A stretch of 64,000 nt of DNA, taken from positions 28,713 through 92,712 of the forward strand of contig PBJL01000008.1 in assembly GCA_002721105.1 (NCBI GenBank). The letters run 5' to 3'. Below, in pieces: positions 1-64,000 of the stretch. Under the pieces are notes generated by a model that had not been told where the DNA came from, made no database searches, and saw only the letters and a program-made list of their open reading frames with translations. This DNA is from Acidiferrobacteraceae bacterium (GTDB taxonomy: Bacteria > Pseudomonadota > Gammaproteobacteria > Arenicellales > UBA868). The first letter of the stretch is position 1. Each line of letters begins with the position of its first letter. Position numbers and translations under genes: made by a program.

Positions 1-1
1 T

Positions 2-601
2 AGTTCAGAAGCCGAAAAATTGGCTATTCATGCTCTAAAGGAGGCTCAATTACCCGATGCAAAAAAAAGGTTAAAGAGTTATCCACACGAGCTTTCAGGT
101 GGTATGCGGCAACGAGTGATGATTGCGTTGGCAACCGCATTAGACCCAGCAGTTTTAATTGCTGATGAACCTACTACGGCTCTTGATGTGACTGTTCAAG
201 CACAAATATTGGAAAGTCTTCGGATCCGACAGAGACAACGGAAGATGGGAATGATGCTGATTACTCATGATTTAGCTGTGGTCGCTGCCGTGGCAGATAG
301 AGTGGCGGTTATGTACTCTGGCGAGATTGTTGAGGAGGCTACAGTTCAAGAGTTGTTTGATAACCCACGGCATCCCTATACTCAAGGCCTACTTTCTGCT
401 ATTCCAGATATTACTGCGCGTCGAGGATCTCTGCATGCAATTCCGGGGCGAGTGCCTCCGCCACAAGTTACCCCGCCAGGATGTGAATTTGCGCCGAGAT
501 GTGATTATTCGATAGATGAGTGCTGGAACTCGCGTCCAGAATTATTGACTTCGGGCAAAGGAAAATTACGATGTTTTAACCCACAGGAGTTTGCTAAATG
601 A
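2..601 (+). CDS. Peptide/opine-type ABC transporter ATPase (DppD/OppD-like), 5' truncated
   Basis: Cytoplasmic ATPase of an Opp/Dpp-type importer. The reading frame is open from the first bases of the window, so the N-terminus with Walker A lies upstream. Visible are the ABC signature (LSGGMRQR), Walker B and D-loop (LIADEPTTALD), the H-loop (LITHDL), and the C-terminal Opp/Dpp extension (HPYTQGLL) with four spaced cysteines (GCEF, RCDY, DECW, RCFN). An internal TTG at 20 is not needed as a start. The stop overlaps the next start by 4 bases (ATGA), so the two genes are translationally coupled. Family is secure; substrate cannot be told. The permeases are presumably upstream of the window. Confidence 0.93.
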   Translation, partial: SSEAEKLAIHALKEAQLPDAKKRLKSYPHELSGGMRQRVMIALATALDPAVLIADEPTTALDVTVQAQILESLRIRQRQRKMGMMLITHDLAVVAAVADRVAVMYSGEIVEEATVQELFDNPRHPYTQGLLSAIPDITARRGSLHAIPGRVPPPQVTPPGCEFAPRCDYSIDECWNSRPELLTSGKGKLRCFNPQEFAK

Positions 602-1287
602 AAGTTGCGCCGGTGAGTATTGAAGTTAATTTGGATGCGGGGTTAACAATGAGGGGCTACGAATGGCCTATCCGTGGTGCGCCTGTTGTTTTATTGCATG
701 ATTATGAGGAAGATTTGGATGTATGGAAAGACATAGATCAAGAACTAGCTAACAAGGGGTTCCGGGTAATAAATTTGGAACTGCGGGGCCATGGGTTTTC
801 GGATGGTGAGCCGAATAATGAATCTTTGTTTTCTGATGTTCAAAGTTTATTAAAGGAGTTAGGTACAGTGTGGGGTCCTTTGGGTTTATGTACTCATGGG
901 CATATTTCCGAAAAACTTTTTTCTATTCAGGGAGATTTCGCTCCGAAGGTACATGTTGCAGTGTCACCACTATTTGAAGAGCAAAGCGGTTGCGAGGATA
1001 CTTCTCGTCAGTTTGATACTTCCTATCTTGTAATTTCAGGGACCAGTGATGAAAAAGGTACCGAACAAGCTCGACAAATCTTTGATCGTTTAGGCCCCAA
1101 AAAACTTTGGGCGTCAGTTGCATCTGTACAACAGGGCCCAAAGTTACTTAGAGAACATCAGCATTTAATTGGCGATATGACACTTTTCCTCCAACGGTAT
1201 CTGGTTCCCCTACACCAAACATGGCAAGAGAAAGCTATTGATCAAGCGATTTTAGACGCGAAGGCTCAGGATTCAGAAATAAAATAG
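598..1287 (+). CDS. Alpha/beta hydrolase-fold protein with an altered nucleophile elbow
   Basis: 229 aa, coupled to the preceding ABC ATPase by an ATGA overlap. The N-terminal half fits the alpha/beta hydrolase fold: strand plus oxyanion region (VVLLHDYEED), then GFRVINLELRGHGFSDG, as in epoxide hydrolase or lipase relatives. A possible acid (SGTSDEKG) and histidine (REHQHL) follow in the right order. The place where G-x-S-x-G is expected reads GLCTHGHIS, so no serine sits at the elbow. It may be a non-catalytic homologue, or use another residue. No signal peptide, so probably cytosolic. Its tail overlaps the convergent amidohydrolase by 15 bases. Role inferred only: processing of the imported substrate. 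Confidence 0.7.
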   Translation: MKVAPVSIEVNLDAGLTMRGYEWPIRGAPVVLLHDYEEDLDVWKDIDQELANKGFRVINLELRGHGFSDGEPNNESLFSDVQSLLKELGTVWGPLGLCTHGHISEKLFSIQGDFAPKVHVAVSPLFEEQSGCEDTSRQFDTSYLVISGTSDEKGTEQARQIFDRLGPKKLWASVASVQQGPKLLREHQHLIGDMTLFLQRYLVPLHQTWQEKAIDQAILDAKAQDSEIK

Positions 1288-2142
1288 TGATTCAGCTGTA
1301 CCGCCTCTAATTTTTTTTCGTTCGATTTCATCGAGATGTGGCAACAGGAAATCCACTAAATCAAGTTGTTGTTGGTAGCCTGGATATTCAACAATCCATG
1401 GGAAGTCAGAAGCCCACATTATTCGGTCAGCCTCGAAATTTTTGTATAGATGTTTCGCGACCGGCAGCATGTCCATATAGGGGTATTTGTCATGACTGAA
1501 AGCATATTGGCCCGAAAAATGCACGTAAGTGTTTTTTCGATCTGCTAATTGGCCTAGCAGGCCTAAGGTATGCGGCGGTATTTCTGTAGTAAAGTGCGGG
1601 CGGCCATATTCATCGACAGCGAGATTTGATAGAGAAACCATGAATCCCATATGGTTAAAGACTATAACCAAATCGGGCAAGATATCCAGTATATTTTGGA
1701 GCAATGCTACTTGGGTCGATTCCCCATAAAACCAAACTCGTAGATCCCGTTCCGCCATTGCTTTTAATAAAGGAAACATGGAGTATTGATGTGGATCATC
1801 TGGTGTCTGTTCATTCGAATCAACTAATCCAATCCGGATTCCCTGTATATTGGCATTCTTAATTCGGTGATCTAGATTCCTCGCTTGATCAGACGCGTTG
1901 TGATCGTAGACACCAATTCCTGCAAACTGACCTGGATAGCGTTTGATGATTTCTGCTAAATATTCATCCTGAGGCCCGAGGGGTACTACTACAGCTTTAT
2001 CCACACCGGCACTCTCCATTTTTTCTAGCAGCATCTCGGCCGTCACTTCAAGTTCTGGATCTGCTAAACCAGGATATACGGTTCGAGGATATTGATCAGA
2101 TACAGCTTTGAATAGATGTAGGTGACTGTCAATTACAGGCAT
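1273..2142 (-). CDS. Amidohydrolase family 2 (TIM-barrel metal-dependent hydrolase/decarboxylase)
   Basis: 289 aa. Begins with the Amidohydro_2 metal motif DSHLHL (His7, His9), followed by FNHMG (His164) and WASDFPW (Asp246), which in this family complete the metal site. Members hydrolyse lactones or C-N bonds, or decarboxylate aromatic acids (ACMSD/LigW type); the sequence does not decide between them. Cytosolic, no signal peptide. It lies 87 bases downstream of the minus-strand Opp/Dpp ATPase and may share its transcript. Its 3' end overlaps the convergent alpha/beta hydrolase gene. Confidence 0.88.
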   Translation of the reverse strand: MPVIDSHLHLFKAVSDQYPRTVYPGLADPELEVTAEMLLEKMESAGVDKAVVVPLGPQDEYLAEIIKRYPGQFAGIGVYDHNASDQARNLDHRIKNANIQGIRIGLVDSNEQTPDDPHQYSMFPLLKAMAERDLRVWFYGESTQVALLQNILDILPDLVIVFNHMGFMVSLSNLAVDEYGRPHFTTEIPPHTLGLLGQLADRKNTYVHFSGQYAFSHDKYPYMDMLPVAKHLYKNFEADRIMWASDFPWIVEYPGYQQQLDLVDFLLPHLDEIERKKIRGGTAESLFYF

Positions 2143-2229
2143 ACTTGTTCTCCAATATTTATTCTCAACGAAAAATTTAACAAATTTATTATCTTGATCT
2201 GCCAGTCAATTCGAAAAATAGATATGGTA

Positions 2230-3276
2230 TTAAATTACTGAGCGAATTTCTGGAAAATGACAGGCAACTCGGTGTTCGTTGTTGATCTTTAATAATGGTG
2301 GTTCAATCTCGAGACACTTTTTTTCGTTCTTTCCTATTGGACATCGGGATTGAAAACGACATCCGATTGGGGGATTAATTGGGCTTGGTACGTCTCCTTC
2401 TAGAAGTATTCGTGTTCGATTTCTTTGCCTTTTGGGATCTGGAATAGGTGCTGCGGAGACGAGCGCTTGAGTATAGGGATGCATTGGTTCCGCAAACAAA
2501 GTTTCGACTGGACTGTGTTCAACGATTTTGCCAAGATACATCACGGCTACCTCATCGCAAATTTGCCGAACAACCGCTAAATCATGCGTTATAAACAAAT
2601 AGGTTAATCCTAGATCACTTTGTAATTTCAAGAGTAAATTAAGCACTTGCGCCTGAATAGATACGTCTAGCGCGGAAACTGGCTCGTCACAAACGATGAA
2701 ACTAGGATTCAATGCAAGAGCTCGCGCTACCCCTATACGTTGTCGCTGCCCTCCAGAAAATTCATGAGGAAACCGTTTCGCATGAATAGTTTCTAATCCA
2801 ACAAGGCCAAGCAACTCAAAGACTCTTGATTGCCGCTCGTTGCGATCCATGTTGGAATTTACAATGAGTATTTCCTCAATAGACTTACCAACTGTCATCC
2901 TAGGATTTAGTGAGGCGAAGGGATCCTGAAACACAATTTGCATGTCTTGTCGAAGACGCCTTAGTGCTTCTGGGGATTCAGTCAAAATATCACTTACCTG
3001 ACTTGAATCTGCATCGGTTCGAAAAAACACGGAGCCTGATGTTGGATCTATTAGGCGCAGAATACATCTGGCGGTAGTAGATTTTCCACACCCAGATTCA
3101 CCAACGAGCCCCATTGTGGTTCCACGACGGATATCAAAGGAAATGTCTGCAATAGCAGAGACAACCCCTTCTTTCCTATTTGAATACCAACTGCCACCTA
3201 TGGAAAAATTTTTAACGAGATGCCGCACAGAAAGCGCAATATCGTCATCAAGCATTATAGATGTCTTATTTTTCAT
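2230..3276 (-). CDS. Peptide-type ABC transporter ATPase (DppF/OppF-like)
   Basis: 348 aa, full length for the F-type ATPase. Walker A GESGCGKST at residues 59-67, Q-loop in IVFQDPF, signature FSGGQRQR, Walker B IVCDEPVSALD, H-loop ITHDL, then the C-terminal Opp/Dpp domain (HPYTQALVSA) with spaced cysteines (GCRF, SRCP, KKCL, ACHF). No permease or D-type ATPase sits in this minus-strand unit, so it may partner with the truncated D-type ATPase at the window start. Neither the ATG at 3276 nor the internal ATG at residue 8 has a convincing ribosome binding site. A perfect 6-bp inverted repeat (3286-3301) lies just upstream of the start. Confidence 0.93.
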   Translation of the reverse strand: MKNKTSIMLDDDIALSVRHLVKNFSIGGSWYSNRKEGVVSAIADISFDIRRGTTMGLVGESGCGKSTTARCILRLIDPTSGSVFFRTDADSSQVSDILTESPEALRRLRQDMQIVFQDPFASLNPRMTVGKSIEEILIVNSNMDRNERQSRVFELLGLVGLETIHAKRFPHEFSGGQRQRIGVARALALNPSFIVCDEPVSALDVSIQAQVLNLLLKLQSDLGLTYLFITHDLAVVRQICDEVAVMYLGKIVEHSPVETLFAEPMHPYTQALVSAAPIPDPKRQRNRTRILLEGDVPSPINPPIGCRFQSRCPIGKNEKKCLEIEPPLLKINNEHRVACHFPEIRSVI

Positions 3277-3359
3277 AAATCATTCGTCTAGTTGGCTAGA
3301 CCTTTAATTTCTGTAATCAGAATTTGAAAAATGACAAGATATACGTGTTGAGCACATCA

Positions 3360-3755
3360 TTATGCAGCGCTCTGACTAAAGACATGTTCACGAGTTATGG
3401 TCTCTCTTTTATAACGTGCTTCTACTTCAATAGCATAACTTTCTCGGCTATCCAAATCATGTTCTTTCCATGATCCGTCATAGGTCTCTTTGGGATCAAG
3501 GTGGATTAGTTTCATAACCTGAGTCATTTTCCGGCGTCTTCGTTTTACAATTATTGAAGCTCTTTCAATGCCCGAATTCAGTACAGTATATTTGATAGCG
3601 GTATCGGTAGAATCGGTTTCGGAAATTCTCGAGCAGTTCAAAAGCTCAATACTTAACTGTAAGACATCAGACTTATTTCTAGAAGAGCTAAAACGTAGTC
3701 GGCCAGTAAGGAAGCCCCGTCTTGATGGGTTATTTAGATCATTTTCCTGTTTCAT
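3360..3755 (-). CDS. Conserved-looking hypothetical protein, possible beta-sandwich
   Basis: 131 aa from the ATG at 3755, which has GGAA about 10 bases upstream; a TTG five codons earlier is the alternative. Not recognised. The N-terminus reads NPSRRGFLTGR, like a twin-arginine motif, but no hydrophobic stretch follows, so Tat export is unlikely. The rest alternates polar and hydrophobic residues (TAIKYTVLNSG, SYAIEVEARY) with a very basic RRRRK, compatible with a small beta-sandwich. It sits between the SDR gene (about 55 bases upstream) and the ABC ATPase on the same strand, so probably in the same transcript. Confidence 0.55.
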   Translation of the reverse strand: MKQENDLNNPSRRGFLTGRLRFSSSRNKSDVLQLSIELLNCSRISETDSTDTAIKYTVLNSGIERASIIVKRRRRKMTQVMKLIHLDPKETYDGSWKEHDLDSRESYAIEVEARYKRETITREHVFSQSAA

Positions 3756-3810
3756 TTGTCGTATTTCCAATCAGCTTGTTTGGAAGCGATGGATCTTGGA
3801 AGTGTAAGTG

Positions 3811-4617
3811 CTAGGAATACTCATGATCGCTATCCTCTGGATAGGGGATTTCGTATACATCCGCTGTGTGACCGCCATCAACAACCAAATCATGTCCAGT
3901 GACAAAACGAGCAGCATCAGACGCAAGATATAGAAATGCATCGGCGATATCATCGGTTGAAACGAGACGATTTAGGGGAACTTCCGGGAAACCATGTTTT
4001 CTCCATTTCTCCATGAGCTCTTCACCTACAAGGTCGGTACTTTGTTGGGTGTCACCAGGTCCAGGGCTCACCGAATTTACTCTTACCCCTGATCTAGCCA
4101 ACTCGACCGCCATTGATTTCATCAAAGAAACCTCGCCCGCTTTCGTCACGCAGTAAGGTGTAAAACCAAGGGAATGTCCCTGCGCATCAATAGAAGCAGT
4201 AAAAAGAATTACTCCGGAGCGTTCCTTTACCATGGATCGTGCCGCATCTCGACTCAAAATAAAATAGGCGGTTAGATTGACATCAAGTTGTCGCTTCCAA
4301 GAATCGAGTTCGATATTGACAAACCGTTTCTCTTCTACATCTGCTGCGTTGCAAATCAGAACATCCAACGGACCTTGCTGAAGAGCTGTAGCCATTGACT
4401 CACTACATTTTTCCGAATCGGCTAAATCGAAACACATAGGAATTGGGTTTGATCCCCGTTTTCGGACTTCTTCGGTCACCATATTGAGACGTTCCTGAAA
4501 TATTTCAACTAGGTATATATCCGATGCTCCCTCTTCTGCAAATTTCTCTGCCGTCCGACGCCCAAAACCACTGCCAGCGCCCGTCACAAATATTCGTTTT
4601 CCCTTAAATCTCTCCAT
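3811..4617 (-). CDS. Short-chain dehydrogenase/reductase (SDR)
   Basis: 268 aa. NAD(P)-binding Rossmann motif TGAGSGFG near the N-terminus, ICNAAD in place of the usual NNAG, and catalytic YCVTK. C-terminal FVTGHDLVVDGG is typical of classical SDRs. An ATG at 4629 is also in frame, but the one at 4617 is preferred because GGAGG lies 5 bases before it, inside the longer reading frame. First gene of the minus-strand block SDR, unknown, DppF-like, amidohydrolase. The substrate is probably a hydroxy or keto intermediate; not identifiable from sequence. Confidence 0.9.
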   Translation of the reverse strand: MERFKGKRIFVTGAGSGFGRRTAEKFAEEGASDIYLVEIFQERLNMVTEEVRKRGSNPIPMCFDLADSEKCSESMATALQQGPLDVLICNAADVEEKRFVNIELDSWKRQLDVNLTAYFILSRDAARSMVKERSGVILFTASIDAQGHSLGFTPYCVTKAGEVSLMKSMAVELARSGVRVNSVSPGPGDTQQSTDLVGEELMEKWRKHGFPEVPLNRLVSTDDIADAFLYLASDAARFVTGHDLVVDGGHTADVYEIPYPEDSDHEYS

Positions 4618-4795
4618 TCCAGCCTCCATTACCCGAAATTACAATGCGATTTAGTTGTGATGCCAAGCGTAACATATCGGCGAAAGGAGCGTCTTTCAAA
4701 GTTGACATAGCAACTGGTCTCGTTAAGATTGCAGTATTGTGAGTCGGAATAGTAGTTTGGTTGACCAACGAATATCAATAATGAGGAAGATAAAT

Positions 4796-5359
4796 ATGGA
4801 TAAGAAGTATGATGATGCGTCTCATAGCCTGAAAGCTGGCGCAATGGAGTCAGAAAATATAGAAGCTTTTTTGACAAAAGGGATGACGTTAAGACTTGCG
4901 TGCTTAAAACCAAACGGTGATCCTTTTATTATACCGTGTTGGCATCAATGGGAAAAGAAAGAAGGTTGTAATGTTGGCAAAGACTGCTGGGGTACTTTTT
5001 GGGTCATACCACGGTCGCGATCGAAGTGGGCTGAGTATTTAAAAGCAGATCCCAGAGTTTCGGCTGTTATTGATGATGTCAATACCATGGAAAAATTTCA
5101 TTTTGATGGCGTTGCCGAGTTAGTTGAGGAGAGTATAGTCGGCGGGAAGTGGGTTGGTATTGCAGAGCAAATGTCAATTCGTTATTTAGGACCCGACGGA
5201 CCTAAGTATCTCGGCCCTACACTTGATCAACCACGTTGGTTGTTTCGATTGACCCCTACGAAAGTGAGGACATGGCAAGGTGTAGGTTGGGCCAAAAGTT
5301 ACTGGGTAAATAGTACCGGAGGCGCTACATGGGAAGAGGCTCATAAAGGCATAAGTTAG
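4796..5359 (+). CDS. Pyridoxamine 5'-phosphate oxidase-like FMN-binding split-barrel protein
   Basis: 187 aa. The order of elements (MTLRLACLKPNGDPFIIPCWH, then FWVIPRSRSKWAEYLKADPRVSAVID, then FDGVAELVE) is the split-barrel pattern of the PNPOx-related superfamily, which binds FMN, F420 or heme. ATG 4796 is chosen because GAGGAAG lies just upstream; the frame stays open to 4739 but the extra residues match nothing. Reaction unknown; it is not PdxH itself. It lies divergent from the SDR block and 27 bases ahead of the Ntn hydrolase, with which it likely forms an operon. Confidence 0.78.
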   Translation: MDKKYDDASHSLKAGAMESENIEAFLTKGMTLRLACLKPNGDPFIIPCWHQWEKKEGCNVGKDCWGTFWVIPRSRSKWAEYLKADPRVSAVIDDVNTMEKFHFDGVAELVEESIVGGKWVGIAEQMSIRYLGPDGPKYLGPTLDQPRWLFRLTPTKVRTWQGVGWAKSYWVNSTGGATWEEAHKGIS

Positions 5360-5386
5360 TTTTAGCCTCAGCGTTTTAGTAAGCAA

Positions 5387-6175
5387 ATGTGCACCATTGG
5401 AGCAGTGAGGTTAGGCGCGGAGTACTTATTATTTAAGAATAAAGATTTTGGCCGTGACAGCTTTAATGATGAGATTGTGATATCTAAAAGCGTGATGGGT
5501 GTAAAGGGGGTTTCAACTTGGGCTAGCCCTGATTCCTCCGCAGACCAGTTTTCTGGTTTTTCTATAGGGGCAAATGAACATGGGTTGTTTTGTTGTGATG
5601 CTAATGTTCGTGAAGAGCCTTTAGATGGTCAAAATTATGATCGACTAACTGAGATTGCTTTAACGGAGGCGCATTCGGTTGAAACTGCCATCTTGGCTCT
5701 CCAAGATGCAGTTTCTTCGAGGGCCTACTGGTGTTCTAATCTTGTCATGATCGACCAAGAAACACTAGCGGTCGTTGAAGTCCATGGACACAAAATAGCG
5801 GTTGAGCGGCAATCCAAAAAAATTACTCGAACGAACCATCACCTTCTTTTTGATGGTAGCGAAACAGATGGTGATACTATTACGAGTAAATCTCGACTGT
5901 CGTATTCTCAAAAAAGAATAGATCGCATGATGAGCATAGACGATATTTATTCGTTGCAAACAAGTCATGATAATTTTACAACAGGTATTTGTAATCATGC
6001 TGTACACCAGACTGTTTATTCCTATATTTTATATTTCAAAGATGATGAAATAAAGCTGTATGTCAAGAAAGGTCGTCCATGTGAAACAGATCAGTACGAG
6101 GAGCTAGTATTACCGTTTGGCGCGATGTGGACAGAAGAAAAGGAGCGTGAGTTTAGAGTTCGCTATCCGCTTTAA
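5387..6175 (+). CDS. Ntn-hydrolase of the acyl-CoA:6-APA acyltransferase / C45-like family
   Basis: 262 aa. The protein starts Met-Cys-Thr, placing Cys2 to become the N-terminal nucleophile after Met removal, and continues LLFKNKDFGRDSF, the strand pattern of choloylglycine-hydrolase and isopenicillin acyltransferase relatives. Later GFSIGANEHGLFCCDAN, NLVMIDQETLAVVEV and RTNHH match the remaining core strands. Expected to cleave a linear amide bond in the cytosol; no signal peptide. Substrate unknown. It follows the FMN-binding protein by 27 bases. Family assignment rests on the MC start and the strand pattern. Confidence 0.75.
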   Translation: MCTIGAVRLGAEYLLFKNKDFGRDSFNDEIVISKSVMGVKGVSTWASPDSSADQFSGFSIGANEHGLFCCDANVREEPLDGQNYDRLTEIALTEAHSVETAILALQDAVSSRAYWCSNLVMIDQETLAVVEVHGHKIAVERQSKKITRTNHHLLFDGSETDGDTITSKSRLSYSQKRIDRMMSIDDIYSLQTSHDNFTTGICNHAVHQTVYSYILYFKDDEIKLYVKKGRPCETDQYEELVLPFGAMWTEEKEREFRVRYPL

Positions 6176-6251
6176 AATTTGGCAAGGCTTTGGAAATCAA
6201 CATAATTTGGACTACTAAGGATCCAAATATAGATGGAAGTGTAAAGCTAGC

Positions 6252-6278
6252 TTGACATGCTTTCGGGTTGACTATAAT
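6252..6278 (+). promoter_or_regulatory. Putative sigma70 promoter of the Tat-exported binding protein
   Basis: Perfect -35 (TTGACA, 6252-6257) and -10 (TATAAT, 6273-6278) hexamers separated by 15 bases, shorter than the usual 17. They lie about 80 bases ahead of the binding-protein gene, which has its own strong ribosome binding site. The short spacer is the main doubt. Confidence 0.5.
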
Positions 6279-6357
6279 GTTGTCACTAAGCTCGGAGCCC
6301 TTTCGGTGATTAGCGGAGGCGGCCTCTGGGAAAAAACAATGTACATTGGAGGATAAT

Positions 6358-8049
6358 ATGAGTGAGAAGGAAATGAGGAAAGAGTTGGATCACCTCGTTA
6401 GTGACTATCATCAGGGTAAGCTGAACCGACGCCAGTTCATGAAGCGGGCTGCTGCCGTTGGGGTTACGGCGAGCGCCGCTGGTTCGCTGTTGATTTCTGG
6501 TTCATCAGCAGTACAGGCAGCTGGACATGCGAAAAAAGGTGGGACTCTACGTGAGGGTTATGATCTAGATTTTTCAAAGCACGATCCCATCACAACTAAT
6601 TGGTATGATCCAGCATTCTTTGCAATTTACGAAGCAATTTTGACTAATGATCCAGATGGAGGAGATGCGCCTCAACTCGCAACTGGATTCTCGGTATCGG
6701 ATGATGGAATGCAATATCGTTTCGATATTGATCCAAACAGAACATTTCATTCTGGTAAACCAGCTAATGCAGCCGCAGTAGCCGACTATCTTGCGACATT
6801 TAAGTCCTTGGCCTTCATTGCTACACTAGCTGCAGCGGTTGATAACTATACCTCTGAAGGTGATCAGCTAGTTATCAATATGAAAAACCCGTGGGTTGGT
6901 ACTTTAGGTCCTCATAAGACTGGTTATTTTCGAATCAGCTGTACCGATACTTGGAGAGAAGCTGGTGGTGATACTGCCAACTCGACTTTTGGAACTGAAA
7001 TTGCCGACGGAACTGGCCCGTTCACGCATGAAGAATGGGTGCCTGGCAGCCATGTTTTGGTGAAGCGTTGGGAAGACTACCCTGGATCTAACACTCCGTG
7101 GTTTGAGAATCGAGGTAAGGCACATCTTGATGCAGTGCGATGGACTTTTATTCCGGAGGCGAGTCAAAGAGCAGTTCAGTTGGAGAACGGCGATATCGAT
7201 ACGTTAAAAGGTCCTGCGCCGCAGGATGTTAGTCGACTTGAGAGTAACCCAGATATAACTGTTTATAGGTTCCCAGAGTGGTCTGGATATATTCTTACTT
7301 TGAATCAGGATCATAGTGAGCTGTTCGGGGATGTTCGAGTTCGTAAGGCGATTGCACATCTAATTGATCGAGAGGCTATCAGAGATTTTGTCTTCTTTGG
7401 TGATGCTGTTGCGACACCCGGGCCTTTACCTTCAACCGATCGCACCTATGATCCGATTGTAGAAGATTTGATTAGCTACAATGTGGATGGCGCTGCTGCT
7501 TTAATGACCGAAGCTGGTTGGTCGCTGAATGGTGATGGGATTTGGGAAAAAGATGGAACGGTTATGTCATTCGAGTTTGTAGCACAAGCTGAATCAATTA
7601 ACGAAGCTGTGGCGACTGCAGTATCAGCCATGTTGCGTGAAGGTGGGTTCGAAGCACAGGTCAATATGGCTGACCGGGCTGTTACCTTTGAAAAACAGTC
7701 AGCTCAGGGTCGTGACGCAGCACCCATGACCTTGTTCTTCTGGTTATGGCCAATTCCAATAGATGTCCTCAATTTGTTTGTCAATAGCGTTACAATACCG
7801 TTTCCAAATATGTCACGAGCTGCTGTGCCCGCTATCGATGCTGCCATGACTGCATGGCAAACTGCAGGTACAAATGAGGAGGGGCAAGCTGCGGCTACCG
7901 CTTTTCAAAAAGCTTATTGCGAGGAAGTGCCTTATGTGAGCTTGGTAACGAAGAATGCTGTTTTTGCTAAAAGAAACAATGTACACGGTTGGCAGCCTAC
8001 TCTTTGGAACCTCTATCCATACTACAATGATGTCTGGATCGATAGCTGA
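6358..8049 (+). CDS. Tat-exported peptide/opine-type ABC solute-binding protein (SBP_bac_5)
   Basis: 563 aa periplasmic binding protein of the DppA/OppA type. Tat signal with NRRQFMKR (twin Arg at 24-25), hydrophobic AAAVGVTASAAGS and likely cleavage after AVQA (about residue 54). The mature part has family landmarks: KKGGTLREGYD, LATGFSVSDDGMQYRFDI, FHSGKP, VRKAIAHLIDREAI. Start ATG 6358 chosen because GGAGG lies 5 bases upstream (6348-6352); a TTG at 6346 would bury that site. It stands alone with its own promoter and terminator; no permease is adjacent. Possibly serves the split Opp/Dpp ATPases at 2-601 and 2230-3276. Confidence 0.93.
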   Translation: MSEKEMRKELDHLVSDYHQGKLNRRQFMKRAAAVGVTASAAGSLLISGSSAVQAAGHAKKGGTLREGYDLDFSKHDPITTNWYDPAFFAIYEAILTNDPDGGDAPQLATGFSVSDDGMQYRFDIDPNRTFHSGKPANAAAVADYLATFKSLAFIATLAAAVDNYTSEGDQLVINMKNPWVGTLGPHKTGYFRISCTDTWREAGGDTANSTFGTEIADGTGPFTHEEWVPGSHVLVKRWEDYPGSNTPWFENRGKAHLDAVRWTFIPEASQRAVQLENGDIDTLKGPAPQDVSRLESNPDITVYRFPEWSGYILTLNQDHSELFGDVRVRKAIAHLIDREAIRDFVFFGDAVATPGPLPSTDRTYDPIVEDLISYNVDGAAALMTEAGWSLNGDGIWEKDGTVMSFEFVAQAESINEAVATAVSAMLREGGFEAQVNMADRAVTFEKQSAQGRDAAPMTLFFWLWPIPIDVLNLFVNSVTIPFPNMSRAAVPAIDAAMTAWQTAGTNEEGQAAATAFQKAYCEEVPYVSLVTKNAVFAKRNNVHGWQPTLWNLYPYYNDVWIDS

Positions 8050-8115
8050 ACGACCTAGAATTCTTTTGTCGTATTGATGTTTCAGAGGCTTGAAAAAGGT
8101 TGGCGCAATAATGAG

Positions 8116-8152
8116 ACCGGGGTCTATTCAGAAAGGCCCTGGTTTTTCTTTT
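8116..8152 (+). terminator. Rho-independent terminator after the binding-protein gene
   Basis: 9-bp stem 8116-8124 with 8135-8143 (two G-U pairs), 10-base loop, then a T-rich tract (8144-8152). It lies 66 bases after the stop codon. Confidence 0.75.
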
Positions 8153-8525
8153 CCAATACACATAGGCGGGTTCGGTAGTATTCCCCTGTATCGTTTTTTT
8201 AGACACATAGTTGTGACTAAAGTTCTTGGTGTGACGTTTTTCAAAGTCTTCGTTTTTTATTAATTGATCGAACTAAATTTAAAATCTACCGCTAGAATTT
8301 CTCATAGAGAACTTAGAAGTAAAGCAATTGGAGCTATGATCTGAAGAGTATATGAAATTGGGTCTGGTTAATTTATTCTCAGTAAACGATAGTTGTGTGC
8401 CTGATTAATAAGGTGGTATCTTCTTTGTGAGGTTTTTTAGTTAATTCCAAAAAATGAGTTGTCTAATCTCTAGAATGGTATAAAACAATAAAATAGCGCT
8501 TCTTGCCAATTGCTGAATATAGAAA
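8153..8525. other. AT-rich intergenic region, no gene seen
   Basis: Between the terminator and the phosphatase gene. AT-rich and full of stops in all frames, with no tRNA-like or repeated structure noticed. Presumably carries the promoter of the phosphatase gene; a TATAAA-like element occurs near 8480 but no matching -35 at good spacing. Confidence 0.5.
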
Positions 8526-9143
8526 ATGGTTATTGAAATAATTCTTTGGTTATTCTTGCTCTTATTGTTGGGATATCTATTCGACAAGTATATTAAATGG
8601 TATCTATTTCCCAAACGATGGGGCGTGGTAGAGGCTAACGCTATTTTTCGAAGTGGCCAACTTACTCCGATACAATTTAAGAAGCAAGTAAAGAAATGCA
8701 ATATCGATGTCATAGTTTCACTATTAGATCCATTGCCGGGTAATGTTAATTATGAGGGAGAACAAAAAATAATAAAGGAGAACGGTATCGAACAATTTGT
8801 ATACCCACTTTTAGGTGATGGCACTGGCGACATTTTCCAATATGCGTCTGCTATATGTAAACTCCACGAGTGCGTGAGAAATGGCAAAGTGGTGTTAATT
8901 CACTGTGCTGCTGGTACGCAGCGAACAGGCGGTGTGGTTGCAAGTTATCGAATATTGGTTCAAGGAAAGAGTCCTATTGAAGCGGTACATGAAATGAAGC
9001 GATATGGGTGGCGGTGGCATAAGAATCCGATCCTAATTCCTTTCATCAATGACCATTTAAATCAATTGGAGGACTTATTAATACAGCGAAATATTTTAGA
9101 TAGAGCGAGTCATCCGATGCCAGTTTTACCAACAAAAATTTAG
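8526..9143 (+). CDS. Membrane-anchored dual-specificity / tyrosine phosphatase
   Basis: 205 aa. One N-terminal transmembrane helix (residues 4-18, LLLLLG core) followed by a phosphatase domain. The P-loop HCAAGTQR (Cys127 to Arg133) fits the C-x5-R signature exactly, and FRSGQLTP near residue 41 is the usual N-terminal motif of small DSP-like phosphatases. With a short cytosolic N-terminus the domain may face the periplasm or the cytoplasm; topology is not decided. No strong ribosome binding site. Followed after 33 bases by a quinone oxidoreductase gene. Substrate could be phosphotyrosine, phosphoinositide-like or other phosphate esters. Confidence 0.85.
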   Translation: MVIEIILWLFLLLLLGYLFDKYIKWYLFPKRWGVVEANAIFRSGQLTPIQFKKQVKKCNIDVIVSLLDPLPGNVNYEGEQKIIKENGIEQFVYPLLGDGTGDIFQYASAICKLHECVRNGKVVLIHCAAGTQRTGGVVASYRILVQGKSPIEAVHEMKRYGWRWHKNPILIPFINDHLNQLEDLLIQRNILDRASHPMPVLPTKI

Positions 9144-9162
9144 ACTAAAGAAAGTCTAAATT
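9137..9162 (+). other. AT-rich hairpin over the phosphatase stop codon
   Basis: Perfect 9-bp arms (9137-9145 and 9154-9162) with an 8-base loop, followed by TTCTAATCTTTATT. The stem is A/T-dominated, so it is at best a weak terminator or an mRNA 3'-end element; the next gene starts 14 bases later. Confidence 0.3.
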
Positions 9163-9176
9163 CTAATCTTTATTGC

Positions 9177-10175
9177 ATGGAAAAAATCAGAGCATTGATT
9201 TGTCCAAGGTATGGTGAACCTGAGGTGTTAGAGGTTAGGAGCATCGATTTACCACTTCCCGGCCCCAAAGAAATCTTAATAAGAGTTAGAGCATGCGGGG
9301 TTAATTTTCCGGATGTCTTAATGATGAGGGGCCAATATCAAGTAAAGCCTGAGTTACCGTTTGCCTTGGGCTTTGAAGTTGCAGGTGAGGTTTTAGAGGT
9401 CGGCGATAATAGTGTTGGGTTCTCTGTAGGAGATCGAGTCATAGCAATCTTAATTTCAGGAGGAATGCAGGAAAAAGTTGTAGTGTCGGCAGACCAATGT
9501 TGGTTGATGCCAGATAGTATGCCATTTGATGTTGCAGCAAGTTTCTCATTGACATATGGTACCAGTTATCATGCTCTAGTTAACCGTGCTCAATTACAAG
9601 AAGGTGAAACCTTATTGGTATTAGGAGCTTCGGGAGGGGTAGGTAGTGCAACAATAGACATTGCCCATCAGTTAGGTGCCCGAGTAATTGCTGTCGGCAG
9701 TGATGAGGGAAAGATGCACACACTGAAAAAACTATATGGCATGGATGAAATGATCATTTGCGCAGAAGATCGTGCGAGTTTACTTGATCAGGTGAAGTAT
9801 TTGACGGGCAATAAGGGGGTTGATGTTATTTTTGATCCAGTTGGTGGTGACGCTTTCCAACAATCTATGCGTTTAGTCAAATGGAACGGACGGATACTTA
9901 TTGTTGGGTTTGCTTCCGATGGTAAGAATATACCTCAGGCTTCGACAAATCTTTTGTTACTTAAAGGGAGTTCACTACTTGGTGTTTTCTGGGGTCGTTT
10001 CATCCAAGAAGAGCGCGAAAAAAGTGATAAAAATTTCATGCGATTGTTTTCATGGTATGAGAATGGGAAAATTAGACCGGCTATATGGAAGCGGTTTCAA
10101 CTCCATGAGGGGCATCATGCTTTGACGGCTCTTATTGAGCGGAAGGTTGTGGGAAAATGTGTGGTACTCATGTAG
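9177..10175 (+). CDS. Zinc-independent quinone oxidoreductase-like MDR protein (NADPH:quinone reductase)
   Basis: 332 aa, the usual length for QOR-type medium-chain reductases. GroES-like domain (CGVNFPDVLMMRGQYQ, FALGFEVAGEVLEVG), then the Rossmann domain with LGASGGVGSATIDIAHQLGA. No structural zinc cysteine cluster. Members reduce quinones or enoyl thioesters with NADPH in the cytosol. Related to acyl-CoA-linked NADPH:quinone reductases by the MMRGQYQVKPELPF stretch. Co-directional with the phosphatase and the Nudix gene. Confidence 0.9.
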   Translation: MEKIRALICPRYGEPEVLEVRSIDLPLPGPKEILIRVRACGVNFPDVLMMRGQYQVKPELPFALGFEVAGEVLEVGDNSVGFSVGDRVIAILISGGMQEKVVVSADQCWLMPDSMPFDVAASFSLTYGTSYHALVNRAQLQEGETLLVLGASGGVGSATIDIAHQLGARVIAVGSDEGKMHTLKKLYGMDEMIICAEDRASLLDQVKYLTGNKGVDVIFDPVGGDAFQQSMRLVKWNGRILIVGFASDGKNIPQASTNLLLLKGSSLLGVFWGRFIQEEREKSDKNFMRLFSWYENGKIRPAIWKRFQLHEGHHALTALIERKVVGKCVVLM

Positions 10176-10237
10176 TTTTTGAGTGATTAAAGGCTAATCT
10201 ATCTTTATTGTATATAGCATAGTGGTTCTCGAAGAAA

Positions 10238-10636
10238 ATGCCGCAAATTAGTAAAGCTATTATTACGCAAAGTAATGAATTTTTGTTTCAGCTTCGAGAT
10301 GATCGCCCTGGGATTTCGTACCCTAACCAATGGTCATTTTTTGGTGGAGAGATTGAGACAGGAGAAAGTCCTTGGAAAGCATTACAGCGGGAAATTATGG
10401 AAGAGCTGTGCTGGTATCCTGATAGGGGTAGATATCTCTATCAGTGGGGTAATTTAGATCACCCTGGGTATAATTTGCATTTTTTTTCTTTGGAATTTAA
10501 AGGTAGGCGCGAGGAATTAGTTCTAAAAGAAGGCCAAGATCTTAATTGGTTTACTGTAGAGGATATTGTGCTAGAAAAAAAAATAGCGCCATATGTTCTC
10601 ATGCACGTATATCGATTTCTTGACTTGTCTAGCTAA
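10238..10636 (+). CDS. Nudix hydrolase
   Basis: 132 aa single-domain protein. Nudix box GGEIETGESPWKALQREIMEE keeps the G-x5-E-x7-REUxEE core, though the usual Gly after EE is replaced (LCW). Hydrolyses a nucleoside diphosphate linked to some moiety. N-terminal KAIITQSNEFLFQLRDDRPG and PNQWSFFGGEI resemble GDP-mannose or NADH-type small Nudix proteins. Substrate not assignable. Confidence 0.87.
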   Translation: MPQISKAIITQSNEFLFQLRDDRPGISYPNQWSFFGGEIETGESPWKALQREIMEELCWYPDRGRYLYQWGNLDHPGYNLHFFSLEFKGRREELVLKEGQDLNWFTVEDIVLEKKIAPYVLMHVYRFLDLSS

Positions 10637-10725
10637 TGTCTGGACAAAATGTTTTAGCCTTGTTTTGGTAGATTTGGATGTGATCAACAGGTGTGATCTA
10701 ATTCGAATTTAGATAATCTGTTTGC

Positions 10726-11103
10726 CTAGTGGCAGAAAAATATTAATTGGTTTCTCGATACAAAACGAACAAAGCTAGATTCACGCAAGAGTGTCACGAT
10801 TGGCGCTATTTCTCCTTTTATGCTGAGAAGAGCGATATTGGAGAATTTTGTTTTCTGAATTTCCATCATCGACGGATGTAGTTGCATTAATTTCGTTAAT
10901 TCTGAGTAGTTATCGTGAACAACTATCAATTTAGTGTCGGATTTTTCTGCCGTAAGGCTCGAGTGCATTTTTAGATAGGAATTAATCCAGGTTGATTTAA
11001 AATTCGCATCCTCCCTTGTTGACAACCAGAGTAGCAAGGTTACAGAAAATAATACCAATAATAGAAAGGAATACTTAATTAGATTATGGTAATTTAGAGG
11101 CAT
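10726..11103 (-). CDS. Small single-span membrane protein, unknown function
   Basis: 125 aa. One N-terminal transmembrane segment (residues 10-27, YSFLLLVLFSVTLLLWL), then a soluble domain of about 95 residues with no recognised motif (LIVVHDNYSELTKLM, IALLSIKGEIAPIVTLL). Orientation N-in, so the domain is probably periplasmic. Its start overlaps the stop of the upstream DapA-family gene (TAATG), so they are co-transcribed. Not recognised. Confidence 0.55.
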   Translation of the reverse strand: MPLNYHNLIKYSFLLLVLFSVTLLLWLSTREDANFKSTWINSYLKMHSSLTAEKSDTKLIVVHDNYSELTKLMQLHPSMMEIQKTKFSNIALLSIKGEIAPIVTLLRESSFVRFVSRNQLIFFCH

Positions 11104-12008
11104 TATATAGAGTTTGTTATATCTAGCATTTCGGATTCTAGTGTTTCGAGCACCGAGTCGATTTTAGCTTGTTCATTTTTTGATAGTGGTTGCAAAGGTA
11201 AGCGAACCTTTCCAGCCCGTAAGCCTTTTAGCTCACAAGCATACTTTACAGCTTGAATTAATTTCCCGCTCTGCTCAAGGATGTTTAGGAATGGCATCAT
11301 TACAGACATTATTTTCCGACCCTGGGCCAAATCATTTTTTATAAATAATGCTTCATACAAAGCGATGTGTTCCTTAGGTAAACAGTTTGCGCCAGGGCAA
11401 ACCCAACCTCGCGCACCCCAGGCGAAGAACTCTAATGCTTGATCATCCATGCCACAGATAAGGGATAAATTCGGATAGTCAAGAGCTAGCATGTGTAACT
11501 GATCAATACTTCCAGTAGATTCCTTGATCGCAACAAAGTTAGGACTATCCTTGATCCGGTCAAAGAATTCACGCTCCATGATTGTTCCTGTCCGGCCTGG
11601 ATAGTTGTATAACATGATAGGCAAATTAATAGCTCGATCGATAGCCAGAGCGTGTTCTGCTAATTCCGACTGGGTTGGCACTGCATAGTAGGGGGCATTT
11701 ACTAGCACTCCATCAGCGCCAAAATCTTTAGCAAATTGGCCTAACTCAATACAGTCTTCAGTGCGTATAGCTCCTATTCCGACGATAATTGCGGCACGGT
11801 CTGCGATCACTGATTTCGCAACTTCCATCAGTTTAATTCGCTCCTCAAATGTTTGCAGGTGATATTCTCCTGTGGTTCCCCCAATGACTAGCCCATGAAT
11901 CTTATAATTCAGAAGAGATTCAATTAGGCTTTCAAATTCGGTAAAGTTGATCGAATAATCTTCGTTGTAAGGAGTAATAATGGGGGGGTAAATTCCTTCA
12001 AATTTCAT
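11103..12008 (-). CDS. DapA/NanA-family aldolase (dihydrodipicolinate synthase-like)
   Basis: 301 aa TIM barrel. Schiff-base lysine in FVAIKESTG (Lys162), active-site tyrosine in MLYNYPGRTG (Tyr134), and phosphate/carboxylate loop GGTTGE. ATG at 12008 chosen: GAGGAG sits 10 bases upstream; the longer frame to 12065 has no support. Second DapA-type lyase in this window (see 39431-40375). Because the neighbours are not lysine-biosynthetic, a catabolic lyase or synthase acting on a pyruvate adduct is more likely than DapA proper. Confidence 0.85.
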   Translation of the reverse strand: MKFEGIYPPIITPYNEDYSINFTEFESLIESLLNYKIHGLVIGGTTGEYHLQTFEERIKLMEVAKSVIADRAAIIVGIGAIRTEDCIELGQFAKDFGADGVLVNAPYYAVPTQSELAEHALAIDRAINLPIMLYNYPGRTGTIMEREFFDRIKDSPNFVAIKESTGSIDQLHMLALDYPNLSLICGMDDQALEFFAWGARGWVCPGANCLPKEHIALYEALFIKNDLAQGRKIMSVMMPFLNILEQSGKLIQAVKYACELKGLRAGKVRLPLQPLSKNEQAKIDSVLETLESEMLDITNSI

Positions 12009-12375
12009 TTTGATCTGTCTCCTCAGATTGTTCGAATGGCGCAAAGTTAAGCTTGAGCCCAACATTTCTGTTTTTTTCTAGCCAATAAAGAGCTTTAAGG
12101 CAATTTTAGAGCTGAGTATTTGAGATGTCTACGGGATTATGTTTGTTAAAAAATCTCAGAAAACTGGGAAAAATAGGGTTATTAGCAATAATTACATAAA
12201 CTTTGGTTGTGCTAAACGAATTTTGTGAATTAGACTGCTTGGGAGGCGCATACAATTAAAGTTTGTAAAAGTCAGAATTTACTAAGTTTGTTGTCGAATG
12301 GATTACTGTTTAATCGACTTCAATAGCCATGGTTAATATCGGTTTGTTGAGGCAGGAGGGTTTTCTAAACCTAGT
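12009..12375. other. Divergent intergenic region between DapA-like gene and potA
   Basis: No ORF or RNA gene supported. Must hold the promoters for both directions. A short inverted repeat (GTCGA/TCGAC, about 12293-12330) occurs, too weak to call an operator. AGGAGG near 12354 is about 16 bases from the potA ATG, unusually far. Confidence 0.5.
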
Positions 12376-13515
12376 ATGGAAGAGCAACTGAAATCGTTTG
12401 TAACTGGGTCAGGGACTAATATTAATCAGGGTTACGTAAGTTTCTCTGAGGTGCAGAAAAGCTATGATGGTTCAGAATTGGTTGTAAAAAATCTTAACTT
12501 GGACATAGCGCGTGGTGAATTTCTAACCATGTTGGGGCCTTCTGGCTCCGGTAAAACAACTTGTTTAATGATGTTGGCCGGGTTTGAGCCAGCAACCCAT
12601 GGGGAAATATTTGTTGGTGGTCGACCTATAAATGCCATACCCCCTCATAAGCGAGGTATCGGTATGGTTTTTCAGAATTATGCTTTGTTTCCCCATATGA
12701 CCGTGAACGAGAACCTCTCGTTTCCTTTAAAAGTGAGGAGAATGAATAAGAGTGATATCACCCAACGAGTGGAAAAAGCACTCGATATGGTTCGACTCGG
12801 GAGCTTCGGCGATAGGCGACCCGCGCAGCTTTCTGGAGGCCAACAGCAACGGGTGGCTGTAGCGCGGGCACTTGTATTTGATCCTGGATTAGTTCTAATG
12901 GATGAACCACTGGGAGCGTTGGATAAACAGCTCCGTGAACAGATGCAATATGAGATAAAACATATTCATGAAAATCTTGATGTCACAGTTGTTTATGTTA
13001 CGCACGATCAGTCCGAAGCCTTAACAATGTCGAATCGGATTTGCGTTTTTAATAGTGGAATTGTTCAACAGTTAGCCACGCCTGAAGATTTATATGAGCG
13101 ACCAGAAAATGCTTTTGTTGCACAATTTATTGGCGAGAATAATACCCTACTGGGTTCTGTAGCAGAAACTTCTACTGAGTCCTGTACGGTACACGTGGGC
13201 GATGGCATTGAGGTCAAAGCGCTCAATGTGAATGCGGGCGGGATAGGTAGCCAGACTACCCTTTCGTTGAGACCGGAGAGAGTAGAAGTCAACCCAGAAA
13301 ATGGCAAGTATCCAAATGTATTTGATGCTCAGATTGAAGAAATGATTTATTTAGGTGATCATATACGTACACGTGCTACCGTATGTGGCCGTAGCGATTT
13401 TGTTGTGAAGATTCCAAATGCAAGTCATCATGCAGTACTTAAGGCAGGTGATATTGTGAAGTTCGGGTGGTCTGTAGAAGATTGCCGAGCGTTGGATGTC
13501 CTTGAAAACGCCTAA
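12376..13515 (+). CDS. potA: Polyamine-type ABC transporter ATPase
   Basis: 379 aa, full length for PotA. Walker A GPSGSGKTT at 54-62, Q-loop VFQNYALFPHMTV, signature LSGGQQQR, Walker B LVLMDEPLGALD, H-loop YVTHDQ, and a C-terminal TOBE_2 domain (SLRPERVEV around residue 300). Energises import by the PotB/PotC pair encoded downstream. First gene of potA-potD-potB-potC. Start kept at the first ATG although its ribosome binding site is distant. Substrate of this family is putrescine, spermidine or related small molecules. Confidence 0.93.
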   Translation: MEEQLKSFVTGSGTNINQGYVSFSEVQKSYDGSELVVKNLNLDIARGEFLTMLGPSGSGKTTCLMMLAGFEPATHGEIFVGGRPINAIPPHKRGIGMVFQNYALFPHMTVNENLSFPLKVRRMNKSDITQRVEKALDMVRLGSFGDRRPAQLSGGQQQRVAVARALVFDPGLVLMDEPLGALDKQLREQMQYEIKHIHENLDVTVVYVTHDQSEALTMSNRICVFNSGIVQQLATPEDLYERPENAFVAQFIGENNTLLGSVAETSTESCTVHVGDGIEVKALNVNAGGIGSQTTLSLRPERVEVNPENGKYPNVFDAQIEEMIYLGDHIRTRATVCGRSDFVVKIPNASHHAVLKAGDIVKFGWSVEDCRALDVLENA

Positions 13516-13598
13516 TATGGCTGCTTCGATGACGAACAAAACCCCCCTTTGAAACATAAGGGGTGATATTTTAACAAAGCAAGAGTGGAGGAAAACTG

Positions 13599-14687
13599 AT
13601 GAAGAAAACTATGCAACTTGTGTTGGCCATGGTGATCGGTTCTCTCATGGTGTTGCCAGCCCAGGCGGATGTAACTGTAGCGTCATGGGGTGGTGCTTAC
13701 ACGATGAGTCAACAGAAAGCCTATGCAGACACATGGGATGGTGGAACCGCAAATTTTATTAACTACAATGGTGGATTGGGTGAAGTACGAACACAAGTAG
13801 AGTCTGGAAATATCCAGTGGGATATTGTGGATGTGTTGGCCAGTGATGCTCGTGTTGGTTGTGATGAGGGGTTGTTTGAGGAGTTACCGCGCGATGCATT
13901 CCTGCCCGCAGCGGATGGCACTTCAATGGATGACGACATCATGGTTGACGTACCAAATGACTGTGTCGTGCCGCAAATTTTTTGGTCCTATGTGCCATTC
14001 TACAAAAAGGGAACTTTTCAATCAAAAGGACGAAAAGCACCAAAGACCATGGTTGACTTTTTTGATGTCGAGAATTTTCCAGGAAAGCGAGGAATTCATA
14101 CCTGGCCCAGTGCAATTGTTGAAATGGCTCTAGTAGCTGATGGTGTTCCGGCTTCAGATGTCTATGACGTTATGTCATCCGAAGGTGGCATTGATCGTGC
14201 TTTTGCAAAGCTAGATACTATTAAGGACCATGTTGTTTTTTGGTCAGCCGGATCTGCGCCTCTTGAGCTCATAGAGAGTGGCGAGGTTTCAATGGCTCTT
14301 GCCTACAATGGCCGCATCGGTTCAGCCATATTGTCTGAGGGAGCAGATTATGTTGTGAATTGGGATGGTCAGGTATTAGAGGAAGAGTGGCTTGTTATGG
14401 TAAAAGGGACTCAAAATTATGACGAAGCATTGGAGTTTTTAATTCATGCCTCGGCACCCGAGCAGCAGGCCGGACAAGCTAAATGGATCAATTATGGGCC
14501 AATGCGTAAATCTGGCTTGGATATACTTGCGGCGAATGAGCCGTTTTTCCATACTGGTGCAAACATAATGCCGCACATGCCAAACGCAGGGGCAGCAATG
14601 GCTAACGCAATTGTTGCTAATCCAGATTGGTGGGCGGATAATGGAGATTCGGTATCTGAACGTTATACCGCGTGGATGGCTCAATAG
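13599..14687 (+). CDS. potD: Periplasmic polyamine-type solute-binding protein
   Basis: 362 aa. Sec signal peptide with likely cleavage after residue 23 (LPAQA-D). Mature protein starts VTVASWGGAYTMSQQKAY, the usual opening of SBP_bac_8 (PotD/PotF/AfuA-like) proteins, and has WDIVDVLASDA and GIHTWPSAIVEMAL. Strong ribosome binding site GGAGG 8 bases before the ATG. The ligand could be a polyamine or another small organic cation; acidic ligand residues are not assignable without alignment. Followed by a hairpin before potB. Confidence 0.9.
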   Translation: MKKTMQLVLAMVIGSLMVLPAQADVTVASWGGAYTMSQQKAYADTWDGGTANFINYNGGLGEVRTQVESGNIQWDIVDVLASDARVGCDEGLFEELPRDAFLPAADGTSMDDDIMVDVPNDCVVPQIFWSYVPFYKKGTFQSKGRKAPKTMVDFFDVENFPGKRGIHTWPSAIVEMALVADGVPASDVYDVMSSEGGIDRAFAKLDTIKDHVVFWSAGSAPLELIESGEVSMALAYNGRIGSAILSEGADYVVNWDGQVLEEEWLVMVKGTQNYDEALEFLIHASAPEQQAGQAKWINYGPMRKSGLDILAANEPFFHTGANIMPHMPNAGAAMANAIVANPDWWADNGDSVSERYTAWMAQ

Positions 14688-14720
14688 AGCAGATGTAATA
14701 TAGGGTGTTTAAGAGACTCT

Positions 14721-14762
14721 GGGGTCAAGCTAAAATTTTTCCGCTTGGCCCCAGTAGTTTTT
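14721..14762 (+). terminator. Intra-operon terminator/attenuator between potD and potB
   Basis: 10-bp stem 14721-14730 with 14743-14752 (one G-U), 12-base loop, then T-rich 14758-14762. Placed 34 bases after potD and 30 before potB, so partial termination would give more binding protein than permease. Confidence 0.7.
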
Positions 14763-14791
14763 AATTTTTCAACAATTTATTCATAGTGACT

Positions 14792-16408
14792 ATGAGTTCT
14801 GACGTTTCTTCGAAGCTCCTGACGGCAGATGGTATACCGCTCAAAGTTAGCCTTAGAAGATCTTTACGGCGAAATAAGTTGCGAGCTTTGGGGCTGATTT
14901 TGCCAGCGTTTCTATTTCTTCTTTTCCTTTTCGTGCTACCCATAGGCAGTCTATTAAGTAGAAGTGTGGATGACAGTCTTTCAAATATGCAATTACCGTT
15001 AACATTTGGGTTTTTTAGTAATTGGGATCGTGAAACGATCCCTGAAGAAGAGTTGTTTCATGCGATGTATCTTGATTTGTTTACATTGAATAAGTTTTTT
15101 ATCAGCAATAACAAGGGGCCAAATGTTGACGCAAATGATCCGGGATGGTGGATTAAGATACCAGATAAAGGACCATACAAGCCATCTATAACTAAGATAA
15201 ATCCAGCTTGGGGTGAGGTAGAAATATGGCAGTCGTTGAAACAGATCGTTGATGAAGCGGCTGTATATGATGGAAGCTCAGTAGAAAAGAAAGCCGCTAA
15301 AAATCGGGCACAGTTTGATTTGTGTAGAGAGTTGACGACCTTACCTAATGCGAGTTGTAAACGACTATATGCGAGTCTGATGGAATGGAATGGCGATAGT
15401 GTTCCTGACGAATCTGTATTCACATCTATGTATAAAGATCTTGCCTCTGCACACAAAATTCTTGTTGGAAAGTCTGGCACTCGAATGAACTATGAGCAAC
15501 CAGGCTGGAAAAGCCTTATTAGGAAATCACTGAGAGCGTTTAAGAAGTTTGACGAGCCGCCTTATAGAGAAGCTATGATTAAGGCTGATGAACGTTGGGG
15601 CAAAATTGAATTCTGGCATTCTCTTGGCGCTATGAAAGATACAAGAACTATGGGCTATTACTGGAACTCGCTCGATAGACGGTTTGATGTCAATAAGGAT
15701 GTCGTCATGCAGCCAGAAGAGCGGCGAGTTTATGTGATGCTCTGGGGTCGGACCATGCTTGTTAGTCTTTATGTAACAATTTTTTGTTTATTATTGGCTT
15801 ATCCTACTTCACATTTACTTGCTACCTTACCATTGCGATACTCAAATTTGTTGATGATTTGCGTGCTCATGCCTTTTTGGACTTCATTACTAGTACGGAT
15901 TGTTGCTTGGATGGTGATGTTGCAACAGCAGGGGATTATTAATGACACCTTAGTATGGGCAAATATAATTTCCGATGAGAATAGATTACCAATGATGTTT
16001 AACTTTACAGGAACGGTAATTGTTATGGTACAGATTTTGCTACCTTTTATGATTCTTCCTCTGTATAGTGTTATGAAGACGATACCACCAAGTTATATGA
16101 GAGCTGCCCAAAATCTTGGAGCACCACCTTGGCTTGCATTTGTTCGTGTTTACATGCCCCAGACTTTACCGGGTGTTGGAGCTGGAGTTATCTTGGTTTT
16201 TATTGTAGCAATTGGGTATTACATTACCCCTGAATTGGTAGGCGGAAAGGATGGTCGATTGATTGGTAATATGGTGGCATACCATATGCAGAAATCGCTC
16301 AATTGGGGCTTAGCTGCAGCTATGGGTAGCCTGTTACTTGTTGCTATTCTATTGCTCTATTGGGTATACGACAAAGTTGTTGGAATTGATAACATGAAAT
16401 TGGGTTGA
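14792..16408 (+). CDS. potB: PotB-type ABC permease with a large duplicated periplasmic insert
   Basis: 538 aa, against roughly 280-310 for ordinary PotB. After the first helix (about 35-57) there is an insert of about 250 residues before the permease core resumes (MLWGRTMLVSLYVTIFCLLLAYP). The insert holds two similar copies: 78-149 and 199-278, each with W-x3-8-(I/V)PxE-x2-F-x2-MYxDL, PGW and WGx(V/I)E(I/F)WxSL. The core has the EAA-type loop AAQNLGAPPWLAFVRVYMPQTLPG. The insert should be periplasmic and could contact PotD. ATG 14792 used; GTG 14786 is the alternative; no clear ribosome binding site for either. Confidence 0.88.
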   Translation: MSSDVSSKLLTADGIPLKVSLRRSLRRNKLRALGLILPAFLFLLFLFVLPIGSLLSRSVDDSLSNMQLPLTFGFFSNWDRETIPEEELFHAMYLDLFTLNKFFISNNKGPNVDANDPGWWIKIPDKGPYKPSITKINPAWGEVEIWQSLKQIVDEAAVYDGSSVEKKAAKNRAQFDLCRELTTLPNASCKRLYASLMEWNGDSVPDESVFTSMYKDLASAHKILVGKSGTRMNYEQPGWKSLIRKSLRAFKKFDEPPYREAMIKADERWGKIEFWHSLGAMKDTRTMGYYWNSLDRRFDVNKDVVMQPEERRVYVMLWGRTMLVSLYVTIFCLLLAYPTSHLLATLPLRYSNLLMICVLMPFWTSLLVRIVAWMVMLQQQGIINDTLVWANIISDENRLPMMFNFTGTVIVMVQILLPFMILPLYSVMKTIPPSYMRAAQNLGAPPWLAFVRVYMPQTLPGVGAGVILVFIVAIGYYITPELVGGKDGRLIGNMVAYHMQKSLNWGLAAAMGSLLLVAILLLYWVYDKVVGIDNMKLG

Positions 16409-16413
16409 TTTTG

Positions 16414-17298
16414 ATGGCACTGCCTAGCTACGCTACTCCATTACAACGTATTTGGAATTACATATACTTATCTCTATGTGCGTTGGTTTTATTCTTCCTT
16501 GTTATGCCGTTAATTGCAGTTATACCGATGTCATTTTCTTCTTCACCGTTTCTGCAATTCACTCCCGAGATGTTACGTTTTGATCCAGAGGCATTCTCGT
16601 TAAGATGGTATCGCATAATGGTTGGTGATTGTTCTGATCCAAATATTACGACAGTTTGTTCGGATAGGTGGAAAGATGGGGCACGTAATAGTTTGTTTAT
16701 AGCATTGTGTGCAACGGTTTTGGCAACAACACTAGGAACTTTGGCCTCATTAGCTCTTAGTCGCACTTACACTCCATTTCGCAAATTAATCATGGCAATT
16801 ATGATTTCCCCATTGATCGTACCACTGATTATTACAGCCTCCGGAATGTTCATGTTTTTTGCCAAGTTTCAGTTAGTAGCGACTTTCACTGGAATGATTC
16901 TAGCTCATACGGTTCTTGGGATGCCATTTGTAGTCATCACTGTAACAGCTACACTTTCTAGTTTTGACTACACTTTAACTCGTGCAGCGGCGGGATTAGG
17001 TGGCACACCTTTTTACAATTTCTTCAAGGTTCAGCTACCACTAATTACGCCAGGTGTAATATCAGGCGCATTATTTGCATTTATTACATCTTTTGACGAG
17101 GTTGTAGTAGTGCTTTTTATTGGGAGTCAGAACCAAATTACGCTACCACGACAGATGTGGTCAGGAATTCGACAAGAAATAAGTCCTACAATTCTTTCGG
17201 TGGCGACAATCTTGGTTATCTTATCCATATTATTACTTACCACAGTAGAATTGCTCCGGCGCCGAAGTGAACGTTTAAGAGGAATACGTCCTAGTTAA
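16414..17298 (+). CDS. potC: PotC-type ABC permease
   Basis: 294 aa, five to six transmembrane helices. EAA loop AAAGLGGTPFYNFFKVQLPLITPG and C-terminal SFDEVVVVLFIGSQNQITLPRQMW are typical of PotC. Start ATG 16414, five bases after the potB stop; a TTG at 16405 overlapping that stop is the alternative. Last gene of the transporter operon. The loop between helix 1 and 2 (PEAFSLRWYRIMVGDCSDPNITTVCSDRW) contains two cysteines, possibly a periplasmic disulfide. Confidence 0.92.
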   Translation: MALPSYATPLQRIWNYIYLSLCALVLFFLVMPLIAVIPMSFSSSPFLQFTPEMLRFDPEAFSLRWYRIMVGDCSDPNITTVCSDRWKDGARNSLFIALCATVLATTLGTLASLALSRTYTPFRKLIMAIMISPLIVPLIITASGMFMFFAKFQLVATFTGMILAHTVLGMPFVVITVTATLSSFDYTLTRAAAGLGGTPFYNFFKVQLPLITPGVISGALFAFITSFDEVVVVLFIGSQNQITLPRQMWSGIRQEISPTILSVATILVILSILLLTTVELLRRRSERLRGIRPS

Positions 17299-17548
17299 CA
17301 TAAATATATTGTATGTGGCAATTTTTAGTTAGGGGCGTATGAATCCAAGGGAAGGAAGCTATCATATAATTAGTTGTTGATCATCGATATCAATAATAAC
17401 AATTAACCATGTTTGGAGACATAGCTTTAAAAAAGTTGTATTAATTTATAATTGGTAGATTGCTCAGATAAAGTATTGTTGCGCAATATTGAAAACATTC
17501 ATGACATCTAAAAATCAGTCTAATCAAAAGTATGCTTCGGGTTAGCTT

Positions 17549-19030
17549 ATGTTTTCTACGGAAATAGTAGATCAAAAAAGTTATCAGAATTCAGTTCGAA
17601 GATGTCGCGACGAACGTATAGTGCTGCCTACTTTTAAACAGCTAGCTTTCCCTTCGGAAATTCCGCTAGATATTAAAAATACACTTCAATCTGTTAATAA
17701 AATTGACGCAAATCCTCTAAATCTCTTCCGAGTTCATTGGTACAATATGTGGAAGAAAAGTACGCAAGCGTCAATCCCGGAATACATCGAATTACCCAGT
17801 GAGTTGACCGGAGTTAATGCTCGTATTGTGATGATTTTAGGGAATCGTTTCCCTATGATCGATGCCCACAAAGTTTTAGCGGCTTATGCTTGTCTCGTAC
17901 CTCGAATTGTTAGCGGAAGATTTGATCCAACTCAGCAAAGAGCTGTCTGGCCGTCTACCGGAAATTATGCTCGTGGTGGAATTGCAATTTCTCGTTTATT
18001 GCGCTGTCGTGGTGTTGCAGTGCTTCCAGAGAATATGAGTCAGGAACGTTTTGATTGGTTGGAACGATGGGTAGGAGAACCTGAAGACATTATTCGAACA
18101 CCAGGATCTGAGAGCAATGTAAAAGAGATTTATGATGCATGCCAAATTTTAGCCAAAGACAAAAGAAATATTATTGTTAACCAGTTTTCTGAATTTGCAA
18201 ATCACATAATTCACTATTATGCAAGTGGCATTGCATTAGAAGATATTTTTTTGAAGTTGTCCCAGCGTGAGTCGAAGTTGCGCTTAGCGGCGTTTGTAGC
18301 TGCATCTGGTTCCTCCGGAACACTCGGTGCCGGTGATTGGCTAAAGGAGAGATATGAGAGTTTAATAGTAGCAGTAGAAGCGCTTGAGTGCCCAACGATG
18401 CTATATAATGGTTATGGAGAACACAATATTCAGGGAATTGGAGACAAACATATTCCTCTAATCCACAATGTAATGAATACTGATTTGGTTGCAGCTATTA
18501 GTGATCGAGCAACGGATAGTCTAAATCTTGTTTTTAATAGCCGAGTAGGAAAAGATTACTTGCGAGATGAATTGGGGTTAGACATCGAATTTGTCGATCA
18601 GTTGCGACATTTTGGACTCTCATCAATTGCTAATATGCTAGCTTCTGTTAAGGCTGCTAAAGTACTTGATCTGGGGCCAGAAGACATCATAATGTCTGTG
18701 GCTACGGATGGTTCGGAGTTGTACAAGAGTGAAAAAGAGCAATTTAGGTTTTCAGCGTATCCCGATGGATTTACTAAGAAGGATGTTGAAAAAATTATTG
18801 AGGAAAGATTAATTAATGCAAGTCCGAATCATGTCGAAAAGCTTGATAATATAGGACGCAATCGAATTTTCAATTTGGGTTATTTTACTTGGGTCGAACA
18901 GCAGGGCGTGAACCTTGAAGATTTTGAGGTTCGAAGAACTAAACAATTCTGGGAATCGATGCACGATATTATCCCTATTTGGGATCAGTGTATTAGGGAG
19001 TTCAATTTTGAAGTTGGGATTAGTGACTGA
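17549..19030 (+). CDS. PLP-dependent fold-type II enzyme (cysteine synthase/threonine synthase-like), long form
   Basis: 493 aa, longer than O-acetylserine sulfhydrylases (about 320). Likely PLP lysine Lys108 in MIDAHKVLAAYA, followed by WPSTGNYARGGIAISRLLRCRGVAVLP (substrate/cofactor loop) and a glycine-rich phosphate loop AASGSSGTLGAGD. The stretch NGYGEHNIQGIGDKHIPLIHNV corresponds to the GIGxxxxP region of cysteine synthases. Predicted cytosolic lyase or beta-replacement enzyme; substrate unknown. No close link to the potABCD genes apart from orientation. The PLP lysine is inferred by motif order, not by alignment. Confidence 0.75.
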   Translation: MFSTEIVDQKSYQNSVRRCRDERIVLPTFKQLAFPSEIPLDIKNTLQSVNKIDANPLNLFRVHWYNMWKKSTQASIPEYIELPSELTGVNARIVMILGNRFPMIDAHKVLAAYACLVPRIVSGRFDPTQQRAVWPSTGNYARGGIAISRLLRCRGVAVLPENMSQERFDWLERWVGEPEDIIRTPGSESNVKEIYDACQILAKDKRNIIVNQFSEFANHIIHYYASGIALEDIFLKLSQRESKLRLAAFVAASGSSGTLGAGDWLKERYESLIVAVEALECPTMLYNGYGEHNIQGIGDKHIPLIHNVMNTDLVAAISDRATDSLNLVFNSRVGKDYLRDELGLDIEFVDQLRHFGLSSIANMLASVKAAKVLDLGPEDIIMSVATDGSELYKSEKEQFRFSAYPDGFTKKDVEKIIEERLINASPNHVEKLDNIGRNRIFNLGYFTWVEQQGVNLEDFEVRRTKQFWESMHDIIPIWDQCIREFNFEVGISD

Positions 19031-19102
19031 ATTGTTTGGAAGTATTGCAAGCTAGTTAGAGAGCAATTAGACCTTATATTTTTTGGAAAAATATAATTAA
19101 AT

Positions 19103-19753
19103 ATGCCTGAGATTGATTTCGTATTCGATTTAGACGGGACAATTAGTGACCCCAAGATTGGTATGGCAGAATCTATTAATTGGGCTTTAAATAGCCATAA
19201 TTTCAAAACTATTTCTGACGATGACATTGGAAATCTTATAGGATTACCCCTTGATGAGATGTATGCTCGATTCTGTGGAGATCTAAAAAAACCTATACTT
19301 GATGATTTGGTGGATAAATATCGGCAACATTTCTGGAATATTGGTTATTCAAAAAATACTCTCTACCCTGAGGTCAAGTCGTTGTTGAGGTACTTGTACT
19401 CAGAACCTGACTATAGACTATTTATTTGTACATCTAAACCCGCAGATATAGCTAGAAAGATTCTGAACATGTTTAATCTAGATGAACTATTTGACTTTAT
19501 CAGTGGTGGGGATGTTGGTATAGCTAAACATCAACAATTAAAAGACTTACTCAACAATGGTACTGTTAGACACAATCCAATAATGATTGGTGATCGTTTT
19601 ATCGATATACAGGCTGCGAGACAAAATCAACTTCAGTCTATTGGAGTTCTTTGGGGATATGGATCACGAAGTGAGTTGGAAGATGAAGGAGCAAATTACG
19701 TAGTAGAAAATCCAGGTGAAATCAAAAAAATTGTTGCTTTAAACCAAAACTAA
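19103..19753 (+). CDS. HAD-superfamily phosphatase (phosphoglycolate phosphatase-like)
   Basis: 216 aa. Motif I FDLDGTISDP (nucleophile and acid Asp), motif II CTSKP, a lysine in motif III (GIAKHQQLK), and motif IV IGDRFIDIQAA. An alpha-helical cap lies between motifs I and II, as in Gph/PGMB-type subfamily I enzymes. Removes phosphate from a small metabolite. It follows the PLP enzyme by 72 bases on the same strand, so the two may act in one pathway. Confidence 0.88.
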   Translation: MPEIDFVFDLDGTISDPKIGMAESINWALNSHNFKTISDDDIGNLIGLPLDEMYARFCGDLKKPILDDLVDKYRQHFWNIGYSKNTLYPEVKSLLRYLYSEPDYRLFICTSKPADIARKILNMFNLDELFDFISGGDVGIAKHQQLKDLLNNGTVRHNPIMIGDRFIDIQAARQNQLQSIGVLWGYGSRSELEDEGANYVVENPGEIKKIVALNQN

Positions 19754-19795
19754 ATTTGTAATGCTATGTGAAATGGGGTTGATTACCTAGTCGCT

Positions 19796-19900
19796 AAAAA
19801 AAACCCCGCAGAGAGCGGGGTTTAATCATAATCACACACCAAGGAGGATAGCAGCATGCGATGACGCGTAGCATTATCTGAATCAAGCATCATCGCTACA
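19796..19900 (-). ncRNA. Candidate small RNA with anti-Shine-Dalgarno segment
   Basis: Read on the minus strand: a 10-bp stem with one mismatch (19887-19896 with 19858-19867, 19-base loop), a single-stranded stretch containing CCUCC (19843-19847) complementary to ribosome binding sites, then a terminator with a U8 tail. This layout matches trans-acting sRNAs. The 5' end is a guess and no minus-strand promoter was identified. Alternative: on the plus strand the same GGAGG precedes a two-codon ATG-CGA-TGA minigene at 19856. Confidence 0.35.
19801..19823. terminator. Strong hairpin terminator, best read on the minus strand
   Basis: Perfect 9-bp stem 19801-19809 with 19815-19823 and a 5-base loop. 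On the minus strand it ends in a run of eight U (19796-19803). On the plus strand only TTTAAT follows, so it would end the HAD phosphatase transcript less well. No annotated minus-strand gene lies upstream of it, which suggests a small minus-strand transcript. Confidence 0.8.
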
Positions 19901-20100
19901 ACTGATGATTTCTCAATAACACATTAGATATTCTCATTAATTTAGAATTACTCGATAGATTGTCATATAATCTGAAATTTTAACTGTATTAATAAAACTA
20001 TATGATTATTAAAGCTATTTTTCATCAGTGTTGTTGCAGGTAAAAGGTATTTTTGCTAGATTTTGAAGTAAAATTAATTGATAAAGATTTAGATTATTTG

Positions 20101-21030
20101 ATGTCCATGAGACCAATTTCGATGCCGCCACTGAATGCATTAAAAGCTTTTGAGTGTAGTGGCCGCCATATGAGTATCACAAAAGCCGCCACGGAATTAA
20201 ATGTGACACCTGCGGCAGTTAGTCATCAAATTAAAACCCTGGAATCCTTTTTTGGTGTCAAGTTATTTGAAAGGAAGAATCGTGGGCTAGCGTTAACTTT
20301 TGCCGGCCAGGCTTGTATGCCAGAGTTGCGAAAAGGATTTGATCATATAAGTGTTGCTATTGGGCGCGTTAGGTCCAGCATTGAAACTGAACCACTTTTG
20401 ATAAGCGCGCCCCCAATTTTTGGTGCGAAATGGTTAGTTCCCAGAATATCTGAGTTTTCCGTGCTTCATCCTGAGGTACAAATTCGGCTTGATCCATTGC
20501 AAAATATTTCTGAGCTTGAGGGTCCCGAAACGGATGTGACTATTCGTTTTGGCCGTGGTCGGTATCCGGGGTTGAGAGCACATCGGCTGATGGAGCAAAG
20601 TGTTTTTCCTGTTTGTAGTCCAGAATTGCTTCGGGGGCAGCACTCACTTAAGGTGCCAAAGGATTTGCGTTGGCAAACCCTCATACATTTTGATCCTAAT
20701 TTTCACGATCCAGATTGGCCACGATGGGAAAAATGGCTACGCGCCGCCAATGTTAATGGTATTGATTCTGAGAATGGCCCTCGCTTTAGTTCCCCTAACT
20801 TTACGATTCAGGCTGTCCTTGAACAGCAGGGAGTAGCGCTTGCAGTGAGTTTAATGGCTGATGAGTTGGTTTCCCAGGGACGTTTGGTTCGTTTATTTGA
20901 TGTCAAGTATCCGGGAACCTATGGATACTACTGTGTCACTAGCGATCAAAAAGCTGAAGAACCACGGGTTAAAGCATTTTGGGATTGGTTAGTCACCGAG
21001 GCCGAAGAAAATAAATCGGTGATCGATTAG
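20101..21030 (+). CDS. LysR-family regulator (GcvA-like)
   Basis: 309 aa. N-terminal winged helix-turn-helix MPPLNALKAFECSGRHMSITKAATELNVTPAAVSHQIKTLE, the GcvA/AmpR-type LysR opening, followed by the LysR substrate domain (LLISAPPIFGAKWLVPRI, DVTIRFGRGRYPGL). Start ATG 20101 chosen over TTG 20053, which adds 16 unmatched residues; no ribosome binding site separates them. Possible targets are the adjacent HAD/PLP genes or the M48 gene; LysR proteins usually act on nearby genes but no divergent target sits directly upstream. Confidence 0.9.
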   Translation: MSMRPISMPPLNALKAFECSGRHMSITKAATELNVTPAAVSHQIKTLESFFGVKLFERKNRGLALTFAGQACMPELRKGFDHISVAIGRVRSSIETEPLLISAPPIFGAKWLVPRISEFSVLHPEVQIRLDPLQNISELEGPETDVTIRFGRGRYPGLRAHRLMEQSVFPVCSPELLRGQHSLKVPKDLRWQTLIHFDPNFHDPDWPRWEKWLRAANVNGIDSENGPRFSSPNFTIQAVLEQQGVALAVSLMADELVSQGRLVRLFDVKYPGTYGYYCVTSDQKAEEPRVKAFWDWLVTEAEENKSVID

Positions 21031-21072
21031 TTGAGATCCAATGAAAGCCTATTCTTTAGCCAACTTCAATAG

Positions 21073-22278
21073 CTAATCGAGGTCTGTTGAGATTTCAAGG
21101 CACTGTGTTACAAATTCAGAATCGAGTTCTAATTCGGTTGCAATTTTAGTTAGTAGCTCTAATTCTTTATCTGCTATTGGTTTTTCTGCCTGAGCAATTA
21201 CACATAGATCTCGAACTACATGCATTCTTTGAGTTAGGCTAGCTCGTTTTCGCGCCTCGGAGAGTCTTTTAGGAAGCACTTCTTTCAATTGTTCCGGGTC
21301 AAGTTTTTCTAGAGCGTATCGCGGATCAACAAATCGATTCATGGTTTCTCGTTCCTTTTCACTAACACCTTGATGAATATGAGCAATTGTGACTGCACTC
21401 GCAATAAATAAGTTGCGCATTGCGCGTGTTGCATCAGTCTTACCTTCCATATAATTCGGTTCCATCAATCCCATGATATCTCGCACAGAGTTCTCTAGAC
21501 TAATTTTGTCAACACCACTCAATTTTATTAAATTAGATTCAAAAAAAAGTTTAAGAGCCTTCACGCGAATCGGGCTAAATGGGTGAGTCAAGAACCAGTC
21601 TTGTTTAGGCCCACCATAGCTTGAGTTCTCATCAAAAGCCACCATATCGTCTACTTGATCAAGAAATTCACTGAGATCAAATTGAACGATTCTTTGATCG
21701 GTGATTCCTGATGCTAATTTAAATAATGCTTGCGATACACTCTGTAAATCTTCTGAGCATAAGGCTCCAGCACGGTCAGCTGAGACCTCTGCATATCGTG
21801 ACCAGGCAAAAAGATCCAATATTAATGAGGGAGATGCTTGTTTGTTATTCTTCATAATGTGCCCGATAGGTATCTCATGATGTTTGTAAAGATGATGTCC
21901 TAATTCATGGCCAACAACAAAGAGTAATTCAGCATCAGAAAAGCCTTCAAGAAGAGAAGATGAAAACATTAAAAATGTTCTTCCATCTTCTGGTTTGAAA
22001 CAAGCCGCATTAAATTGTGGGCTTGCGTAAGCATATAGTTCCAATGGTGAGTCGATCTCGAGTCTTTCCGTACACTGGTCTAGCATTTTGTGTAGTGGAA
22101 CGGACATTTGCCGACTAAGTCGGACTGAAGTTGCTAACAAATGACGGCGTATTCCAGGACGGCTATCATTTTTTTCGGTGCGCTGAATTTGAGTTCGAGC
22201 CTTCTTGATTTCAGTGTGCTCCAGTAGTGTTTCGTAGAGTTTCGTGTCTTCTGTACAGCGGGCCTTGGAGGTGTTCAT
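21073..22278 (-). CDS. Soluble M48-type zinc metalloprotease fused to a TerB-like domain
   Basis: 401 aa. Zinc motif HELGHH (His124, Glu125, His128) with the distal glutamate in YAEVSADRAG (Glu164), as in HtpX/Ste24 relatives. Unlike HtpX there are no transmembrane helices, so it is cytosolic. The C-terminal 110 residues (IASAVTIAHIHQGVSEKE, LCVIAQAEKPIADKELELL) have the helical repeat and acidic positions of TerB-like domains. ATG 22278 preferred because AGGA lies 7 bases upstream; TTG 22308 and ATG 22284 are alternatives. It converges with the LysR gene. Confidence 0.82.
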   Translation of the reverse strand: MNTSKARCTEDTKLYETLLEHTEIKKARTQIQRTEKNDSRPGIRRHLLATSVRLSRQMSVPLHKMLDQCTERLEIDSPLELYAYASPQFNAACFKPEDGRTFLMFSSSLLEGFSDAELLFVVGHELGHHLYKHHEIPIGHIMKNNKQASPSLILDLFAWSRYAEVSADRAGALCSEDLQSVSQALFKLASGITDQRIVQFDLSEFLDQVDDMVAFDENSSYGGPKQDWFLTHPFSPIRVKALKLFFESNLIKLSGVDKISLENSVRDIMGLMEPNYMEGKTDATRAMRNLFIASAVTIAHIHQGVSEKERETMNRFVDPRYALEKLDPEQLKEVLPKRLSEARKRASLTQRMHVVRDLCVIAQAEKPIADKELELLTKIATELELDSEFVTQCLEISTDLD

Positions 22279-22519
22279 GTTCATTCCTATATCATTTTTA
22301 TTTTTCAATTAGTGATGGAAAATGTTCAGTATTTTATTGGGTTTATGTACGCTCTCAATTAGTTTGTTACGCTAAATAATTGCGACTGTTTTTAATACCA
22401 GATTGTGTCTGAGGGTATTTTTCAAGAATTTATTCATTATGTCCAATCAAAAATTTCATGTTTCTGAACTATAATGCCATCTCGCAAATTGATTTTACAT
22501 AATAGGGACTTATCAAGAC

Positions 22520-22882
22520 ATGGCAGTAAAGATAGATAAATCAACCATCATAAAAGCTGCTGGTAGTGAAGGTAAAATTATCAGAGAGATAATTGGTAGA
22601 ATTAATAACGAATGCTCCGATATTAGTGTTGCGCATATGACGAGCCCCGAAGGCTGGCGAGAGTCCGGGCAGAGACCAGATTTTAATGAGTACACCTATG
22701 TTATAGGTGGGATGTTAAAGGTCGAAACGGAAGCTGGTGATCTTGAAATTCGAGCAGGACAGGGCATAGAAGTACAAAAAGGGGAATGGGTGCGATATAG
22801 CACACCTTCGGTGGGAGGTGCTGAGTACATCGCAATCTGCATTCCAGCATTTTCACTTGACCTAGTGAATAGAGAAGTATAA
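22520..22882 (+). CDS. Single-domain cupin
   Basis: 120 aa beta-barrel. Cupin pattern visible in NEYTYVIGGMLKVETEAGDLEIRAGQGIEVQKGEWVRYSTP, but the first motif has few of the usual His metal ligands, so metal binding is uncertain. Lies 45 bases upstream of cysE on the same strand, so likely the same transcript. May sense or bind a sulfur-amino-acid metabolite; this is inference from position only. Confidence 0.75.
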   Translation: MAVKIDKSTIIKAAGSEGKIIREIIGRINNECSDISVAHMTSPEGWRESGQRPDFNEYTYVIGGMLKVETEAGDLEIRAGQGIEVQKGEWVRYSTPSVGGAEYIAICIPAFSLDLVNREV

Positions 22883-22927
22883 AAAACGATCTATTTGTAG
22901 TGGAGGAAAAAACGGGGTACTTCAAAC

Positions 22928-23734
22928 ATGGAAAAGAGTAAGAAAAAAACTAGCGTGGTCGATCCTATTTGGGAGTCTATTCGAGATGAGACATCAGTAA
23001 AAATGAATCGCGAACCGTTGCTTTCTAGTTTTTTTAATGATCTTATACACGTTCATGATTCACTAGAAGATTGTTTAGCTTTGCAATTAGCGAGGAAGCT
23101 CGGCTCGCCAATGCTTACCGAGAAGTTTCTCTACGATGTTCTGATTGAATCAATGAATTCGACGTCTAGAGTTGGTTCCCTTGTGAGATCTGATTTACAA
23201 GCTTTCAGAGATCGAGATCCAGCCTGCGATGAATACTGTATGCCGCTTCTTTATTTTAAGGGATTCCATGCTCTAGAGGCATTTCGGGTAGCGCACGATC
23301 TTTGGGTTCGGGGGCGTCGCGAATTAGCGCTTTATTTGCAAAGTCGCATTAGTGAGGTATTTTCTGTGGATATACACCCAGCGGCTCAAGTAGGGGCAGG
23401 CATTTTGTTAGATCATGCGACTGGACTGGTGATCGGTGAAACAGCGGTCATAAATGATAACGTTTCAATTCTGCATGAGGTGACTTTAGGCGGAACTGGC
23501 AAAGAAACAGGAGATCGACATCCAAAAATTCGATCGGGAGTATTAATCGGTGCTGGAGCAAAAATCCTCGGTAATGTCGAAATTGGGGAAGGGGCCAAGG
23601 TTGCTGCAGGAAGTATGGTGCTCAGTAATGTACCGCCACGTTGCACCGTTGCAGGAGTGCCGGCACAAATTGTGGGTAAATGTAACGAGGAACAACCAGC
23701 TTTAGAGATGAATCAAGGATTCTCTATTTCTTAA
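22928..23734 (+). CDS. cysE: Serine O-acetyltransferase
   Basis: 268 aa, normal CysE length. N-terminal helical domain starting DPIWESIRDE, then left-handed beta-helix hexapeptide repeats: DIHPAAQVGAGILLDHATG, VIGETAVI, SILHEVTLGGTGKETGDRHPKI. His in DHATG and the Asp/His of the N-terminal domain form the known active site. Makes O-acetylserine from serine and acetyl-CoA, first step of cysteine synthesis. The C-terminal tail (MNQGFSIS) ends in Ile-Ser rather than the Ile that docks CysK, so cysteine synthase complex formation is uncertain. Confidence 0.95.
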   Translation: MEKSKKKTSVVDPIWESIRDETSVKMNREPLLSSFFNDLIHVHDSLEDCLALQLARKLGSPMLTEKFLYDVLIESMNSTSRVGSLVRSDLQAFRDRDPACDEYCMPLLYFKGFHALEAFRVAHDLWVRGRRELALYLQSRISEVFSVDIHPAAQVGAGILLDHATGLVIGETAVINDNVSILHEVTLGGTGKETGDRHPKIRSGVLIGAGAKILGNVEIGEGAKVAAGSMVLSNVPPRCTVAGVPAQIVGKCNEEQPALEMNQGFSIS

Positions 23735-23798
23735 ATCTAAATTTGTTTTTGAGGTTAAATTTTTCAGTAACGTACGAAATTCTCCATGAGGGTTGGCC

Positions 23799-24257
23799 CT
23801 AATCCGTTAAGATTGGAAGAGACGTAGTATGCTTTATTTGTTCCATAGCAAAACTAGAGGTTACATCCGAAAGAGGCACACGATTTATCAGTCTTTGATA
23901 GAACGAATCGAACGCTGCAATATCCGGTACTACTACTCGTAAAAGATAGTCAATTTCCCCGCTCATACGATAAAAATCTAGTATTTCTGGCATATCTTCA
24001 ACTGATGTTGCAAAATTATCAAGCCAATCACGGTTATGCTGATTAGTTTTTATGGCGACGAAAACTGTTACCCCTGCCCCTACTTTATTCGGATTTAAGA
24101 GGGCAACTCGCTTTTCTATCACGCCATCTTTCTCTAGTCTTCTAATTCTTTTCCAACACGGCGTAGAAGAAAGATGTACTTGAGATGCAATGCTCTCAAT
24201 CGACAGGGTTGCATCTTCCTGAAGCAGAGATAATATTTTTTGATCAGTGGCGTCCAT
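23799..24257 (-). CDS. Lrp/AsnC-family transcription regulator
   Basis: 152 aa. N-terminal helix-turn-helix (ATDQKILSLLQEDATLSIESIASQVHLSSTPCWKRIRRLEKDGVI) and a C-terminal RAM/AsnC ligand domain (MSGEIDYLLRVVVPDIAAFDSFYQRL). The WKR in the recognition helix is Lrp-typical. Senses an amino acid and probably controls genes near its divergent 256-base upstream region, including the DsrC-like gene. Converges with cysE. Confidence 0.92.
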   Translation of the reverse strand: MDATDQKILSLLQEDATLSIESIASQVHLSSTPCWKRIRRLEKDGVIEKRVALLNPNKVGAGVTVFVAIKTNQHNRDWLDNFATSVEDMPEILDFYRMSGEIDYLLRVVVPDIAAFDSFYQRLINRVPLSDVTSSFAMEQIKHTTSLPILTD

Positions 24258-24513
24258 AAAAATTTTTTCCTAATAACTATAAAAAAGTTAGTTTATCATT
24301 CTATCTTACTATTTTCCTGGTTATGTTAATAGATCTTTTTCCTATTTAGTTGTATTTCGAACTCAAGTGGCGATTGTGACATTATTGTGTCTCGTCAAGT
24401 AAATAAGGCACGCTCTTGCTAAAAAAATGCTTCCAAAATTGTTTTTTTTGGAAACGTTTTTGTCGTAGTATTAAAATTGACATGACTATGGAATACTTTT
24501 CTGGTGCAACCAA

Positions 24514-24846
24514 ATGACTTTCACAATTGAAGGTAAAATTTACCAGACTAATTCGGAGGGGTACCTTAAAAATGTGGAAGACTGGAGTATTAGTGTGGCA
24601 GAGTTTTTGGCGACTCAAGATCAGTTAGCGCTAACTAAAGATCACTGGGCTGTAATTTATTTGATTCGGGATTATTATAACGATAACCATGTTGCACCCG
24701 GTATCCGTCGTTTGGTTCGGGCAATGGGTGAAAAGTTGGGAAAGAATAAATCTAATAGCAAGTATCTTTATCAATTATTTCCTCAAGGTCCGGCAAAACA
24801 GGCTTGCAAATATGCGGGCCTTCCCAAGCCGACGGGCTGCATTTGA
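24514..24846 (+). CDS. DsrC/TusE-family sulfur-carrier protein with both C-terminal cysteines
   Basis: 110 aa, exact family length. The C-terminal arm reads ACKYAGLPKPTGCI: Cys98 and penultimate Cys109 are separated by ten residues, the CX10C arrangement of true DsrC, whereas E. coli TusE keeps only the last cysteine (AcRIAG replaced by ATRIAG). DsrC with two cysteines can form the trisulfide used with DsrAB or sHdr systems; TusE acts in tRNA 2-thiouridine synthesis. No dsrAB, tusBCD or hdr genes are in the window; a DrsE_2-like gene lies 560 bases away. Confidence 0.9.
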   Translation: MTFTIEGKIYQTNSEGYLKNVEDWSISVAEFLATQDQLALTKDHWAVIYLIRDYYNDNHVAPGIRRLVRAMGEKLGKNKSNSKYLYQLFPQGPAKQACKYAGLPKPTGCI

Positions 24847-25057
24847 ACAATGACTAATTTTTGCTTGCAGCATCAATTTAATTTCCCCAAGACTGAAGTT
24901 ATAACAAGTTAATTAAAGGATTGGCGAATTCTAGCCTTTCTTTTATCAAGCCAATATATAGTAGATAATTATATAAAAAAATGAAAAAATAGTAATTTTT
25001 TCTCTAAAACAACGTGTTACAATAAAATTCCACTAGACAAATTCAAGGGAATAGAAA

Positions 25058-25360
25058 ATGCTTTCGAATATTGTGCGAAAATTCCAGGATCATCCTAACG
25101 AGGTTAATGAGAGTTATGGTGTCCATTTTGTTAATGCATTATCCTTTGCTAGCCGTCTTTTTCTTGCTGCAGCGGCCTGTTTAGTGCATGCGGTATTACC
25201 TTTCCTTTGCAAGACGACGGGGAGTTCAGAAGTGAAAAAACTCTACTCCAAGATGGTGGTCAACCGAAATTACCCGGATACCAACAATCATAGGAGCGCT
25301 GATAATGGTTTCAGTAACAGTGGAATTCCGAATAGTTTAAGGACAGAAACTGAGAGTTAG
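25058..25360 (+). CDS. DUF6356-like small membrane protein
   Basis: 100 aa. HPNEVNESYGVHFVNALSFASRLFLAAAACLVHAVLPFLCKTTGSSEVKKLYSKMV matches the pattern I know as DUF6356 (H-P-x3-V/N-E-S-Y-x2-H, hydrophobic span ending LVHAxLPF, then TGS). One transmembrane segment at about 30-50. The polar tail after residue 68 is not conserved. Function unknown. TACAAT just upstream of the ribosome-binding region could be its -10. Confidence 0.7.
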   Translation: MLSNIVRKFQDHPNEVNESYGVHFVNALSFASRLFLAAAACLVHAVLPFLCKTTGSSEVKKLYSKMVVNRNYPDTNNHRSADNGFSNSGIPNSLRTETES

Positions 25361-25403
25361 TTCTAATGAGGCAGGATCGGATAGTCCAGGCAATAGGATA
25401 AAC

Positions 25404-25886
25404 TTAAATAAATAAATTAACAGTCGTTTTATCGGCTGTTTCCATCCAAGTGGCCGCACCACCAATTTCGATCCCATCAATGAAGTCGGATCTCTTCATT
25501 TCAAATAGTTCAATACTCATTTGACATCCAATCATCTTGACTTTAGCTTCAAGGCAGAAATCTCGCAATTCTTCAATTGTCGCAATTCCTTTTAATTTAA
25601 TCGTTTCTTTCATTTTTTTTGTCATAATGCTCTCCATTCCTGGCAAAGCGGTTCCAATAATGGGCATCCAACTGTTCATACCCATCGGCATTGGCATTGC
25701 TGGATTACCGAGGGCGCTGATTTTTAGGTTTAGATCTCTCCGTAAAAGTTGGAGACCATAAAAAGTAAAGAACATAGTAACTTGATAGCCCGCTGCAGCG
25801 GCAGTTGATGCTAGTACAAATGGTGGATAGGCCCAGTCAAGAGTCCCTTTTGAGGCTATGAGGGTAAGCGCCTTATCATGTTTCAT
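25404..25886 (-). CDS. DsrE/DrsE_2-family sulfur-relay protein
   Basis: 160 aa. Family landmarks: FFTFYGLQLL (the F-F-T-F-x-G-L signature of DrsE_2), a flexible Met-rich loop (NPAMPMPMGMNSWMP), and MIGCQMSIELF, holding the conserved cysteine that carries persulfide sulfur. Probably hands sulfur to TusA or DsrC-type carriers in the cytosol. It converges with the DUF6356 gene and is close to the CX10C DsrC-like gene, suggesting a shared sulfur-handling role. Confidence 0.85.
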   Translation of the reverse strand: MKHDKALTLIASKGTLDWAYPPFVLASTAAAAGYQVTMFFTFYGLQLLRRDLNLKISALGNPAMPMPMGMNSWMPIIGTALPGMESIMTKKMKETIKLKGIATIEELRDFCLEAKVKMIGCQMSIELFEMKRSDFIDGIEIGGAATWMETADKTTVNLFI

Positions 25887-26119
25887 TATGAATCTGCAGT
25901 TTGTGTTGAAATTGGCAAAACCATATTAAAACTATATTTAAATCAAATTATGCATAACTGTACGTAATTCTACTTTAAATTACTTCGGATTAGTTGATCC
26001 TTTCCACACTAAACATTTCAGATTTTATAACTTTGCATCGAAATAGGCTCTTCACCTCTTTACAACATTTGTTCAATATGAAATAAATATGCAAACAAAT
26101 TATTCTGGGTAATAAATCC

Positions 26120-26938
26120 ATGAGTTGTTGTACAGCAACCGAAAAGGATCAACAAAAGCGACTTGAGACGACCTATCTATTAGGACAACTGCCCATAATG
26201 TTGGATATTGAGCAAATTGTGTTTGGCTGTGATTACGGAGCTAATAGTTGGACGACTCGATTTCAAGCCGATGAGCTTCAAAAAATACTTAATCTCGGCC
26301 AGAATGATAGATTGCTTGATATCGGTTCAGGAACTGGGTGGCCTGGACTTTATTTGGGTAAACAGTCCGGATGTAATGTAACAATGCTAGATTTGACAGG
26401 GCCAGCTTTAAAGTTAGCATCAGATAGAGCCAAGGCTCAATGCCGTGATCACAGATCATGGTTTTGTGTAGCAAACGCGGCTAATCTTCCATTTAAGGTC
26501 GGTTACTTTGACGCTATAAATCATAGCGATCTTTTGTGTTGTCTTCCGAGAAAGTATGATGTTCTTGTTAGTTGTCGAAGAGTTATTCGGCAGGGTGGTT
26601 TGATGACATTCTCGGTTATGTCCATAACATCAAACTTAAGTGAAGAGGACAAAGTCAGAGCAATTGATAACGGTCCTCAATTCGTTGCATCAGATATAGA
26701 ATATTCTGACTTATTGGATAAAACTGGTTGGAAGATTCTTGATCATAGAGATCTTAGTGAAGAGTGCGCTGTTTTATGTAGCACTTTGGAAACTATTGAT
26801 CTAGAACGCAAAAATGAGTTAGTTCAAGCAATCGGATATGAAGGCTTCAAAAATCGTCAAGATGAATGGAACTCTAGGCGATATGCTATTGAAGAAGGCC
26901 TGATTCGACGCGAGTTTTTTCTAGCGAGCCCTATATGA
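26120..26938 (+). CDS. SAM-dependent class I methyltransferase
   Basis: 272 aa. Motif I LLDIGSGTGWPGLYLG, then VTMLDLTGPAL (acidic residue binding SAM ribose) and a motif IV-like INHSDLLCC. N-terminal MSCCTATEKD carries two adjacent cysteines, unusual for this family. The tail (RYAIEEGLIRREFF) resembles ubiquinone/sarcosine methyltransferase-like class I enzymes. Substrate unknown: small molecule more likely than macromolecule. Confidence 0.85.
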   Translation: MSCCTATEKDQQKRLETTYLLGQLPIMLDIEQIVFGCDYGANSWTTRFQADELQKILNLGQNDRLLDIGSGTGWPGLYLGKQSGCNVTMLDLTGPALKLASDRAKAQCRDHRSWFCVANAANLPFKVGYFDAINHSDLLCCLPRKYDVLVSCRRVIRQGGLMTFSVMSITSNLSEEDKVRAIDNGPQFVASDIEYSDLLDKTGWKILDHRDLSEECAVLCSTLETIDLERKNELVQAIGYEGFKNRQDEWNSRRYAIEEGLIRREFFLASPI

Positions 26939-27081
26939 CCTTATCTTTTTGTAGCGAATAGATTAAAAAATTATTTTCTCAGAATATGAATCGAGCTCAA
27001 ATAAAATGTGATTAGTTGAGTTAGTATATTTGGCTGATTCTCAGTAAAGGATTATTACGGGGTCACGGATATCGTTGTAAA

Positions 27082-27564
27082 TTAAGGATACAATTTAGTT
27101 TCCGATATCTCTTCAGTTAAAGAAATCAGTTTATTCTCTGTCGAGTAGGTCGCGCTTAGGAAAAAAGGTTTCCCCGAGAGGATAAGCGGGTAGAGATACG
27201 GATCTGAAACTGGTGTTGGCAACTCAGAAAGTGAATCAATAGGGATCCAGTCTAAGGTGCCTTCTCTACAATATGGAGGGGTAATATATTGGATGTTAGC
27301 TTGGTAGATGAAGCAGGTCCAGTTGTAGTCAGTGGGCGATGAATCCACTAAGAGTCCTTTGTAGTGTATGGTTTCAATCGTTATGCCTGTTTCCTCATAA
27401 ACTTCTCGAATAGCAGCATGTCGAGGTGATTCACCGCTCTCAAGTTTGCCTCCAACAGGAGCGAATAGATCTTTATTAGGTGGGTATTTTCTTTTTAACA
27501 TAAGCCAATGTTCCCGTGCTTCTAGGATAACAATGACTGCAATTTTTGTTGGTGTTGTTTCCAT
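27082..27564 (-). CDS. Nudix hydrolase
   Basis: 160 aa. Perfect Nudix box GGKLESGESPRHAAIREVYEE-TG (G-x5-E-x7-REUxEExGU). N-terminal TKIAVIVILEAREHWLMLKRKYPPNKDLFAPVGGKL is like MutT/8-oxo-dGTPase and NUDT-type small proteins. House-cleaning of modified nucleotides or of a nucleotide sugar. Not linked to its neighbours by operon structure. Confidence 0.92.
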   Translation of the reverse strand: METTPTKIAVIVILEAREHWLMLKRKYPPNKDLFAPVGGKLESGESPRHAAIREVYEETGITIETIHYKGLLVDSSPTDYNWTCFIYQANIQYITPPYCREGTLDWIPIDSLSELPTPVSDPYLYPLILSGKPFFLSATYSTENKLISLTEEISETKLYP

Positions 27565-27849
27565 CGTCGAAACTAGTGTAGAGGATAACTTTGGTGAGCA
27601 CTAAGGTGTCAGCTCTGCCGAGTCTAACAAAATGTAGTCACCATATGATCATTTGGCAAATTTCTATTTTTTCCTGATTTAAAAACCATAGGGAAACTCG
27701 TACGCTATAGCTATAGAATGATAAAAAATTCGTGATTGAATCTCAAGTATAGTATTTACTTCGCAAATAATTTGTTATCATGAATCATTCTAACTGCATT
27801 CGCGAGACCTGAGAGCAATTTGTCCACAAGCAATCACACACTATCTGAT

Positions 27850-28209
27850 ATGAAAACAATTAATCGTGCTGATAGCATCGTTGAGAATGTGATAAAGGAT
27901 CGAAATCATAGAGATAAAGGTTATCGCGCGCGTTCGTTAAAAATACATCCGTGGGTCTGCGCGCGTTGCGGCCGTGACTTCGATAAAAAGAATATTCGTG
28001 AACTAACTGTTCATCACAAAGATAATAATCATGATAATAATCCAGCGGATGGTCATAATTGGGAACATCTTTGTCTTTATTGTCATGACGATGAGCATGC
28101 GCGTTTCGTATCTCGGATTGATATTGAGCCTCTCTCAGGTTCGTTGAAACGAGCTCCGAAGCACAAACCATTTGTAGCTTTACTGAGATCACTTAAAAAT
28201 GAAACGTGA
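27850..28209 (+). CDS. YajD-like HNH nuclease-family protein
   Basis: 119 aa from ATG 27850 (TTG at 27820 is an alternative with a GAGAG upstream). Core GYRARSLKIHPWVCARCGRDF, ELTVHHKDNNHDNNPADGHNWEHLCLYCHDDEH: paired CxxC motifs around a His-His metal center, the YajD pattern. HNH proteins of this type usually bind zinc and nick DNA, but YajD function is unknown. Basic C-terminus (SLKRAPKHKP). Confidence 0.85.
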   Translation: MKTINRADSIVENVIKDRNHRDKGYRARSLKIHPWVCARCGRDFDKKNIRELTVHHKDNNHDNNPADGHNWEHLCLYCHDDEHARFVSRIDIEPLSGSLKRAPKHKPFVALLRSLKNET

Positions 28210-28252
28210 GATAGCGCAGACCAAGGCAACCTAGAAGAGACACTGATCGATT

Positions 28253-28555
28253 ATGAACGCTACCCTTATTGGCTTGATTGGTTTGTTAACGCTTGCTTAT
28301 ACGTTCTTTTTGAAAGAGTTCGATTCTTCTGATGTGGGGAATGATTCGACACAGATCAGTGATACTCTTCCAATAGAATATGAAGAGAAAGTGCTAGGGG
28401 CGACGTATAGACAAGGAAGATATGTCGGTAATTGGTATGAACAGGAGGGACGTCTAGAAATTTTTCGTTCTAGCGAATTAGTTAAAATCTTGTATCTTGT
28501 GGATAAGGGTCGGGCAGAGTTTCATTTCAGACGTTGGGTTCGTGAGAACCAATAA
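28253..28555 (+). CDS. Small membrane-anchored protein, unknown
   Basis: 100 aa. N-terminal hydrophobic helix (residues 4-19, LIGLIGLLTLAYTFFL), then a highly charged domain with RQGRYVGNWYEQEGRLEIF and RAEFHFRRWVREN. Not recognised. No cleavage site, so a membrane anchor with the domain in the periplasm or cytosol. Converges with prpE. Confidence 0.5.
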   Translation: MNATLIGLIGLLTLAYTFFLKEFDSSDVGNDSTQISDTLPIEYEEKVLGATYRQGRYVGNWYEQEGRLEIFRSSELVKILYLVDKGRAEFHFRRWVRENQ

Positions 28556-28569
28556 CAAGATGGATAAAA

Positions 28570-30468
28570 TCAGTCAAAAGGGAACCCCAGATCTTTAAGA
28601 GCGACCGCGATTTCCTCTAACACTTGTGGATCCTCAATAGTAGCTGGACTGTTATATGTTTCACCATTAGCAATTTTTTTCATTGTGCCCCTAAGAATTT
28701 TTCCTGACCTCGTTTTCGGTAAACGATCAACAATGATAGCTTTCTTAAATGATGCTATAGGACCAATTTTGTCTCTCACCATTTCTATGCATGAATTGAT
28801 TACCGTTTGGGTCGTTTGTTCACAATTGGAATTAAGCACCAAGAAGCCAATGGGCAGTTGGCCTTTTATTGGGTCATCTGGACCGATTACGGCGCATTCG
28901 GCAACTTCTGAATGCGATATTAGAACCTCCTCTAAGGCCCCCGTTGATAGTCTATGGCCGGCGACGTTTATTACATCGTCTGTACGTGCCATGACATAAA
29001 TACGTCCGTTTTCATCAATCATGCCCGCATCACCAGTTTCATAATATCCTTTGAACCTATTAAAATAAGCGTCTTGGTATCGATTATCAGCATTCCAAAG
29101 AGTACGAAATATACCGGGAGGTAGAGGCATTTTAATGCACAGATTACCGATTATCCCTGCTTGAATCTCGTTTCCAGAATTATCTAGAACTCGAACATCC
29201 CAACCCGGACATGCGCGGTTCAAAGAGCCAGGAACAATTGGTAGCATTTCTATGCCAAGGCAATTGCCAGCAATAGCCCACCCTGTTTCAGTTTGCCACC
29301 AGTGGTCTATCACAGGGATGTTGAGATTGTCCCTTAGCCAGTTAAGTGTGTTTGGATCACACCGTTCACCTGCCAAAAATAGAGAGCGGAGATTCTTTAG
29401 TTTATAGCTACGTATTTTGTTAGCATTTGGATCTTGTTGTCTAATCGCTCGTATCGCGGTTGGCGCGGTGAACATGACACTAACATTGTGTTCAGAAATT
29501 ACTCTCCAAAACGCTCCAGGGTCTGGAGTACCGACGGGCTTTCCTTCATACAGCACCGTTGTGCAGCCGGCCAGTAGAGGGCCATATAAAATATAGGAGT
29601 GGCCCACGACCCACCCGACGTCCGATGCTGCCCAGTAAACATCTCCAGATTCCACGTTATATATATTTTTCATTGTCCAGTGAAGTGCTACGGCGTGACC
29701 TCCGTTGTCACGTACTACTCCTTTGGGTTGGCCTGTTGTTCCAGATGTGTAAAGAATATAGAGTGGGTCAGTTGCCTCTACTGGTACGCAGTCAAATGAT
29801 TCAGCGTCAATCATTGCTTGGGCCCAAGTGATATCCCGTCCTGGTAATAGATCTGCTCTTTCTTCTTGGCGCTGCAGGATGATACAGGTTGATGGTTTAT
29901 GCTTTGAAAGTTCGAGCGCTCTGTCGATAAGAGGTTTATATGGCACGATGCGATCCTTCTCGATGCCACAAGATGAGCTAATGATCAGTTTCGGTTTGCA
30001 ATCATCTATTCTCACCGACAATTCGTTTGCGGCAAAACCACCAAAAACTATTGAATGAATTGCGCCTACTCTTGCGCAAGCAAGAGCGGCAATGATAGCC
30101 TCTGGTATCATTGCCATGTAAATAATCACTCGATCACCACGCTCTACGCGGTGTTTTTTTAAAGCACCAGCAAAACGAGCAACTTTTTCTTGGAGGGTTC
30201 GGTAGGTCAGCGTTTCCTTGGTGTTTGTAACTGGACTGTCATAAATGATGGCAGCTTGATTTCCTCTGCCTGCATCGACATGCCTGTCAACACAGTTAAA
30301 ACAAGTATTTAGTGTAGCGCCTGAAAACCACCTTAGATGTGGATTATTTTGCTTATCCAGTACTTTTTTCCACGGAGTAATCCAATCAATTGCTTTAGCA
30401 GCTTCTGACCAAAATTGTTCGGGATCAGCAATAGATTGTTGGTAAATGGATTCATACTTGGTGCCCAT
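28570..30468 (-). CDS. prpE: Propionyl-CoA synthetase
   Basis: 632 aa, matching PrpE/ACSS3 length. AMP-binding P-loop YTSGTTGQPKGVVRDNGGHAVAL is diagnostic (VVRDNGGHAVAL in PrpE), then YETGDAGMIDENGRIYVMARTDDVINVAGHRLS and KTRSGKILRGTMKKI (catalytic Lys). Activates propionate (and often acrylate) to CoA esters using ATP. Ribosome binding site GGAG just upstream. Divergent from a crotonyl-CoA carboxylase/reductase-like gene, 171 bases apart, so probably co-regulated. Confidence 0.95.
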   Translation of the reverse strand: MGTKYESIYQQSIADPEQFWSEAAKAIDWITPWKKVLDKQNNPHLRWFSGATLNTCFNCVDRHVDAGRGNQAAIIYDSPVTNTKETLTYRTLQEKVARFAGALKKHRVERGDRVIIYMAMIPEAIIAALACARVGAIHSIVFGGFAANELSVRIDDCKPKLIISSSCGIEKDRIVPYKPLIDRALELSKHKPSTCIILQRQEERADLLPGRDITWAQAMIDAESFDCVPVEATDPLYILYTSGTTGQPKGVVRDNGGHAVALHWTMKNIYNVESGDVYWAASDVGWVVGHSYILYGPLLAGCTTVLYEGKPVGTPDPGAFWRVISEHNVSVMFTAPTAIRAIRQQDPNANKIRSYKLKNLRSLFLAGERCDPNTLNWLRDNLNIPVIDHWWQTETGWAIAGNCLGIEMLPIVPGSLNRACPGWDVRVLDNSGNEIQAGIIGNLCIKMPLPPGIFRTLWNADNRYQDAYFNRFKGYYETGDAGMIDENGRIYVMARTDDVINVAGHRLSTGALEEVLISHSEVAECAVIGPDDPIKGQLPIGFLVLNSNCEQTTQTVINSCIEMVRDKIGPIASFKKAIIVDRLPKTRSGKILRGTMKKIANGETYNSPATIEDPQVLEEIAVALKDLGFPFD

Positions 30469-30639
30469 TTTTTTCTCCGTTAATACTGTTCAAAGATAAG
30501 AGATGTTTATATTACTTGCGTTTGTACTAATGATCTTGCAAGAATAGACCATATTATTCAACATAATTGTATGTCAATATTAAAGCATAAGAAATTACAT
30601 GTGATCTAAAAAGATTGTGATTATCAAAAGGAGATAAGT

Positions 30640-31908
30640 ATGCCCTTGGATAGTTCAAGTGATGTCGATATAAGGCCTGAAATATGCGACCTTGGAACAC
30701 CTCCACCATTGGGGGTCGTACCGAAGAATATGCATGCTTTTTGCGTGCGACGCGAACGATTTGGCGAGCCGAAGGACGCGTGGAAACGCGAAATTATCCC
30801 TATTCCTGATCTAGGGTCAAAGGATGTACTTATCTACACGATGGCAACTGGCATTAATTACAATAATGTTTGGGCTGCTTTAGGGTACCCTGTAGATGTC
30901 ATTAGGGATCGTCAGAAAAAAGGGGAACCAGAAGAATTTCATGCTGGAGGTAGCGATTGTTCTGGTATTGTTTGGGCTATTGGTTCCGAGGTCACTGAGG
31001 TTAAAGTGGGTGAGGAAGTAGTAGTCCATTCAGGATGGTGGGAGCCTAATGATCCTTGGGTACTTTCTGGAAAGGATCCAATGCTTGCTCCCTCAACAAA
31101 AATTTGGGGTTATCAAACAAACTATGGTGGATATTGCCAGTTCACGAAAGCTCAATCACACCAGTGTCAGCCCAAACCAAGTCACCTAAATTGGGAGCAA
31201 GCAGCTTGTTACATGCTGTGTGCTTCAACAGCGTATCGTATGTTAATGGGGTGGCAGCCCAACATAGTTGAAAGCAACGATTTAGTGCTAGTTTGGGGTG
31301 CAGCCGGTGGTCTTGGTTCAATCGCATTGCAAATTATTGCGGCTCGTGGCGGGAACGCCGTCGCTGTTGTGTCGGAAGATGAAAAACGTGATTTTTGTAT
31401 GAATAAAGGAGCAATTGGTGTTATTAATCGCTCAGACTTCGATCATTGGGGAGTGATGCCTGATACAACGAGTAAGGAATGGGGAGCTTGGTTGAAGGGC
31501 GCACGCGCTTTTGGTAAGGCAATTTGGGATATCGTGGGGGAGCGTAAAAATCCAAAGATCGTATTTGAGCATCCAGGGGAGGCAACGTTGCCAACATCTG
31601 GGTTTGTTTGTGACACAGGTGGAATGATTGTGATATGTGCTGGTACAACTGGGTACAATGTGTCGATGGACCTTCGTTACCATTGGATGATGCAAAAACG
31701 TTTTCAAGGAAGCCATTTAGCTAATGATGAACAAGCTAAAGCGGTCAATGAATTAGTTATATCCGGGAAAGTGGATCCATGTCTTTCTAGAACATTTGGT
31801 TTTGATGAAATTGGGCAGGCACATCAACTAATGTATGAGAACAGCCACCCACCCGGTAACATGGCGTGTTTAGTCAATGCGACGGATACCGGTTTGGGCG
31901 CAAAGTGA
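30640..31908 (+). CDS. ccrA: Crotonyl-CoA carboxylase/reductase-like MDR protein
   Basis: 422 aa, full CCR length. Characteristic stretches: [54 protein letters not shown] and QGSHLAN. CCR reduces enoyl-CoA with NADPH while fixing CO2. The CO2-pocket residues known for K. setae CCR (Asn81, Phe170, Glu171, His365, from memory) correspond by motif to Asn75, Tyr158, Gln159, His359: the Glu is Gln here. It may therefore be a carboxylase of altered efficiency or a plain reductase. AAGGAG binding site upstream. Divergent from prpE, suggesting acrylate/propionate handling. Confidence 0.88.
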
Positions 31909-31998
31909 TGTATTCGTAAGTGCACCAACGCTTTATTTTCTATGTGAAACATAATTGCTAATGCTAAAGATGGTGCTTGATCGATGGAGAGTTGATAA

Positions 31999-32589
31999 TT
32001 GAACTATAGTTATGTCTATGGGCAGTCTGAATTAGAATACCGTAGCGGTGTTAAGGCAAAAAATTTTATTTTATCGGCTCCTCACTCTCCAAAACAAAAA
32101 AAAATTTTGTCAAAAATTGAATACCAATCGGATATCCTATATAGAGATGGTCGACCGGGTCATCTCACAGCATCTACTCTCATCATCGACCCAGAAAATC
32201 TGAATATATTATTGTTATATCATGCCAAATTAAAGAGATGGTTGCAGCCAGGAGGCCATGCGGACGGGGATGAAGATTTGGCGCGGGTGGCACTACGAGA
32301 AGCTATTGAGGAAACAGGAATTGCGACATTGGCGCTAGTTGAGCCTGCTATTGATCTTGATATTCATTTGGTAAATCCGCCAGATGAAGATCCTCATGAG
32401 CACTACGATACGCGATTCTTGGCCTTAGCGCCAAGCGATTCAAGAATAGTCAGGAACCATGAATCTGAAGAGTTGCGATGGGTTTCGCCAAAAGATTTAC
32501 CTGATTTAGGCGGTGTGGATGACCTTTATCCATTGGTGCAGAAGGGAATCGACTGCCTTCAAGAGCTTAATAAGAAAATTGTTTTTTAA
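31999..32589 (+). CDS. Nudix hydrolase
   Basis: 196 aa, TTG start supported by GGAGAG 7 bases upstream. Nudix box GGHADGDEDLARVALREAIEE-TG intact. The preceding region (RDGRPGHLTASTLIIDPENLNILLLYHAKLKRWLQPGGHADGDE) with W-x-QPGGH resembles the ADP-ribose/NAD-type Nudix branch of unknown target. It runs toward the convergent nicotinate phosphoribosyltransferase gene, which hints at NAD-related turnover. Confidence 0.88.
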   Translation: MNYSYVYGQSELEYRSGVKAKNFILSAPHSPKQKKILSKIEYQSDILYRDGRPGHLTASTLIIDPENLNILLLYHAKLKRWLQPGGHADGDEDLARVALREAIEETGIATLALVEPAIDLDIHLVNPPDEDPHEHYDTRFLALAPSDSRIVRNHESEELRWVSPKDLPDLGGVDDLYPLVQKGIDCLQELNKKIVF

Positions 32590-32625
32590 TCGCGCCATAA
32601 TTTGCAAGTAACCGGAAAAATATTG

Positions 32626-33867
32626 TCATATTAAAGAGCGCTCAATTAACCGCTCATTGATACGGTAGCTACGACCTTTCTTGGCCATTGGTTGGTTATT
32701 AACTTTTACAACATCTGCGGTAAAATCAAAACTACCTTTCATGAAGGCTGAGCCAACGCCGTAAACATCTGCTGGAACTTGTTCATTTTCAAAAATTGAA
32801 ATTTTTTCCGCATCGAAACCCCCGGATACCACGATATGAACTTTGTTGAATCCTTCTTGGTCAAGAGCGTAACGCACGTTGCGAACAAGTTGGGGGGTTA
32901 CTCCGGTGTTTAGTTGTTCATTGTATTTATCCATCACTGAAACATCAGCTATTTTCTCTGATGTATCCAATCTTACGGCCCATAGTTTTTCGCCTAGAGA
33001 CCTTGCTACCTCAAGAGAAGTACGAACACAATCATTTTCGAAGTCGACTAATGCGACAAGAGGCGTGTCTGGAAAAGTTTCGGAAAATCGTTCAGTTGCG
33101 AGTAAAGTATTTCCATGACAGGCGGCGATCAAGCAATGAGGGATAGTGCCTCCACCTTTCATACCCCACCATTCTCCTTGCGCATCTGTAGACACGGTAT
33201 TAACTCCTCCAACAGATGCTGCGTATCCATCGCCACCTTGGACGGCCCAATGATCAAAGCGTGCAGGGTAGAAAAAAACTGGCTTATTATTTGCAGCCTT
33301 TGCTACCCTAGAAACATTTGTAGCAATTCGTGTTCTTCGCGCCAGAACACCTAGATACAGCGTTTCTAGATGAACAATTTCTGACAATGGGCCTTCAATG
33401 ACCAAGACAGGCTCCCAAGGATCAATTTTATCTCCATCTTGTAAAGAATAGACCCTCATGTCAGGCAAGGCGTTTACCCATTCAGAGTCAAGCTGTTGAC
33501 TGATTGTGGTCTTTTCTTGCATAGCTTTATTTAATTTATCTTGATCAGCTAGATAGAGAGAACGGACCCTTTTTTTTGATCTCATAAGGGAGTCAAAGAG
33601 GTCGAATGCTTTTTGTGGATTCCGATAGTGGCCAGTTCCTAGAGCGAGAAGCGCTAAAACTTCTTCGATGCCACATAGTATTGCTTTTTTCTTTTGGAAT
33701 ACCTGAATCGTAGAGATTTCGCGCATTTTGTGTTTTTCTAGGGTTCTTTTTGCTCGCCAAAAATACACATCGCTTCGATATCCGCGACGGATTTCATGTA
33801 CCGGGATATCAAATACCTCTATGGGTATTTGGATTGGTAGTTTAGTGTTATCAGTATCACAATACAT
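32626..33867 (-). CDS. Nicotinate phosphoribosyltransferase family protein
   Basis: 413 aa. Landmarks of the NAPRTase/NadC-like barrel: FYPARFDHWAVQGGDGYAASVGG, GGTIPHCLIAA, LVDFENDCVRTSLEVAR, RLDTSE and VSGGFDAEKI, VYGVGSAFMKG. Converts nicotinate and PRPP to NaMN in NAD salvage. Compared with typical PncB it has the 'subgroup' pattern of archaeal/actinobacterial forms (FDHWA..). Convergent with a Nudix gene. Regulation not visible. Confidence 0.88.
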   Translation of the reverse strand: MYCDTDNTKLPIQIPIEVFDIPVHEIRRGYRSDVYFWRAKRTLEKHKMREISTIQVFQKKKAILCGIEEVLALLALGTGHYRNPQKAFDLFDSLMRSKKRVRSLYLADQDKLNKAMQEKTTISQQLDSEWVNALPDMRVYSLQDGDKIDPWEPVLVIEGPLSEIVHLETLYLGVLARRTRIATNVSRVAKAANNKPVFFYPARFDHWAVQGGDGYAASVGGVNTVSTDAQGEWWGMKGGGTIPHCLIAACHGNTLLATERFSETFPDTPLVALVDFENDCVRTSLEVARSLGEKLWAVRLDTSEKIADVSVMDKYNEQLNTGVTPQLVRNVRYALDQEGFNKVHIVVSGGFDAEKISIFENEQVPADVYGVGSAFMKGSFDFTADVVKVNNQPMAKKGRSYRINERLIERSLI

Positions 33868-34083
33868 AGATTGATATATTTCTCATAGAGTGGTAGTCAA
33901 GTTAGCTATCGTTACATAAAATTCAGCTTGATGAATGGAGTTATTGTCGATTTAAAGATACTTACTTAGATTAACTATGCCTTCTTTGCCTGTGAGTGAG
34001 TAGAATAGCTAACTATAGTTGAACGCATATTTTTATCGAATTATAGACTTAATTGGTACGGTTAAACGGAGATAAAGTTAAAC

Positions 34084-34491
34084 ATGAGCCATAAATATCG
34101 GCCGACGAACATGGTTTTGCATAAAAAATCTAGAATTCTCGAAATACATTTCGATGATGGATCGAGATTCGACCTTCCTTGTGAGTATCTTCGAGTCTAT
34201 TCCCCCTCGGCTGAAGTTCGAGGTCATGGCCCTGGACAAGAAGTTTTGCAGTATGGAAAAAAAGATGTGGGTATAGAGCGAATTGAGCCACAAGGATTTT
34301 ATGCCGTTAAACTATGTTTTGATGATGGTCACGAGTCAGGAATTTATTCGTGGGAGACTCTCCATCAACTAGGCGTAAATTATGATATTTGGTGGGAAGA
34401 ATATCTTTCTCGACTGGATGAAGCTGGTCGTACACGAGATCCTGGACCAAAAGAAATACCCGTAGTTGTCAAGAGCCCTAAATCTATCTAG
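34084..34491 (+). CDS. DUF971 (gamma-butyrobetaine hydroxylase N-terminal-like) protein
   Basis: 135 aa. Matches the GBBH-like N-terminal domain: RILEIHFDDGSRFDLPCEYLRVYSPSAEVRGHGPGQ, then VKLCFDDGHESGIYSWETLHQLG. In eukaryotic gamma-butyrobetaine hydroxylase this domain precedes a dioxygenase; the stand-alone bacterial version is often near iron-sulfur or P-loop scaffold genes. Here a TauD dioxygenase is encoded about 460 bases downstream. Function unknown; cysteine Cys38 may bind metal. Confidence 0.85.
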   Translation: MSHKYRPTNMVLHKKSRILEIHFDDGSRFDLPCEYLRVYSPSAEVRGHGPGQEVLQYGKKDVGIERIEPQGFYAVKLCFDDGHESGIYSWETLHQLGVNYDIWWEEYLSRLDEAGRTRDPGPKEIPVVVKSPKSI

Positions 34492-34518
34492 CAGTCTGTA
34501 TCCAGTTAAACCACGTAA

Positions 34519-34695
34519 TTAATTTTGATCCAAATTGTTTCTGTCTTCCGAACTATCTTGTAATTTCTGTTTATCAGACCCGTTTTCAGGTCGGATAGGC
34601 TTTTCTTGGCGTGAAAGCCGCAAGAGAAATATGGATGCAAACATTACAATAAGTAGAGCCACACCTATTATTACGAATACAGCGATTACAGACAT
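34519..34695 (-). CDS. 58-aa small membrane protein
   Basis: Short gene below typical ORF cut-offs. ATG at 34695 with a perfect GGAGG on the minus strand at 34705-34709, 9 bases upstream. Protein begins MSVIAVFVIIGVALLIVMF, one transmembrane helix, followed by a charged tail (RLSRQEKPIRPENG...) ending DQN. The hydrophobic N-terminus, Arg-rich stop-transfer and ideal start signal support a real gene. Resembles assembly-factor-type small proteins such as CcoS only in layout. Convergent with the DUF971 gene. Confidence 0.6.
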   Translation of the reverse strand: MSVIAVFVIIGVALLIVMFASIFLLRLSRQEKPIRPENGSDKQKLQDSSEDRNNLDQN

Positions 34696-34951
34696 TACGG
34701 TTTTCCTCCGATTAAAGGCTTAAATTGTTTTGATAGTTTTTGAAAACTTATTTGATTCATGTTTGTTATTTAAGACCAAAAGAATTGTTTTATTTTTCAT
34801 CCATTATTAGACACTAGCTCTGATAGCGTTACCAGAGTCATTCTAGAATCTATATCAGCAGAAGCTTCCATGATTTATAGTATTGCAAACCTCAAACAAA
34901 ATCTTTTTCAATTTTTTTTCTAAAACGGCTCGATTTTTTATTTTTTTAATT

Positions 34952-35746
34952 ATGGCATTAAAAGTCGAATTAGTAACTCCGCATATTGGCGCTTCGGTAA
35001 CTGGCGTTGATCTACACTCTGAGAATAGGGCAGAAATAATACAGAAAATAAGGAAAAATTTGGATCGTTATAAGGTTCTTATTTTTCATAATCAACAATT
35101 GTCGCCGAAGTCTCTACGCCAATTTACTTCAAATTTTGGTCCCTTATTTTTTCATCATGTCGATGATGGGGTAGAGCATTCAGTAGATGCTCCGGAGGTT
35201 TTGATTCTTAGAAAAGATCCAAATGGGAACACACTTTTTGGCGGTGCTTGCTGGCACTCTGATGTAACTTTTCAAAAGCCCGCTGGTTACATTACGATAC
35301 TACATGCGAAAAAAATCCCGCCGGTGGGAGGTGATACACTATTTTCATCAACAATTGCGGCCTTCGAGAACCTGAGTTTTTCAATGCAGTCTTTCTTAAG
35401 ATCTCTTGAAGCGTTGCATAGCTACGCCGGTCCAGCTAATCCAGATATAGAGGGCCTTACTGCTGTGCATCCAGTTATTCGTCGGGATTTAATAACTGGA
35501 AAAGAAGGTATTTACGTTAACGAGATGTTTACTAAAAAAATTATAGGTATGTCGGACATAGAAAGTCAGATATTGATACAATTTCTAATTAGACATATTA
35601 TCCGGCCGGAATTTGTTTTTCGGCACCGATGGAAGGTTGGAGATGTTTTAATGTGGGATAATAGATTCACACAACATTACCCAATTAATGATTTTACTGG
35701 TTACGAGAGGTTGATGATTCGTTGTTCAACTTTAGAACTTTCTTAA
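34952..35746 (+). CDS. TauD/TfdA-family Fe(II)/2-oxoglutarate dioxygenase
   Basis: 264 aa. Fe(II) ligands WHSDVTF (His102, Asp104) and distal His242 in RFTQHYPIND; a downstream Arg (LMIR) binds 2-oxoglutarate. N-terminal VTPHIGASVTGVDL is the standard TauD opening. ATG 34952 chosen over TTG 34883, whose extra residues are Phe-rich and unmatched. Hydroxylates a small acid, for example taurine or a carnitine/betaine-like molecule; substrate not resolved. Together with DUF971 it recalls the domains of gamma-butyrobetaine hydroxylase. Confidence 0.9.
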   Translation: MALKVELVTPHIGASVTGVDLHSENRAEIIQKIRKNLDRYKVLIFHNQQLSPKSLRQFTSNFGPLFFHHVDDGVEHSVDAPEVLILRKDPNGNTLFGGACWHSDVTFQKPAGYITILHAKKIPPVGGDTLFSSTIAAFENLSFSMQSFLRSLEALHSYAGPANPDIEGLTAVHPVIRRDLITGKEGIYVNEMFTKKIIGMSDIESQILIQFLIRHIIRPEFVFRHRWKVGDVLMWDNRFTQHYPINDFTGYERLMIRCSTLELS

Positions 35747-35806
35747 CAAGATCTCCCATACAATCACTTAATGTCATGCGCAACAATTTAAGAGTCTTGA
35801 TAGTGT

Positions 35807-37291
35807 ATGGTTAACCGCATCTTTCCTTTTGAAAATAGTTATGCTGAACTTCCGAGTCGATTCTTCGAGTTTTTGAAACCTTCTCCGGTGAGGCAGCCTC
35901 GTCTAATTTGCCTTAATGAAAAGTTGGCTGAACGGCTACGACTAAATCCGTCACTTTTGCAAGATGAGGAAGGAGTCGAGATCTTGGCAGGTAATTTGGT
36001 TCCTCCTGGTGCTGAACCACTTGCCATGGCTTATGCAGGGTTTCAATTTGGTCACTGGGTTCCCCAGCTCGGTGATGGTCGCGCAATTCTCCTCGGAGAG
36101 ATTATGGACAAATTTGGAATTCGTCACGATATTCAATTAAAAGGTGCGGGCCGCACTCCTTTCTCAAGAATGGGAGATGGCAGATCAGCGTTAGGACCTG
36201 TCCTTCGAGAATACCTGGTTAGTGAAGCTATGGCAGCTTTAGGCATAAAGACAACACGATCACTTGCAGCAGTATTTACCGGTGAACAAGTTATGAGAGA
36301 AGCTATGTTACCAGGAGCCATACTTACACGTGTTGCAAGCAGCCATGTTAGGGTGGGCACATTTCAATATTTTTCCGCTCGTGAGGATGTAGATGCATTG
36401 GCTTTATTATCGAACTATATTATGAAACGTCATTTTCCATCAGACATGTCATCTTCAGACCCATATATGTCTTTATTGACTTCAGTAATTGATGCGCAGG
36501 CTTCATTAATTACTGATTGGCAGCTAATTGGGTTTATTCATGGCGTGATGAATACAGACAACATGTCAATTTCTGGAGAGACAATTGATTATGGGCCCTG
36601 CGCATTTATGGATACGTTTGACCCACAGAAAGTGTATAGCTCAATTGATCGGATGGGCCGGTATGCTTACTGCAACCAGCCACCTATTGCGCACTGGAAT
36701 ATAGCAGGGTTTGCCCAAACATTGCTTCCACTCCTATCGAAAGATGGTAGTGACATGATTACTGAGGTGACGGATGTCGTCAATACTTTTCCACAACGCT
36801 TTCAGCACCATTATCGACCAAAATTGATGCGAAAGATTGGATTATTGGACCTCTGTGAAGCGAATGATCGCCTAGCCGAAGATTTGTTTAGCTGTATGTC
36901 AGACGGCCAAGCTGATTTCACGTTGACATTTCGACGTTTGAGTGATCTTAAGCGTATCGCTACAGCAGCTGACGACGCTTTTATCGATCTTTTTAGTGGG
37001 AACTCAAATATATTAGATTGGTTGGCACGCTGGAGAGCAAGACTTGCCACGGAAAATCGTTCTGATATAGATAGGACTATTGATATGAAAACGGTTAATC
37101 CGCTTTTTATCCCGCGTAACCATTTGATCGAGGAAGTGATTCGTGCAGCGGTCGATCACAATGATCTTAATCCTTTTAATCAATTACTGAATGTTATAAG
37201 CAGGCCATACGATGAACAATCACATATGAAAAAATATGCTGAGCCGCCGATGCCAGACCAGATTGTTATGCAGACGTTTTGTGGCACTTAA
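35807..37291 (+). CDS. selO: Protein AMPylase SelO (YdiU/UPF0061)
   Basis: 494 aa, typical length. Pseudokinase landmarks: QLKGAGRTPFSRMGDGRSALGPVLREYL, FIHGVMNTDNM and IDYGPCAFMD, where Asn and Asp bind Mg-ATP in a flipped orientation. SelO transfers AMP to Ser/Thr/Tyr and links to redox stress. The third residue from the C-terminus is Cys (FCGT), where many homologues have selenocysteine. No gap to the SDR gene suggests regulation apart from it. Confidence 0.95.
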   Translation: MVNRIFPFENSYAELPSRFFEFLKPSPVRQPRLICLNEKLAERLRLNPSLLQDEEGVEILAGNLVPPGAEPLAMAYAGFQFGHWVPQLGDGRAILLGEIMDKFGIRHDIQLKGAGRTPFSRMGDGRSALGPVLREYLVSEAMAALGIKTTRSLAAVFTGEQVMREAMLPGAILTRVASSHVRVGTFQYFSAREDVDALALLSNYIMKRHFPSDMSSSDPYMSLLTSVIDAQASLITDWQLIGFIHGVMNTDNMSISGETIDYGPCAFMDTFDPQKVYSSIDRMGRYAYCNQPPIAHWNIAGFAQTLLPLLSKDGSDMITEVTDVVNTFPQRFQHHYRPKLMRKIGLLDLCEANDRLAEDLFSCMSDGQADFTLTFRRLSDLKRIATAADDAFIDLFSGNSNILDWLARWRARLATENRSDIDRTIDMKTVNPLFIPRNHLIEEVIRAAVDHNDLNPFNQLLNVISRPYDEQSHMKKYAEPPMPDQIVMQTFCGT

Positions 37292-37445
37292 TGCAGTGAC
37301 CGCTACTAATTTAAGTGTTGATTCGATTAATATTATGTTAAATATTTAGATAAACTGGCCGTTTTAAGCCCTAGATATTAGTGGCTTGATACGGGTCGAT
37401 TTCCTATCTGAGTGTTATACAGCTAAACAAAGTGAGCAAATAAAA

Positions 37446-38213
37446 ATGATTGATTTAACTGGAAAGAAAATATTAGTGACTGGGGCCTCTAAGGGTATTG
37501 GTGCTGCCATTGTTCAGAATCTAGCAGCAGCAAAGGCTAGTGTTATCGCGCATTACTGCTCTGATGAAGATGGGATGAAGGAGGTGGTTGGATCTCTGAA
37601 TACTGAGGATATTGTGACCTTTCAAGCCGATTTTAGAAATAAAGATGATGTCCATGACCTCTGGAATAACGCTGTCAATTGGCGTGATGGTGTCGACGTT
37701 TTAATTAATAATGCTGCAATCATTCGTTTTGTTGGCGGCATCGATGATAGCGAGGATGAATGGCAAGAAACATGGGAAGATACCCTGGCTGTCAATGTAA
37801 TGGCTCCATGCAATCTCATGCGTCGAGCAGTCCCTCACTTTCGAGATAATGGCGGAGGAATAATTATTTCTATTTCGAGTTGGGTAGCCCATCGCGGTCC
37901 AGGCACGCCGGCAATGATCGCCTATTCGGCTTCCAAAGCGGCCGTATTGAATGCCACCAAGAGTATTGCGAGGCATTATGCTGAAGATAATGTGCTTGCA
38001 TACAGTATAGCGCCAGGTGTAGTTCGGACCCGTATGTCAGAACAGTTTGCAGAAGCCGCGGGAGGCGAAGATAAAGTCACACAAGCTTTGGCAATGAAAG
38101 AATGGATACCCCCGTCTGATCTCGCAAACCTCACCGCTTTTTTATCGACCGGTACCTGTCGACATTTAACGGGCGCCACATTGGATGTTAATGGAGCAAG
38201 TTATCTTAGGTAG
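37446..38213 (+). CDS. Short-chain dehydrogenase/reductase (SDR)
   Basis: 255 aa. TGASKGIG cofactor motif, NNAAI after strand 4, catalytic Ser in ISISSWVAH and YSASKAA (Tyr, Lys). Ends HLTGATLDVNGASYLR, as in FabG-like SDRs. ATG 37446 chosen, since upstream residues in frame are not SDR-like; weak ribosome binding site. Converges with the Old Yellow Enzyme gene. Confidence 0.9.
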   Translation: MIDLTGKKILVTGASKGIGAAIVQNLAAAKASVIAHYCSDEDGMKEVVGSLNTEDIVTFQADFRNKDDVHDLWNNAVNWRDGVDVLINNAAIIRFVGGIDDSEDEWQETWEDTLAVNVMAPCNLMRRAVPHFRDNGGGIIISISSWVAHRGPGTPAMIAYSASKAAVLNATKSIARHYAEDNVLAYSIAPGVVRTRMSEQFAEAAGGEDKVTQALAMKEWIPPSDLANLTAFLSTGTCRHLTGATLDVNGASYLR

Positions 38214-38232
38214 AAGGACTCTGGATTAATCC

Positions 38233-39378
38233 TTAAGCTAAGGTATTAATTTTTGGATCTACATTAAGACTCTGATCACGGCGTTCAAGATAGAAGGCAT
38301 ACGAGGGGGGTAGCACATCATGAGGCGCCCCATGATCTAATTTTAGAGCTGCATTGTATGCCCAGTTTGGGTTCGATATCATTTCTCGGGCTAATGCAAT
38401 TAGATCAGCTTTATTTTCGTTAAGTATTTTTTCGGCATGTTCTGGTTCAATGATCAAACCTACCGCCATTGTTTTTATACCTGTTTTTTTTCTTACTTGA
38501 TCTGCATAAGGCACTTGATAGCCTTGCGCATTCTTCGCTTTAGAAAGTGTGGCTGGGCCTAGCATGCCACCGGATGAGCAATCAATAACATCTATACCGC
38601 GAGCTTTGAGAGCTTTTGATAACTCTACTGTATCCTCGATAGTAACTCCGCCCGGAACATTATCGACAGCGGATACTCGAAAAAAAAGTGGTTTTTCGTC
38701 GGGCCAAACGCTTCGGACTGCTTCGGCTATCATTAATGGAAACGTTAATCTACTCTTAAGATCTCCACCATACTGATCATTTCGACGGTTCGAAATAGGG
38801 GAAAAAAAAGAGTGGATCAAATAGCCATGAGCCCCATGGATTTCCACAGTGTCAAAACCGGCAGTTAACGCACGTTTTGTAGCTGCAGTGAATGCTTCAA
38901 CTGTTTCGAGTATTTCATTCTGAGTCATGCCACGAGGTAAGGGATGCCCTTCTTCCTCTGGTATAGCACTGGGTGCCATTCTTTCCCATGGTGGCTCGTC
39001 TATATCTCCTTCGGGAATTGGATGGGCGCCATCCCAAGGTCTTACTGCACTTGCTCTACGGCCCGCATGACCTATTTGAATACCAACTGCTACTTGCTGA
39101 GATTTATAGAGATCAACAATTTTTTTCAAACCATCGATATGACTATCGTCCCAGATGCCGGTGCACCCATGTGTGATGCGTCCTTCCGGCGTAACTCCTG
39201 TCGCTTCTACAAAAGATAAGGCTGGGCCGCCGTAGGCAAACCGGGCATGATGGCCAAAATGCCAATCTTGGACATGACCATCTATAGCCATATATTGACA
39301 CATCGGAGAAACAACAATTCGATTTCTAAGGAGCAGGCCCCTTAATTGCAGTTCACTGAATAATTGAGGTGTTTTCAT
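38233..39378 (-). CDS. Old Yellow Enzyme-family NADPH:flavin oxidoreductase (YqjM/NamA type)
   Basis: 381 aa from the ATG at 39378 (TTG 39393 possible). FMN-site Cys in VVSPMCQY marks the YqjM-like class; HGAHGYLIHSFFSPISNRRNDQYGG is the OYE signature, and LAREMISNPNWA closes the barrel. Reduces C=C bonds of enones/enals with NAD(P)H. About 50 bases downstream of the DapA-family gene on the same strand, so likely an operon. Substrate class unknown. Confidence 0.93.
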   Translation of the reverse strand: MKTPQLFSELQLRGLLLRNRIVVSPMCQYMAIDGHVQDWHFGHHARFAYGGPALSFVEATGVTPEGRITHGCTGIWDDSHIDGLKKIVDLYKSQQVAVGIQIGHAGRRASAVRPWDGAHPIPEGDIDEPPWERMAPSAIPEEEGHPLPRGMTQNEILETVEAFTAATKRALTAGFDTVEIHGAHGYLIHSFFSPISNRRNDQYGGDLKSRLTFPLMIAEAVRSVWPDEKPLFFRVSAVDNVPGGVTIEDTVELSKALKARGIDVIDCSSGGMLGPATLSKAKNAQGYQVPYADQVRKKTGIKTMAVGLIIEPEHAEKILNENKADLIALAREMISNPNWAYNAALKLDHGAPHDVLPPSYAFYLERRDQSLNVDPKINTLA

Positions 39379-39430
39379 AATGAGTATATGCAACAGTTTT
39401 TAAAACTATCATTTTTTATAGGCAAATATT

Positions 39431-40375
39431 TTAAGCCGCTAATTTTTTCTCTAGTTCATCCATAAGTATATCCAATTGTTCAATCATAGCAGCGAGTTTT
39501 TTAAGTCTTTGTTCGCCTTCGCTACCGAGTTCATTGAAGGTGGTAAGTGGTGGGCGGACATCACCCACTGGATAACCAACTGCTCTTGCTAACGCTTTGG
39601 AGTAGCATTGATGGCCATAGGTCGGATGACCTTCCCCAATCACCTCCTGCATTGTATCAATAGAATGTTGGATTTCTTTGGCTTCGGTGACTTGTCCATT
39701 TATCATCATTTCACAAAAGCGCGAAGAAGCACGTGGTATGTAGTTACCATAAGGATTAACGTACCCTACTGCTCCCATTAAATACGATTCAACGACCCGT
39801 TCGCCTGCGAATACATTCATCACGCCATCTGTTGCTTCAATGATATCAAACACACGGGCAGCGTCCATACTAGCTTCCTTAATATACCGCACCTGTTCGA
39901 ATGATTTAGTCAGATCTGCTACAAGCCGCGTTGGCATGTCTATATTAGATGTGAACGGGTTATTGTAAAGCATGATTGGTAGGCTTACTTTTTCACAGAT
40001 AGCCTTATAGTAGTTGTATATTTCTTCATGAGTGGGTGTATAGTAGTAAGGTGGAAGAATCATTAGTCCGTCCGCTCCCAACTCTTCAGCCTCCTTGCTG
40101 TATCTAACTGCCGTTGGTGTATGAGCGTTCATGGTGCCAACCAAAACAGGCACACGTTGATTGACATGTTGCACTGTTGATTCTACAAATGCTTGCCTTT
40201 CTTCATCCCGGATTGTTAAAAATTCGCCTGTGGTTCCAAGTATGATGATGCCTGGAACCCCAATGTTAAGTTGCCAATCAAGAAAATTTCTCCATGCTTC
40301 AAAATCTATATTGGATAAATCTTCGGTAAATGGGGTGACCGCGACGGTATAGCTACCACGGAAATGGTGAGTCAT
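39431..40375 (-). CDS. DapA-family pyruvate aldolase/deaminase-like lyase
   Basis: 314 aa. Schiff-base lysine Lys166 in RYIKEASMDA, Tyr137 in MLYNNPFTS, and LGTTGEF. Strong ribosome binding site AGGAGG 7 bases upstream. Besides DapA and KDG aldolase, the family includes 1-pyrroline-4-hydroxy-2-carboxylate deaminase, which works after a FAD-type D-hydroxyproline dehydrogenase; a FAD amine oxidase is encoded divergently here, so that pathway is conceivable but the epimerase and aldehyde dehydrogenase are missing. Confidence 0.85.
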   Translation of the reverse strand: MTHHFRGSYTVAVTPFTEDLSNIDFEAWRNFLDWQLNIGVPGIIILGTTGEFLTIRDEERQAFVESTVQHVNQRVPVLVGTMNAHTPTAVRYSKEAEELGADGLMILPPYYYTPTHEEIYNYYKAICEKVSLPIMLYNNPFTSNIDMPTRLVADLTKSFEQVRYIKEASMDAARVFDIIEATDGVMNVFAGERVVESYLMGAVGYVNPYGNYIPRASSRFCEMMINGQVTEAKEIQHSIDTMQEVIGEGHPTYGHQCYSKALARAVGYPVGDVRPPLTTFNELGSEGEQRLKKLAAMIEQLDILMDELEKKLAA

Positions 40376-40501
40376 TATTAGCCTCCTGAGATAATAATCT
40401 TTTGCATATGGAGCAAATTTTTTGTCATTATAAGATTATGCCAATTATATGTAACTGTCGTGTACATTATAGCTAGCTAAAGTAAAACTTGAGTCAAATT
40501 A

Positions 40502-41632
40502 ATGAATGCAATTGAGATGGAAACGGATGTGCTGGTGATTGGCGGCGGCATTTCTGGTTGTGCTTTAGCATATTTCTTGGCTCAAGAAGGCCTTGAGATT
40601 ATGTTGGTGGAAAGATCGGGATTAAACAGTGCTGCCTCTGGTTCAAATTCAGGCAGTCTTCATGGACAGATACCCCATGACACATTTCTCGAAAAGGGTG
40701 AAGAATGGGCGCATAGTTTTGGTCCGACTTTAGGTTTGATGCGAGAGTCGCTCGATCTCTGGAAAACTATAGAAGACATTCTAGATGCTGACTTGGAAGT
40801 TAGACTCGTCGGGGGACTTTTAGTAGCCAAGACTGAATCGGAGATGAAAGCTATTAATGCGAAAGCAGTGATAGAGAATAAATTTGGGATTGAATCTGAG
40901 TATCTTGATAGAAATGACCTCAGAGATATTGCGCCATACATATCAGAGGATATGGTTGGCGCAATGTTTTACCCAGATGAGGGAAAAGCTAATCCTTTGC
41001 TTGTAGCTCCTGCGTTTGCAGTGCAAGCAGAGAAATTGGGCGTACACATATTCAGACAAACAGAAGTTGTCGGTATTGCAAAAGAAAAAACTACTTTTAG
41101 GGCGCACACAACGAAGGGGGCCATTCGTTGCCATCGTGTCGTGAATTGCGCAGGAATTGATGTTAGCCGAATTTGCGCGATGGTTGGTGTTGAGGGTGTT
41201 ATTAAAGCGAGCCCAATACAAACTAACGTAACAGCACCCATTCCATCCTTAATAAAACATCTTGTATATTCTGCTAGTGACCGCCTAACACTAAAGCAAA
41301 CTACAAATGGATCGTGCCTAATAGGTGGTGGCTGGCCGAGTAATTTGGATTCTTCTACTGATCGCTTGAGTGTGAGCTATGATTCTGTTGTAGGCAACTT
41401 GGCAGTTGCAATTGAAATGGTTCCTCAACTAGAGGCTGCGCAGTTAGTTCGAACCTGGCCGGCGCTAGTGAATGGAACAGATAATTGGATCCCAATTTTG
41501 GGAGAGTCTGATAATGTTAGCGGGTTTTTTGTAAGTGCTTTTCCCTGGATGGGTTTTACAGGAGGATTGATCGCAGCACAATTAACGGCAGATATGTTGA
41601 TGAATCGACCTGCTCATCCTTTTACTCTCTGA
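40502..41632 (+). CDS. FAD-dependent amine/amino acid oxidase (DAO family)
   Basis: 376 aa. N-terminal FAD motif VLVIGGGISGCALAYFLAQEG (GxGxxG), then SSGSNSG-like AASGSNSGSLHGQ and C-terminal GFFVSAFPWMGFTGG. DAO superfamily members oxidise sarcosine, glycine, D-amino acids or dimethylglycine. Sixty-eight bases upstream of the GcvPA-like gene and co-directional, so likely in one unit with it. No membrane anchor, no signal peptide. ATG 40502 retained; in-frame ATG six codons later lacks a better binding site. Confidence 0.88.
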   Translation: MNAIEMETDVLVIGGGISGCALAYFLAQEGLEIMLVERSGLNSAASGSNSGSLHGQIPHDTFLEKGEEWAHSFGPTLGLMRESLDLWKTIEDILDADLEVRLVGGLLVAKTESEMKAINAKAVIENKFGIESEYLDRNDLRDIAPYISEDMVGAMFYPDEGKANPLLVAPAFAVQAEKLGVHIFRQTEVVGIAKEKTTFRAHTTKGAIRCHRVVNCAGIDVSRICAMVGVEGVIKASPIQTNVTAPIPSLIKHLVYSASDRLTLKQTTNGSCLIGGGWPSNLDSSTDRLSVSYDSVVGNLAVAIEMVPQLEAAQLVRTWPALVNGTDNWIPILGESDNVSGFFVSAFPWMGFTGGLIAAQLTADMLMNRPAHPFTL

Positions 41633-41700
41633 ACAAGCCATGATAAATTTTCAACTAATGGCGTGGTTTTTTAAAAAATTTAAACAAGGGAGAAGGATAG

Positions 41701-43113
41701 ATGGATAAGGTTGGCACAAAAGCACACCCCTATATGCCAAGTTCTGCTGGCAATGCTCGATCTGACATGCTCGGTGCGCTTGATATAAAAGATGTTGGGG
41801 AAATTTTTGAACAAATTCCTGAAACACATCGACGAAAATCACCGTTGCAGTTACCTGAGCAACTTGCGTCAGAGCTAGATCTAAAGCGCCATTTATTGTC
41901 CGTACTTTCGCAGAATGGGAATTGTGAGGACAATTTAAACTTTTTAGGTGCCGGTTGTTGGCAGCATCATGTGCCATCTATTTGTGATGAAATTGTAGGG
42001 CGGGCAGAATTTTTGACTAACGTTTGGGGAACACCGTCGTCTGATCATGGACGAAATCAAGCTCTTTTTGAGTTTTGTAGTCAGCTTGGCGATTTGTTGA
42101 AGTTAGATATGGTCGGGCTTCCAGTTTATAGTTATGGCTGTGCATCAGGCCATGCTATTCGTTTAGCTTCCAGAATTACCGGCAGGAAAAAAGTATTAAT
42201 TCCGAGAGTTATCGATCCTGAAAGAAAAGCAGTTGTCGTAAATTACTGCGCTCCAGAAAATATGGATGATCATATTGAGATCGTAGAAATAAATAGCGTT
42301 GCTGCTTCAGGAGGGATTGACCTTGAGCATTTGGAAAAAGAATTGTCAGACGATGTTGCGGCCATATATTTTGAAGTGCCTAATTATTTTGGGCTTATAG
42401 AGCAGCATGGACAAATAATTTCTGAATTAGCAAGAAAGAATGGTGCGAAAACTATTGTTGGTTGTGATCCAATTTCTTTGGGCATCCTTCGATCGCCGGT
42501 TGATTATGGAGCTGATATCATCGTCGGCCCCGTTCAACCGCTTGGCGTGCATATGAACTGTGGAGGTGGAGTGAGTGGATACATCGCCACCCCCGACGAG
42601 GAAGTTTATGTTAGGGAATACAATACACTCAACATAAGCATTACTGAAACTGAAGTAAAAGGCCAATATGGGTTTGGATTGAGTTGTGCTGGACAAACTT
42701 CTTATGGTTTAAGGGAGGCCGGAAAGGATTGGACCGGGAATTCCACTTATCTCTGGGCTATTTCAGGGGCAGTTTATATGGCTCTCATGGGCCCTTCAGG
42801 ATTTCGTGAAATTGGTGAACTGATTACACAGCAGTCAAATTATGCCGCGCAACTGATGTCTGAAATTGAAGGCATCAAAATGCACTTTGACGCGGTTGTG
42901 TTTAAAGAATTTGTCTTGAATTTTGACGATACAGGATTTTCGGTAAGGGATATTAATGCGAGACTCCGAGAGCGTAATATTTTTGGCGGCAAGGATCTTT
43001 CTTTAGAATTTCCAGAGCTCGGGCAAAGTGCGTTGTATTGTGTAACGGAAATCCATACGCAAAAGGATATTGAAAGGCTAGCTACTAGTTTAAAAGAGGT
43101 TCTCTCCTCATGA
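41701..43113 (+). CDS. Divergent glycine dehydrogenase subunit 1-like PLP-fold protein (GcvPA-like)
   Basis: 470 aa. Overall order of GcvPA (LNFLGAGCWQHHVPSICDEIVGRAEFLTNVWGTP) is recognisable, but the canonical TPYQPE-x2-QG loop becomes WGTPSSDHGRNQ and NASLYDGATA becomes LPVYSYGCASGHA. This suggests an altered substrate pocket. Good ribosome binding site. Its stop overlaps the start of the next gene (ATGA), as expected for a two-subunit enzyme. No gcvT, gcvH or lpd in the window. Most likely a relative of the glycine decarboxylase P-protein with a different amine or amino acid substrate. Confidence 0.82.
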   Translation: MDKVGTKAHPYMPSSAGNARSDMLGALDIKDVGEIFEQIPETHRRKSPLQLPEQLASELDLKRHLLSVLSQNGNCEDNLNFLGAGCWQHHVPSICDEIVGRAEFLTNVWGTPSSDHGRNQALFEFCSQLGDLLKLDMVGLPVYSYGCASGHAIRLASRITGRKKVLIPRVIDPERKAVVVNYCAPENMDDHIEIVEINSVAASGGIDLEHLEKELSDDVAAIYFEVPNYFGLIEQHGQIISELARKNGAKTIVGCDPISLGILRSPVDYGADIIVGPVQPLGVHMNCGGGVSGYIATPDEEVYVREYNTLNISITETEVKGQYGFGLSCAGQTSYGLREAGKDWTGNSTYLWAISGAVYMALMGPSGFREIGELITQQSNYAAQLMSEIEGIKMHFDAVVFKEFVLNFDDTGFSVRDINARLRERNIFGGKDLSLEFPELGQSALYCVTEIHTQKDIERLATSLKEVLSS

Positions 43114-44657
43114 AGAATAATAATCTAAGAGCATATCACGCCCCGGTTTGGGATGAACCAGTTATTGCAGAGATGGGCTCTGAAGGCAGACGTGGTATCG
43201 TGTTTAGGCCAGCGAGTCAAGATATCATTGATCGCGTTGGTTCCGTAGATAAATTGATTCCAGAACATATGATTAGAAACGATCGGCCGGCTTTGCCAGA
43301 AATGTCGGAACAGGAAGTCCAGCGTCATTTTTTGCATCTCTCCCAAGAAACGCTGGGGATGATGGGCATCAGTTTATTTGGCACTTGTACTATGAAATAC
43401 AACCCAAGACTGAATGAGCTTATTGCCTTACGACCTGAGATTGCTGAGACTCATCCACTTCAAGATGAAAGCACATTACAAGGCACACTGCAATTAATTC
43501 ATAACTTTGATTTAATTCTACGAGAGTTATCGGGTATGGATAAATTTGTTTTTCAAGCCGGCGGTGGTGCGCATGCGGCATATACACATTGTTGTGTGAC
43601 TAGGGCATACCATGCATCGAGAGGTGAGCTAGAGAAGAGAAATGAAATCATAACCTCCATACAAGCTCACCCATGTAATCCAGCTACAGCTGCGGCAGCG
43701 GGTTTTGACGTGATTACCCTACCTCTTGGGGATAATGGTTACCCAACCCTTGATGCATTGCGAGAAGCAGTTTCAGATCGTACAGCAGCTTTATTGATCA
43801 ACAACCCCGATGATATGGGAATTTATAATCCTGAGATAGTTGAGTGGGTTAAGATTGTGCACCAGGCAGGCGGACTGTGTTTTTATGATCACGCTAACTT
43901 CAATGGAGTAATGGGAAAGATAAAAGCTAGAGAGTTGGGGTTTGATGCTTGCATGTACATGCTTCATAAAACATTTGGGGCGCCCAAAGGTGGTGGTGGT
44001 CCCGCTGTTGGTGCCTACGGTTGTAGTGCAGATCTTGCTCCATTCCTGCCATCGCCCGTAGTTACTCATTCGGAAGGTACTTATCATTTGGATTATCACC
44101 GTCCAAAAACTATAGGCCGTATCCGTGAATTTTGGGGAAACGTTCCTCAAGTCATAAAAGCCTATTCTTGGGCTCGGGCCATGGGCGCTATAGGGATTGA
44201 AGAGGCTGCTGAAATTTCCGTGTTAGCAAATAATTATATGGAATCAAGATTGCTCAAGATTCGTGGAATCACTAAATCCCACCCGAACATCGGTGGCCCA
44301 AGAATGGAGATGACACGTTATAGTATTGAAAAGGTTACTGAAGAAACGGGTGTTACTGTCGATGATCTTAGTAATCGTATGGTCGACTTTGGTATTGATG
44401 CGCCGTGGCTAGCCCATCATCCTTGGCTGATTCCACAGCCCTTTACACCAGAAGCTGGCGAGACTTACTCAAAGGAGGATATTGATTACTGGATCGATGT
44501 TGTGGAAGAAGTGATTCGAGAAGCCTATGAAAATCCTGAGGTAGTAAAAGCCGCACCTCATCGACAAGCGATTGGTCAAATCCGCTCTGGGCCACTGGAT
44601 GATCCCACTCAATGGGCTATGACTTGGCGAGCATATAAGAGGAAAAATCTAGACTAA
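43110..44657 (+). CDS. Divergent glycine dehydrogenase subunit 2-like PLP enzyme (GcvPB-like)
   Basis: 515 aa. Carries the PLP lysine Lys287 in MLHKTFGAPKGGGGP, so it is the catalytic subunit. Other landmarks are modified: canonical HGTNPASA appears as HPCNPATA, NPNTLG as NPDDMG, DGANLNA as DHANFNG, and the PHGGGGPG loop as PKGGGGPA. Fold and cofactor are secure; the reaction is not. It partners the preceding A-type subunit. About 90 bases later comes a SnoaL-like gene. Could be a decarboxylase acting on another amino acid, possibly releasing an amine for the FAD oxidase. Confidence 0.85.
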   Translation: MKNNNLRAYHAPVWDEPVIAEMGSEGRRGIVFRPASQDIIDRVGSVDKLIPEHMIRNDRPALPEMSEQEVQRHFLHLSQETLGMMGISLFGTCTMKYNPRLNELIALRPEIAETHPLQDESTLQGTLQLIHNFDLILRELSGMDKFVFQAGGGAHAAYTHCCVTRAYHASRGELEKRNEIITSIQAHPCNPATAAAAGFDVITLPLGDNGYPTLDALREAVSDRTAALLINNPDDMGIYNPEIVEWVKIVHQAGGLCFYDHANFNGVMGKIKARELGFDACMYMLHKTFGAPKGGGGPAVGAYGCSADLAPFLPSPVVTHSEGTYHLDYHRPKTIGRIREFWGNVPQVIKAYSWARAMGAIGIEEAAEISVLANNYMESRLLKIRGITKSHPNIGGPRMEMTRYSIEKVTEETGVTVDDLSNRMVDFGIDAPWLAHHPWLIPQPFTPEAGETYSKEDIDYWIDVVEEVIREAYENPEVVKAAPHRQAIGQIRSGPLDDPTQWAMTWRAYKRKNLD

Positions 44658-44745
44658 GCCATTTTTGTAGTACTATGATCTTGGTTTCAGTAGATTAAGA
44701 AAGAGCTATGCAAAGCGCCCTAATAAATATCAGATCCCACAATTT

Positions 44746-45234
44746 ATGAAAGATTTAGTGACTAAGCTAATCGACGAGCGTGCCATAACCAATCTTCTGA
44801 TAGAGTATTGTCGCGCACTTGATGCAATGGATCTCAAAGCAATCGAAAAACTTTTTTCCGAGGATTGTGTCGTTGAATTTGGACCCGATGAAAGACTAAA
44901 CAGTCAAGGATCGAAAGAGGTTGCAAAGTCGCTCGAACGAATGTGGCGATGGGTTAGGACTTCTCATCATTTATCAAATGTACAGATTTCGTTCTACGAC
45001 AAGGATCGAGCGTCTTCGATTAGTTATGTGCTTGCTTGGCATGAGCGAGCTGATATGACCACCGCCATTATTTATGGCCAATATCATGATGATTTGAGAC
45101 GTGATATTGAGGGTTGGCGAATCGTGAAAAGGGTGATGTATATGAATGGGAGTGATGCTGGATTTACAGTGAACATCCATCCATTTACACGACAGGGTCC
45201 TCCCGACGATTGGACTCCTCCGAATATTGACTAG
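44746..45234 (+). CDS. SnoaL-like (NTF2-fold) protein
   Basis: 162 aa. IDERAITNLLIEYCRALDAMDLKAIEKLFSEDCVVEFGPDE is the SnoaL_4/ring-hydroxylating beta-like opening, and GWRIVKRVM its closing strand. Cone-shaped alpha/beta barrel with a cavity for small hydrophobic ligands; enzymatic role unknown. It follows the GcvPB-like gene and runs into the convergent NAD-kinase-like gene (2-base gap). Confidence 0.8.
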   Translation: MKDLVTKLIDERAITNLLIEYCRALDAMDLKAIEKLFSEDCVVEFGPDERLNSQGSKEVAKSLERMWRWVRTSHHLSNVQISFYDKDRASSISYVLAWHERADMTTAIIYGQYHDDLRRDIEGWRIVKRVMYMNGSDAGFTVNIHPFTRQGPPDDWTPPNID

Positions 45235-45236
45235 TT

Positions 45237-46355
45237 TTAAGCCGCTTTGATTCTCATCACGTGCGTATTGTGTTTGTTGGTCCGCACTTTAATATAACCT
45301 GCGAGTTCGTGATCTAATTTTTTATCACCAGTATCAACGAGAAGAGATTGTTCTTGTAAAGAGTGAATTTTTGCCGGAGTGGCGATTACAAGAATATTTT
45401 TTTTTGATACTCGTCGAATTATCTTGGGTGTGATCTGCTGATTGCCTCGCCCGAACAAAAATCCTTGACCTCCAATTATTCCAGAAATGATATAGATAGG
45501 AGAATTTGTAGGGAGCGCTTCCAGCTGATGTTCATTAACGTCATGACTGATTAAGGTTTTCCCTTTTATGACGTCTACTCCGAGCAAAGTTCCTGTTATC
45601 CCAATTTTCTTGAGAATTGTGTATGTAGTTTTACCTGGACCAACAATATAAATAGCATCCTGTCTTAGGTTTTTTTTAAAAAATTGGGAAAGTCCTTCAA
45701 TAGATTGATCATCAGTCGGAATAGCATGATTCTTTGGATTTTGGGTTAATAACTGGTTGTCGGGGATGTTTACGTAGCCCACTAATTTAGTCTGGATAAG
45801 TTCATGTTTTCTTAAATTTTCATCGAGATCCATCACCTCTGCCGCTCTTATGGGGAAACTATCATATCCATCTTTTACAATTTGGCTGACTAAGACTCCG
45901 ACTGAGCTAGGGCTCGTACCGAATAAGGCAGAGTGCATTTTGACTCCCGTAGGAATACCCAAGATGGGTGTGTTTCCATCAAGTGATTCCAAAATATCAC
46001 AGGCAGTGCCGTCCCCACCGGCAAACAGAATTAGGGATACCTTTTGTTCCACCATTTTGGTGACAGCGTTTTTGGTGTCACTTTTTGTGGTGTTTGTCGT
46101 TGACACGCTAATTATTGTCGGAGTGAGGCCAAGATTTTTGCACACATATTCGCCCATTTCGCCGGTGCACGTAATGGTTGAGAACTTGTCGGTTAAGAAT
46201 TTTAATGGGCGTAGCGCTTGCTCGGCTCGCTTTGCAGACTCCTTTGTCCCTCCGAGCCGTAATGCTTCAGCAATCGCTTTTTCGCCATCAGTTCCTTTTA
46301 GGCCGGTTTTGCCTCCGAGGCCAGCGATTGGATTAACTATTAAACCAATTTTCAT
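45237..46355 (-). CDS. ATP-NAD kinase/AcoX-like family protein
   Basis: 372 aa. Starts MKIGLIVNPIAGLGGKTGLKGTDG and contains FAGGDGTACDILESL (GGDGT, kinase motif of the NADK/diacylglycerol kinase superfamily) and GIPTGVKMHSA. These match the long NADK-like/AcoX-related family of unknown substrate rather than NadK itself. ATG 46355 used, since the extra N-terminal frame to 46466 is not family-like. No clear ribosome binding site. Confidence 0.82.
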   Translation of the reverse strand: MKIGLIVNPIAGLGGKTGLKGTDGEKAIAEALRLGGTKESAKRAEQALRPLKFLTDKFSTITCTGEMGEYVCKNLGLTPTIISVSTTNTTKSDTKNAVTKMVEQKVSLILFAGGDGTACDILESLDGNTPILGIPTGVKMHSALFGTSPSSVGVLVSQIVKDGYDSFPIRAAEVMDLDENLRKHELIQTKLVGYVNIPDNQLLTQNPKNHAIPTDDQSIEGLSQFFKKNLRQDAIYIVGPGKTTYTILKKIGITGTLLGVDVIKGKTLISHDVNEHQLEALPTNSPIYIISGIIGGQGFLFGRGNQQITPKIIRRVSKKNILVIATPAKIHSLQEQSLLVDTGDKKLDHELAGYIKVRTNKHNTHVMRIKAA

Positions 46356-46619
46356 TTGTATAATTTTTGTAAAATTGCATAATGATCTTAATACAGCTTC
46401 ACTTCGCTGTTTTTGTACGGATCGCCCATTATCAGGTAAGTAAGCTAAACCTGAAACATTAGTCAAGATACCTGTTAAGGCGTTAATTGTTGATCAAGAT
46501 TGACATGTAGCACGAATAGTTGTTAATAATCTACTTTAGCATTACATAAGTGAAAAAGAACTATAACTGGTGATCAGAGGTCGCCGATAATTAATGAAAT
46601 GGATTCCAGAGGGTCAAAA

Positions 46620-48374
46620 ATGAAGAATAAAGAAGTCAGTCAACTGGGGCTGGATATTTGGACTTGGAGGGCAAGCCAACAACCTTGTTCTGGCGATGAT
46701 ATCCCGCGACTACCTAAAAGTGGCGAGTCACAAAGAGTTTCGATCACTACATCACGAGGTCACGAAAGCAGGCCCGAGGGATGGCGCCCTGAATTTTCTG
46801 CTGTTGCTGTGGAGAAATATAGAGCAGAGCGAGCCATTTTCATGCAACGCTGGAAAGATATAGACCCATCTGTTCTCTCGGTTAGTGATGCCGTAGATCA
46901 TCGTTTATTGGGTTCTCTGTTGTCCCGGGTGTATTGGGAGCTGGACGTTTTGCGAAGTTGGGAGCGGGATGCTTTATTTTGGGTGGATCAGGCATTGGGC
47001 CCATATATGGATTTATTACTGGAGCCAGCGCCGTTCTCAGAACAACGCGCAGTTTCTGTGGTGAAGGCGCTTGAAGATGCCCCAGCAATTTTCTCTGAAG
47101 CATGTTCGGCTCTTGACGGAACAGCAGTTGCCCCCTTCGCAGAGGCTGTGATTGAGCAACTTACTTCAGGAGTAGATATTCGAGGTGGGAAATTTCCTGA
47201 TATTGGTGAAAGAATTGCGATGTCGGCTGGATTTTTGACGCCACATCTGCCTCAACATCTTCATGAACCCCTAGCAATGGCAGCCAAAAATGCGGGAACT
47301 GCTGCAGAGGACTTTCGAAAATGGTTAGAGGCAAGAGTGGGCTCAATGAAAACGGATACAGCCATTGGGCGAGATGTTTTTGTATGGTTTTTAAGAAACG
47401 TAGCTCTAATGTCTGAAGATCCTGAAGAGTTAGTTGCTGGTGCTCGTAGAGAGTACTCCAGGTCTTTAGTATGGGAAAAGCTGTCGGAACATCGGGCGCG
47501 CTCAATTCCTCTCCCTCCTTTGCCTAGTAACGCAGAAGAGCAATGCGAAATTGAAGCAAGAGATGAGCAATCAATTCGAGATTTCTATGTCAACAGTGGC
47601 TTATTATCCCAGCCGAATAACCTTGGTCACTATCTAAATGCTCCCATTCCAGATTATTTGGCCCCGATGGGATTTTTAGCTGTTACGAATGATTTGACTG
47701 ATGAATATCGTCTTGATAAAGATGGTGTGTCCTATGTACCTGACCCTGGCCTCGAACTGGGTTATTTTCATGCAGCAAATGCCCGAGATCCTAGGGCTGG
47801 GATTGTTCACGAGGGCGTACATTACCAGCAACTTGCTTTATGTTATCGTCATGAGAATCCCTTGCGTCGGCGATATTACGACTCAGGATCTAATGAAGGA
47901 ATAGCACATTACAATGAAGAATTGATGCTGCATGCAGGTTTGTTTGATGATGCTCCACATACAAGAACTGTGATTTGGAACTTCATGCGTCTGCGCGCTT
48001 TGAGGGTGGAAGTTGATGTTGGTTTGGCGACCGGAGATCTTTCGCTTGAAGAGGCAGCCAGACATTTTTCCGATAAAGTTGATGTTGATCGTGCTACTGC
48101 TCTTAAGGAAAGTGCTTTTTATGCTGGAAATCCTGGAGTAGCGCTTGCGTATCAGGCAGGGAAGCACCAGTTGATGAAACTTGTTGGCAAGGCAATAGAA
48201 AACGAAGGGAAAACTTTTGATTTTCAAAAGATTCATGACTCGGTTTGGAACGATGGAAATGTACCATTTTCATTGCTTAATTGGGAATTAAACGGATGCC
48301 GTGATGATCTAGATAAAATAGATGCTGATCCACTTACTGGCACAACTCCGCCAGTTCCTGCTTATGAGTTATAA
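46620..48374 (+). CDS. DUF885 zinc metallopeptidase-like protein
   Basis: 584 aa. HEGVHYQQLAL supplies an HExxH zinc motif (His397, Glu398, His401) and SNEGIAHYNEELM the third ligand region, with LRVEVDVGLATGDLSLEEA further on, all DUF885 landmarks. No signal peptide, so cytosolic. Homologues are thought to be carboxypeptidase- or dipeptidase-like; not proven. ATG 46620 has AGAGGG upstream; ATG 46599 is possible. First gene of the 46.6-59.3 kb catabolic cluster; a hydrolase there fits amide-type substrates. Confidence 0.85.
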   Translation: MKNKEVSQLGLDIWTWRASQQPCSGDDIPRLPKSGESQRVSITTSRGHESRPEGWRPEFSAVAVEKYRAERAIFMQRWKDIDPSVLSVSDAVDHRLLGSLLSRVYWELDVLRSWERDALFWVDQALGPYMDLLLEPAPFSEQRAVSVVKALEDAPAIFSEACSALDGTAVAPFAEAVIEQLTSGVDIRGGKFPDIGERIAMSAGFLTPHLPQHLHEPLAMAAKNAGTAAEDFRKWLEARVGSMKTDTAIGRDVFVWFLRNVALMSEDPEELVAGARREYSRSLVWEKLSEHRARSIPLPPLPSNAEEQCEIEARDEQSIRDFYVNSGLLSQPNNLGHYLNAPIPDYLAPMGFLAVTNDLTDEYRLDKDGVSYVPDPGLELGYFHAANARDPRAGIVHEGVHYQQLALCYRHENPLRRRYYDSGSNEGIAHYNEELMLHAGLFDDAPHTRTVIWNFMRLRALRVEVDVGLATGDLSLEEAARHFSDKVDVDRATALKESAFYAGNPGVALAYQAGKHQLMKLVGKAIENEGKTFDFQKIHDSVWNDGNVPFSLLNWELNGCRDDLDKIDADPLTGTTPPVPAYEL

Positions 48375-48389
48375 CAAAGTGCTTGCATC

Positions 48390-49169
48390 ATGAGAACCAA
48401 TAAAGTTGCTGTTGTTACAGGTGCTAGCTCAGGAATTGGAGCGGCTGTTGTAAAGAAGTTGGCATCTGAGCAGTGTAAGGTAGTCATGCTAGCACGCAGT
48501 CTTGACCGAATGCAGCATGTAGCTGCTGAATGCGACTCAGATTTCAAACCGGTGCCAATTCAAGTTGACTTAAAAGATACTAATAGCGTCAAATCGGCGT
48601 TTGAAGTAATCCGAAAAGATTTTAAACATGTTGATATTTTATGTGCAGTAGCGGGAATTTTTCGAGAATCTGCACCTATTCGAGATCAGTTGGATTCTGA
48701 ATGGGACGACGTAATGGAGACAAATTTAACAGGCGTGATGCGTTGTATTAGATCTGTTTGGGCTCTGTTGGCTCAAGGGTCGTCAATTGTCACTGTTGGT
48801 TCCGTCTTAGGTCAAATGTCGCAGCCAGATGTTGGAGCCTACGCAGTTTCTAAATCCGGCCTTGCTGCCTTGACTCGAACTGCAGCGAGTGAAGGGGTTT
48901 CAAGGGGTATTCGAGCGAATTTAATTATTCCTGGTATGGTGGATACCCCGATGAACCAAAAAATGGCGAATGCGAGTGATGATCCTAAAAAATGGTGGAA
49001 AACTCGATTAAGTTCCATCCCTATGGGTAGAGCTGCCCAGCCTGAGGAGATTGCCGAAGCAATTTGTTGGTTGGCGGGCGATGACGCAAAATTTGTGACA
49101 GGCGCTGAGATTCGATTAGATGGAGGAGCTCTCCTAGGGCTTCAGACTAAATTAAATAAAAAAATATAA
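48390..49169 (+). CDS. Short-chain dehydrogenase/reductase (SDR)
   Basis: 259 aa. VVTGASSGIGAAVV cofactor motif, AVAGIF after strand 4, Ser in VTVGSVLGQ and YAVSKSG (Tyr, Lys), DGGALLG at the C-terminus. FabG-like. It follows the DUF885 gene by 15 bases and precedes the racemase gene by 19, so it is operonic. Probably oxidises a hydroxy intermediate of the same pathway. Confidence 0.92.
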   Translation: MRTNKVAVVTGASSGIGAAVVKKLASEQCKVVMLARSLDRMQHVAAECDSDFKPVPIQVDLKDTNSVKSAFEVIRKDFKHVDILCAVAGIFRESAPIRDQLDSEWDDVMETNLTGVMRCIRSVWALLAQGSSIVTVGSVLGQMSQPDVGAYAVSKSGLAALTRTAASEGVSRGIRANLIIPGMVDTPMNQKMANASDDPKKWWKTRLSSIPMGRAAQPEEIAEAICWLAGDDAKFVTGAEIRLDGGALLGLQTKLNKKI

Positions 49170-49188
49170 GGGAGCCGAGTAAAGTAAT

Positions 49189-49905
49189 ATGACAAGAATA
49201 AGATACATTGAGCCTGTTGATAGTGACTTATACCATGAGAGTAGAACGGCTTTTATGTCAAAGATAGCATCTCCCGGCACCAAAATAGAGGTGTGTAATG
49301 TGAGTCTCCCACCAGAATTGGCGGGCCCTATGCTTCCTCCTGTACCGCTTTATTTGAATGAAATAATTCGTGAGGTTCTGAAGGCGGAGGAGGATGGGTG
49401 TGATGCTGCAATTATTGGTTGCTGCTCAGATCCAGCACTTTTGGATGCGCAACGTGCTGCTCGGATTCCAGTTGTGGGACCGCTTCAAGCCGCGGCAGCT
49501 ACCGCTGCGGGTCGGGGATTGCGATTGGGAATCCTTTGTCCAGATGAGCATGCGTGGAAAATAACAGCTAATTGGTTACGTGGAAATCTGCGTCACTATG
49601 GGCTCGATCAAGTGGTGGGACCCATTCGTTTTGTCCCGATGCGATCCCCGGGAGAGACGGAGGAGATCATTGGAAATACTGAATTGACTTCGGACGAAGT
49701 TGATAACCTATTTCGCAAGAAATTGCATGAAAATGCTGTACCTGTTGCCAACAAGTTGCTTGAAGAAGATGCGGCGCAAGCGGTTTTGTTTGGGTGCACG
49801 TTATGGGGCGGAATGATTCACGAGGTGTCTGAAGTTGTGGACGCTTTATGTTTGGATCCTGTCATTACCGCTGTGCATTTTGCAGAATATCAAGCGAGTC
49901 TGTAG
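49189..49905 (+). CDS. Asp/Glu/hydantoin racemase family protein
   Basis: 238 aa. Two catalytic cysteine sites typical of the family: IIGCCSDPALLDAQRA (Cys78/79) and VLFGCTLWGG (Cys203). The opening RIRYIEPVDSDL replaces the usual (I/L)NPN, and the middle matches hydantoin racemases (VVGPLQAAAATAAGRGLRLGIL). Interconverts D/L hydantoins or amino acid enantiomers. Adjacent hydantoinase A and B genes support a hydantoin or lactam substrate. A second member is at the right edge of the window. Confidence 0.88.
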   Translation: MTRIRYIEPVDSDLYHESRTAFMSKIASPGTKIEVCNVSLPPELAGPMLPPVPLYLNEIIREVLKAEEDGCDAAIIGCCSDPALLDAQRAARIPVVGPLQAAAATAAGRGLRLGILCPDEHAWKITANWLRGNLRHYGLDQVVGPIRFVPMRSPGETEEIIGNTELTSDEVDNLFRKKLHENAVPVANKLLEEDAAQAVLFGCTLWGGMIHEVSEVVDALCLDPVITAVHFAEYQASL

Positions 49906-49981
49906 AGATTATTGGATTTTTTAACAAGTCTGAGCTACGTATGACATTTTCTGGCTCTAAACAACATGTGGAGACTGTGTT

Positions 49982-51982
49982 TTGGTTAATCGTATAGGAG
50001 TAGATATAGGGGGCACATTTACTGATCTAGTTGTAGAAGGTTCCGGCAGTGAAAACCGAATTGGAAAAGTTTTGTCAACGCCTGGTGATCTGGTCCAAGG
50101 TGTGCTCCAAGCTGTCCAGGCATCTGGAGTTGATCTGGCCGAAAGTGAACTTTTTGTTCATGGTACTACCGCTGGAATCAACAGCGTGCTCGAAAGACGG
50201 GGTGCTCGGGTTGCTTTGATTACGACTAGGGGTTTTCGGGATGTATATATTATTGGACGAGGGCACCGCGCAGACATGTATAACTTGCGATATCGGAAAC
50301 CTCAGCCATTGGTATCAAGAGAAGCTATTTTCGAGCTGACTGAACGCTTAGATTCGGATGGATCTACCCTTCATGCGATAGATGGAAAAAGTCTGGCTAC
50401 CGTTCTTCAAGATATAAAAGATGGTGAGTTTGAAGCGATAGCTGTGGCGCTTCTTCATAGTTATGTCAACCCAGCGCATGAGCTCGAAGTACGACGTTAT
50501 TTTGAAGAACATCTGAATTCTATTCCTGTTGTACTGAGTCACGAAGTAGCGCCGGAATGGCGTGAATACGAGAGAACCTCAACCACGGTTGTTTCGGCTT
50601 ACATTACACCAATTGTTCAAGATTATTTGCATCGCTTAACAAAAGAACTTAGGGAAAAGCAGCTTAAAGTGCCTGTACATATTACTCAGTCAAATGGAGG
50701 TGCTATGTCAGCGACCCAGGCGACCCAGCAGGCAGTTCTAACGCTTTTTTCAGGACCGGTTGGTGGTGTGGTTGGAGGTCGTGAGGTGGGGCGTTCCATT
50801 GACGAGGAAGACTTAATTTGTATTGACATGGGCGGTACTTCATTTGATGTGTCACTTATTAGAGGTGGCGAAGTGGAACTAAAATCTGAGTTTGATCTGC
50901 AAGGATTGCCAATTTTAGCGCCATCAGTCGAATTAGTTTCGATTGCGTTGGGTGGTGGGAGCATCATTCATGAGGCATCAGGTGGTTTACGAGTTGGTCC
51001 TCAGTCTGCAGGCTCAACCCCCGGTCCAGCGTGTTATGGACGAGGTGGAACACTTGCAACTATCACCGATGCTAATGCCGTTTTAGGCCGCTTACCGGCA
51101 GATCAATTGTTAGCAGGAAGTTTGGAGCTTGATATTAATGCAGCTCACAATGCTATAGATACTGTGGGTAACCAGCTAAAGCTTGATTCGCTTTCTACCG
51201 CGGAACAGGCACTAGAAGTAGCGCATTTTAAAATGGCCCAGGCGATTAGAGAGCTTACGGTAGAGAGAGGCTTAGATCCTAGAGACTTTTCTATTTGTGC
51301 ATTTGGTGGTGCGGGACCATTGCATGCTGCATTCGTAGCGGACGAATTACAGATAAGACGTATCATAATTCCCTCAGAGGCGGGAGCGTTTTCAGCATGG
51401 GGAATGCTTCAGGGCGATCTGCGTCACGATGTCTCAGTAACTTATTATCGTAAATTTAATGAAGCACAAGTTGATATCGGAGAAGCTTTGCAGAGGCTAC
51501 GAGAGCGCGTTCAAGATCGAGTCAGGGACGATGGGGCCGATGTGGCTTCATTGCGTTACGAGCCTAGCGCTGAAATGCGTTACATTGGACAAGAGTATTC
51601 TCTTCTGGTTCCCACTCCATCGAATACTGCGGATCAGGAATTGCTTCAGTCATTTCATGATGCCTACTATCTTAGATATGGGCACTCACAACCAGATGCA
51701 CCGGTCGAATTTGTCTCGCTCCGTATGGCTGGCATAGTCTCTTTTGATCGAACTGACAGTATGGTACAAGTGTCGCAAACCAGCACCAGCAAACCTATTG
51801 GTGAGACGAGGGTATTGTTTAATAGAGAACCCTATAATGTTCCGATCTACTCACGCAGCAATCTTGGAAGTCGAGTGAATGGTTCCGCCATAATTATTGA
51901 GGAATCAACCACAATATTGGTGCCAGACTCGTGGTCTATTGAGCCGGTTCGTGGTAATCATTTAGTTATGGAGCGTCATTAG
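49982..51982 (+). CDS. hyuA: Hydantoinase/5-oxoprolinase subunit A (N-methylhydantoinase A)
   Basis: 666 aa, full HyuA length. Two ATPase-fold phosphate loops, GVDIGGTFTDLVVEG (residue 8) and DMGGTSFDVSLI (about 281), plus EWREYERTSTTVVSAYITP and FGGAGPLHA. With HyuB it hydrolyses hydantoin, N-methylhydantoin or 5-oxoproline rings using ATP. TTG 49982 is used as start, since no ATG precedes the conserved GVDIGG; a GGAG lies about 10 bases upstream. Three bases separate it from hyuB. Confidence 0.93.
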   Translation: MVNRIGVDIGGTFTDLVVEGSGSENRIGKVLSTPGDLVQGVLQAVQASGVDLAESELFVHGTTAGINSVLERRGARVALITTRGFRDVYIIGRGHRADMYNLRYRKPQPLVSREAIFELTERLDSDGSTLHAIDGKSLATVLQDIKDGEFEAIAVALLHSYVNPAHELEVRRYFEEHLNSIPVVLSHEVAPEWREYERTSTTVVSAYITPIVQDYLHRLTKELREKQLKVPVHITQSNGGAMSATQATQQAVLTLFSGPVGGVVGGREVGRSIDEEDLICIDMGGTSFDVSLIRGGEVELKSEFDLQGLPILAPSVELVSIALGGGSIIHEASGGLRVGPQSAGSTPGPACYGRGGTLATITDANAVLGRLPADQLLAGSLELDINAAHNAIDTVGNQLKLDSLSTAEQALEVAHFKMAQAIRELTVERGLDPRDFSICAFGGAGPLHAAFVADELQIRRIIIPSEAGAFSAWGMLQGDLRHDVSVTYYRKFNEAQVDIGEALQRLRERVQDRVRDDGADVASLRYEPSAEMRYIGQEYSLLVPTPSNTADQELLQSFHDAYYLRYGHSQPDAPVEFVSLRMAGIVSFDRTDSMVQVSQTSTSKPIGETRVLFNREPYNVPIYSRSNLGSRVNGSAIIIEESTTILVPDSWSIEPVRGNHLVMERH

Positions 51983-51984
51983 AA

Positions 51985-53577
51985 ATGAAAAAAAATTCCA
52001 GTAGCCCAAGCCCAGGCACGGTTGAAGTTGTGAGGCACGCCTTTATTTCAGGTGCAGAGCAAATGCGTCGAAATCTATATCGCTCAGCCTTCAGTCCAGT
52101 AATATATGAGATGAAAGATTGTTCAGTGGGTATTTACAACTCCGAAGGTGCCTTGTTAGGTCAGGCACCTGGACTCCCTTTTTTCCTTGGAAGCTTGGGA
52201 GGAACTATTCGTGCTGTTATTGACATAAAAGGGAAACACGTTTTTGAAGAGGGTGATATATGGATTGTTAATGATTCTACGATTTGCGGAAGTCATCTGA
52301 ATGATGTTACCGTTTTTGCGCCGATTTTTGTCGAAGACACATTACGAGGCTTCGCAGGTGCTAAAGCGCACTGTAATGATGTTGGAGCTAAGGATCCAGG
52401 CTATGTTGGCGATACAATCGATATCTTCCAGGAGGGTCTTCGTATTGGCCCGACACGGATAGTCCGAGGTGGTGAGGTTGACCAGCAGATAATTGATCTA
52501 ATCGCGCTAAATTCAAGGTTCCCCACTGCGATTGTCGGAGACCTAATGGCTGAGTTTACAGCATGTCGAACCGGTGTCGCGTGCTTTAGGACAATCGTTG
52601 AACGGTTTGGCTGGCCACAAGTTTCATTGTCCATTGATGAAATATTTCGACAAGCTGAGGAGCTCGATCGTGTGTCGGTTAAAGAAATACCGGATGGTAT
52701 TTACTCCGCCGAAGGAGCGTTAGATAACGATGGAGTAACAAGTGATCCGATCAATGTTAAAGTGACAGTTCGCATAGAAAACGATGAGATGGAAGTAGAT
52801 CTAACCGGATCAAGCACGCAATGCATCGGTAGCGTTAATTCAGGAAGGGTACAAACTCGATCCGCAATAGAGCAGGCCTATAAATTCTTAGTCAATCCTT
52901 CAACTACCGTATCAGGCGGAAATTTCCGAAATCTTCGAACTATCATTCCTAAGGGCTCTTGCTTTAATCCCAGCGAGACAGCGCCTTGCCTTCATTATGG
53001 ACCTCATCTTATGCTCGCTATGGATTTGATTATTAAAGCACTAAGTTCGGCAGTGCCTCATCGCACGGCGGCTGGTCATGTTGGAGACTCATGGAACGTG
53101 ACCTTGGTCGGTGAAAACGAAGACGGACTATTCCTGTCTGGTGAGTCATTAGTTGGAGGTTGGGGTGCTTATGAGGGAGGTGATGGCGAATCGGCGCTAA
53201 TTCATTCGGCAGCTGGTGATTTTAAAAATTTCCCGGTCGAGACTATGGAGCAACGATATCCATTTCGTATCCTTAGATATTCACTTCGAGATGGATCTGG
53301 AGGTGATGGTGCTTGGATCGGGGGAATGGGCATAATTAGAGAATATGAAGTGCTTGCGCCTTGTCGCTTACAGCTTTGGTTCGAAAGGGTCGGTACACCA
53401 TCTTGGGGTTTGTTAGGAGGAAAGGATGGCGCACCACCGGATGTTTCCGTTATCTTTCCTGGAGAATCCCCTAAAAGCATTTACAAGGTTAATGCTCTAC
53501 CAATTCCTGCCGGAAGTCGGATTCTAGTAAAAACTGGCGGCGGCGGCGGTTGGGGATCAGCGGAGAATCGAATGTAG
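51985..53577 (+). CDS. hyuB: Hydantoinase/5-oxoprolinase subunit B
   Basis: 530 aa, full HyuB length. GAEQMRRNLYRSAFSPVIYEMKDCSVGIYN (KDxS motif), PFFLGSLGG and NDSTICGSHLNDVTVFAPIF with metal-type His/Asp, and GDGAWIGGMGIIREYEVL near the end. Catalytic partner of HyuA. Sits directly upstream of a 227-base gap leading to the ABC transporter genes; the two are co-directional but may have separate promoters. Confidence 0.93.
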   Translation: MKKNSSSPSPGTVEVVRHAFISGAEQMRRNLYRSAFSPVIYEMKDCSVGIYNSEGALLGQAPGLPFFLGSLGGTIRAVIDIKGKHVFEEGDIWIVNDSTICGSHLNDVTVFAPIFVEDTLRGFAGAKAHCNDVGAKDPGYVGDTIDIFQEGLRIGPTRIVRGGEVDQQIIDLIALNSRFPTAIVGDLMAEFTACRTGVACFRTIVERFGWPQVSLSIDEIFRQAEELDRVSVKEIPDGIYSAEGALDNDGVTSDPINVKVTVRIENDEMEVDLTGSSTQCIGSVNSGRVQTRSAIEQAYKFLVNPSTTVSGGNFRNLRTIIPKGSCFNPSETAPCLHYGPHLMLAMDLIIKALSSAVPHRTAAGHVGDSWNVTLVGENEDGLFLSGESLVGGWGAYEGGDGESALIHSAAGDFKNFPVETMEQRYPFRILRYSLRDGSGGDGAWIGGMGIIREYEVLAPCRLQLWFERVGTPSWGLLGGKDGAPPDVSVIFPGESPKSIYKVNALPIPAGSRILVKTGGGGGWGSAENRM

Positions 53578-53804
53578 ATAAAATGGCATAAAATCAACCA
53601 AGCAATGAGATTTTTATCGAATTTCAATATTATGTGAATTAAAAATCACCTTGTTCCAGCTGCCTATAGTTGACAACCTTTAAGGATTTAGCAACACTTC
53701 AGAAGGTGAGTTAACATTGAAGTGAGTTATAGTCACATACTCTATCAAAACGAAGTTTTTGTTTTATTTAACCTTTACGTATAGATTTTTAGGGGGATTA
53801 AATT

Positions 53805-55406
53805 ATGTTTAGAAGTTTATTTAGACAAATTGCTATTTTAGCGATAGGTGTATTAGGCGTGCTTGGTGTAGCGCATGCCGATGGTCACCGTACGTTGCGA
53901 ATAGCTGTTGCGGACGACGTCGCAACGATGGATCCGACATTTGGTCAATCAGGAGCGACCAATCTATTTTTAAAGAATACTTATTTGCAGCCGATCCAGT
54001 ATGCAATACCAAGTGGTTCTTATGAGTCTGTCAACGCTGATACGACAGCCTTCGAAGGAAACTCGGTAGCGTCTTGGGAGGTCACCAACAATGGCAGTAA
54101 TGTAGTTCTTAGCATTCGCCAGGGCATGACTTTTCCGACTACTGGCAATCCAGTAACGGCCGATGATTTTTGGTGGACTCTTGAAAGAGCGCTAGGTACA
54201 AAGGCTGGACCAGCTTGGGTGTGGGGTAATATTGGTATAACTAGCATGGACCAGGTGAAGCGGGTCGATGAGTGGACAATTGAATTAATGGATACACGGC
54301 CATCAGCCATTCAATTTCCGTTGATGCGAGATCAAACACTCGGGTTGCTGGATAGCAAGGAAGTATCTAGTCATGCAACTGACGATGATCCGTGGGCTTT
54401 GGAATGGATGTCGAGAAATTATGCAGGAAATGGTGCATATGTGCTCGATACCTGGGAGCCAGGAACGAGAATTGTATTAAAGGCAAATCCAAACTTTTTT
54501 GCGGACGAGCCATATTTCAATCGCATTGAAATGTTAGTAATTCCTGAGTCTTCAAATCGATTGGCTATGTTGAGCACAGGGGATGTTGACATTGCGTTTG
54601 CTCTCTCTGCAGCAGAACTAAATCGAGCGGAGAAGGCCCGAGGAGTAAAAGTACTATCTATACCTGATCGACAGAAGCTGAATGTAGGGCTCAATGTTCG
54701 AGCTGGTGGCGCCTTTGAAAATGTGAAGTTACGTCAAGCTTTAGCCTATGCAGTACCTTATGACGATATTGTGTATGGCGTTTTAAAAGATCGAGCTGCA
54801 AAATCTGCAGGCCCGATGTCAGTTAATTCCAGATTTTTTGATCTCTATAACTTAGGCGATAATCCGAGCTATTACACAGATCTTGACAAGGCTAAAGAGT
54901 TGCTTGCAGAGGCAGGACATGGTGACGGGTTTGCGTTTGAGCTCATCACAGCTAAAGGTGTTCCTCATGTGGAGCAGGCAGCGGCCAGTTTAAAAGCATC
55001 CTTTGCAAAAATTGGTGTCGATATGACAATTACACCAGTATCGCAAGCTACGATGGGCGAAAAGAATGGCCAAGGCACCTACGATGCCTTTATGCGTGAT
55101 TGGTTGACCGACTATGTAGATGATCCTTATTATCATTTCTTCCTGTGGTGGGGTACTGGTGTTGTCATCAACTGGACCGGTTATAGTAATACCCAGGTAG
55201 ATGATTGGTACCAGTCGACCGCGGCTATCGTGGATGATGGCGAAAGACGAGAGCCTTATCGAAAGGCCATTCGACAGCTGATTAAAGATTCACCAATGCT
55301 TTGGTTGGCCGATGGAGATTACACGTTAGCGGTTAGAGAAGACATCGGAGGCATTACTTTGCATCCGGATACGCTTCTTTATTTCCGACCACTAAACCGT
55401 ATGTAA
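53805..55406 (+). CDS. Peptide/nickel/opine-type solute-binding protein (SBP_bac_5)
   Basis: 533 aa. Sec signal, likely cleavage AHA-D after residue 25. Core landmarks HRTLRIAVADDVATMDPTF, MTFPTTGNPVTADDFWWTLERAL, NVKLRQALAYAVPYDDIVYG. GGGGGA precedes the start by about 8 bases. Ligand probably a peptide, hydantoin-type or other amide compound given the cluster. A 12-bp stem-loop (55426-55470) separates it from the permease genes. Confidence 0.92.
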   Translation: MFRSLFRQIAILAIGVLGVLGVAHADGHRTLRIAVADDVATMDPTFGQSGATNLFLKNTYLQPIQYAIPSGSYESVNADTTAFEGNSVASWEVTNNGSNVVLSIRQGMTFPTTGNPVTADDFWWTLERALGTKAGPAWVWGNIGITSMDQVKRVDEWTIELMDTRPSAIQFPLMRDQTLGLLDSKEVSSHATDDDPWALEWMSRNYAGNGAYVLDTWEPGTRIVLKANPNFFADEPYFNRIEMLVIPESSNRLAMLSTGDVDIAFALSAAELNRAEKARGVKVLSIPDRQKLNVGLNVRAGGAFENVKLRQALAYAVPYDDIVYGVLKDRAAKSAGPMSVNSRFFDLYNLGDNPSYYTDLDKAKELLAEAGHGDGFAFELITAKGVPHVEQAAASLKASFAKIGVDMTITPVSQATMGEKNGQGTYDAFMRDWLTDYVDDPYYHFFLWWGTGVVINWTGYSNTQVDDWYQSTAAIVDDGERREPYRKAIRQLIKDSPMLWLADGDYTLAVREDIGGITLHPDTLLYFRPLNRM

Positions 55407-55425
55407 CAGGTTAGTATGTAAAACT

Positions 55426-55470
55426 GCCGGTGGCTTTTCTTCTGTCGAGTACACAGACAAAGTCACCGGC
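55426..55470 (+). other. Stable stem-loop between binding protein and permease genes
   Basis: Arms 55426-55437 and 55459-55470 pair over 12 bp (one G-U), with a further 5-bp inner stem (TCTGT/ACAGA). No U-tract follows, so it fits mRNA 3'-end stabilisation or partial rho-type attenuation after the binding-protein gene rather than simple intrinsic termination. Confidence 0.6.
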
Positions 55471-55555
55471 AAGCAGGCTTACTTCGCTTCAATTAAAGAT
55501 AACTCTACTTTCTGAAAATCATTTCGTTGAGGTTTTTGCCTGTTGCGGTTAACAA

Positions 55556-56650
55556 ATGAATGTTATGGGCAGCACTCATATGGCATCCGACGACATTGAC
55601 TCACTAAACACCACCGCAGAAACTAACCGATCCGCTGTGATCAAGCAGTGGTCGTTGTATCTCATAAAAAGACTTGGCATATTGTTGATAGTTTTAATAT
55701 CGGTGTCGATATTGACTTTTAGTGTGACACGATTTGCGGGAACTCCCTTATATGCTGCTGTTGGAGTGTATAGCACGGATGAGATGATTGCTGAACGTAA
55801 AGAAAAGATGGGTCTCAACAAGCCACTTTGGGAGCAATATGCTACTTATTTGAGTGGTTTAGCTAGGGGAAATTTAGGCTCATCTCGTCGTACTTTTGCA
55901 CCGGTACGCGATGAGATTGCAGATAGACTTCCGGCAACTGCGGAACTGGTCATTTTTGCGGTTGGTTTATCGATACTTTGGGCGGTTCCCGTCGGCGCCC
56001 TGGCTGCTTTTAGGCCGAAGGGGTGGGCAGATCGAATAGGCAGCAGCTTAGGCCAGATAGGCGTGTCTGTACCTAGTTTTTGGCTAGGTCTTTTATTCAT
56101 TTATTTGCTTTACTATGTTCTAGCACTTTTGCCAGCGCCATTTGGTCGTTTAGGTGGTGCCGACCCTCCTGACTCAGTAACAGGATTCTATACAGTGGAT
56201 GCTTTATTAGCAGGGGATCTTGCTTTATTCGGAGAAGCCGTAAGATATCTCTTGATGCCCGCGCTAACTCTTTCGTTTACTAGCAGTCCACCAATTTTTT
56301 CGGTAACGCGGAGCGCGGTTTCTACTGTTCTTGGCAGTCAGTTTGTTGAAGCCGCTCGTAGTTACGGCATTCCTAGTCGTGCGCTCAAGTTTCGTCATGT
56401 TGCTCCCAATGCAGCTCCACCTGTGATTAATATTGTGGCCATGACATTTGGATATCTAATTGGTGGTGCCGTATTGGTAGAGGTTGTTTTTTCTTGGCCC
56501 GGAATTGGAACTTATGCAGTTCAAGCTATGGATTTTTCTGATTATGATCCGGTTCTCGGCGTTGTGTTGCTGTCAGCGACAATTTATGTCGTAGTTTACT
56601 TTCTTGCTGACCTTATCCAATTTTTATTGGACCCTAGGTTACGAGAATGA
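55556..56650 (+). CDS. Peptide-type ABC permease (DppB-like)
   Basis: 364 aa. N-terminal helix LGILLIVLISVSILTFSVTRFAG, GLNKPLWEQYATYLSGLARGNLGSSRRTFAPV (typical of DppB) and EAA loop EAARSYGIPSRALKFRHVAPNAAPP. Six transmembrane helices expected. About 30 extra residues at the N-terminus; an in-frame ATG at 55565 is an alternative start. ATGA overlap with the next gene. Confidence 0.92.
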   Translation: MNVMGSTHMASDDIDSLNTTAETNRSAVIKQWSLYLIKRLGILLIVLISVSILTFSVTRFAGTPLYAAVGVYSTDEMIAERKEKMGLNKPLWEQYATYLSGLARGNLGSSRRTFAPVRDEIADRLPATAELVIFAVGLSILWAVPVGALAAFRPKGWADRIGSSLGQIGVSVPSFWLGLLFIYLLYYVLALLPAPFGRLGGADPPDSVTGFYTVDALLAGDLALFGEAVRYLLMPALTLSFTSSPPIFSVTRSAVSTVLGSQFVEAARSYGIPSRALKFRHVAPNAAPPVINIVAMTFGYLIGGAVLVEVVFSWPGIGTYAVQAMDFSDYDPVLGVVLLSATIYVVVYFLADLIQFLLDPRLRE

Positions 56651-57513
56651 TTTCAAAGTTTATCGATACTCAGTCAAATCTACTTAGTAGTAGATATTGG
56701 CGCTTCATTGGACGACAGTTAAGAAGGCCGCCAGTTTTGGTTTTGGTGGGTATGTTGATTTTGGCTATTATTGGGCCTTGGTTTGCACCATATGATCCAC
56801 TTGAACCTCAACCAATGAACACTTTAGCAGCGCCATCATGGGATCATTGGTTTGGTACGGATGATTATGGTTTTGATGTGTTTTCCAGAGTTATACATGC
56901 GACACGGATAGATTTTAGTTTGGCATTACTGGGTGTGCTTATTGGCGGCGGCATTGGATCTTTATTAGGAGCAATTGCAGCATATCGGGGTGGAATTACA
57001 GATTCAATACTGCTTAGATTTGTTGAGGTTATACAATCTTTCCCGGTGTTATTATTTGCTTTAGCTTTATTTGCGGCGATTGGAGGTGGCGCTAGAAACA
57101 TGGTCTTGGCGATCGCAATTGTTAATATTCCGATGTATCTCCGCATCATTAGAAGTTCACTATTGCCGCTCCGGACCGCTGAATTCATTGATGCTGCTCG
57201 TTGTGCAGGACTGAGCGGTTGGAATATTGTATTAAAGCATTTCATCCCTAATGCTAAAGGGCAGATATTCTCATTATTTGTTCTCACTTGTGCATATGCC
57301 ATCCAAATTATTGCTGGCCTCAGTTTTATCGGTCTTGGTGTTGAGCCCCCCCATCCAGAATGGGGCTCTATGATTAACTCGGGTGCCGGCTATATCATGC
57401 TCGGTGTATGGTGGCCTTCGATATTTCCGGGTCTTGCTATTGTCCTATCTGTCTATGCAGTTAATGGGCTAAGTCGAAAACAGATGACGGGACAAATTCG
57501 GAGCTCAATTTGA
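56647..57513 (+). CDS. Peptide-type ABC permease (DppC-like)
   Basis: 288 aa. HWFGTDDYGFDVFSRVIHATRIDFSLAL is the DppC N-terminal signature; EAA loop DAARCAGLSGWNIVLKHFIPNAKGQ; GLSFIGLGVEPPHPEWGSMI near the end. Partner of the preceding permease. Stop overlaps the TTG start of the next ATPase (TTGA). Confidence 0.93.
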   Translation: MISKFIDTQSNLLSSRYWRFIGRQLRRPPVLVLVGMLILAIIGPWFAPYDPLEPQPMNTLAAPSWDHWFGTDDYGFDVFSRVIHATRIDFSLALLGVLIGGGIGSLLGAIAAYRGGITDSILLRFVEVIQSFPVLLFALALFAAIGGGARNMVLAIAIVNIPMYLRIIRSSLLPLRTAEFIDAARCAGLSGWNIVLKHFIPNAKGQIFSLFVLTCAYAIQIIAGLSFIGLGVEPPHPEWGSMINSGAGYIMLGVWWPSIFPGLAIVLSVYAVNGLSRKQMTGQIRSSI

Positions 57514-58466
57514 ATAAGCTACTAGAACTCAAGGGACTAGAAGTCGAAATTAGTACAGGTGATGGTGAGAGTATATTTCCATTGCAAGGTATTGATTTTG
57601 TGGTAGGCGAGAATGAGGCTGTTGGTTTAGTTGGGGAAAGTGGTTCGGGTAAATCGATGACCCTACGCGCCATTCTGCGCTTACTTCCTAGAGGCAGTCA
57701 GCGTACTCGTGGTGAGATAATATTGAGTGGTAATCGTTTAGATAATTCTGAAGATGACATTTTTGAAACTGTAAGAGGTCGTGAGATCAGTATGATTTTT
57801 CAGGATCCTGTATCTGCTCTTAGTCCATTAATGTCAATCGGTGATCAAATTTCCGATGTCTATAGATATAACATGGGATCCACCAAAACAGAGGGTTGGG
57901 AACGAGCTGTGAATTTACTTAAAGCCTTAAGCATTGTGGGTCCTGAGAAGGTAGCACGACGTTTCCCACATCAGATGAGTGGTGGTATGGCGCAGCGGAT
58001 CAACATTGCAATGGCTCTTGTTTGTGAGCCAAAACTGCTTCTAGCAGACGAACCTACCACTGGCTTAGATGTAACCACACAGATGCAGGTTCTTGAGCTG
58101 TTAAGTGAACAAATGCATCAAAGAGAGGCATCTTTGCTTTTTGTCTCACATGATCTAAGGGTCATTGGAAAAATCTGCGAAAAGGTTGGTGTAATGTATG
58201 GAGGACTTCTTATGGAATTTGGAACCACTGAGGAAATATTTGAATCTCCCAAGCATCCTTATACGGAACGTCTTTTAGAATGCGCAAGAATTGGTGAGGA
58301 TTCTGAACCAAAATCCATACCTGGATCTGTGCCTAAGCTTAATCAAATTCACAGCCTATGTCCTTTTCGAAATAGATGTCACCGAAAAATGTCGGTTTGT
58401 GACAAGGAAATGCCACCGCAATCTCGTTTAAATGATAATCACCTTAGTCGTTGTCATCTTAATTAA
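57510..58466 (+). CDS. Peptide-type ABC ATPase (DppD-like)
   Basis: 318 aa. GESGSGKSMT Walker A, QDPVSALSPLMSIG Q-loop, HQMSGGMAQRINIAMAL signature, LLLADEPTTGLDVT Walker B, VSHDL H-loop, then the Opp/Dpp C-terminal domain with spaced cysteines (SLCPFRNRCH, SVCDK, RCHLN). TTG start overlaps the previous stop (TTGA). Together with the next gene it forms the ATPase heterodimer. Confidence 0.93.
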   Translation: MNKLLELKGLEVEISTGDGESIFPLQGIDFVVGENEAVGLVGESGSGKSMTLRAILRLLPRGSQRTRGEIILSGNRLDNSEDDIFETVRGREISMIFQDPVSALSPLMSIGDQISDVYRYNMGSTKTEGWERAVNLLKALSIVGPEKVARRFPHQMSGGMAQRINIAMALVCEPKLLLADEPTTGLDVTTQMQVLELLSEQMHQREASLLFVSHDLRVIGKICEKVGVMYGGLLMEFGTTEEIFESPKHPYTERLLECARIGEDSEPKSIPGSVPKLNQIHSLCPFRNRCHRKMSVCDKEMPPQSRLNDNHLSRCHLN

Positions 58467-58480
58467 AATGCCCCATTTTT

Positions 58481-59281
58481 ATGATTGATTCCTCAAATAC
58501 ACTCTTCGAAGTAAAAAATCTTACAAAAATTTTCAAGACACGAACTGCGCTTGGACAAACAGAAACAGTGCATGCCCTGAATGGAGTCTCTTTTCGCGTT
58601 CCTGCAGGTAAGACATTGGGGATAGTTGGCGAAAGTGGGAGCGGTAAATCCACTATAGGTCGGTGTGTTCTCGGTTTAACGGAATCAACTTCAGGTGATA
58701 TCATGCTTGATGGCGTTCATATAGATCAAAAGAATAGATCACGTGGACGACAGTTTCGTAAGGATATTCAAATAGTGTTTCAAAACCCACAGAGATCTTT
58801 TAGCCCTTTGTTTAGTATCCGTAATTCAGTCAGTGAGACACTTAATCTCCGTCCAGATTGGTCGCGGGAACAGCGACATACACGAGTAGAAACAGTTTTA
58901 GATGCTGTAAAAATAGGTGAGGAGATGCGCAATCGAAAACCTGAGGAGCTTAGCGGGGGTCAATTGCAAAGAGTAGCGGTTGCACGAGCAATTGCTCCAG
59001 AGCCTAAGCTCATTTTTCTTGATGAACCTACATCTTCACTTGATTTATCCGTTAGAGGTGAGATCCTCCGTCTTTTAAATGAACTTCAAAAAACTCTCAG
59101 GATAGCCTATGTATTTGTATCTCATGATTTAGAAGTTGTTAGAGCAGTTGCTGATGATATTTTGGTTATGCAGCATGGAAAGATTGTAGAGCAAGGACCA
59201 GCTGGTGACCTATTTCGAAATCCCCAGCATCGCTATACAAAAAAGTTGTTAGCTGCCAGTAATTGGCAGAAAATTAATTAA
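58481..59281 (+). CDS. Peptide-type ABC ATPase (DppF-like), short form
   Basis: 266 aa. GESGSGKSTIGRCVLGL Walker A, FQNPQRSFSPLFSI Q-loop, LSGGQLQRVAVARAI signature, FLDEPTSSLDLSVRGEIL, VSHDL. It stops after HRYTKKLLAAS, so the C-terminal cysteine-rich Opp/Dpp segment of F-type partners is missing. This is common in nickel/dipeptide short forms. Last gene of the transporter; a short hairpin (59287-59310) follows. Confidence 0.92.
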   Translation: MIDSSNTLFEVKNLTKIFKTRTALGQTETVHALNGVSFRVPAGKTLGIVGESGSGKSTIGRCVLGLTESTSGDIMLDGVHIDQKNRSRGRQFRKDIQIVFQNPQRSFSPLFSIRNSVSETLNLRPDWSREQRHTRVETVLDAVKIGEEMRNRKPEELSGGQLQRVAVARAIAPEPKLIFLDEPTSSLDLSVRGEILRLLNELQKTLRIAYVFVSHDLEVVRAVADDILVMQHGKIVEQGPAGDLFRNPQHRYTKKLLAASNWQKIN

Positions 59282-59286
59282 GTTTA

Positions 59287-59310
59287 ACGTGCGCGCATTC
59301 AACGCGACGT
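59287..59310 (+). other. GC-rich hairpin after the transporter operon
   Basis: Eight base pairs (ACGT/ACGT and CGCG/CGCG around a 1-base bulge) with a 7-base loop, without a clear U-tract. Possible end-of-operon structure. Confidence 0.3.
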
Positions 59311-59386
59311 AGAAAGAAATTGATTTAATTCACTAGCAGCAGGGTGTTTATTTTTAGCACTCATGACTCTAAAAAAGGAATTTAAT

Positions 59387-59761
59387 ATGAAACAGCCAAA
59401 AATCGGAAGCTGTCATTGTGGTGCCGTTAAATTTGAAATAAGGTTAGAGCAAGAGTTAGAGAATCCGCGCCGTTGCAATTGTTCGATATGTAGTCGTAAA
59501 GGGGCAATAATGGCTGATATCGATGAAAGTGATTTTCAAATTCTTGAGGGCGAAGAGTATTTATCGCTCTATCAATGGAATACCAATATAGCTAAGCATT
59601 GGTTTTGTCGAATTTGTGGGATATATACTCATAACCAGAAAAGAAGTAGTCCACCTGGATATGCATTCAATGTAGCATGTATCGATGATTTAGACCCATT
59701 TTCTCTTGATGAAATACCAGTTGCTAATGGCGCACGTTTAAGTTTGGTTGAACATCAATAA
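59387..59761 (+). CDS. GFA/CENP-V-type zinc protein (glutathione-dependent formaldehyde-activating enzyme family)
   Basis: 124 aa. Zinc cysteines GSCHCGAVKFE, RRCNCSICSRKG and WFCRICG with THNQ, the Pfam GFA pattern. ATG 59387 has AGGAA six bases upstream; the longer frame from 59363 is disfavoured. The family binds zinc and sometimes S-hydroxymethylglutathione; most members have unknown function. Alone between the transporter and BKACE. Confidence 0.9.
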   Translation: MKQPKIGSCHCGAVKFEIRLEQELENPRRCNCSICSRKGAIMADIDESDFQILEGEEYLSLYQWNTNIAKHWFCRICGIYTHNQKRSSPPGYAFNVACIDDLDPFSLDEIPVANGARLSLVEHQ

Positions 59762-59832
59762 AACTAATTATTATATTCAACGGACGATTTAGTAACGCCG
59801 CCTTAAAGTATTCAAGACTGAATTTATTTGTT

Positions 59833-60660
59833 TTACACCGGTAATGATAAAAGTTCTCTAGCCTCCTTCGGATTGGCTGGATGCCGATTATATTGTTGAC
59901 ACAAATCTGATACGCGGCTTACCAGTTCGGCGTTGCTTGCAGCTAAGCGTGATTTATCATATCGTATATTATCCTCCAATCCAGTGCGGCAATGCCCCCC
60001 CATTTCTAATGCCCAGTGATTTAAATCTAGTTGACTGCGTCCAACTCCAGCAGCCGTCCATGTAGCATCAGGGAAAAGGCGATTTAATTCATCGACCTCA
60101 AATTCAAGAATTCTTTTTATGGGAGGTAACGCATTAGGGACACCAAACACGAATTGGACGTGAAGTGGTTTGGTTAGCATCTCTCTCTTTACAAGATTTG
60201 CTGCGTTATAAAGCATAGCGAGATCGAAGATTTCAATTTCGGGTTTAACATTGTAATCAAGCATCTTTTGTGCGAGTTCGCTAATCAGATCAGGATGATT
60301 ATCATATATCGCATTTGGAAAATTAACCGATCCTGTTGCTAGTGATGCCATGTCAGGTGCAAGATGAAGCATAGATCCTCGCTCCGATGCTGCGCGTCCT
60401 CTTCCACCAGTAGAAAATTGAATTATCATTTCAGGACAGTGTTGTCGGACGCCTTCAAGTATTTTCGCGAATCGATCAACGTCAGAAGAAGGATTTTCTT
60501 CATCATCTCGAACATGCACATGTACTAGAGAGGCGCCTGCTTCAAATGCTTCATGAGTAGATTCTATCTGTTTTGTGGGAGTCACTGGCACAGCAGGATT
60601 ATCTTTTGTTCTGGGTACCGCTCCTGTGATTGCAACTGTGATAATGCAAGGTGTACTCAT
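59833..60660 (-). CDS. BKACE-family beta-keto acid cleavage enzyme (DUF849)
   Basis: 275 aa. ITVAITGAVPRTKDNPAVPVTPTKQI, ASLVHVHVRDDEENPSSD (zinc His47, His49), IIQFSTGGRG and GVGRSQLDLNHWALEMGGHCRTGLEDN, all BKACE marks. Cleaves a beta-keto acid with acetyl-CoA into acetoacetate plus a CoA ester (first described with 3-keto-5-aminohexanoate; dehydrocarnitine and others also). ATG 60660 chosen with AGG upstream; longer frame to 60723 rejected. Divergent from a beta-hydroxy acid dehydrogenase gene, which can make its substrate. Confidence 0.93.
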   Translation of the reverse strand: MSTPCIITVAITGAVPRTKDNPAVPVTPTKQIESTHEAFEAGASLVHVHVRDDEENPSSDVDRFAKILEGVRQHCPEMIIQFSTGGRGRAASERGSMLHLAPDMASLATGSVNFPNAIYDNHPDLISELAQKMLDYNVKPEIEIFDLAMLYNAANLVKREMLTKPLHVQFVFGVPNALPPIKRILEFEVDELNRLFPDATWTAAGVGRSQLDLNHWALEMGGHCRTGLEDNIRYDKSRLAASNAELVSRVSDLCQQYNRHPANPKEARELLSLPV

Positions 60661-60751
60661 TTTGTTTGCCTTATTGTTTTTTGTCATAATGATGCATAGT
60701 CTAGCGGATTTACTTAGAAACATCGTACTATCTACCCATATAGGTGAAAAA

Positions 60752-61717
60752 ATGCCAAAGATGGAAGCAAATTTAGATCATAAACACGTAGGAATTGTCG
60801 GTGCGGGTAGCATTGGGTTGGCGTGGGCAGTGGTTTTTTCGACAGCTGGGTTTGCTGTGAAACTTTATGATCCTGATAGAAATCGACTAAAAAAATCGAA
60901 ACAAGAATTTTCGAATCGTATTATTGAATTAAAGAAATATGGACTTATCAATAGGGATTTAGATAGTGTATTGAATTTGTTATCTCTAGAAGATGATCTA
61001 GAGCGGACTGTAGAAGGTGTCGTGCATGTTCAAGAATGTATACCTGAGATAAAAGAAGAAAAGAAAAAATTATTTTCTCAAGTGTCTGAGTTAATACCAG
61101 AATTTGTTACGATAGGGAGCTCAACATCATTTCTTCCCATATCCAGTTTTGCATCATTTGTCAAAAATCCAGAACGATGTTTAGTCATCCATCCAGGAAA
61201 TCCTCCATACCTGCTTCGTATTGCGGAAATTATTCCAGCACCATTTACGTCGCAAGTTGCTATTGAGGCGTCAGTGAAATTGATGGAATCCATCGATATA
61301 ATTCCTGTTGTTTTAAAAAAAGAGATCAAAGGTTTTGTATTTAATCGTCTGCAGGGAGCATTATTGAATGAGGCTTATTCTTTAATTAAGGACGGAATAA
61401 TTTCTTCCGAGGAGATAGATTTAATCATTAAAGATGGACTTGGACTTAGGTGGTCTATAGTCGGTCCTTTTGAAACTGTAGATTTAAACACCAGGGGTGG
61501 AATAAGAAAACACGCGGAGAGAATGGGGCCTATGTATCAGCAGATTGGAGCAGAGCGTGGCACTTCCACGGCATGGGATGAAGAAACGATTGCTTCGGTC
61601 GAAAATGAACGCCGCGCCATGTTACCGCTAAGTATGTGGGAAGATAGGGTGCTATGGCGTGATCGCGCTATTATGTTAATCTTGTCCGCGAGAAAAAAAA
61701 TCAGAAAAGATAGGTAG
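60752..61717 (+). CDS. 3-hydroxyacyl-CoA dehydrogenase-family, lambda-crystallin/L-gulonate 3-dehydrogenase-like
   Basis: 321 aa. NAD motif GIVGAGSIGLAWA, VHVQECIPE, SSTSFLP, VIHPGNPPYLLRIAEIIP, KEIKGFVFNRLQ and GLGLRWSIVGPFETVDLN, matching lambda-crystallin (CRYL1) and carnitine dehydrogenase relatives. Oxidises a beta-hydroxy acid to a beta-keto acid with NAD. ATG 60752 has AGGTG upstream; the frame extending to 60575 overlaps the opposite gene. Its product fits the BKACE encoded divergently, 91 bases away. Carnitine is one possible substrate; a beta-hydroxy amino acid relative is another. Confidence 0.9.
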   Translation: MPKMEANLDHKHVGIVGAGSIGLAWAVVFSTAGFAVKLYDPDRNRLKKSKQEFSNRIIELKKYGLINRDLDSVLNLLSLEDDLERTVEGVVHVQECIPEIKEEKKKLFSQVSELIPEFVTIGSSTSFLPISSFASFVKNPERCLVIHPGNPPYLLRIAEIIPAPFTSQVAIEASVKLMESIDIIPVVLKKEIKGFVFNRLQGALLNEAYSLIKDGIISSEEIDLIIKDGLGLRWSIVGPFETVDLNTRGGIRKHAERMGPMYQQIGAERGTSTAWDEETIASVENERRAMLPLSMWEDRVLWRDRAIMLILSARKKIRKDR

Positions 61718-61844
61718 TTTTGCGACTTAAACCATGCAAAAAGGCTAACATTAGCTTTCAACGCTGGATGTTAACTGAAGGTAACTAGTGGTATCATGGA
61801 GCATACTAGCAACGCACTACTTACAATTATAGGTGGAGATATCA

Positions 61845-63074
61845 ATGAGAGTTTTTCAAGACGAAATCTACAATAGTCGACAGGCAGAGCTTAGTCGCCG
61901 AATGCAAGCTCACGGTGTTGACTTGTTTTTCTGTCCGCCATCAGCTGATCTGGAGTATTTAACGGGATCACAGCGCAGAAAGCCCACTTTTGGGAATATT
62001 GCTTACGCTCATGGTTGGGTATGCGGGGCATTTTTTCGGCCAAATAAAGATCCGATTTTTGTACTTCCAAGGATGGTAGCTGAGTTCGATATGCCACATG
62101 GTGCGACGGGAGAAAAAATAATTATTAGCGAAACGGACGATGGCAATGAAGTTTTTGAAAGTGTGCTTAAAGGATTTGGTCCACTTAAATCCGTGGCGGT
62201 CGAAGAAAGAACATGGGCCGATACAACACTTCGGATAGCGAACTATACGAGAGCCAAAGTTCAGAATGGGAGTTTTCTTACCAATCCGATGCGAAGGGTA
62301 AAATCATCTGAAGAGATAGCGCTTCTAAAAGATGCCTGTCGGCTAGCAGATGTTTCTATGGGAAAAATAACAAGCTCAGTTTCTGATGGCATTAAGGAAA
62401 GAGAACTCTCAGAAGAGCTAGATCATCTATTACATTTGGAAGGTTCAAGAGGGGTGTCTTTTGATACCGCGGTTTGGGCTATGGGTCCATCGACTGACAG
62501 GGATGCGAATGATCGAGAGACGAGTTCGGTCATCGCTGGTGGTAGCTCATTGCTTTTTGATTTTGGGGCCATAATGAATGGCTATTGTTCCGATTTTGGC
62601 AGAACTCTTGCTGTAGGGGACTCCGATTCAGAGTTGGCTGAGGTTTATGATATTGTCATTGAAGCTGCGGCAGCTGGTTTAGCAGCTGTAAAGCCTGGAG
62701 TTTTGGCCAGCGATGTTGATCGAGCCACAAGAAAGGTAATTGAAGATGCGGGGTACGGTGATAAATTTCGACATCGCACAGGGCATTCTATAGGTTTAGA
62801 TGTCCACGAATATCCATTTATATCTGAGGAAGATCAAACGCCATTAGAAACAGGGATGACTTTCACAATCGAACCGTCGATTTTTTGGCCCGGTCGAGTT
62901 GGCGCTCGAATAGAAGATATCATTGTTGTGACTGAAAATGGGGGAGAGAAGTTGAATGAGTATTCAGAGGCTTTTGTCACCGTAGACAGTGCCTCTAGCA
63001 CGCTAGATTCGGGTGTTGGCGGTTGCGCTCATCATGACCATGAGCCGTCCGGTTGCATGCATCAGGATGACTAG
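61845..63074 (+). CDS. M24-family metallopeptidase (Xaa-Pro peptidase/creatinase-like) with metal-rich tail
   Basis: 409 aa. Creatinase N-domain, then the M24 pita-bread fold: LLFDFGAI and YCSDFGRT (Asp ligands), RTGHSIGLDVHE (His), FTIEPSI (Glu) and ARIEDI (Glu). Cleaves Xaa-Pro or a creatine-like amide. The C-terminal end, GGCAHHDHEPSGCMHQDD, is Cys/His-rich and could bind a metal. ATG 61845 preferred: GGTGGAG is just upstream. Coupled with the following SnoaL gene. Confidence 0.9.
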   Translation: MRVFQDEIYNSRQAELSRRMQAHGVDLFFCPPSADLEYLTGSQRRKPTFGNIAYAHGWVCGAFFRPNKDPIFVLPRMVAEFDMPHGATGEKIIISETDDGNEVFESVLKGFGPLKSVAVEERTWADTTLRIANYTRAKVQNGSFLTNPMRRVKSSEEIALLKDACRLADVSMGKITSSVSDGIKERELSEELDHLLHLEGSRGVSFDTAVWAMGPSTDRDANDRETSSVIAGGSSLLFDFGAIMNGYCSDFGRTLAVGDSDSELAEVYDIVIEAAAAGLAAVKPGVLASDVDRATRKVIEDAGYGDKFRHRTGHSIGLDVHEYPFISEEDQTPLETGMTFTIEPSIFWPGRVGARIEDIIVVTENGGEKLNEYSEAFVTVDSASSTLDSGVGGCAHHDHEPSGCMHQDD

Positions 63075-63078
63075 CGCG

Positions 63079-63459
63079 ATGTCGCCAGAAGAAATACTTG
63101 ATCTGGCTCATGAGCTACGCCGTGCTTTTCAAGATCGAGATATCAATGCGATAAGAAACATTTATGCCGATGATGTGATCGTTTGGCATAACTACGATCA
63201 AATTGAGCGCAATCGTGAACAAAGTCTTCAGTCAGCTGAATGGGTAGTTGCAGAAATGGCAGAATTCTCAATCGATGAATGCCAGATTTTCCCTGTGAGT
63301 AACGGATTTATTCAGCAGTGTGTTTTTCGGGGCGTATATAAATCAACAGGGGGGAAAATGGAAACACACGCAATGATTCGTGTTTATTGTAATGACGGGA
63401 AAGTTTCTCGAGTCGAGGATTACTCAGATCCCGCGCAAGGAGCTGTTCCCGATATATAA
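63079..63459 (+). CDS. SnoaL-like (NTF2-fold) protein
   Basis: 126 aa. ILDLAHELRRAFQDRDINAIRNIYADDVIVWHNYDQ with a SnoaL-type WxN and later VYKSTGGKMETHAMIRVYCNDGKVSRVEDYSDP. Small ligand-binding or isomerase-like fold. ATG 63079 or 63067 possible; the latter overlaps the peptidase stop. Its partner in the M24 gene suggests a role in the same pathway. Confidence 0.78.
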   Translation: MSPEEILDLAHELRRAFQDRDINAIRNIYADDVIVWHNYDQIERNREQSLQSAEWVVAEMAEFSIDECQIFPVSNGFIQQCVFRGVYKSTGGKMETHAMIRVYCNDGKVSRVEDYSDPAQGAVPDI

Positions 63460-63569
63460 GATAAGGATTTTTCTCACCATTTTTTACCACACTTTCAAAG
63501 AATATCAATTTATGGCAATTGGGTGACTTTAAGGGCTAGCAGACAAATAAAATATTTTTTGAAATATAT

Positions 63570-64000
63570 ATGATTCGACTTTACAAAATAATGCCAGTGC
63601 GAGATGGGCTAAAGGAATGGGGCAGTCATCAGGACGGTCTTCTAGCACCTTTAAAGATGTCTGGGGTAACTATCACTGAGGTCGATTTGCCTCGTGCACC
63701 GATAAAGGAAATCAGCTCTGCTTATCATGTGGGATTAGTAGCGATGCTTCAGGTTGAAGAGGCGATTAAAGCAGAAAAAGCCGGTTATGATGCAGTCATA
63801 CTGGGTTGTCTTGATGAACCAGGTGTTTCAGAAGCTAAGGAAGCCCTACAAATACCAGCTGTCGGTGAAGCTGAAGCTTCAATGCATTATGCATCATTGG
63901 TAGGCCGTAGCTTCTCCTTTGTTGGTGGTTCGCCGGAAAGCAAGGGAGTTCTGCAGGATCTTGCAAAAAAGTATGGATTTCATCACAAGCTTGCATCTGT
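63570..64000 (+). CDS. Asp/Glu/hydantoin racemase-like protein, 3' truncated by window end
   Basis: 143 codons visible, running off the edge. AVILGCLDEPGVSEAKEALQIPAVGEAEASMHYAS is the first catalytic cysteine region of the Asp/Glu/hydantoin racemase family, and FSFVGGSPESKGVLQD the domain linker. Start ATG 63570 is the first in frame; ATG 63591 is an alternative; neither has a clear ribosome binding site. Second such racemase in this window. The missing C-terminal half would carry the second cysteine. Confidence 0.8.
   Translation, partial: MIRLYKIMPVRDGLKEWGSHQDGLLAPLKMSGVTITEVDLPRAPIKEISSAYHVGLVAMLQVEEAIKAEKAGYDAVILGCLDEPGVSEAKEALQIPAVGEAEASMHYASLVGRSFSFVGGSPESKGVLQDLAKKYGFHHKLAS

Follow-up and report, generated by a model that had tools for sequence, protein, structure and literature searches.

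Within the window, the whole 64 kb stretch of DNA that was analysed, two adjacent open reading frames resembling GcvPA and GcvPB lie on the forward strand, as originally predicted, and overlap by 4 bases. They stand among the following genes, whose occurrence is given over a set of 87 related loci (88 with the window):

37446–38213, + strand: short-chain dehydrogenase (SDR), in 46/87 loci at >35% identity
38233–39378, − strand: old-yellow-enzyme-type flavin oxidoreductase (NamA-type NF010047, 349 bits, under the cut-off of 431), in 32/87 loci
39431–40375, − strand: dihydrodipicolinate-synthase (DHDPS)-family lyase (PF00701, 190 bits), in 47/87 loci, 8 of them with only 25–32% identity
40502–41632, + strand: DAO-family FAD oxidase (PF01266, 198 bits), a frequent, not constant, neighbour
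41701–43113, + strand: A subunit, GcvPA-like, without the PLP lysine (470 aa; PF02347, 154 bits; NF001696, 403.5 bits), outside canonical GcvPA in the tree
43110–44657, + strand: B subunit, GcvPB-like, predicted to bind PLP (515 aa; NF003346, 514.9 bits; 1wyt_B, E 5e-84)
44746–45234, + strand: SnoaL-like small protein between B and the kinase (PF13577, 85 bits), in 10/87 loci
45237–46355, − strand: predicted ATP-NAD-kinase-family kinase (372 aa from an internal ATG; the open reading frame extends to 46466 from a TTG)

Both subunits score above their NCBIfam equivalog cut-offs, A with 403.5 bits (GcvPA cut-off 364) and B with 514.9 bits (GcvPB cut-off 441), and hence receive a glycine-cleavage label. 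The two-subunit P-protein fold is recovered by sequence for both subunits and by model for B only; in the fold search with the B model, a monomer with a mean pLDDT of 68, P-proteins occupy ranks 1–19. Since residues 287–298 of this model fall below a pLDDT of 50, its active site carries no part of the argument. The conserved P-protein motif set (TPYQPE, NAS-DGATA, HGTNPAS, PHGGGGPG) is not found in the pair. All four rewritten motifs that had been pointed out from the sequence are present, and the proposed PLP lysine of B is aligned to the LHKTF lysine of Thermus 1wyt_B:

42025–42060, + strand: WGTPSSDHGRNQ (A 109–120), in place of TPYQPE..QG, with the Tyr of TPY (Tth Y98) deleted
42118–42156, + strand: LPVYSYGCASGHA (A 140–152), in place of NAS-x-x-DGATA
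42700–42741, + strand: SYGLREAGKDWTGN (A 334–347), in place of QHIRR..A.SNICTN, a stretch with two H-protein docking-model residues
43668–43691, + strand: HPCNPATA (B 187–194), in place of HGTNPASA
43968–43970, + strand: PLP lysine K287 of B
43983–44006, + strand: PKGGGGPA (B 292–299), in place of PHGGGGPG
44316–44318, + strand: gained arginine R403 of B, in an EMTR motif

The larger rewritten stretch at A 334–347 and the kinase-family gene are additions to the features first described. Across the best 120 A and the best 120 B homologues the rewritten motifs are largely kept, with WGsP and YSwGCA as the commoner forms, so that they reflect neither chance nor a sequencing slip.

In the A and B trees, which took 36 of the 88 family rows, the family forms one 100/100 group with 18 canonical P-proteins outside it, on stems of approximately 2.2 and 2.35 changes per site, respectively, and the pair does not cluster with P-proteins encoded beside gcvH. 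Each of the two groups conserves its own residue at 42 columns, 15 in A and 27 in B (at least 92% and 85%), with the PLP lysine unchanged, and 27 A and 58 B columns are conserved alike in family and canonical sequences; locus L100 stands outside the canonical set of this column comparison and inside the trees. The group comprises four or more motif types, as named in this analysis, and the window pair belongs to type 1. Types 1–4 jointly (27 rows) are separated at 100/100 from 19 canonical rows, in a tree that, like the site counts with 19 canonical rows, scores locus L112 as canonical; the motifs of types 2 and 3 are displayed for part of their rows, and L118, L119 and L121 were typed from the tree. 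Members of the group come from two bacterial phyla, with a single record from an archaeon.

The replaced positions can be counted row by row. In A, the Y98 column of the alignment is a gap in 36/36 family rows and Y in 18 canonical rows, and P141 and S144 each occupy 36/36 family rows, against S in 18/18 and D in 16/18 canonical rows, respectively. In B, P188 (35/36 family rows) and C189 (31/36) stand against G and T, each in 19/19 canonical rows. The PLP lysine is K throughout (36/36 rows of types 1 and 4, 4/4 of types 2 and 3, 19/19 canonical), and K293 appears in 36/36 rows of types 1 and 4, with H at the same column in 19/19 canonical rows and 4/4 rows of types 2 and 3. The arginine at position 403 is found in 35/36 rows of types 1 and 4 (the remaining one being K) and in 4/4 rows of types 2 and 3, at a column that holds V, I or L in 19/19 canonical rows.

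Passages of PMC7259800 list R373 and K376 of human GLDC as residues of a published H-protein docking model. All 19 canonical rows have R at the Arg373 equivalent (human GLDC numbering), where the family mostly carries S, L or M; the Lys376 equivalent is kept in 9/36 family rows. Type 1 mostly lacks the active-site tyrosines and the arginine of the docking model; the Tyr161 equivalent is kept in types 2 and 3 (6/6). As had been noted, no gcvT, gcvH or lpd lies nearby, tblastn with canonical-locus proteins giving zero matches in the window, and the suggested clade without gcvH at its locus was recovered, tblastn detecting gcvH in 16/18 canonical loci but neither in the window nor in any of the 87 loci. 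Fragments of gcvT occur far from A in L008 and L078 only. A gcvTH operon in a genome with no other gcvP was also looked for in relatives: ordinary GcvP and GcvH are both encoded in 28/28 isolate genomes having a relative, hand-picked from 80 genome loci that include other isolates, with the best GcvP match a fused chain in 22 and bipartite in 6. The motif changes suggest independence from H-protein, though gcvH, encoded elsewhere in all 28 genomes, is available in trans and may be used.

The most consistent neighbour of the pair is the kinase-family gene. The window protein matches the NAD_kinase N and C domains (PF01513, 77 bits; PF20143, 61 bits), the GGDGT motif is invariant in 20/20 aligned kinases, and in a fold search TM-scores were low and nothing matched at E 0.001, the high-probability matches including diacylglycerol kinases and one NAD kinase. 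A relative of the kinase is present in 82/87 loci and is the nearest gene before A in 77/88, the window counted; all 8 plasmid records that have A contain the kinase too. Among 907 genomes, the kinase is found in 14/16 with A versus 3/891 without it, in Fisher counts that leave out three centre genomes chosen for having A; in the two A-bearing exceptions, the contig stops at or inside B. The kinase and the PLP enzyme are genetically linked, strongly so in Alphaproteobacteria and Actinomycetes, and the module they form occurs in Pseudomonadota, Actinomycetota and one halobacterial plasmid. Culturable relatives with a copy of the pair include Pseudomonas reinekei MT1 and Paracoccus aminophilus (pAMI4). 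Loci L001, L009 and L059 have no kinase near A. The kinase is not exclusive to the pair, a possibility ruled out by 17/99 Pseudomonas genomes (no pair within approximately 1.5 kb), two gammaproteobacteria and 5/13 plasmid records with a kinase match, and by a kinase tree in which the linked kinases are not a single group (46 rows, including 6 of the 17 unlinked Pseudomonas kinases and excluding L151 and L067). Four Pseudomonas matches to the kinase are weak (27–29 bits).

The remaining neighbours are less constant. The DAO gene does end at 41632, 68 bases upstream of the A start, and does match Pfam DAO at 198 bits; the expectation of a clade always adjoining a DAO oxidase failed, with a relative (>30% identity) in only 45/87 loci, and the oxidase was ruled out as the defining partner. 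The original prediction is hence upheld in its first part, a P-protein derivative distinct from glycine decarboxylase, through the separate tree group and the rewritten motifs, and not in its second, the oxidase as constant partner. Only L001 and L051 repeat the gene order of the window, with DAO approximately 0.2 kb upstream. Lineage-variable neighbours include FAD-oxidase-like pairs, a class III aminotransferase, an AMP ligase, a copper amine oxidase, GH42 and ABC importers; because neighbours differ by lineage, no substrate can be named from context. Conceivable candidates include hydroxylysine, phenylethanolamine and sphingoid bases.

On this evidence, the pair is very probably a P-protein paralogue with a new function. 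The separate and widespread branch, the rebuilt active site and the kinase neighbour indicate that it probably degrades another amino compound: reading from sequence, we consider it likely to be a PLP-dependent heterodimer of P-protein ancestry, not used for glycine cleavage, that serves amine or amino-acid catabolism alongside the kinase and often an SDR, a DHDPS-family lyase and a DAO oxidase. That the kinase acts in the same pathway as the pair is likewise probable. A specific phosphorylate-then-cleave chemistry can be put forward only tentatively. The amino substrate would be bound as an aldimine, in the usual way, to the PLP carried by Lys287 of B, and the kinase would phosphorylate a hydroxyl of that substrate, such as an amino-alcohol-like compound, or of a neighbouring intermediate. 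The heterodimer could then cleave the activated compound by retro-aldol reaction, elimination or decarboxylation, with no aminomethyl transfer to lipoyl-H during cleavage, and the SDR and oxidases would process the product.

The alternatives compete on mechanism, and their odds therefore overlap with those of the main reading. The likeliest of them, though still somewhat doubtful, is a PLP enzyme of aminotransferase-like, racemase-like or C-C lyase type whose amino substrate is not phosphorylated; the kinase would then be a genuine NAD kinase, increasing the NADP available to the SDR and oxidoreductases of the cluster. The presence of both NAD-kinase Pfam domains, the occurrence of family members without the pair and the recurrence of the SDR and other oxidoreductases would fit such a role, but the linkage seen in Alphaproteobacteria and Actinomycetes exceeds what general NADP supply predicts, and an ordinary NAD kinase is presumably in the genome anyway. 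It is less probable that the pair is a lipoyl-H-dependent P-protein for another amino acid, decarboxylating a glycine analogue and passing the product to an H-protein encoded elsewhere, with the kinase just supplying NADP(H). GcvH is indeed encoded in all 28 genomes, the pair has the overall fold and the PLP site of a P-protein, and in one case, L112, the kinase lies beside a GcvPA/GcvPB with canonical motifs, adjoining dehydrogenase- and aminotransferase-family genes; the lack of gcvH at the loci, the merely fragmentary and distant gcvT, and the replacement of most type 1 active-site tyrosines and of the docking-model arginine speak against it. Lastly, the database label, and with it both exceeded equivalog cut-offs, would suggest an ordinary glycine cleavage P-protein that simply evolves fast; this is very hard to reconcile with the 42 differently conserved columns, the second, ordinary GcvP of the 28 genomes and a separate group that reaches across two bacterial phyla and, in one record, into the archaea.

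The pair can be compared with several known systems. It shares with Thermus GcvPA/GcvPB (1WYT/1WYU/1WYV) two adjacent genes, the same fold and a PLP lysine in B alone, and differs in its rewritten motifs, its separate group, the lack of gcvH beside it, the kinase usually beside it and its coexistence with an ordinary GcvP. Sphingosine kinase with sphingosine-1-phosphate lyase, and ethanolamine-phosphate phospho-lyase, offer possible parallels to a pair with a kinase. The logic proposed here likewise joins a DAGK/NADK superfamily kinase to a fold-type I PLP enzyme; the S1P lyase 8ayf is rank 35 among the B fold matches, below P-proteins and many cysteine desulfurases. AcoX of acetoin dehydrogenase operons is likewise a predicted small-molecule kinase of a catabolic operon. 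Its partner, unlike that of the kinase described here, is the TPP-dependent acetoin dehydrogenase.

No paper on the kinase-linked family was recognised in a literature search of titles and abstract starts, with passages of PMC10943186, PMC7259800, PMC9676059 and PMC3543383, whose scope excluded most subscription papers and all preprints. Many of the 120 best B homologues carry a glycine dehydrogenase label, and 7/7 annotated plasmid copies of A are named GcvPA; with such labels, metabolic models may wrongly credit these genomes with a glycine cleavage P-protein. The conserved module of kinase and PLP heterodimer points to a catabolic step without an assigned function, and its descent from a P-protein provides a natural experiment on the residues responsible for the H-protein requirement of glycine decarboxylase. 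In a much broader and rather improbable reading, the P-protein fold, thought to serve a single reaction, would be the origin of a whole superfamily: split PLP lyases that depend on a kinase, come in four or more active-site types and work without lipoyl-H. They would cleave amino alcohols or hydroxy amino acids in phosphorylated form, some of them freed from glycosides. Carbon-cleaving enzymes would then have in this kinase family a partner that activates their substrate or cofactor, which would also be relevant to the so far unexplained requirement for AcoX in the breakdown of acetoin. Relatives with other motif types retain the kinase, and one motif type adjoins a beta-galactosidase in two confirmed loci.

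The P-protein-like pair consists of two intact ORFs, A and B, that overlap by 4 bases, with 68 bases separating the end of the upstream FAD oxidase (DAO) ORF from the start of A.

40502..41632 (+), DAO, FAD oxidase
41701-43113 (+), A, GcvPA-like subunit
43110-44657 (+), B, GcvPB-like subunit with the PLP lysine K287
45237-46355 (-), kinase, ATP-NAD-kinase family

The four motif changes, from which the original prediction derived an enzyme distinct from glycine decarboxylase, and K287 are all present in these ORFs as stated. NCBIfam profiles label A as GcvPA (403.5 bits against a cut-off of 364) and B as GcvPB (514.9 against 441), Pfam reports GDC-P in A and Aminotran_5 and GcvP2_C in B, and the Thermus P-protein subunits are the closest solved proteins to both by sequence. 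The pair is a variant of P-protein, widespread and mislabelled, and its distinctness from ordinary glycine decarboxylase is borne out by a separate tree group, by differently conserved columns and by the presence of a second, ordinary P-protein in the genomes of relatives.

In trees of 36 rows of relatives with rewritten motifs (the family) and 18 canonical rows (14 bipartite and 4 fused, drawn from 10 genome and 8 plasmid loci), the family forms a single group with support of 100/100 for both A and B, on stems of approximately 2.2 and 2.35 changes per site, respectively. Columns conserved in both groups (at least 92% of the 36 family rows and 85% of the 18 canonical rows) but with different residues number 15 in A and 27 in B. 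The family retains K287, H187, D260, N263 and H286 of B. R403 of B is an acquired arginine, the canonical residue at that position being V, I or L, and is a candidate for carboxylate or phosphate binding. In a study of human GLDC, Arg373 and Lys376 are salt-bridge residues of a docking model with H-protein, and Y161 and Y164 are given as active site (PMC7259800). These sites were placed on positions 337, 340 and 108 of the window A through our own alignment of the QHIRR and TPY motifs. All 19 canonical rows have R in the Arg373 column, whereas most family rows have S, L or M there (the window has L337); the Lys376 column is K in 9/36 family rows (A340 in the window). Among active-site motif types 1 to 4, the window being type 1, the Y161 column holds V, I or E in 36/36 type 1 and 4 rows and Y in 6/6 type 2 and 3 rows, and all 36 of the type 1 and 4 rows have a gap at Y164.

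The family A/B is a paralogue of the ordinary P-protein in the 28 isolate genomes examined, hand-picked from those behind 80 genome loci. All 28 encode GcvH above cut-off and an ordinary P-protein scoring 375-607 bits, alongside a family A that reaches only 143-171 bits against PF02347. The best ordinary match is a fused chain in 22 genomes and bipartite in six (G003, G015, G019, G020, G023, G024). At the locus level, gcvH was found in none of 87 family loci, nor in the window, and in 16 of 18 canonical loci; gcvT-like fragments occur in two family loci (L008 and L078) and an lpd-like fragment in one (L026), all distant from A. A Streptomyces genome (G017, locus L061) carries a third GDC-P match on contig C1 (38616-39923) whose 213 bits lie between canonical and family scores, and in G023 (the genome of L074) three clustered GcvH-family matches on contig C1 (251094-260141) accompany one adjoining the ordinary gcvP.

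Homologue searches returned at least 7688 relatives of A and at least 3556 of B at E ≤ 1e-10 among the best ~8000 candidates; these counts may include canonical P-proteins. The rewritten motifs are largely kept among the best 120 relatives of each subunit. In plasmid records (best 60 of 121), A relatives show 50-61% identity in eight and then drop to 31%.

The neighbourhood of A was compared across 87 loci (80 genome contigs and 7 plasmid regions, with flanks of at most 10 kb per side and in many loci less).

Genes accompanying A in the 87 loci.
B: 86
Kinase: 82
Dihydrodipicolinate-synthase-family lyase (DHDPS): 47, eight of these only at 25-32% identity
Short-chain dehydrogenase (SDR): 46
DAO: 45
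Old-yellow-enzyme-type (OYE): 32

The original prediction thus over-weighted DAO as partner of the pair, and left unmentioned the nearby kinase, a more regular neighbour. The kinase is the closest called gene before A in 77/88 loci, window included; 10 of the 82 lie upstream on the opposite strand. The window kinase is likewise on the strand opposite to A but downstream of it, an arrangement shared with L051, a close relative. The five loci without it are L001, L009, L027 (181 bases upstream), L059 (a contig of 4.4 kb) and L087, a plasmid whose kinase lies ~57 kb from A, near DHDPS-, SDR-, DUF885- and aminotransferase-family genes.

Because the 87 loci had been selected for A, whole-class genome samples were added (A scored as present at E 1e-100, the kinase at E 1e-30).

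Genomes with A, kinase or both in class samples.
Alphaproteobacteria (385 genomes): A 9, kinase 9, both 8
Actinomycetes (296 genomes): A 9, kinase 8, both 8
Gammaproteobacteria (229 genomes): A 1, kinase 3, both 1

Once the three centre genomes are excluded, the pooled samples comprise 907 genomes, 16 with A, 17 with the kinase and 14 with both (Fisher p 3e-26, genomes being taken as independent despite shared ancestry); the Gammaproteobacteria sample alone lends no support to the linkage, since A was found in its centre genome only. Both A-only genomes have short contigs: in G252, A and B share a 6.9 kb contig that ends with B, where other type 2 loci have the kinase next, and in G706, a 3.3 kb contig continues for only 1.1 kb past A. 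The kinase is not exclusive to the pair, as 5 of 13 kinase-matching plasmid records lack a family A. Among 99 Pseudomonas genomes, A is adjacent to all five kinases of at least 427 bits but lies within ~1.5 kb of none of the 17 kinases scoring 377-397 bits, and four further matches are weak; in the kinase tree, unlinked kinases are scattered among linked ones. In the alphaproteobacterial kinase-only genome (G115), the kinase adjoins GcvPA/GcvPB with canonical motifs (L112:6891-13019). The GcvPB there reads as two overlapping pieces, and neighbouring Epimerase-family and class I/II aminotransferase-family genes appear, by eye, threonine-dehydrogenase-like and KBL-like. A Deinococcus sp. QL22 plasmid (L100:4040-9061) carries a GcvPA/GcvPB pair whose motifs are close to canonical, with no gcvT or gcvH within 4 kb; genes of MOSC-domain and class III aminotransferase type come next.

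The class samples also brought out relatives with other motifs, type 2 (L113, L114, L117, L120) and type 3 (L108, L109, L118, L119, L121). L087, the archaeal plasmid copy, is type 4; the motifs were displayed for part of these loci. A tree of 27 rows of types 1-4 and 19 canonical rows places the four types together in a single group with support of 100/100. The order A-B-kinase-SDR is common to the five type 3 loci, all with ABC permease genes nearby, which by eye look like sugar importers. A GH42 beta-galactosidase was confirmed by Pfam in L108 and L118, the former also carrying an MGH1-like glycosidase and an SBP_bac_1 binding protein, and was assigned by eye in L109, L119 and L121.

The tie between a kinase and a PLP enzyme, together with the SDR and the type 3 glycosidases, suggests phosphorylation followed by PLP-dependent cleavage, by likeness to sphingosine kinase/S1P lyase and the phospho-lyases. 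The kinase would phosphorylate an amino alcohol or hydroxy amino acid, A/B would then cleave the phosphorylated compound and, in type 3 loci, the glycosidases would free a hydroxyl. About equally likely, the kinase merely makes NADP. Pfam places it in the NAD-kinase family, with a weaker DAGK match. None of the fold matches of its model (pLDDT 89) goes below E 0.01; those most notable for their probability are diacylglycerol kinases and one NAD kinase, with TM-scores that are low. B was modelled with less confidence (pLDDT 68), but P-proteins occupy ranks 1-19 of its fold matches. A kinase-family protein that a carbon-cleaving enzyme requires has a precedent in AcoX, whose requirement is left unexplained (PMC10943186).

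Beyond the window kinase lies an adjoining DUF885-like ORF (46599-48374), with tblastn relatives in 6/87 loci, close only in L001 and L051 (74-82%; 26-29% in the others); on the archaeal plasmid (L087), the unlinked kinase also has an annotated DUF885 gene in its vicinity. Further on, 49189-53577, whose genes are rarely present in the 87 other loci, holds a 238-aa ORF that is Asp/Glu racemase-like by eye, without an NCBIfam match, followed in the same direction by two ORFs whose matches to caprolactamase alpha and beta stay under the cut-off.
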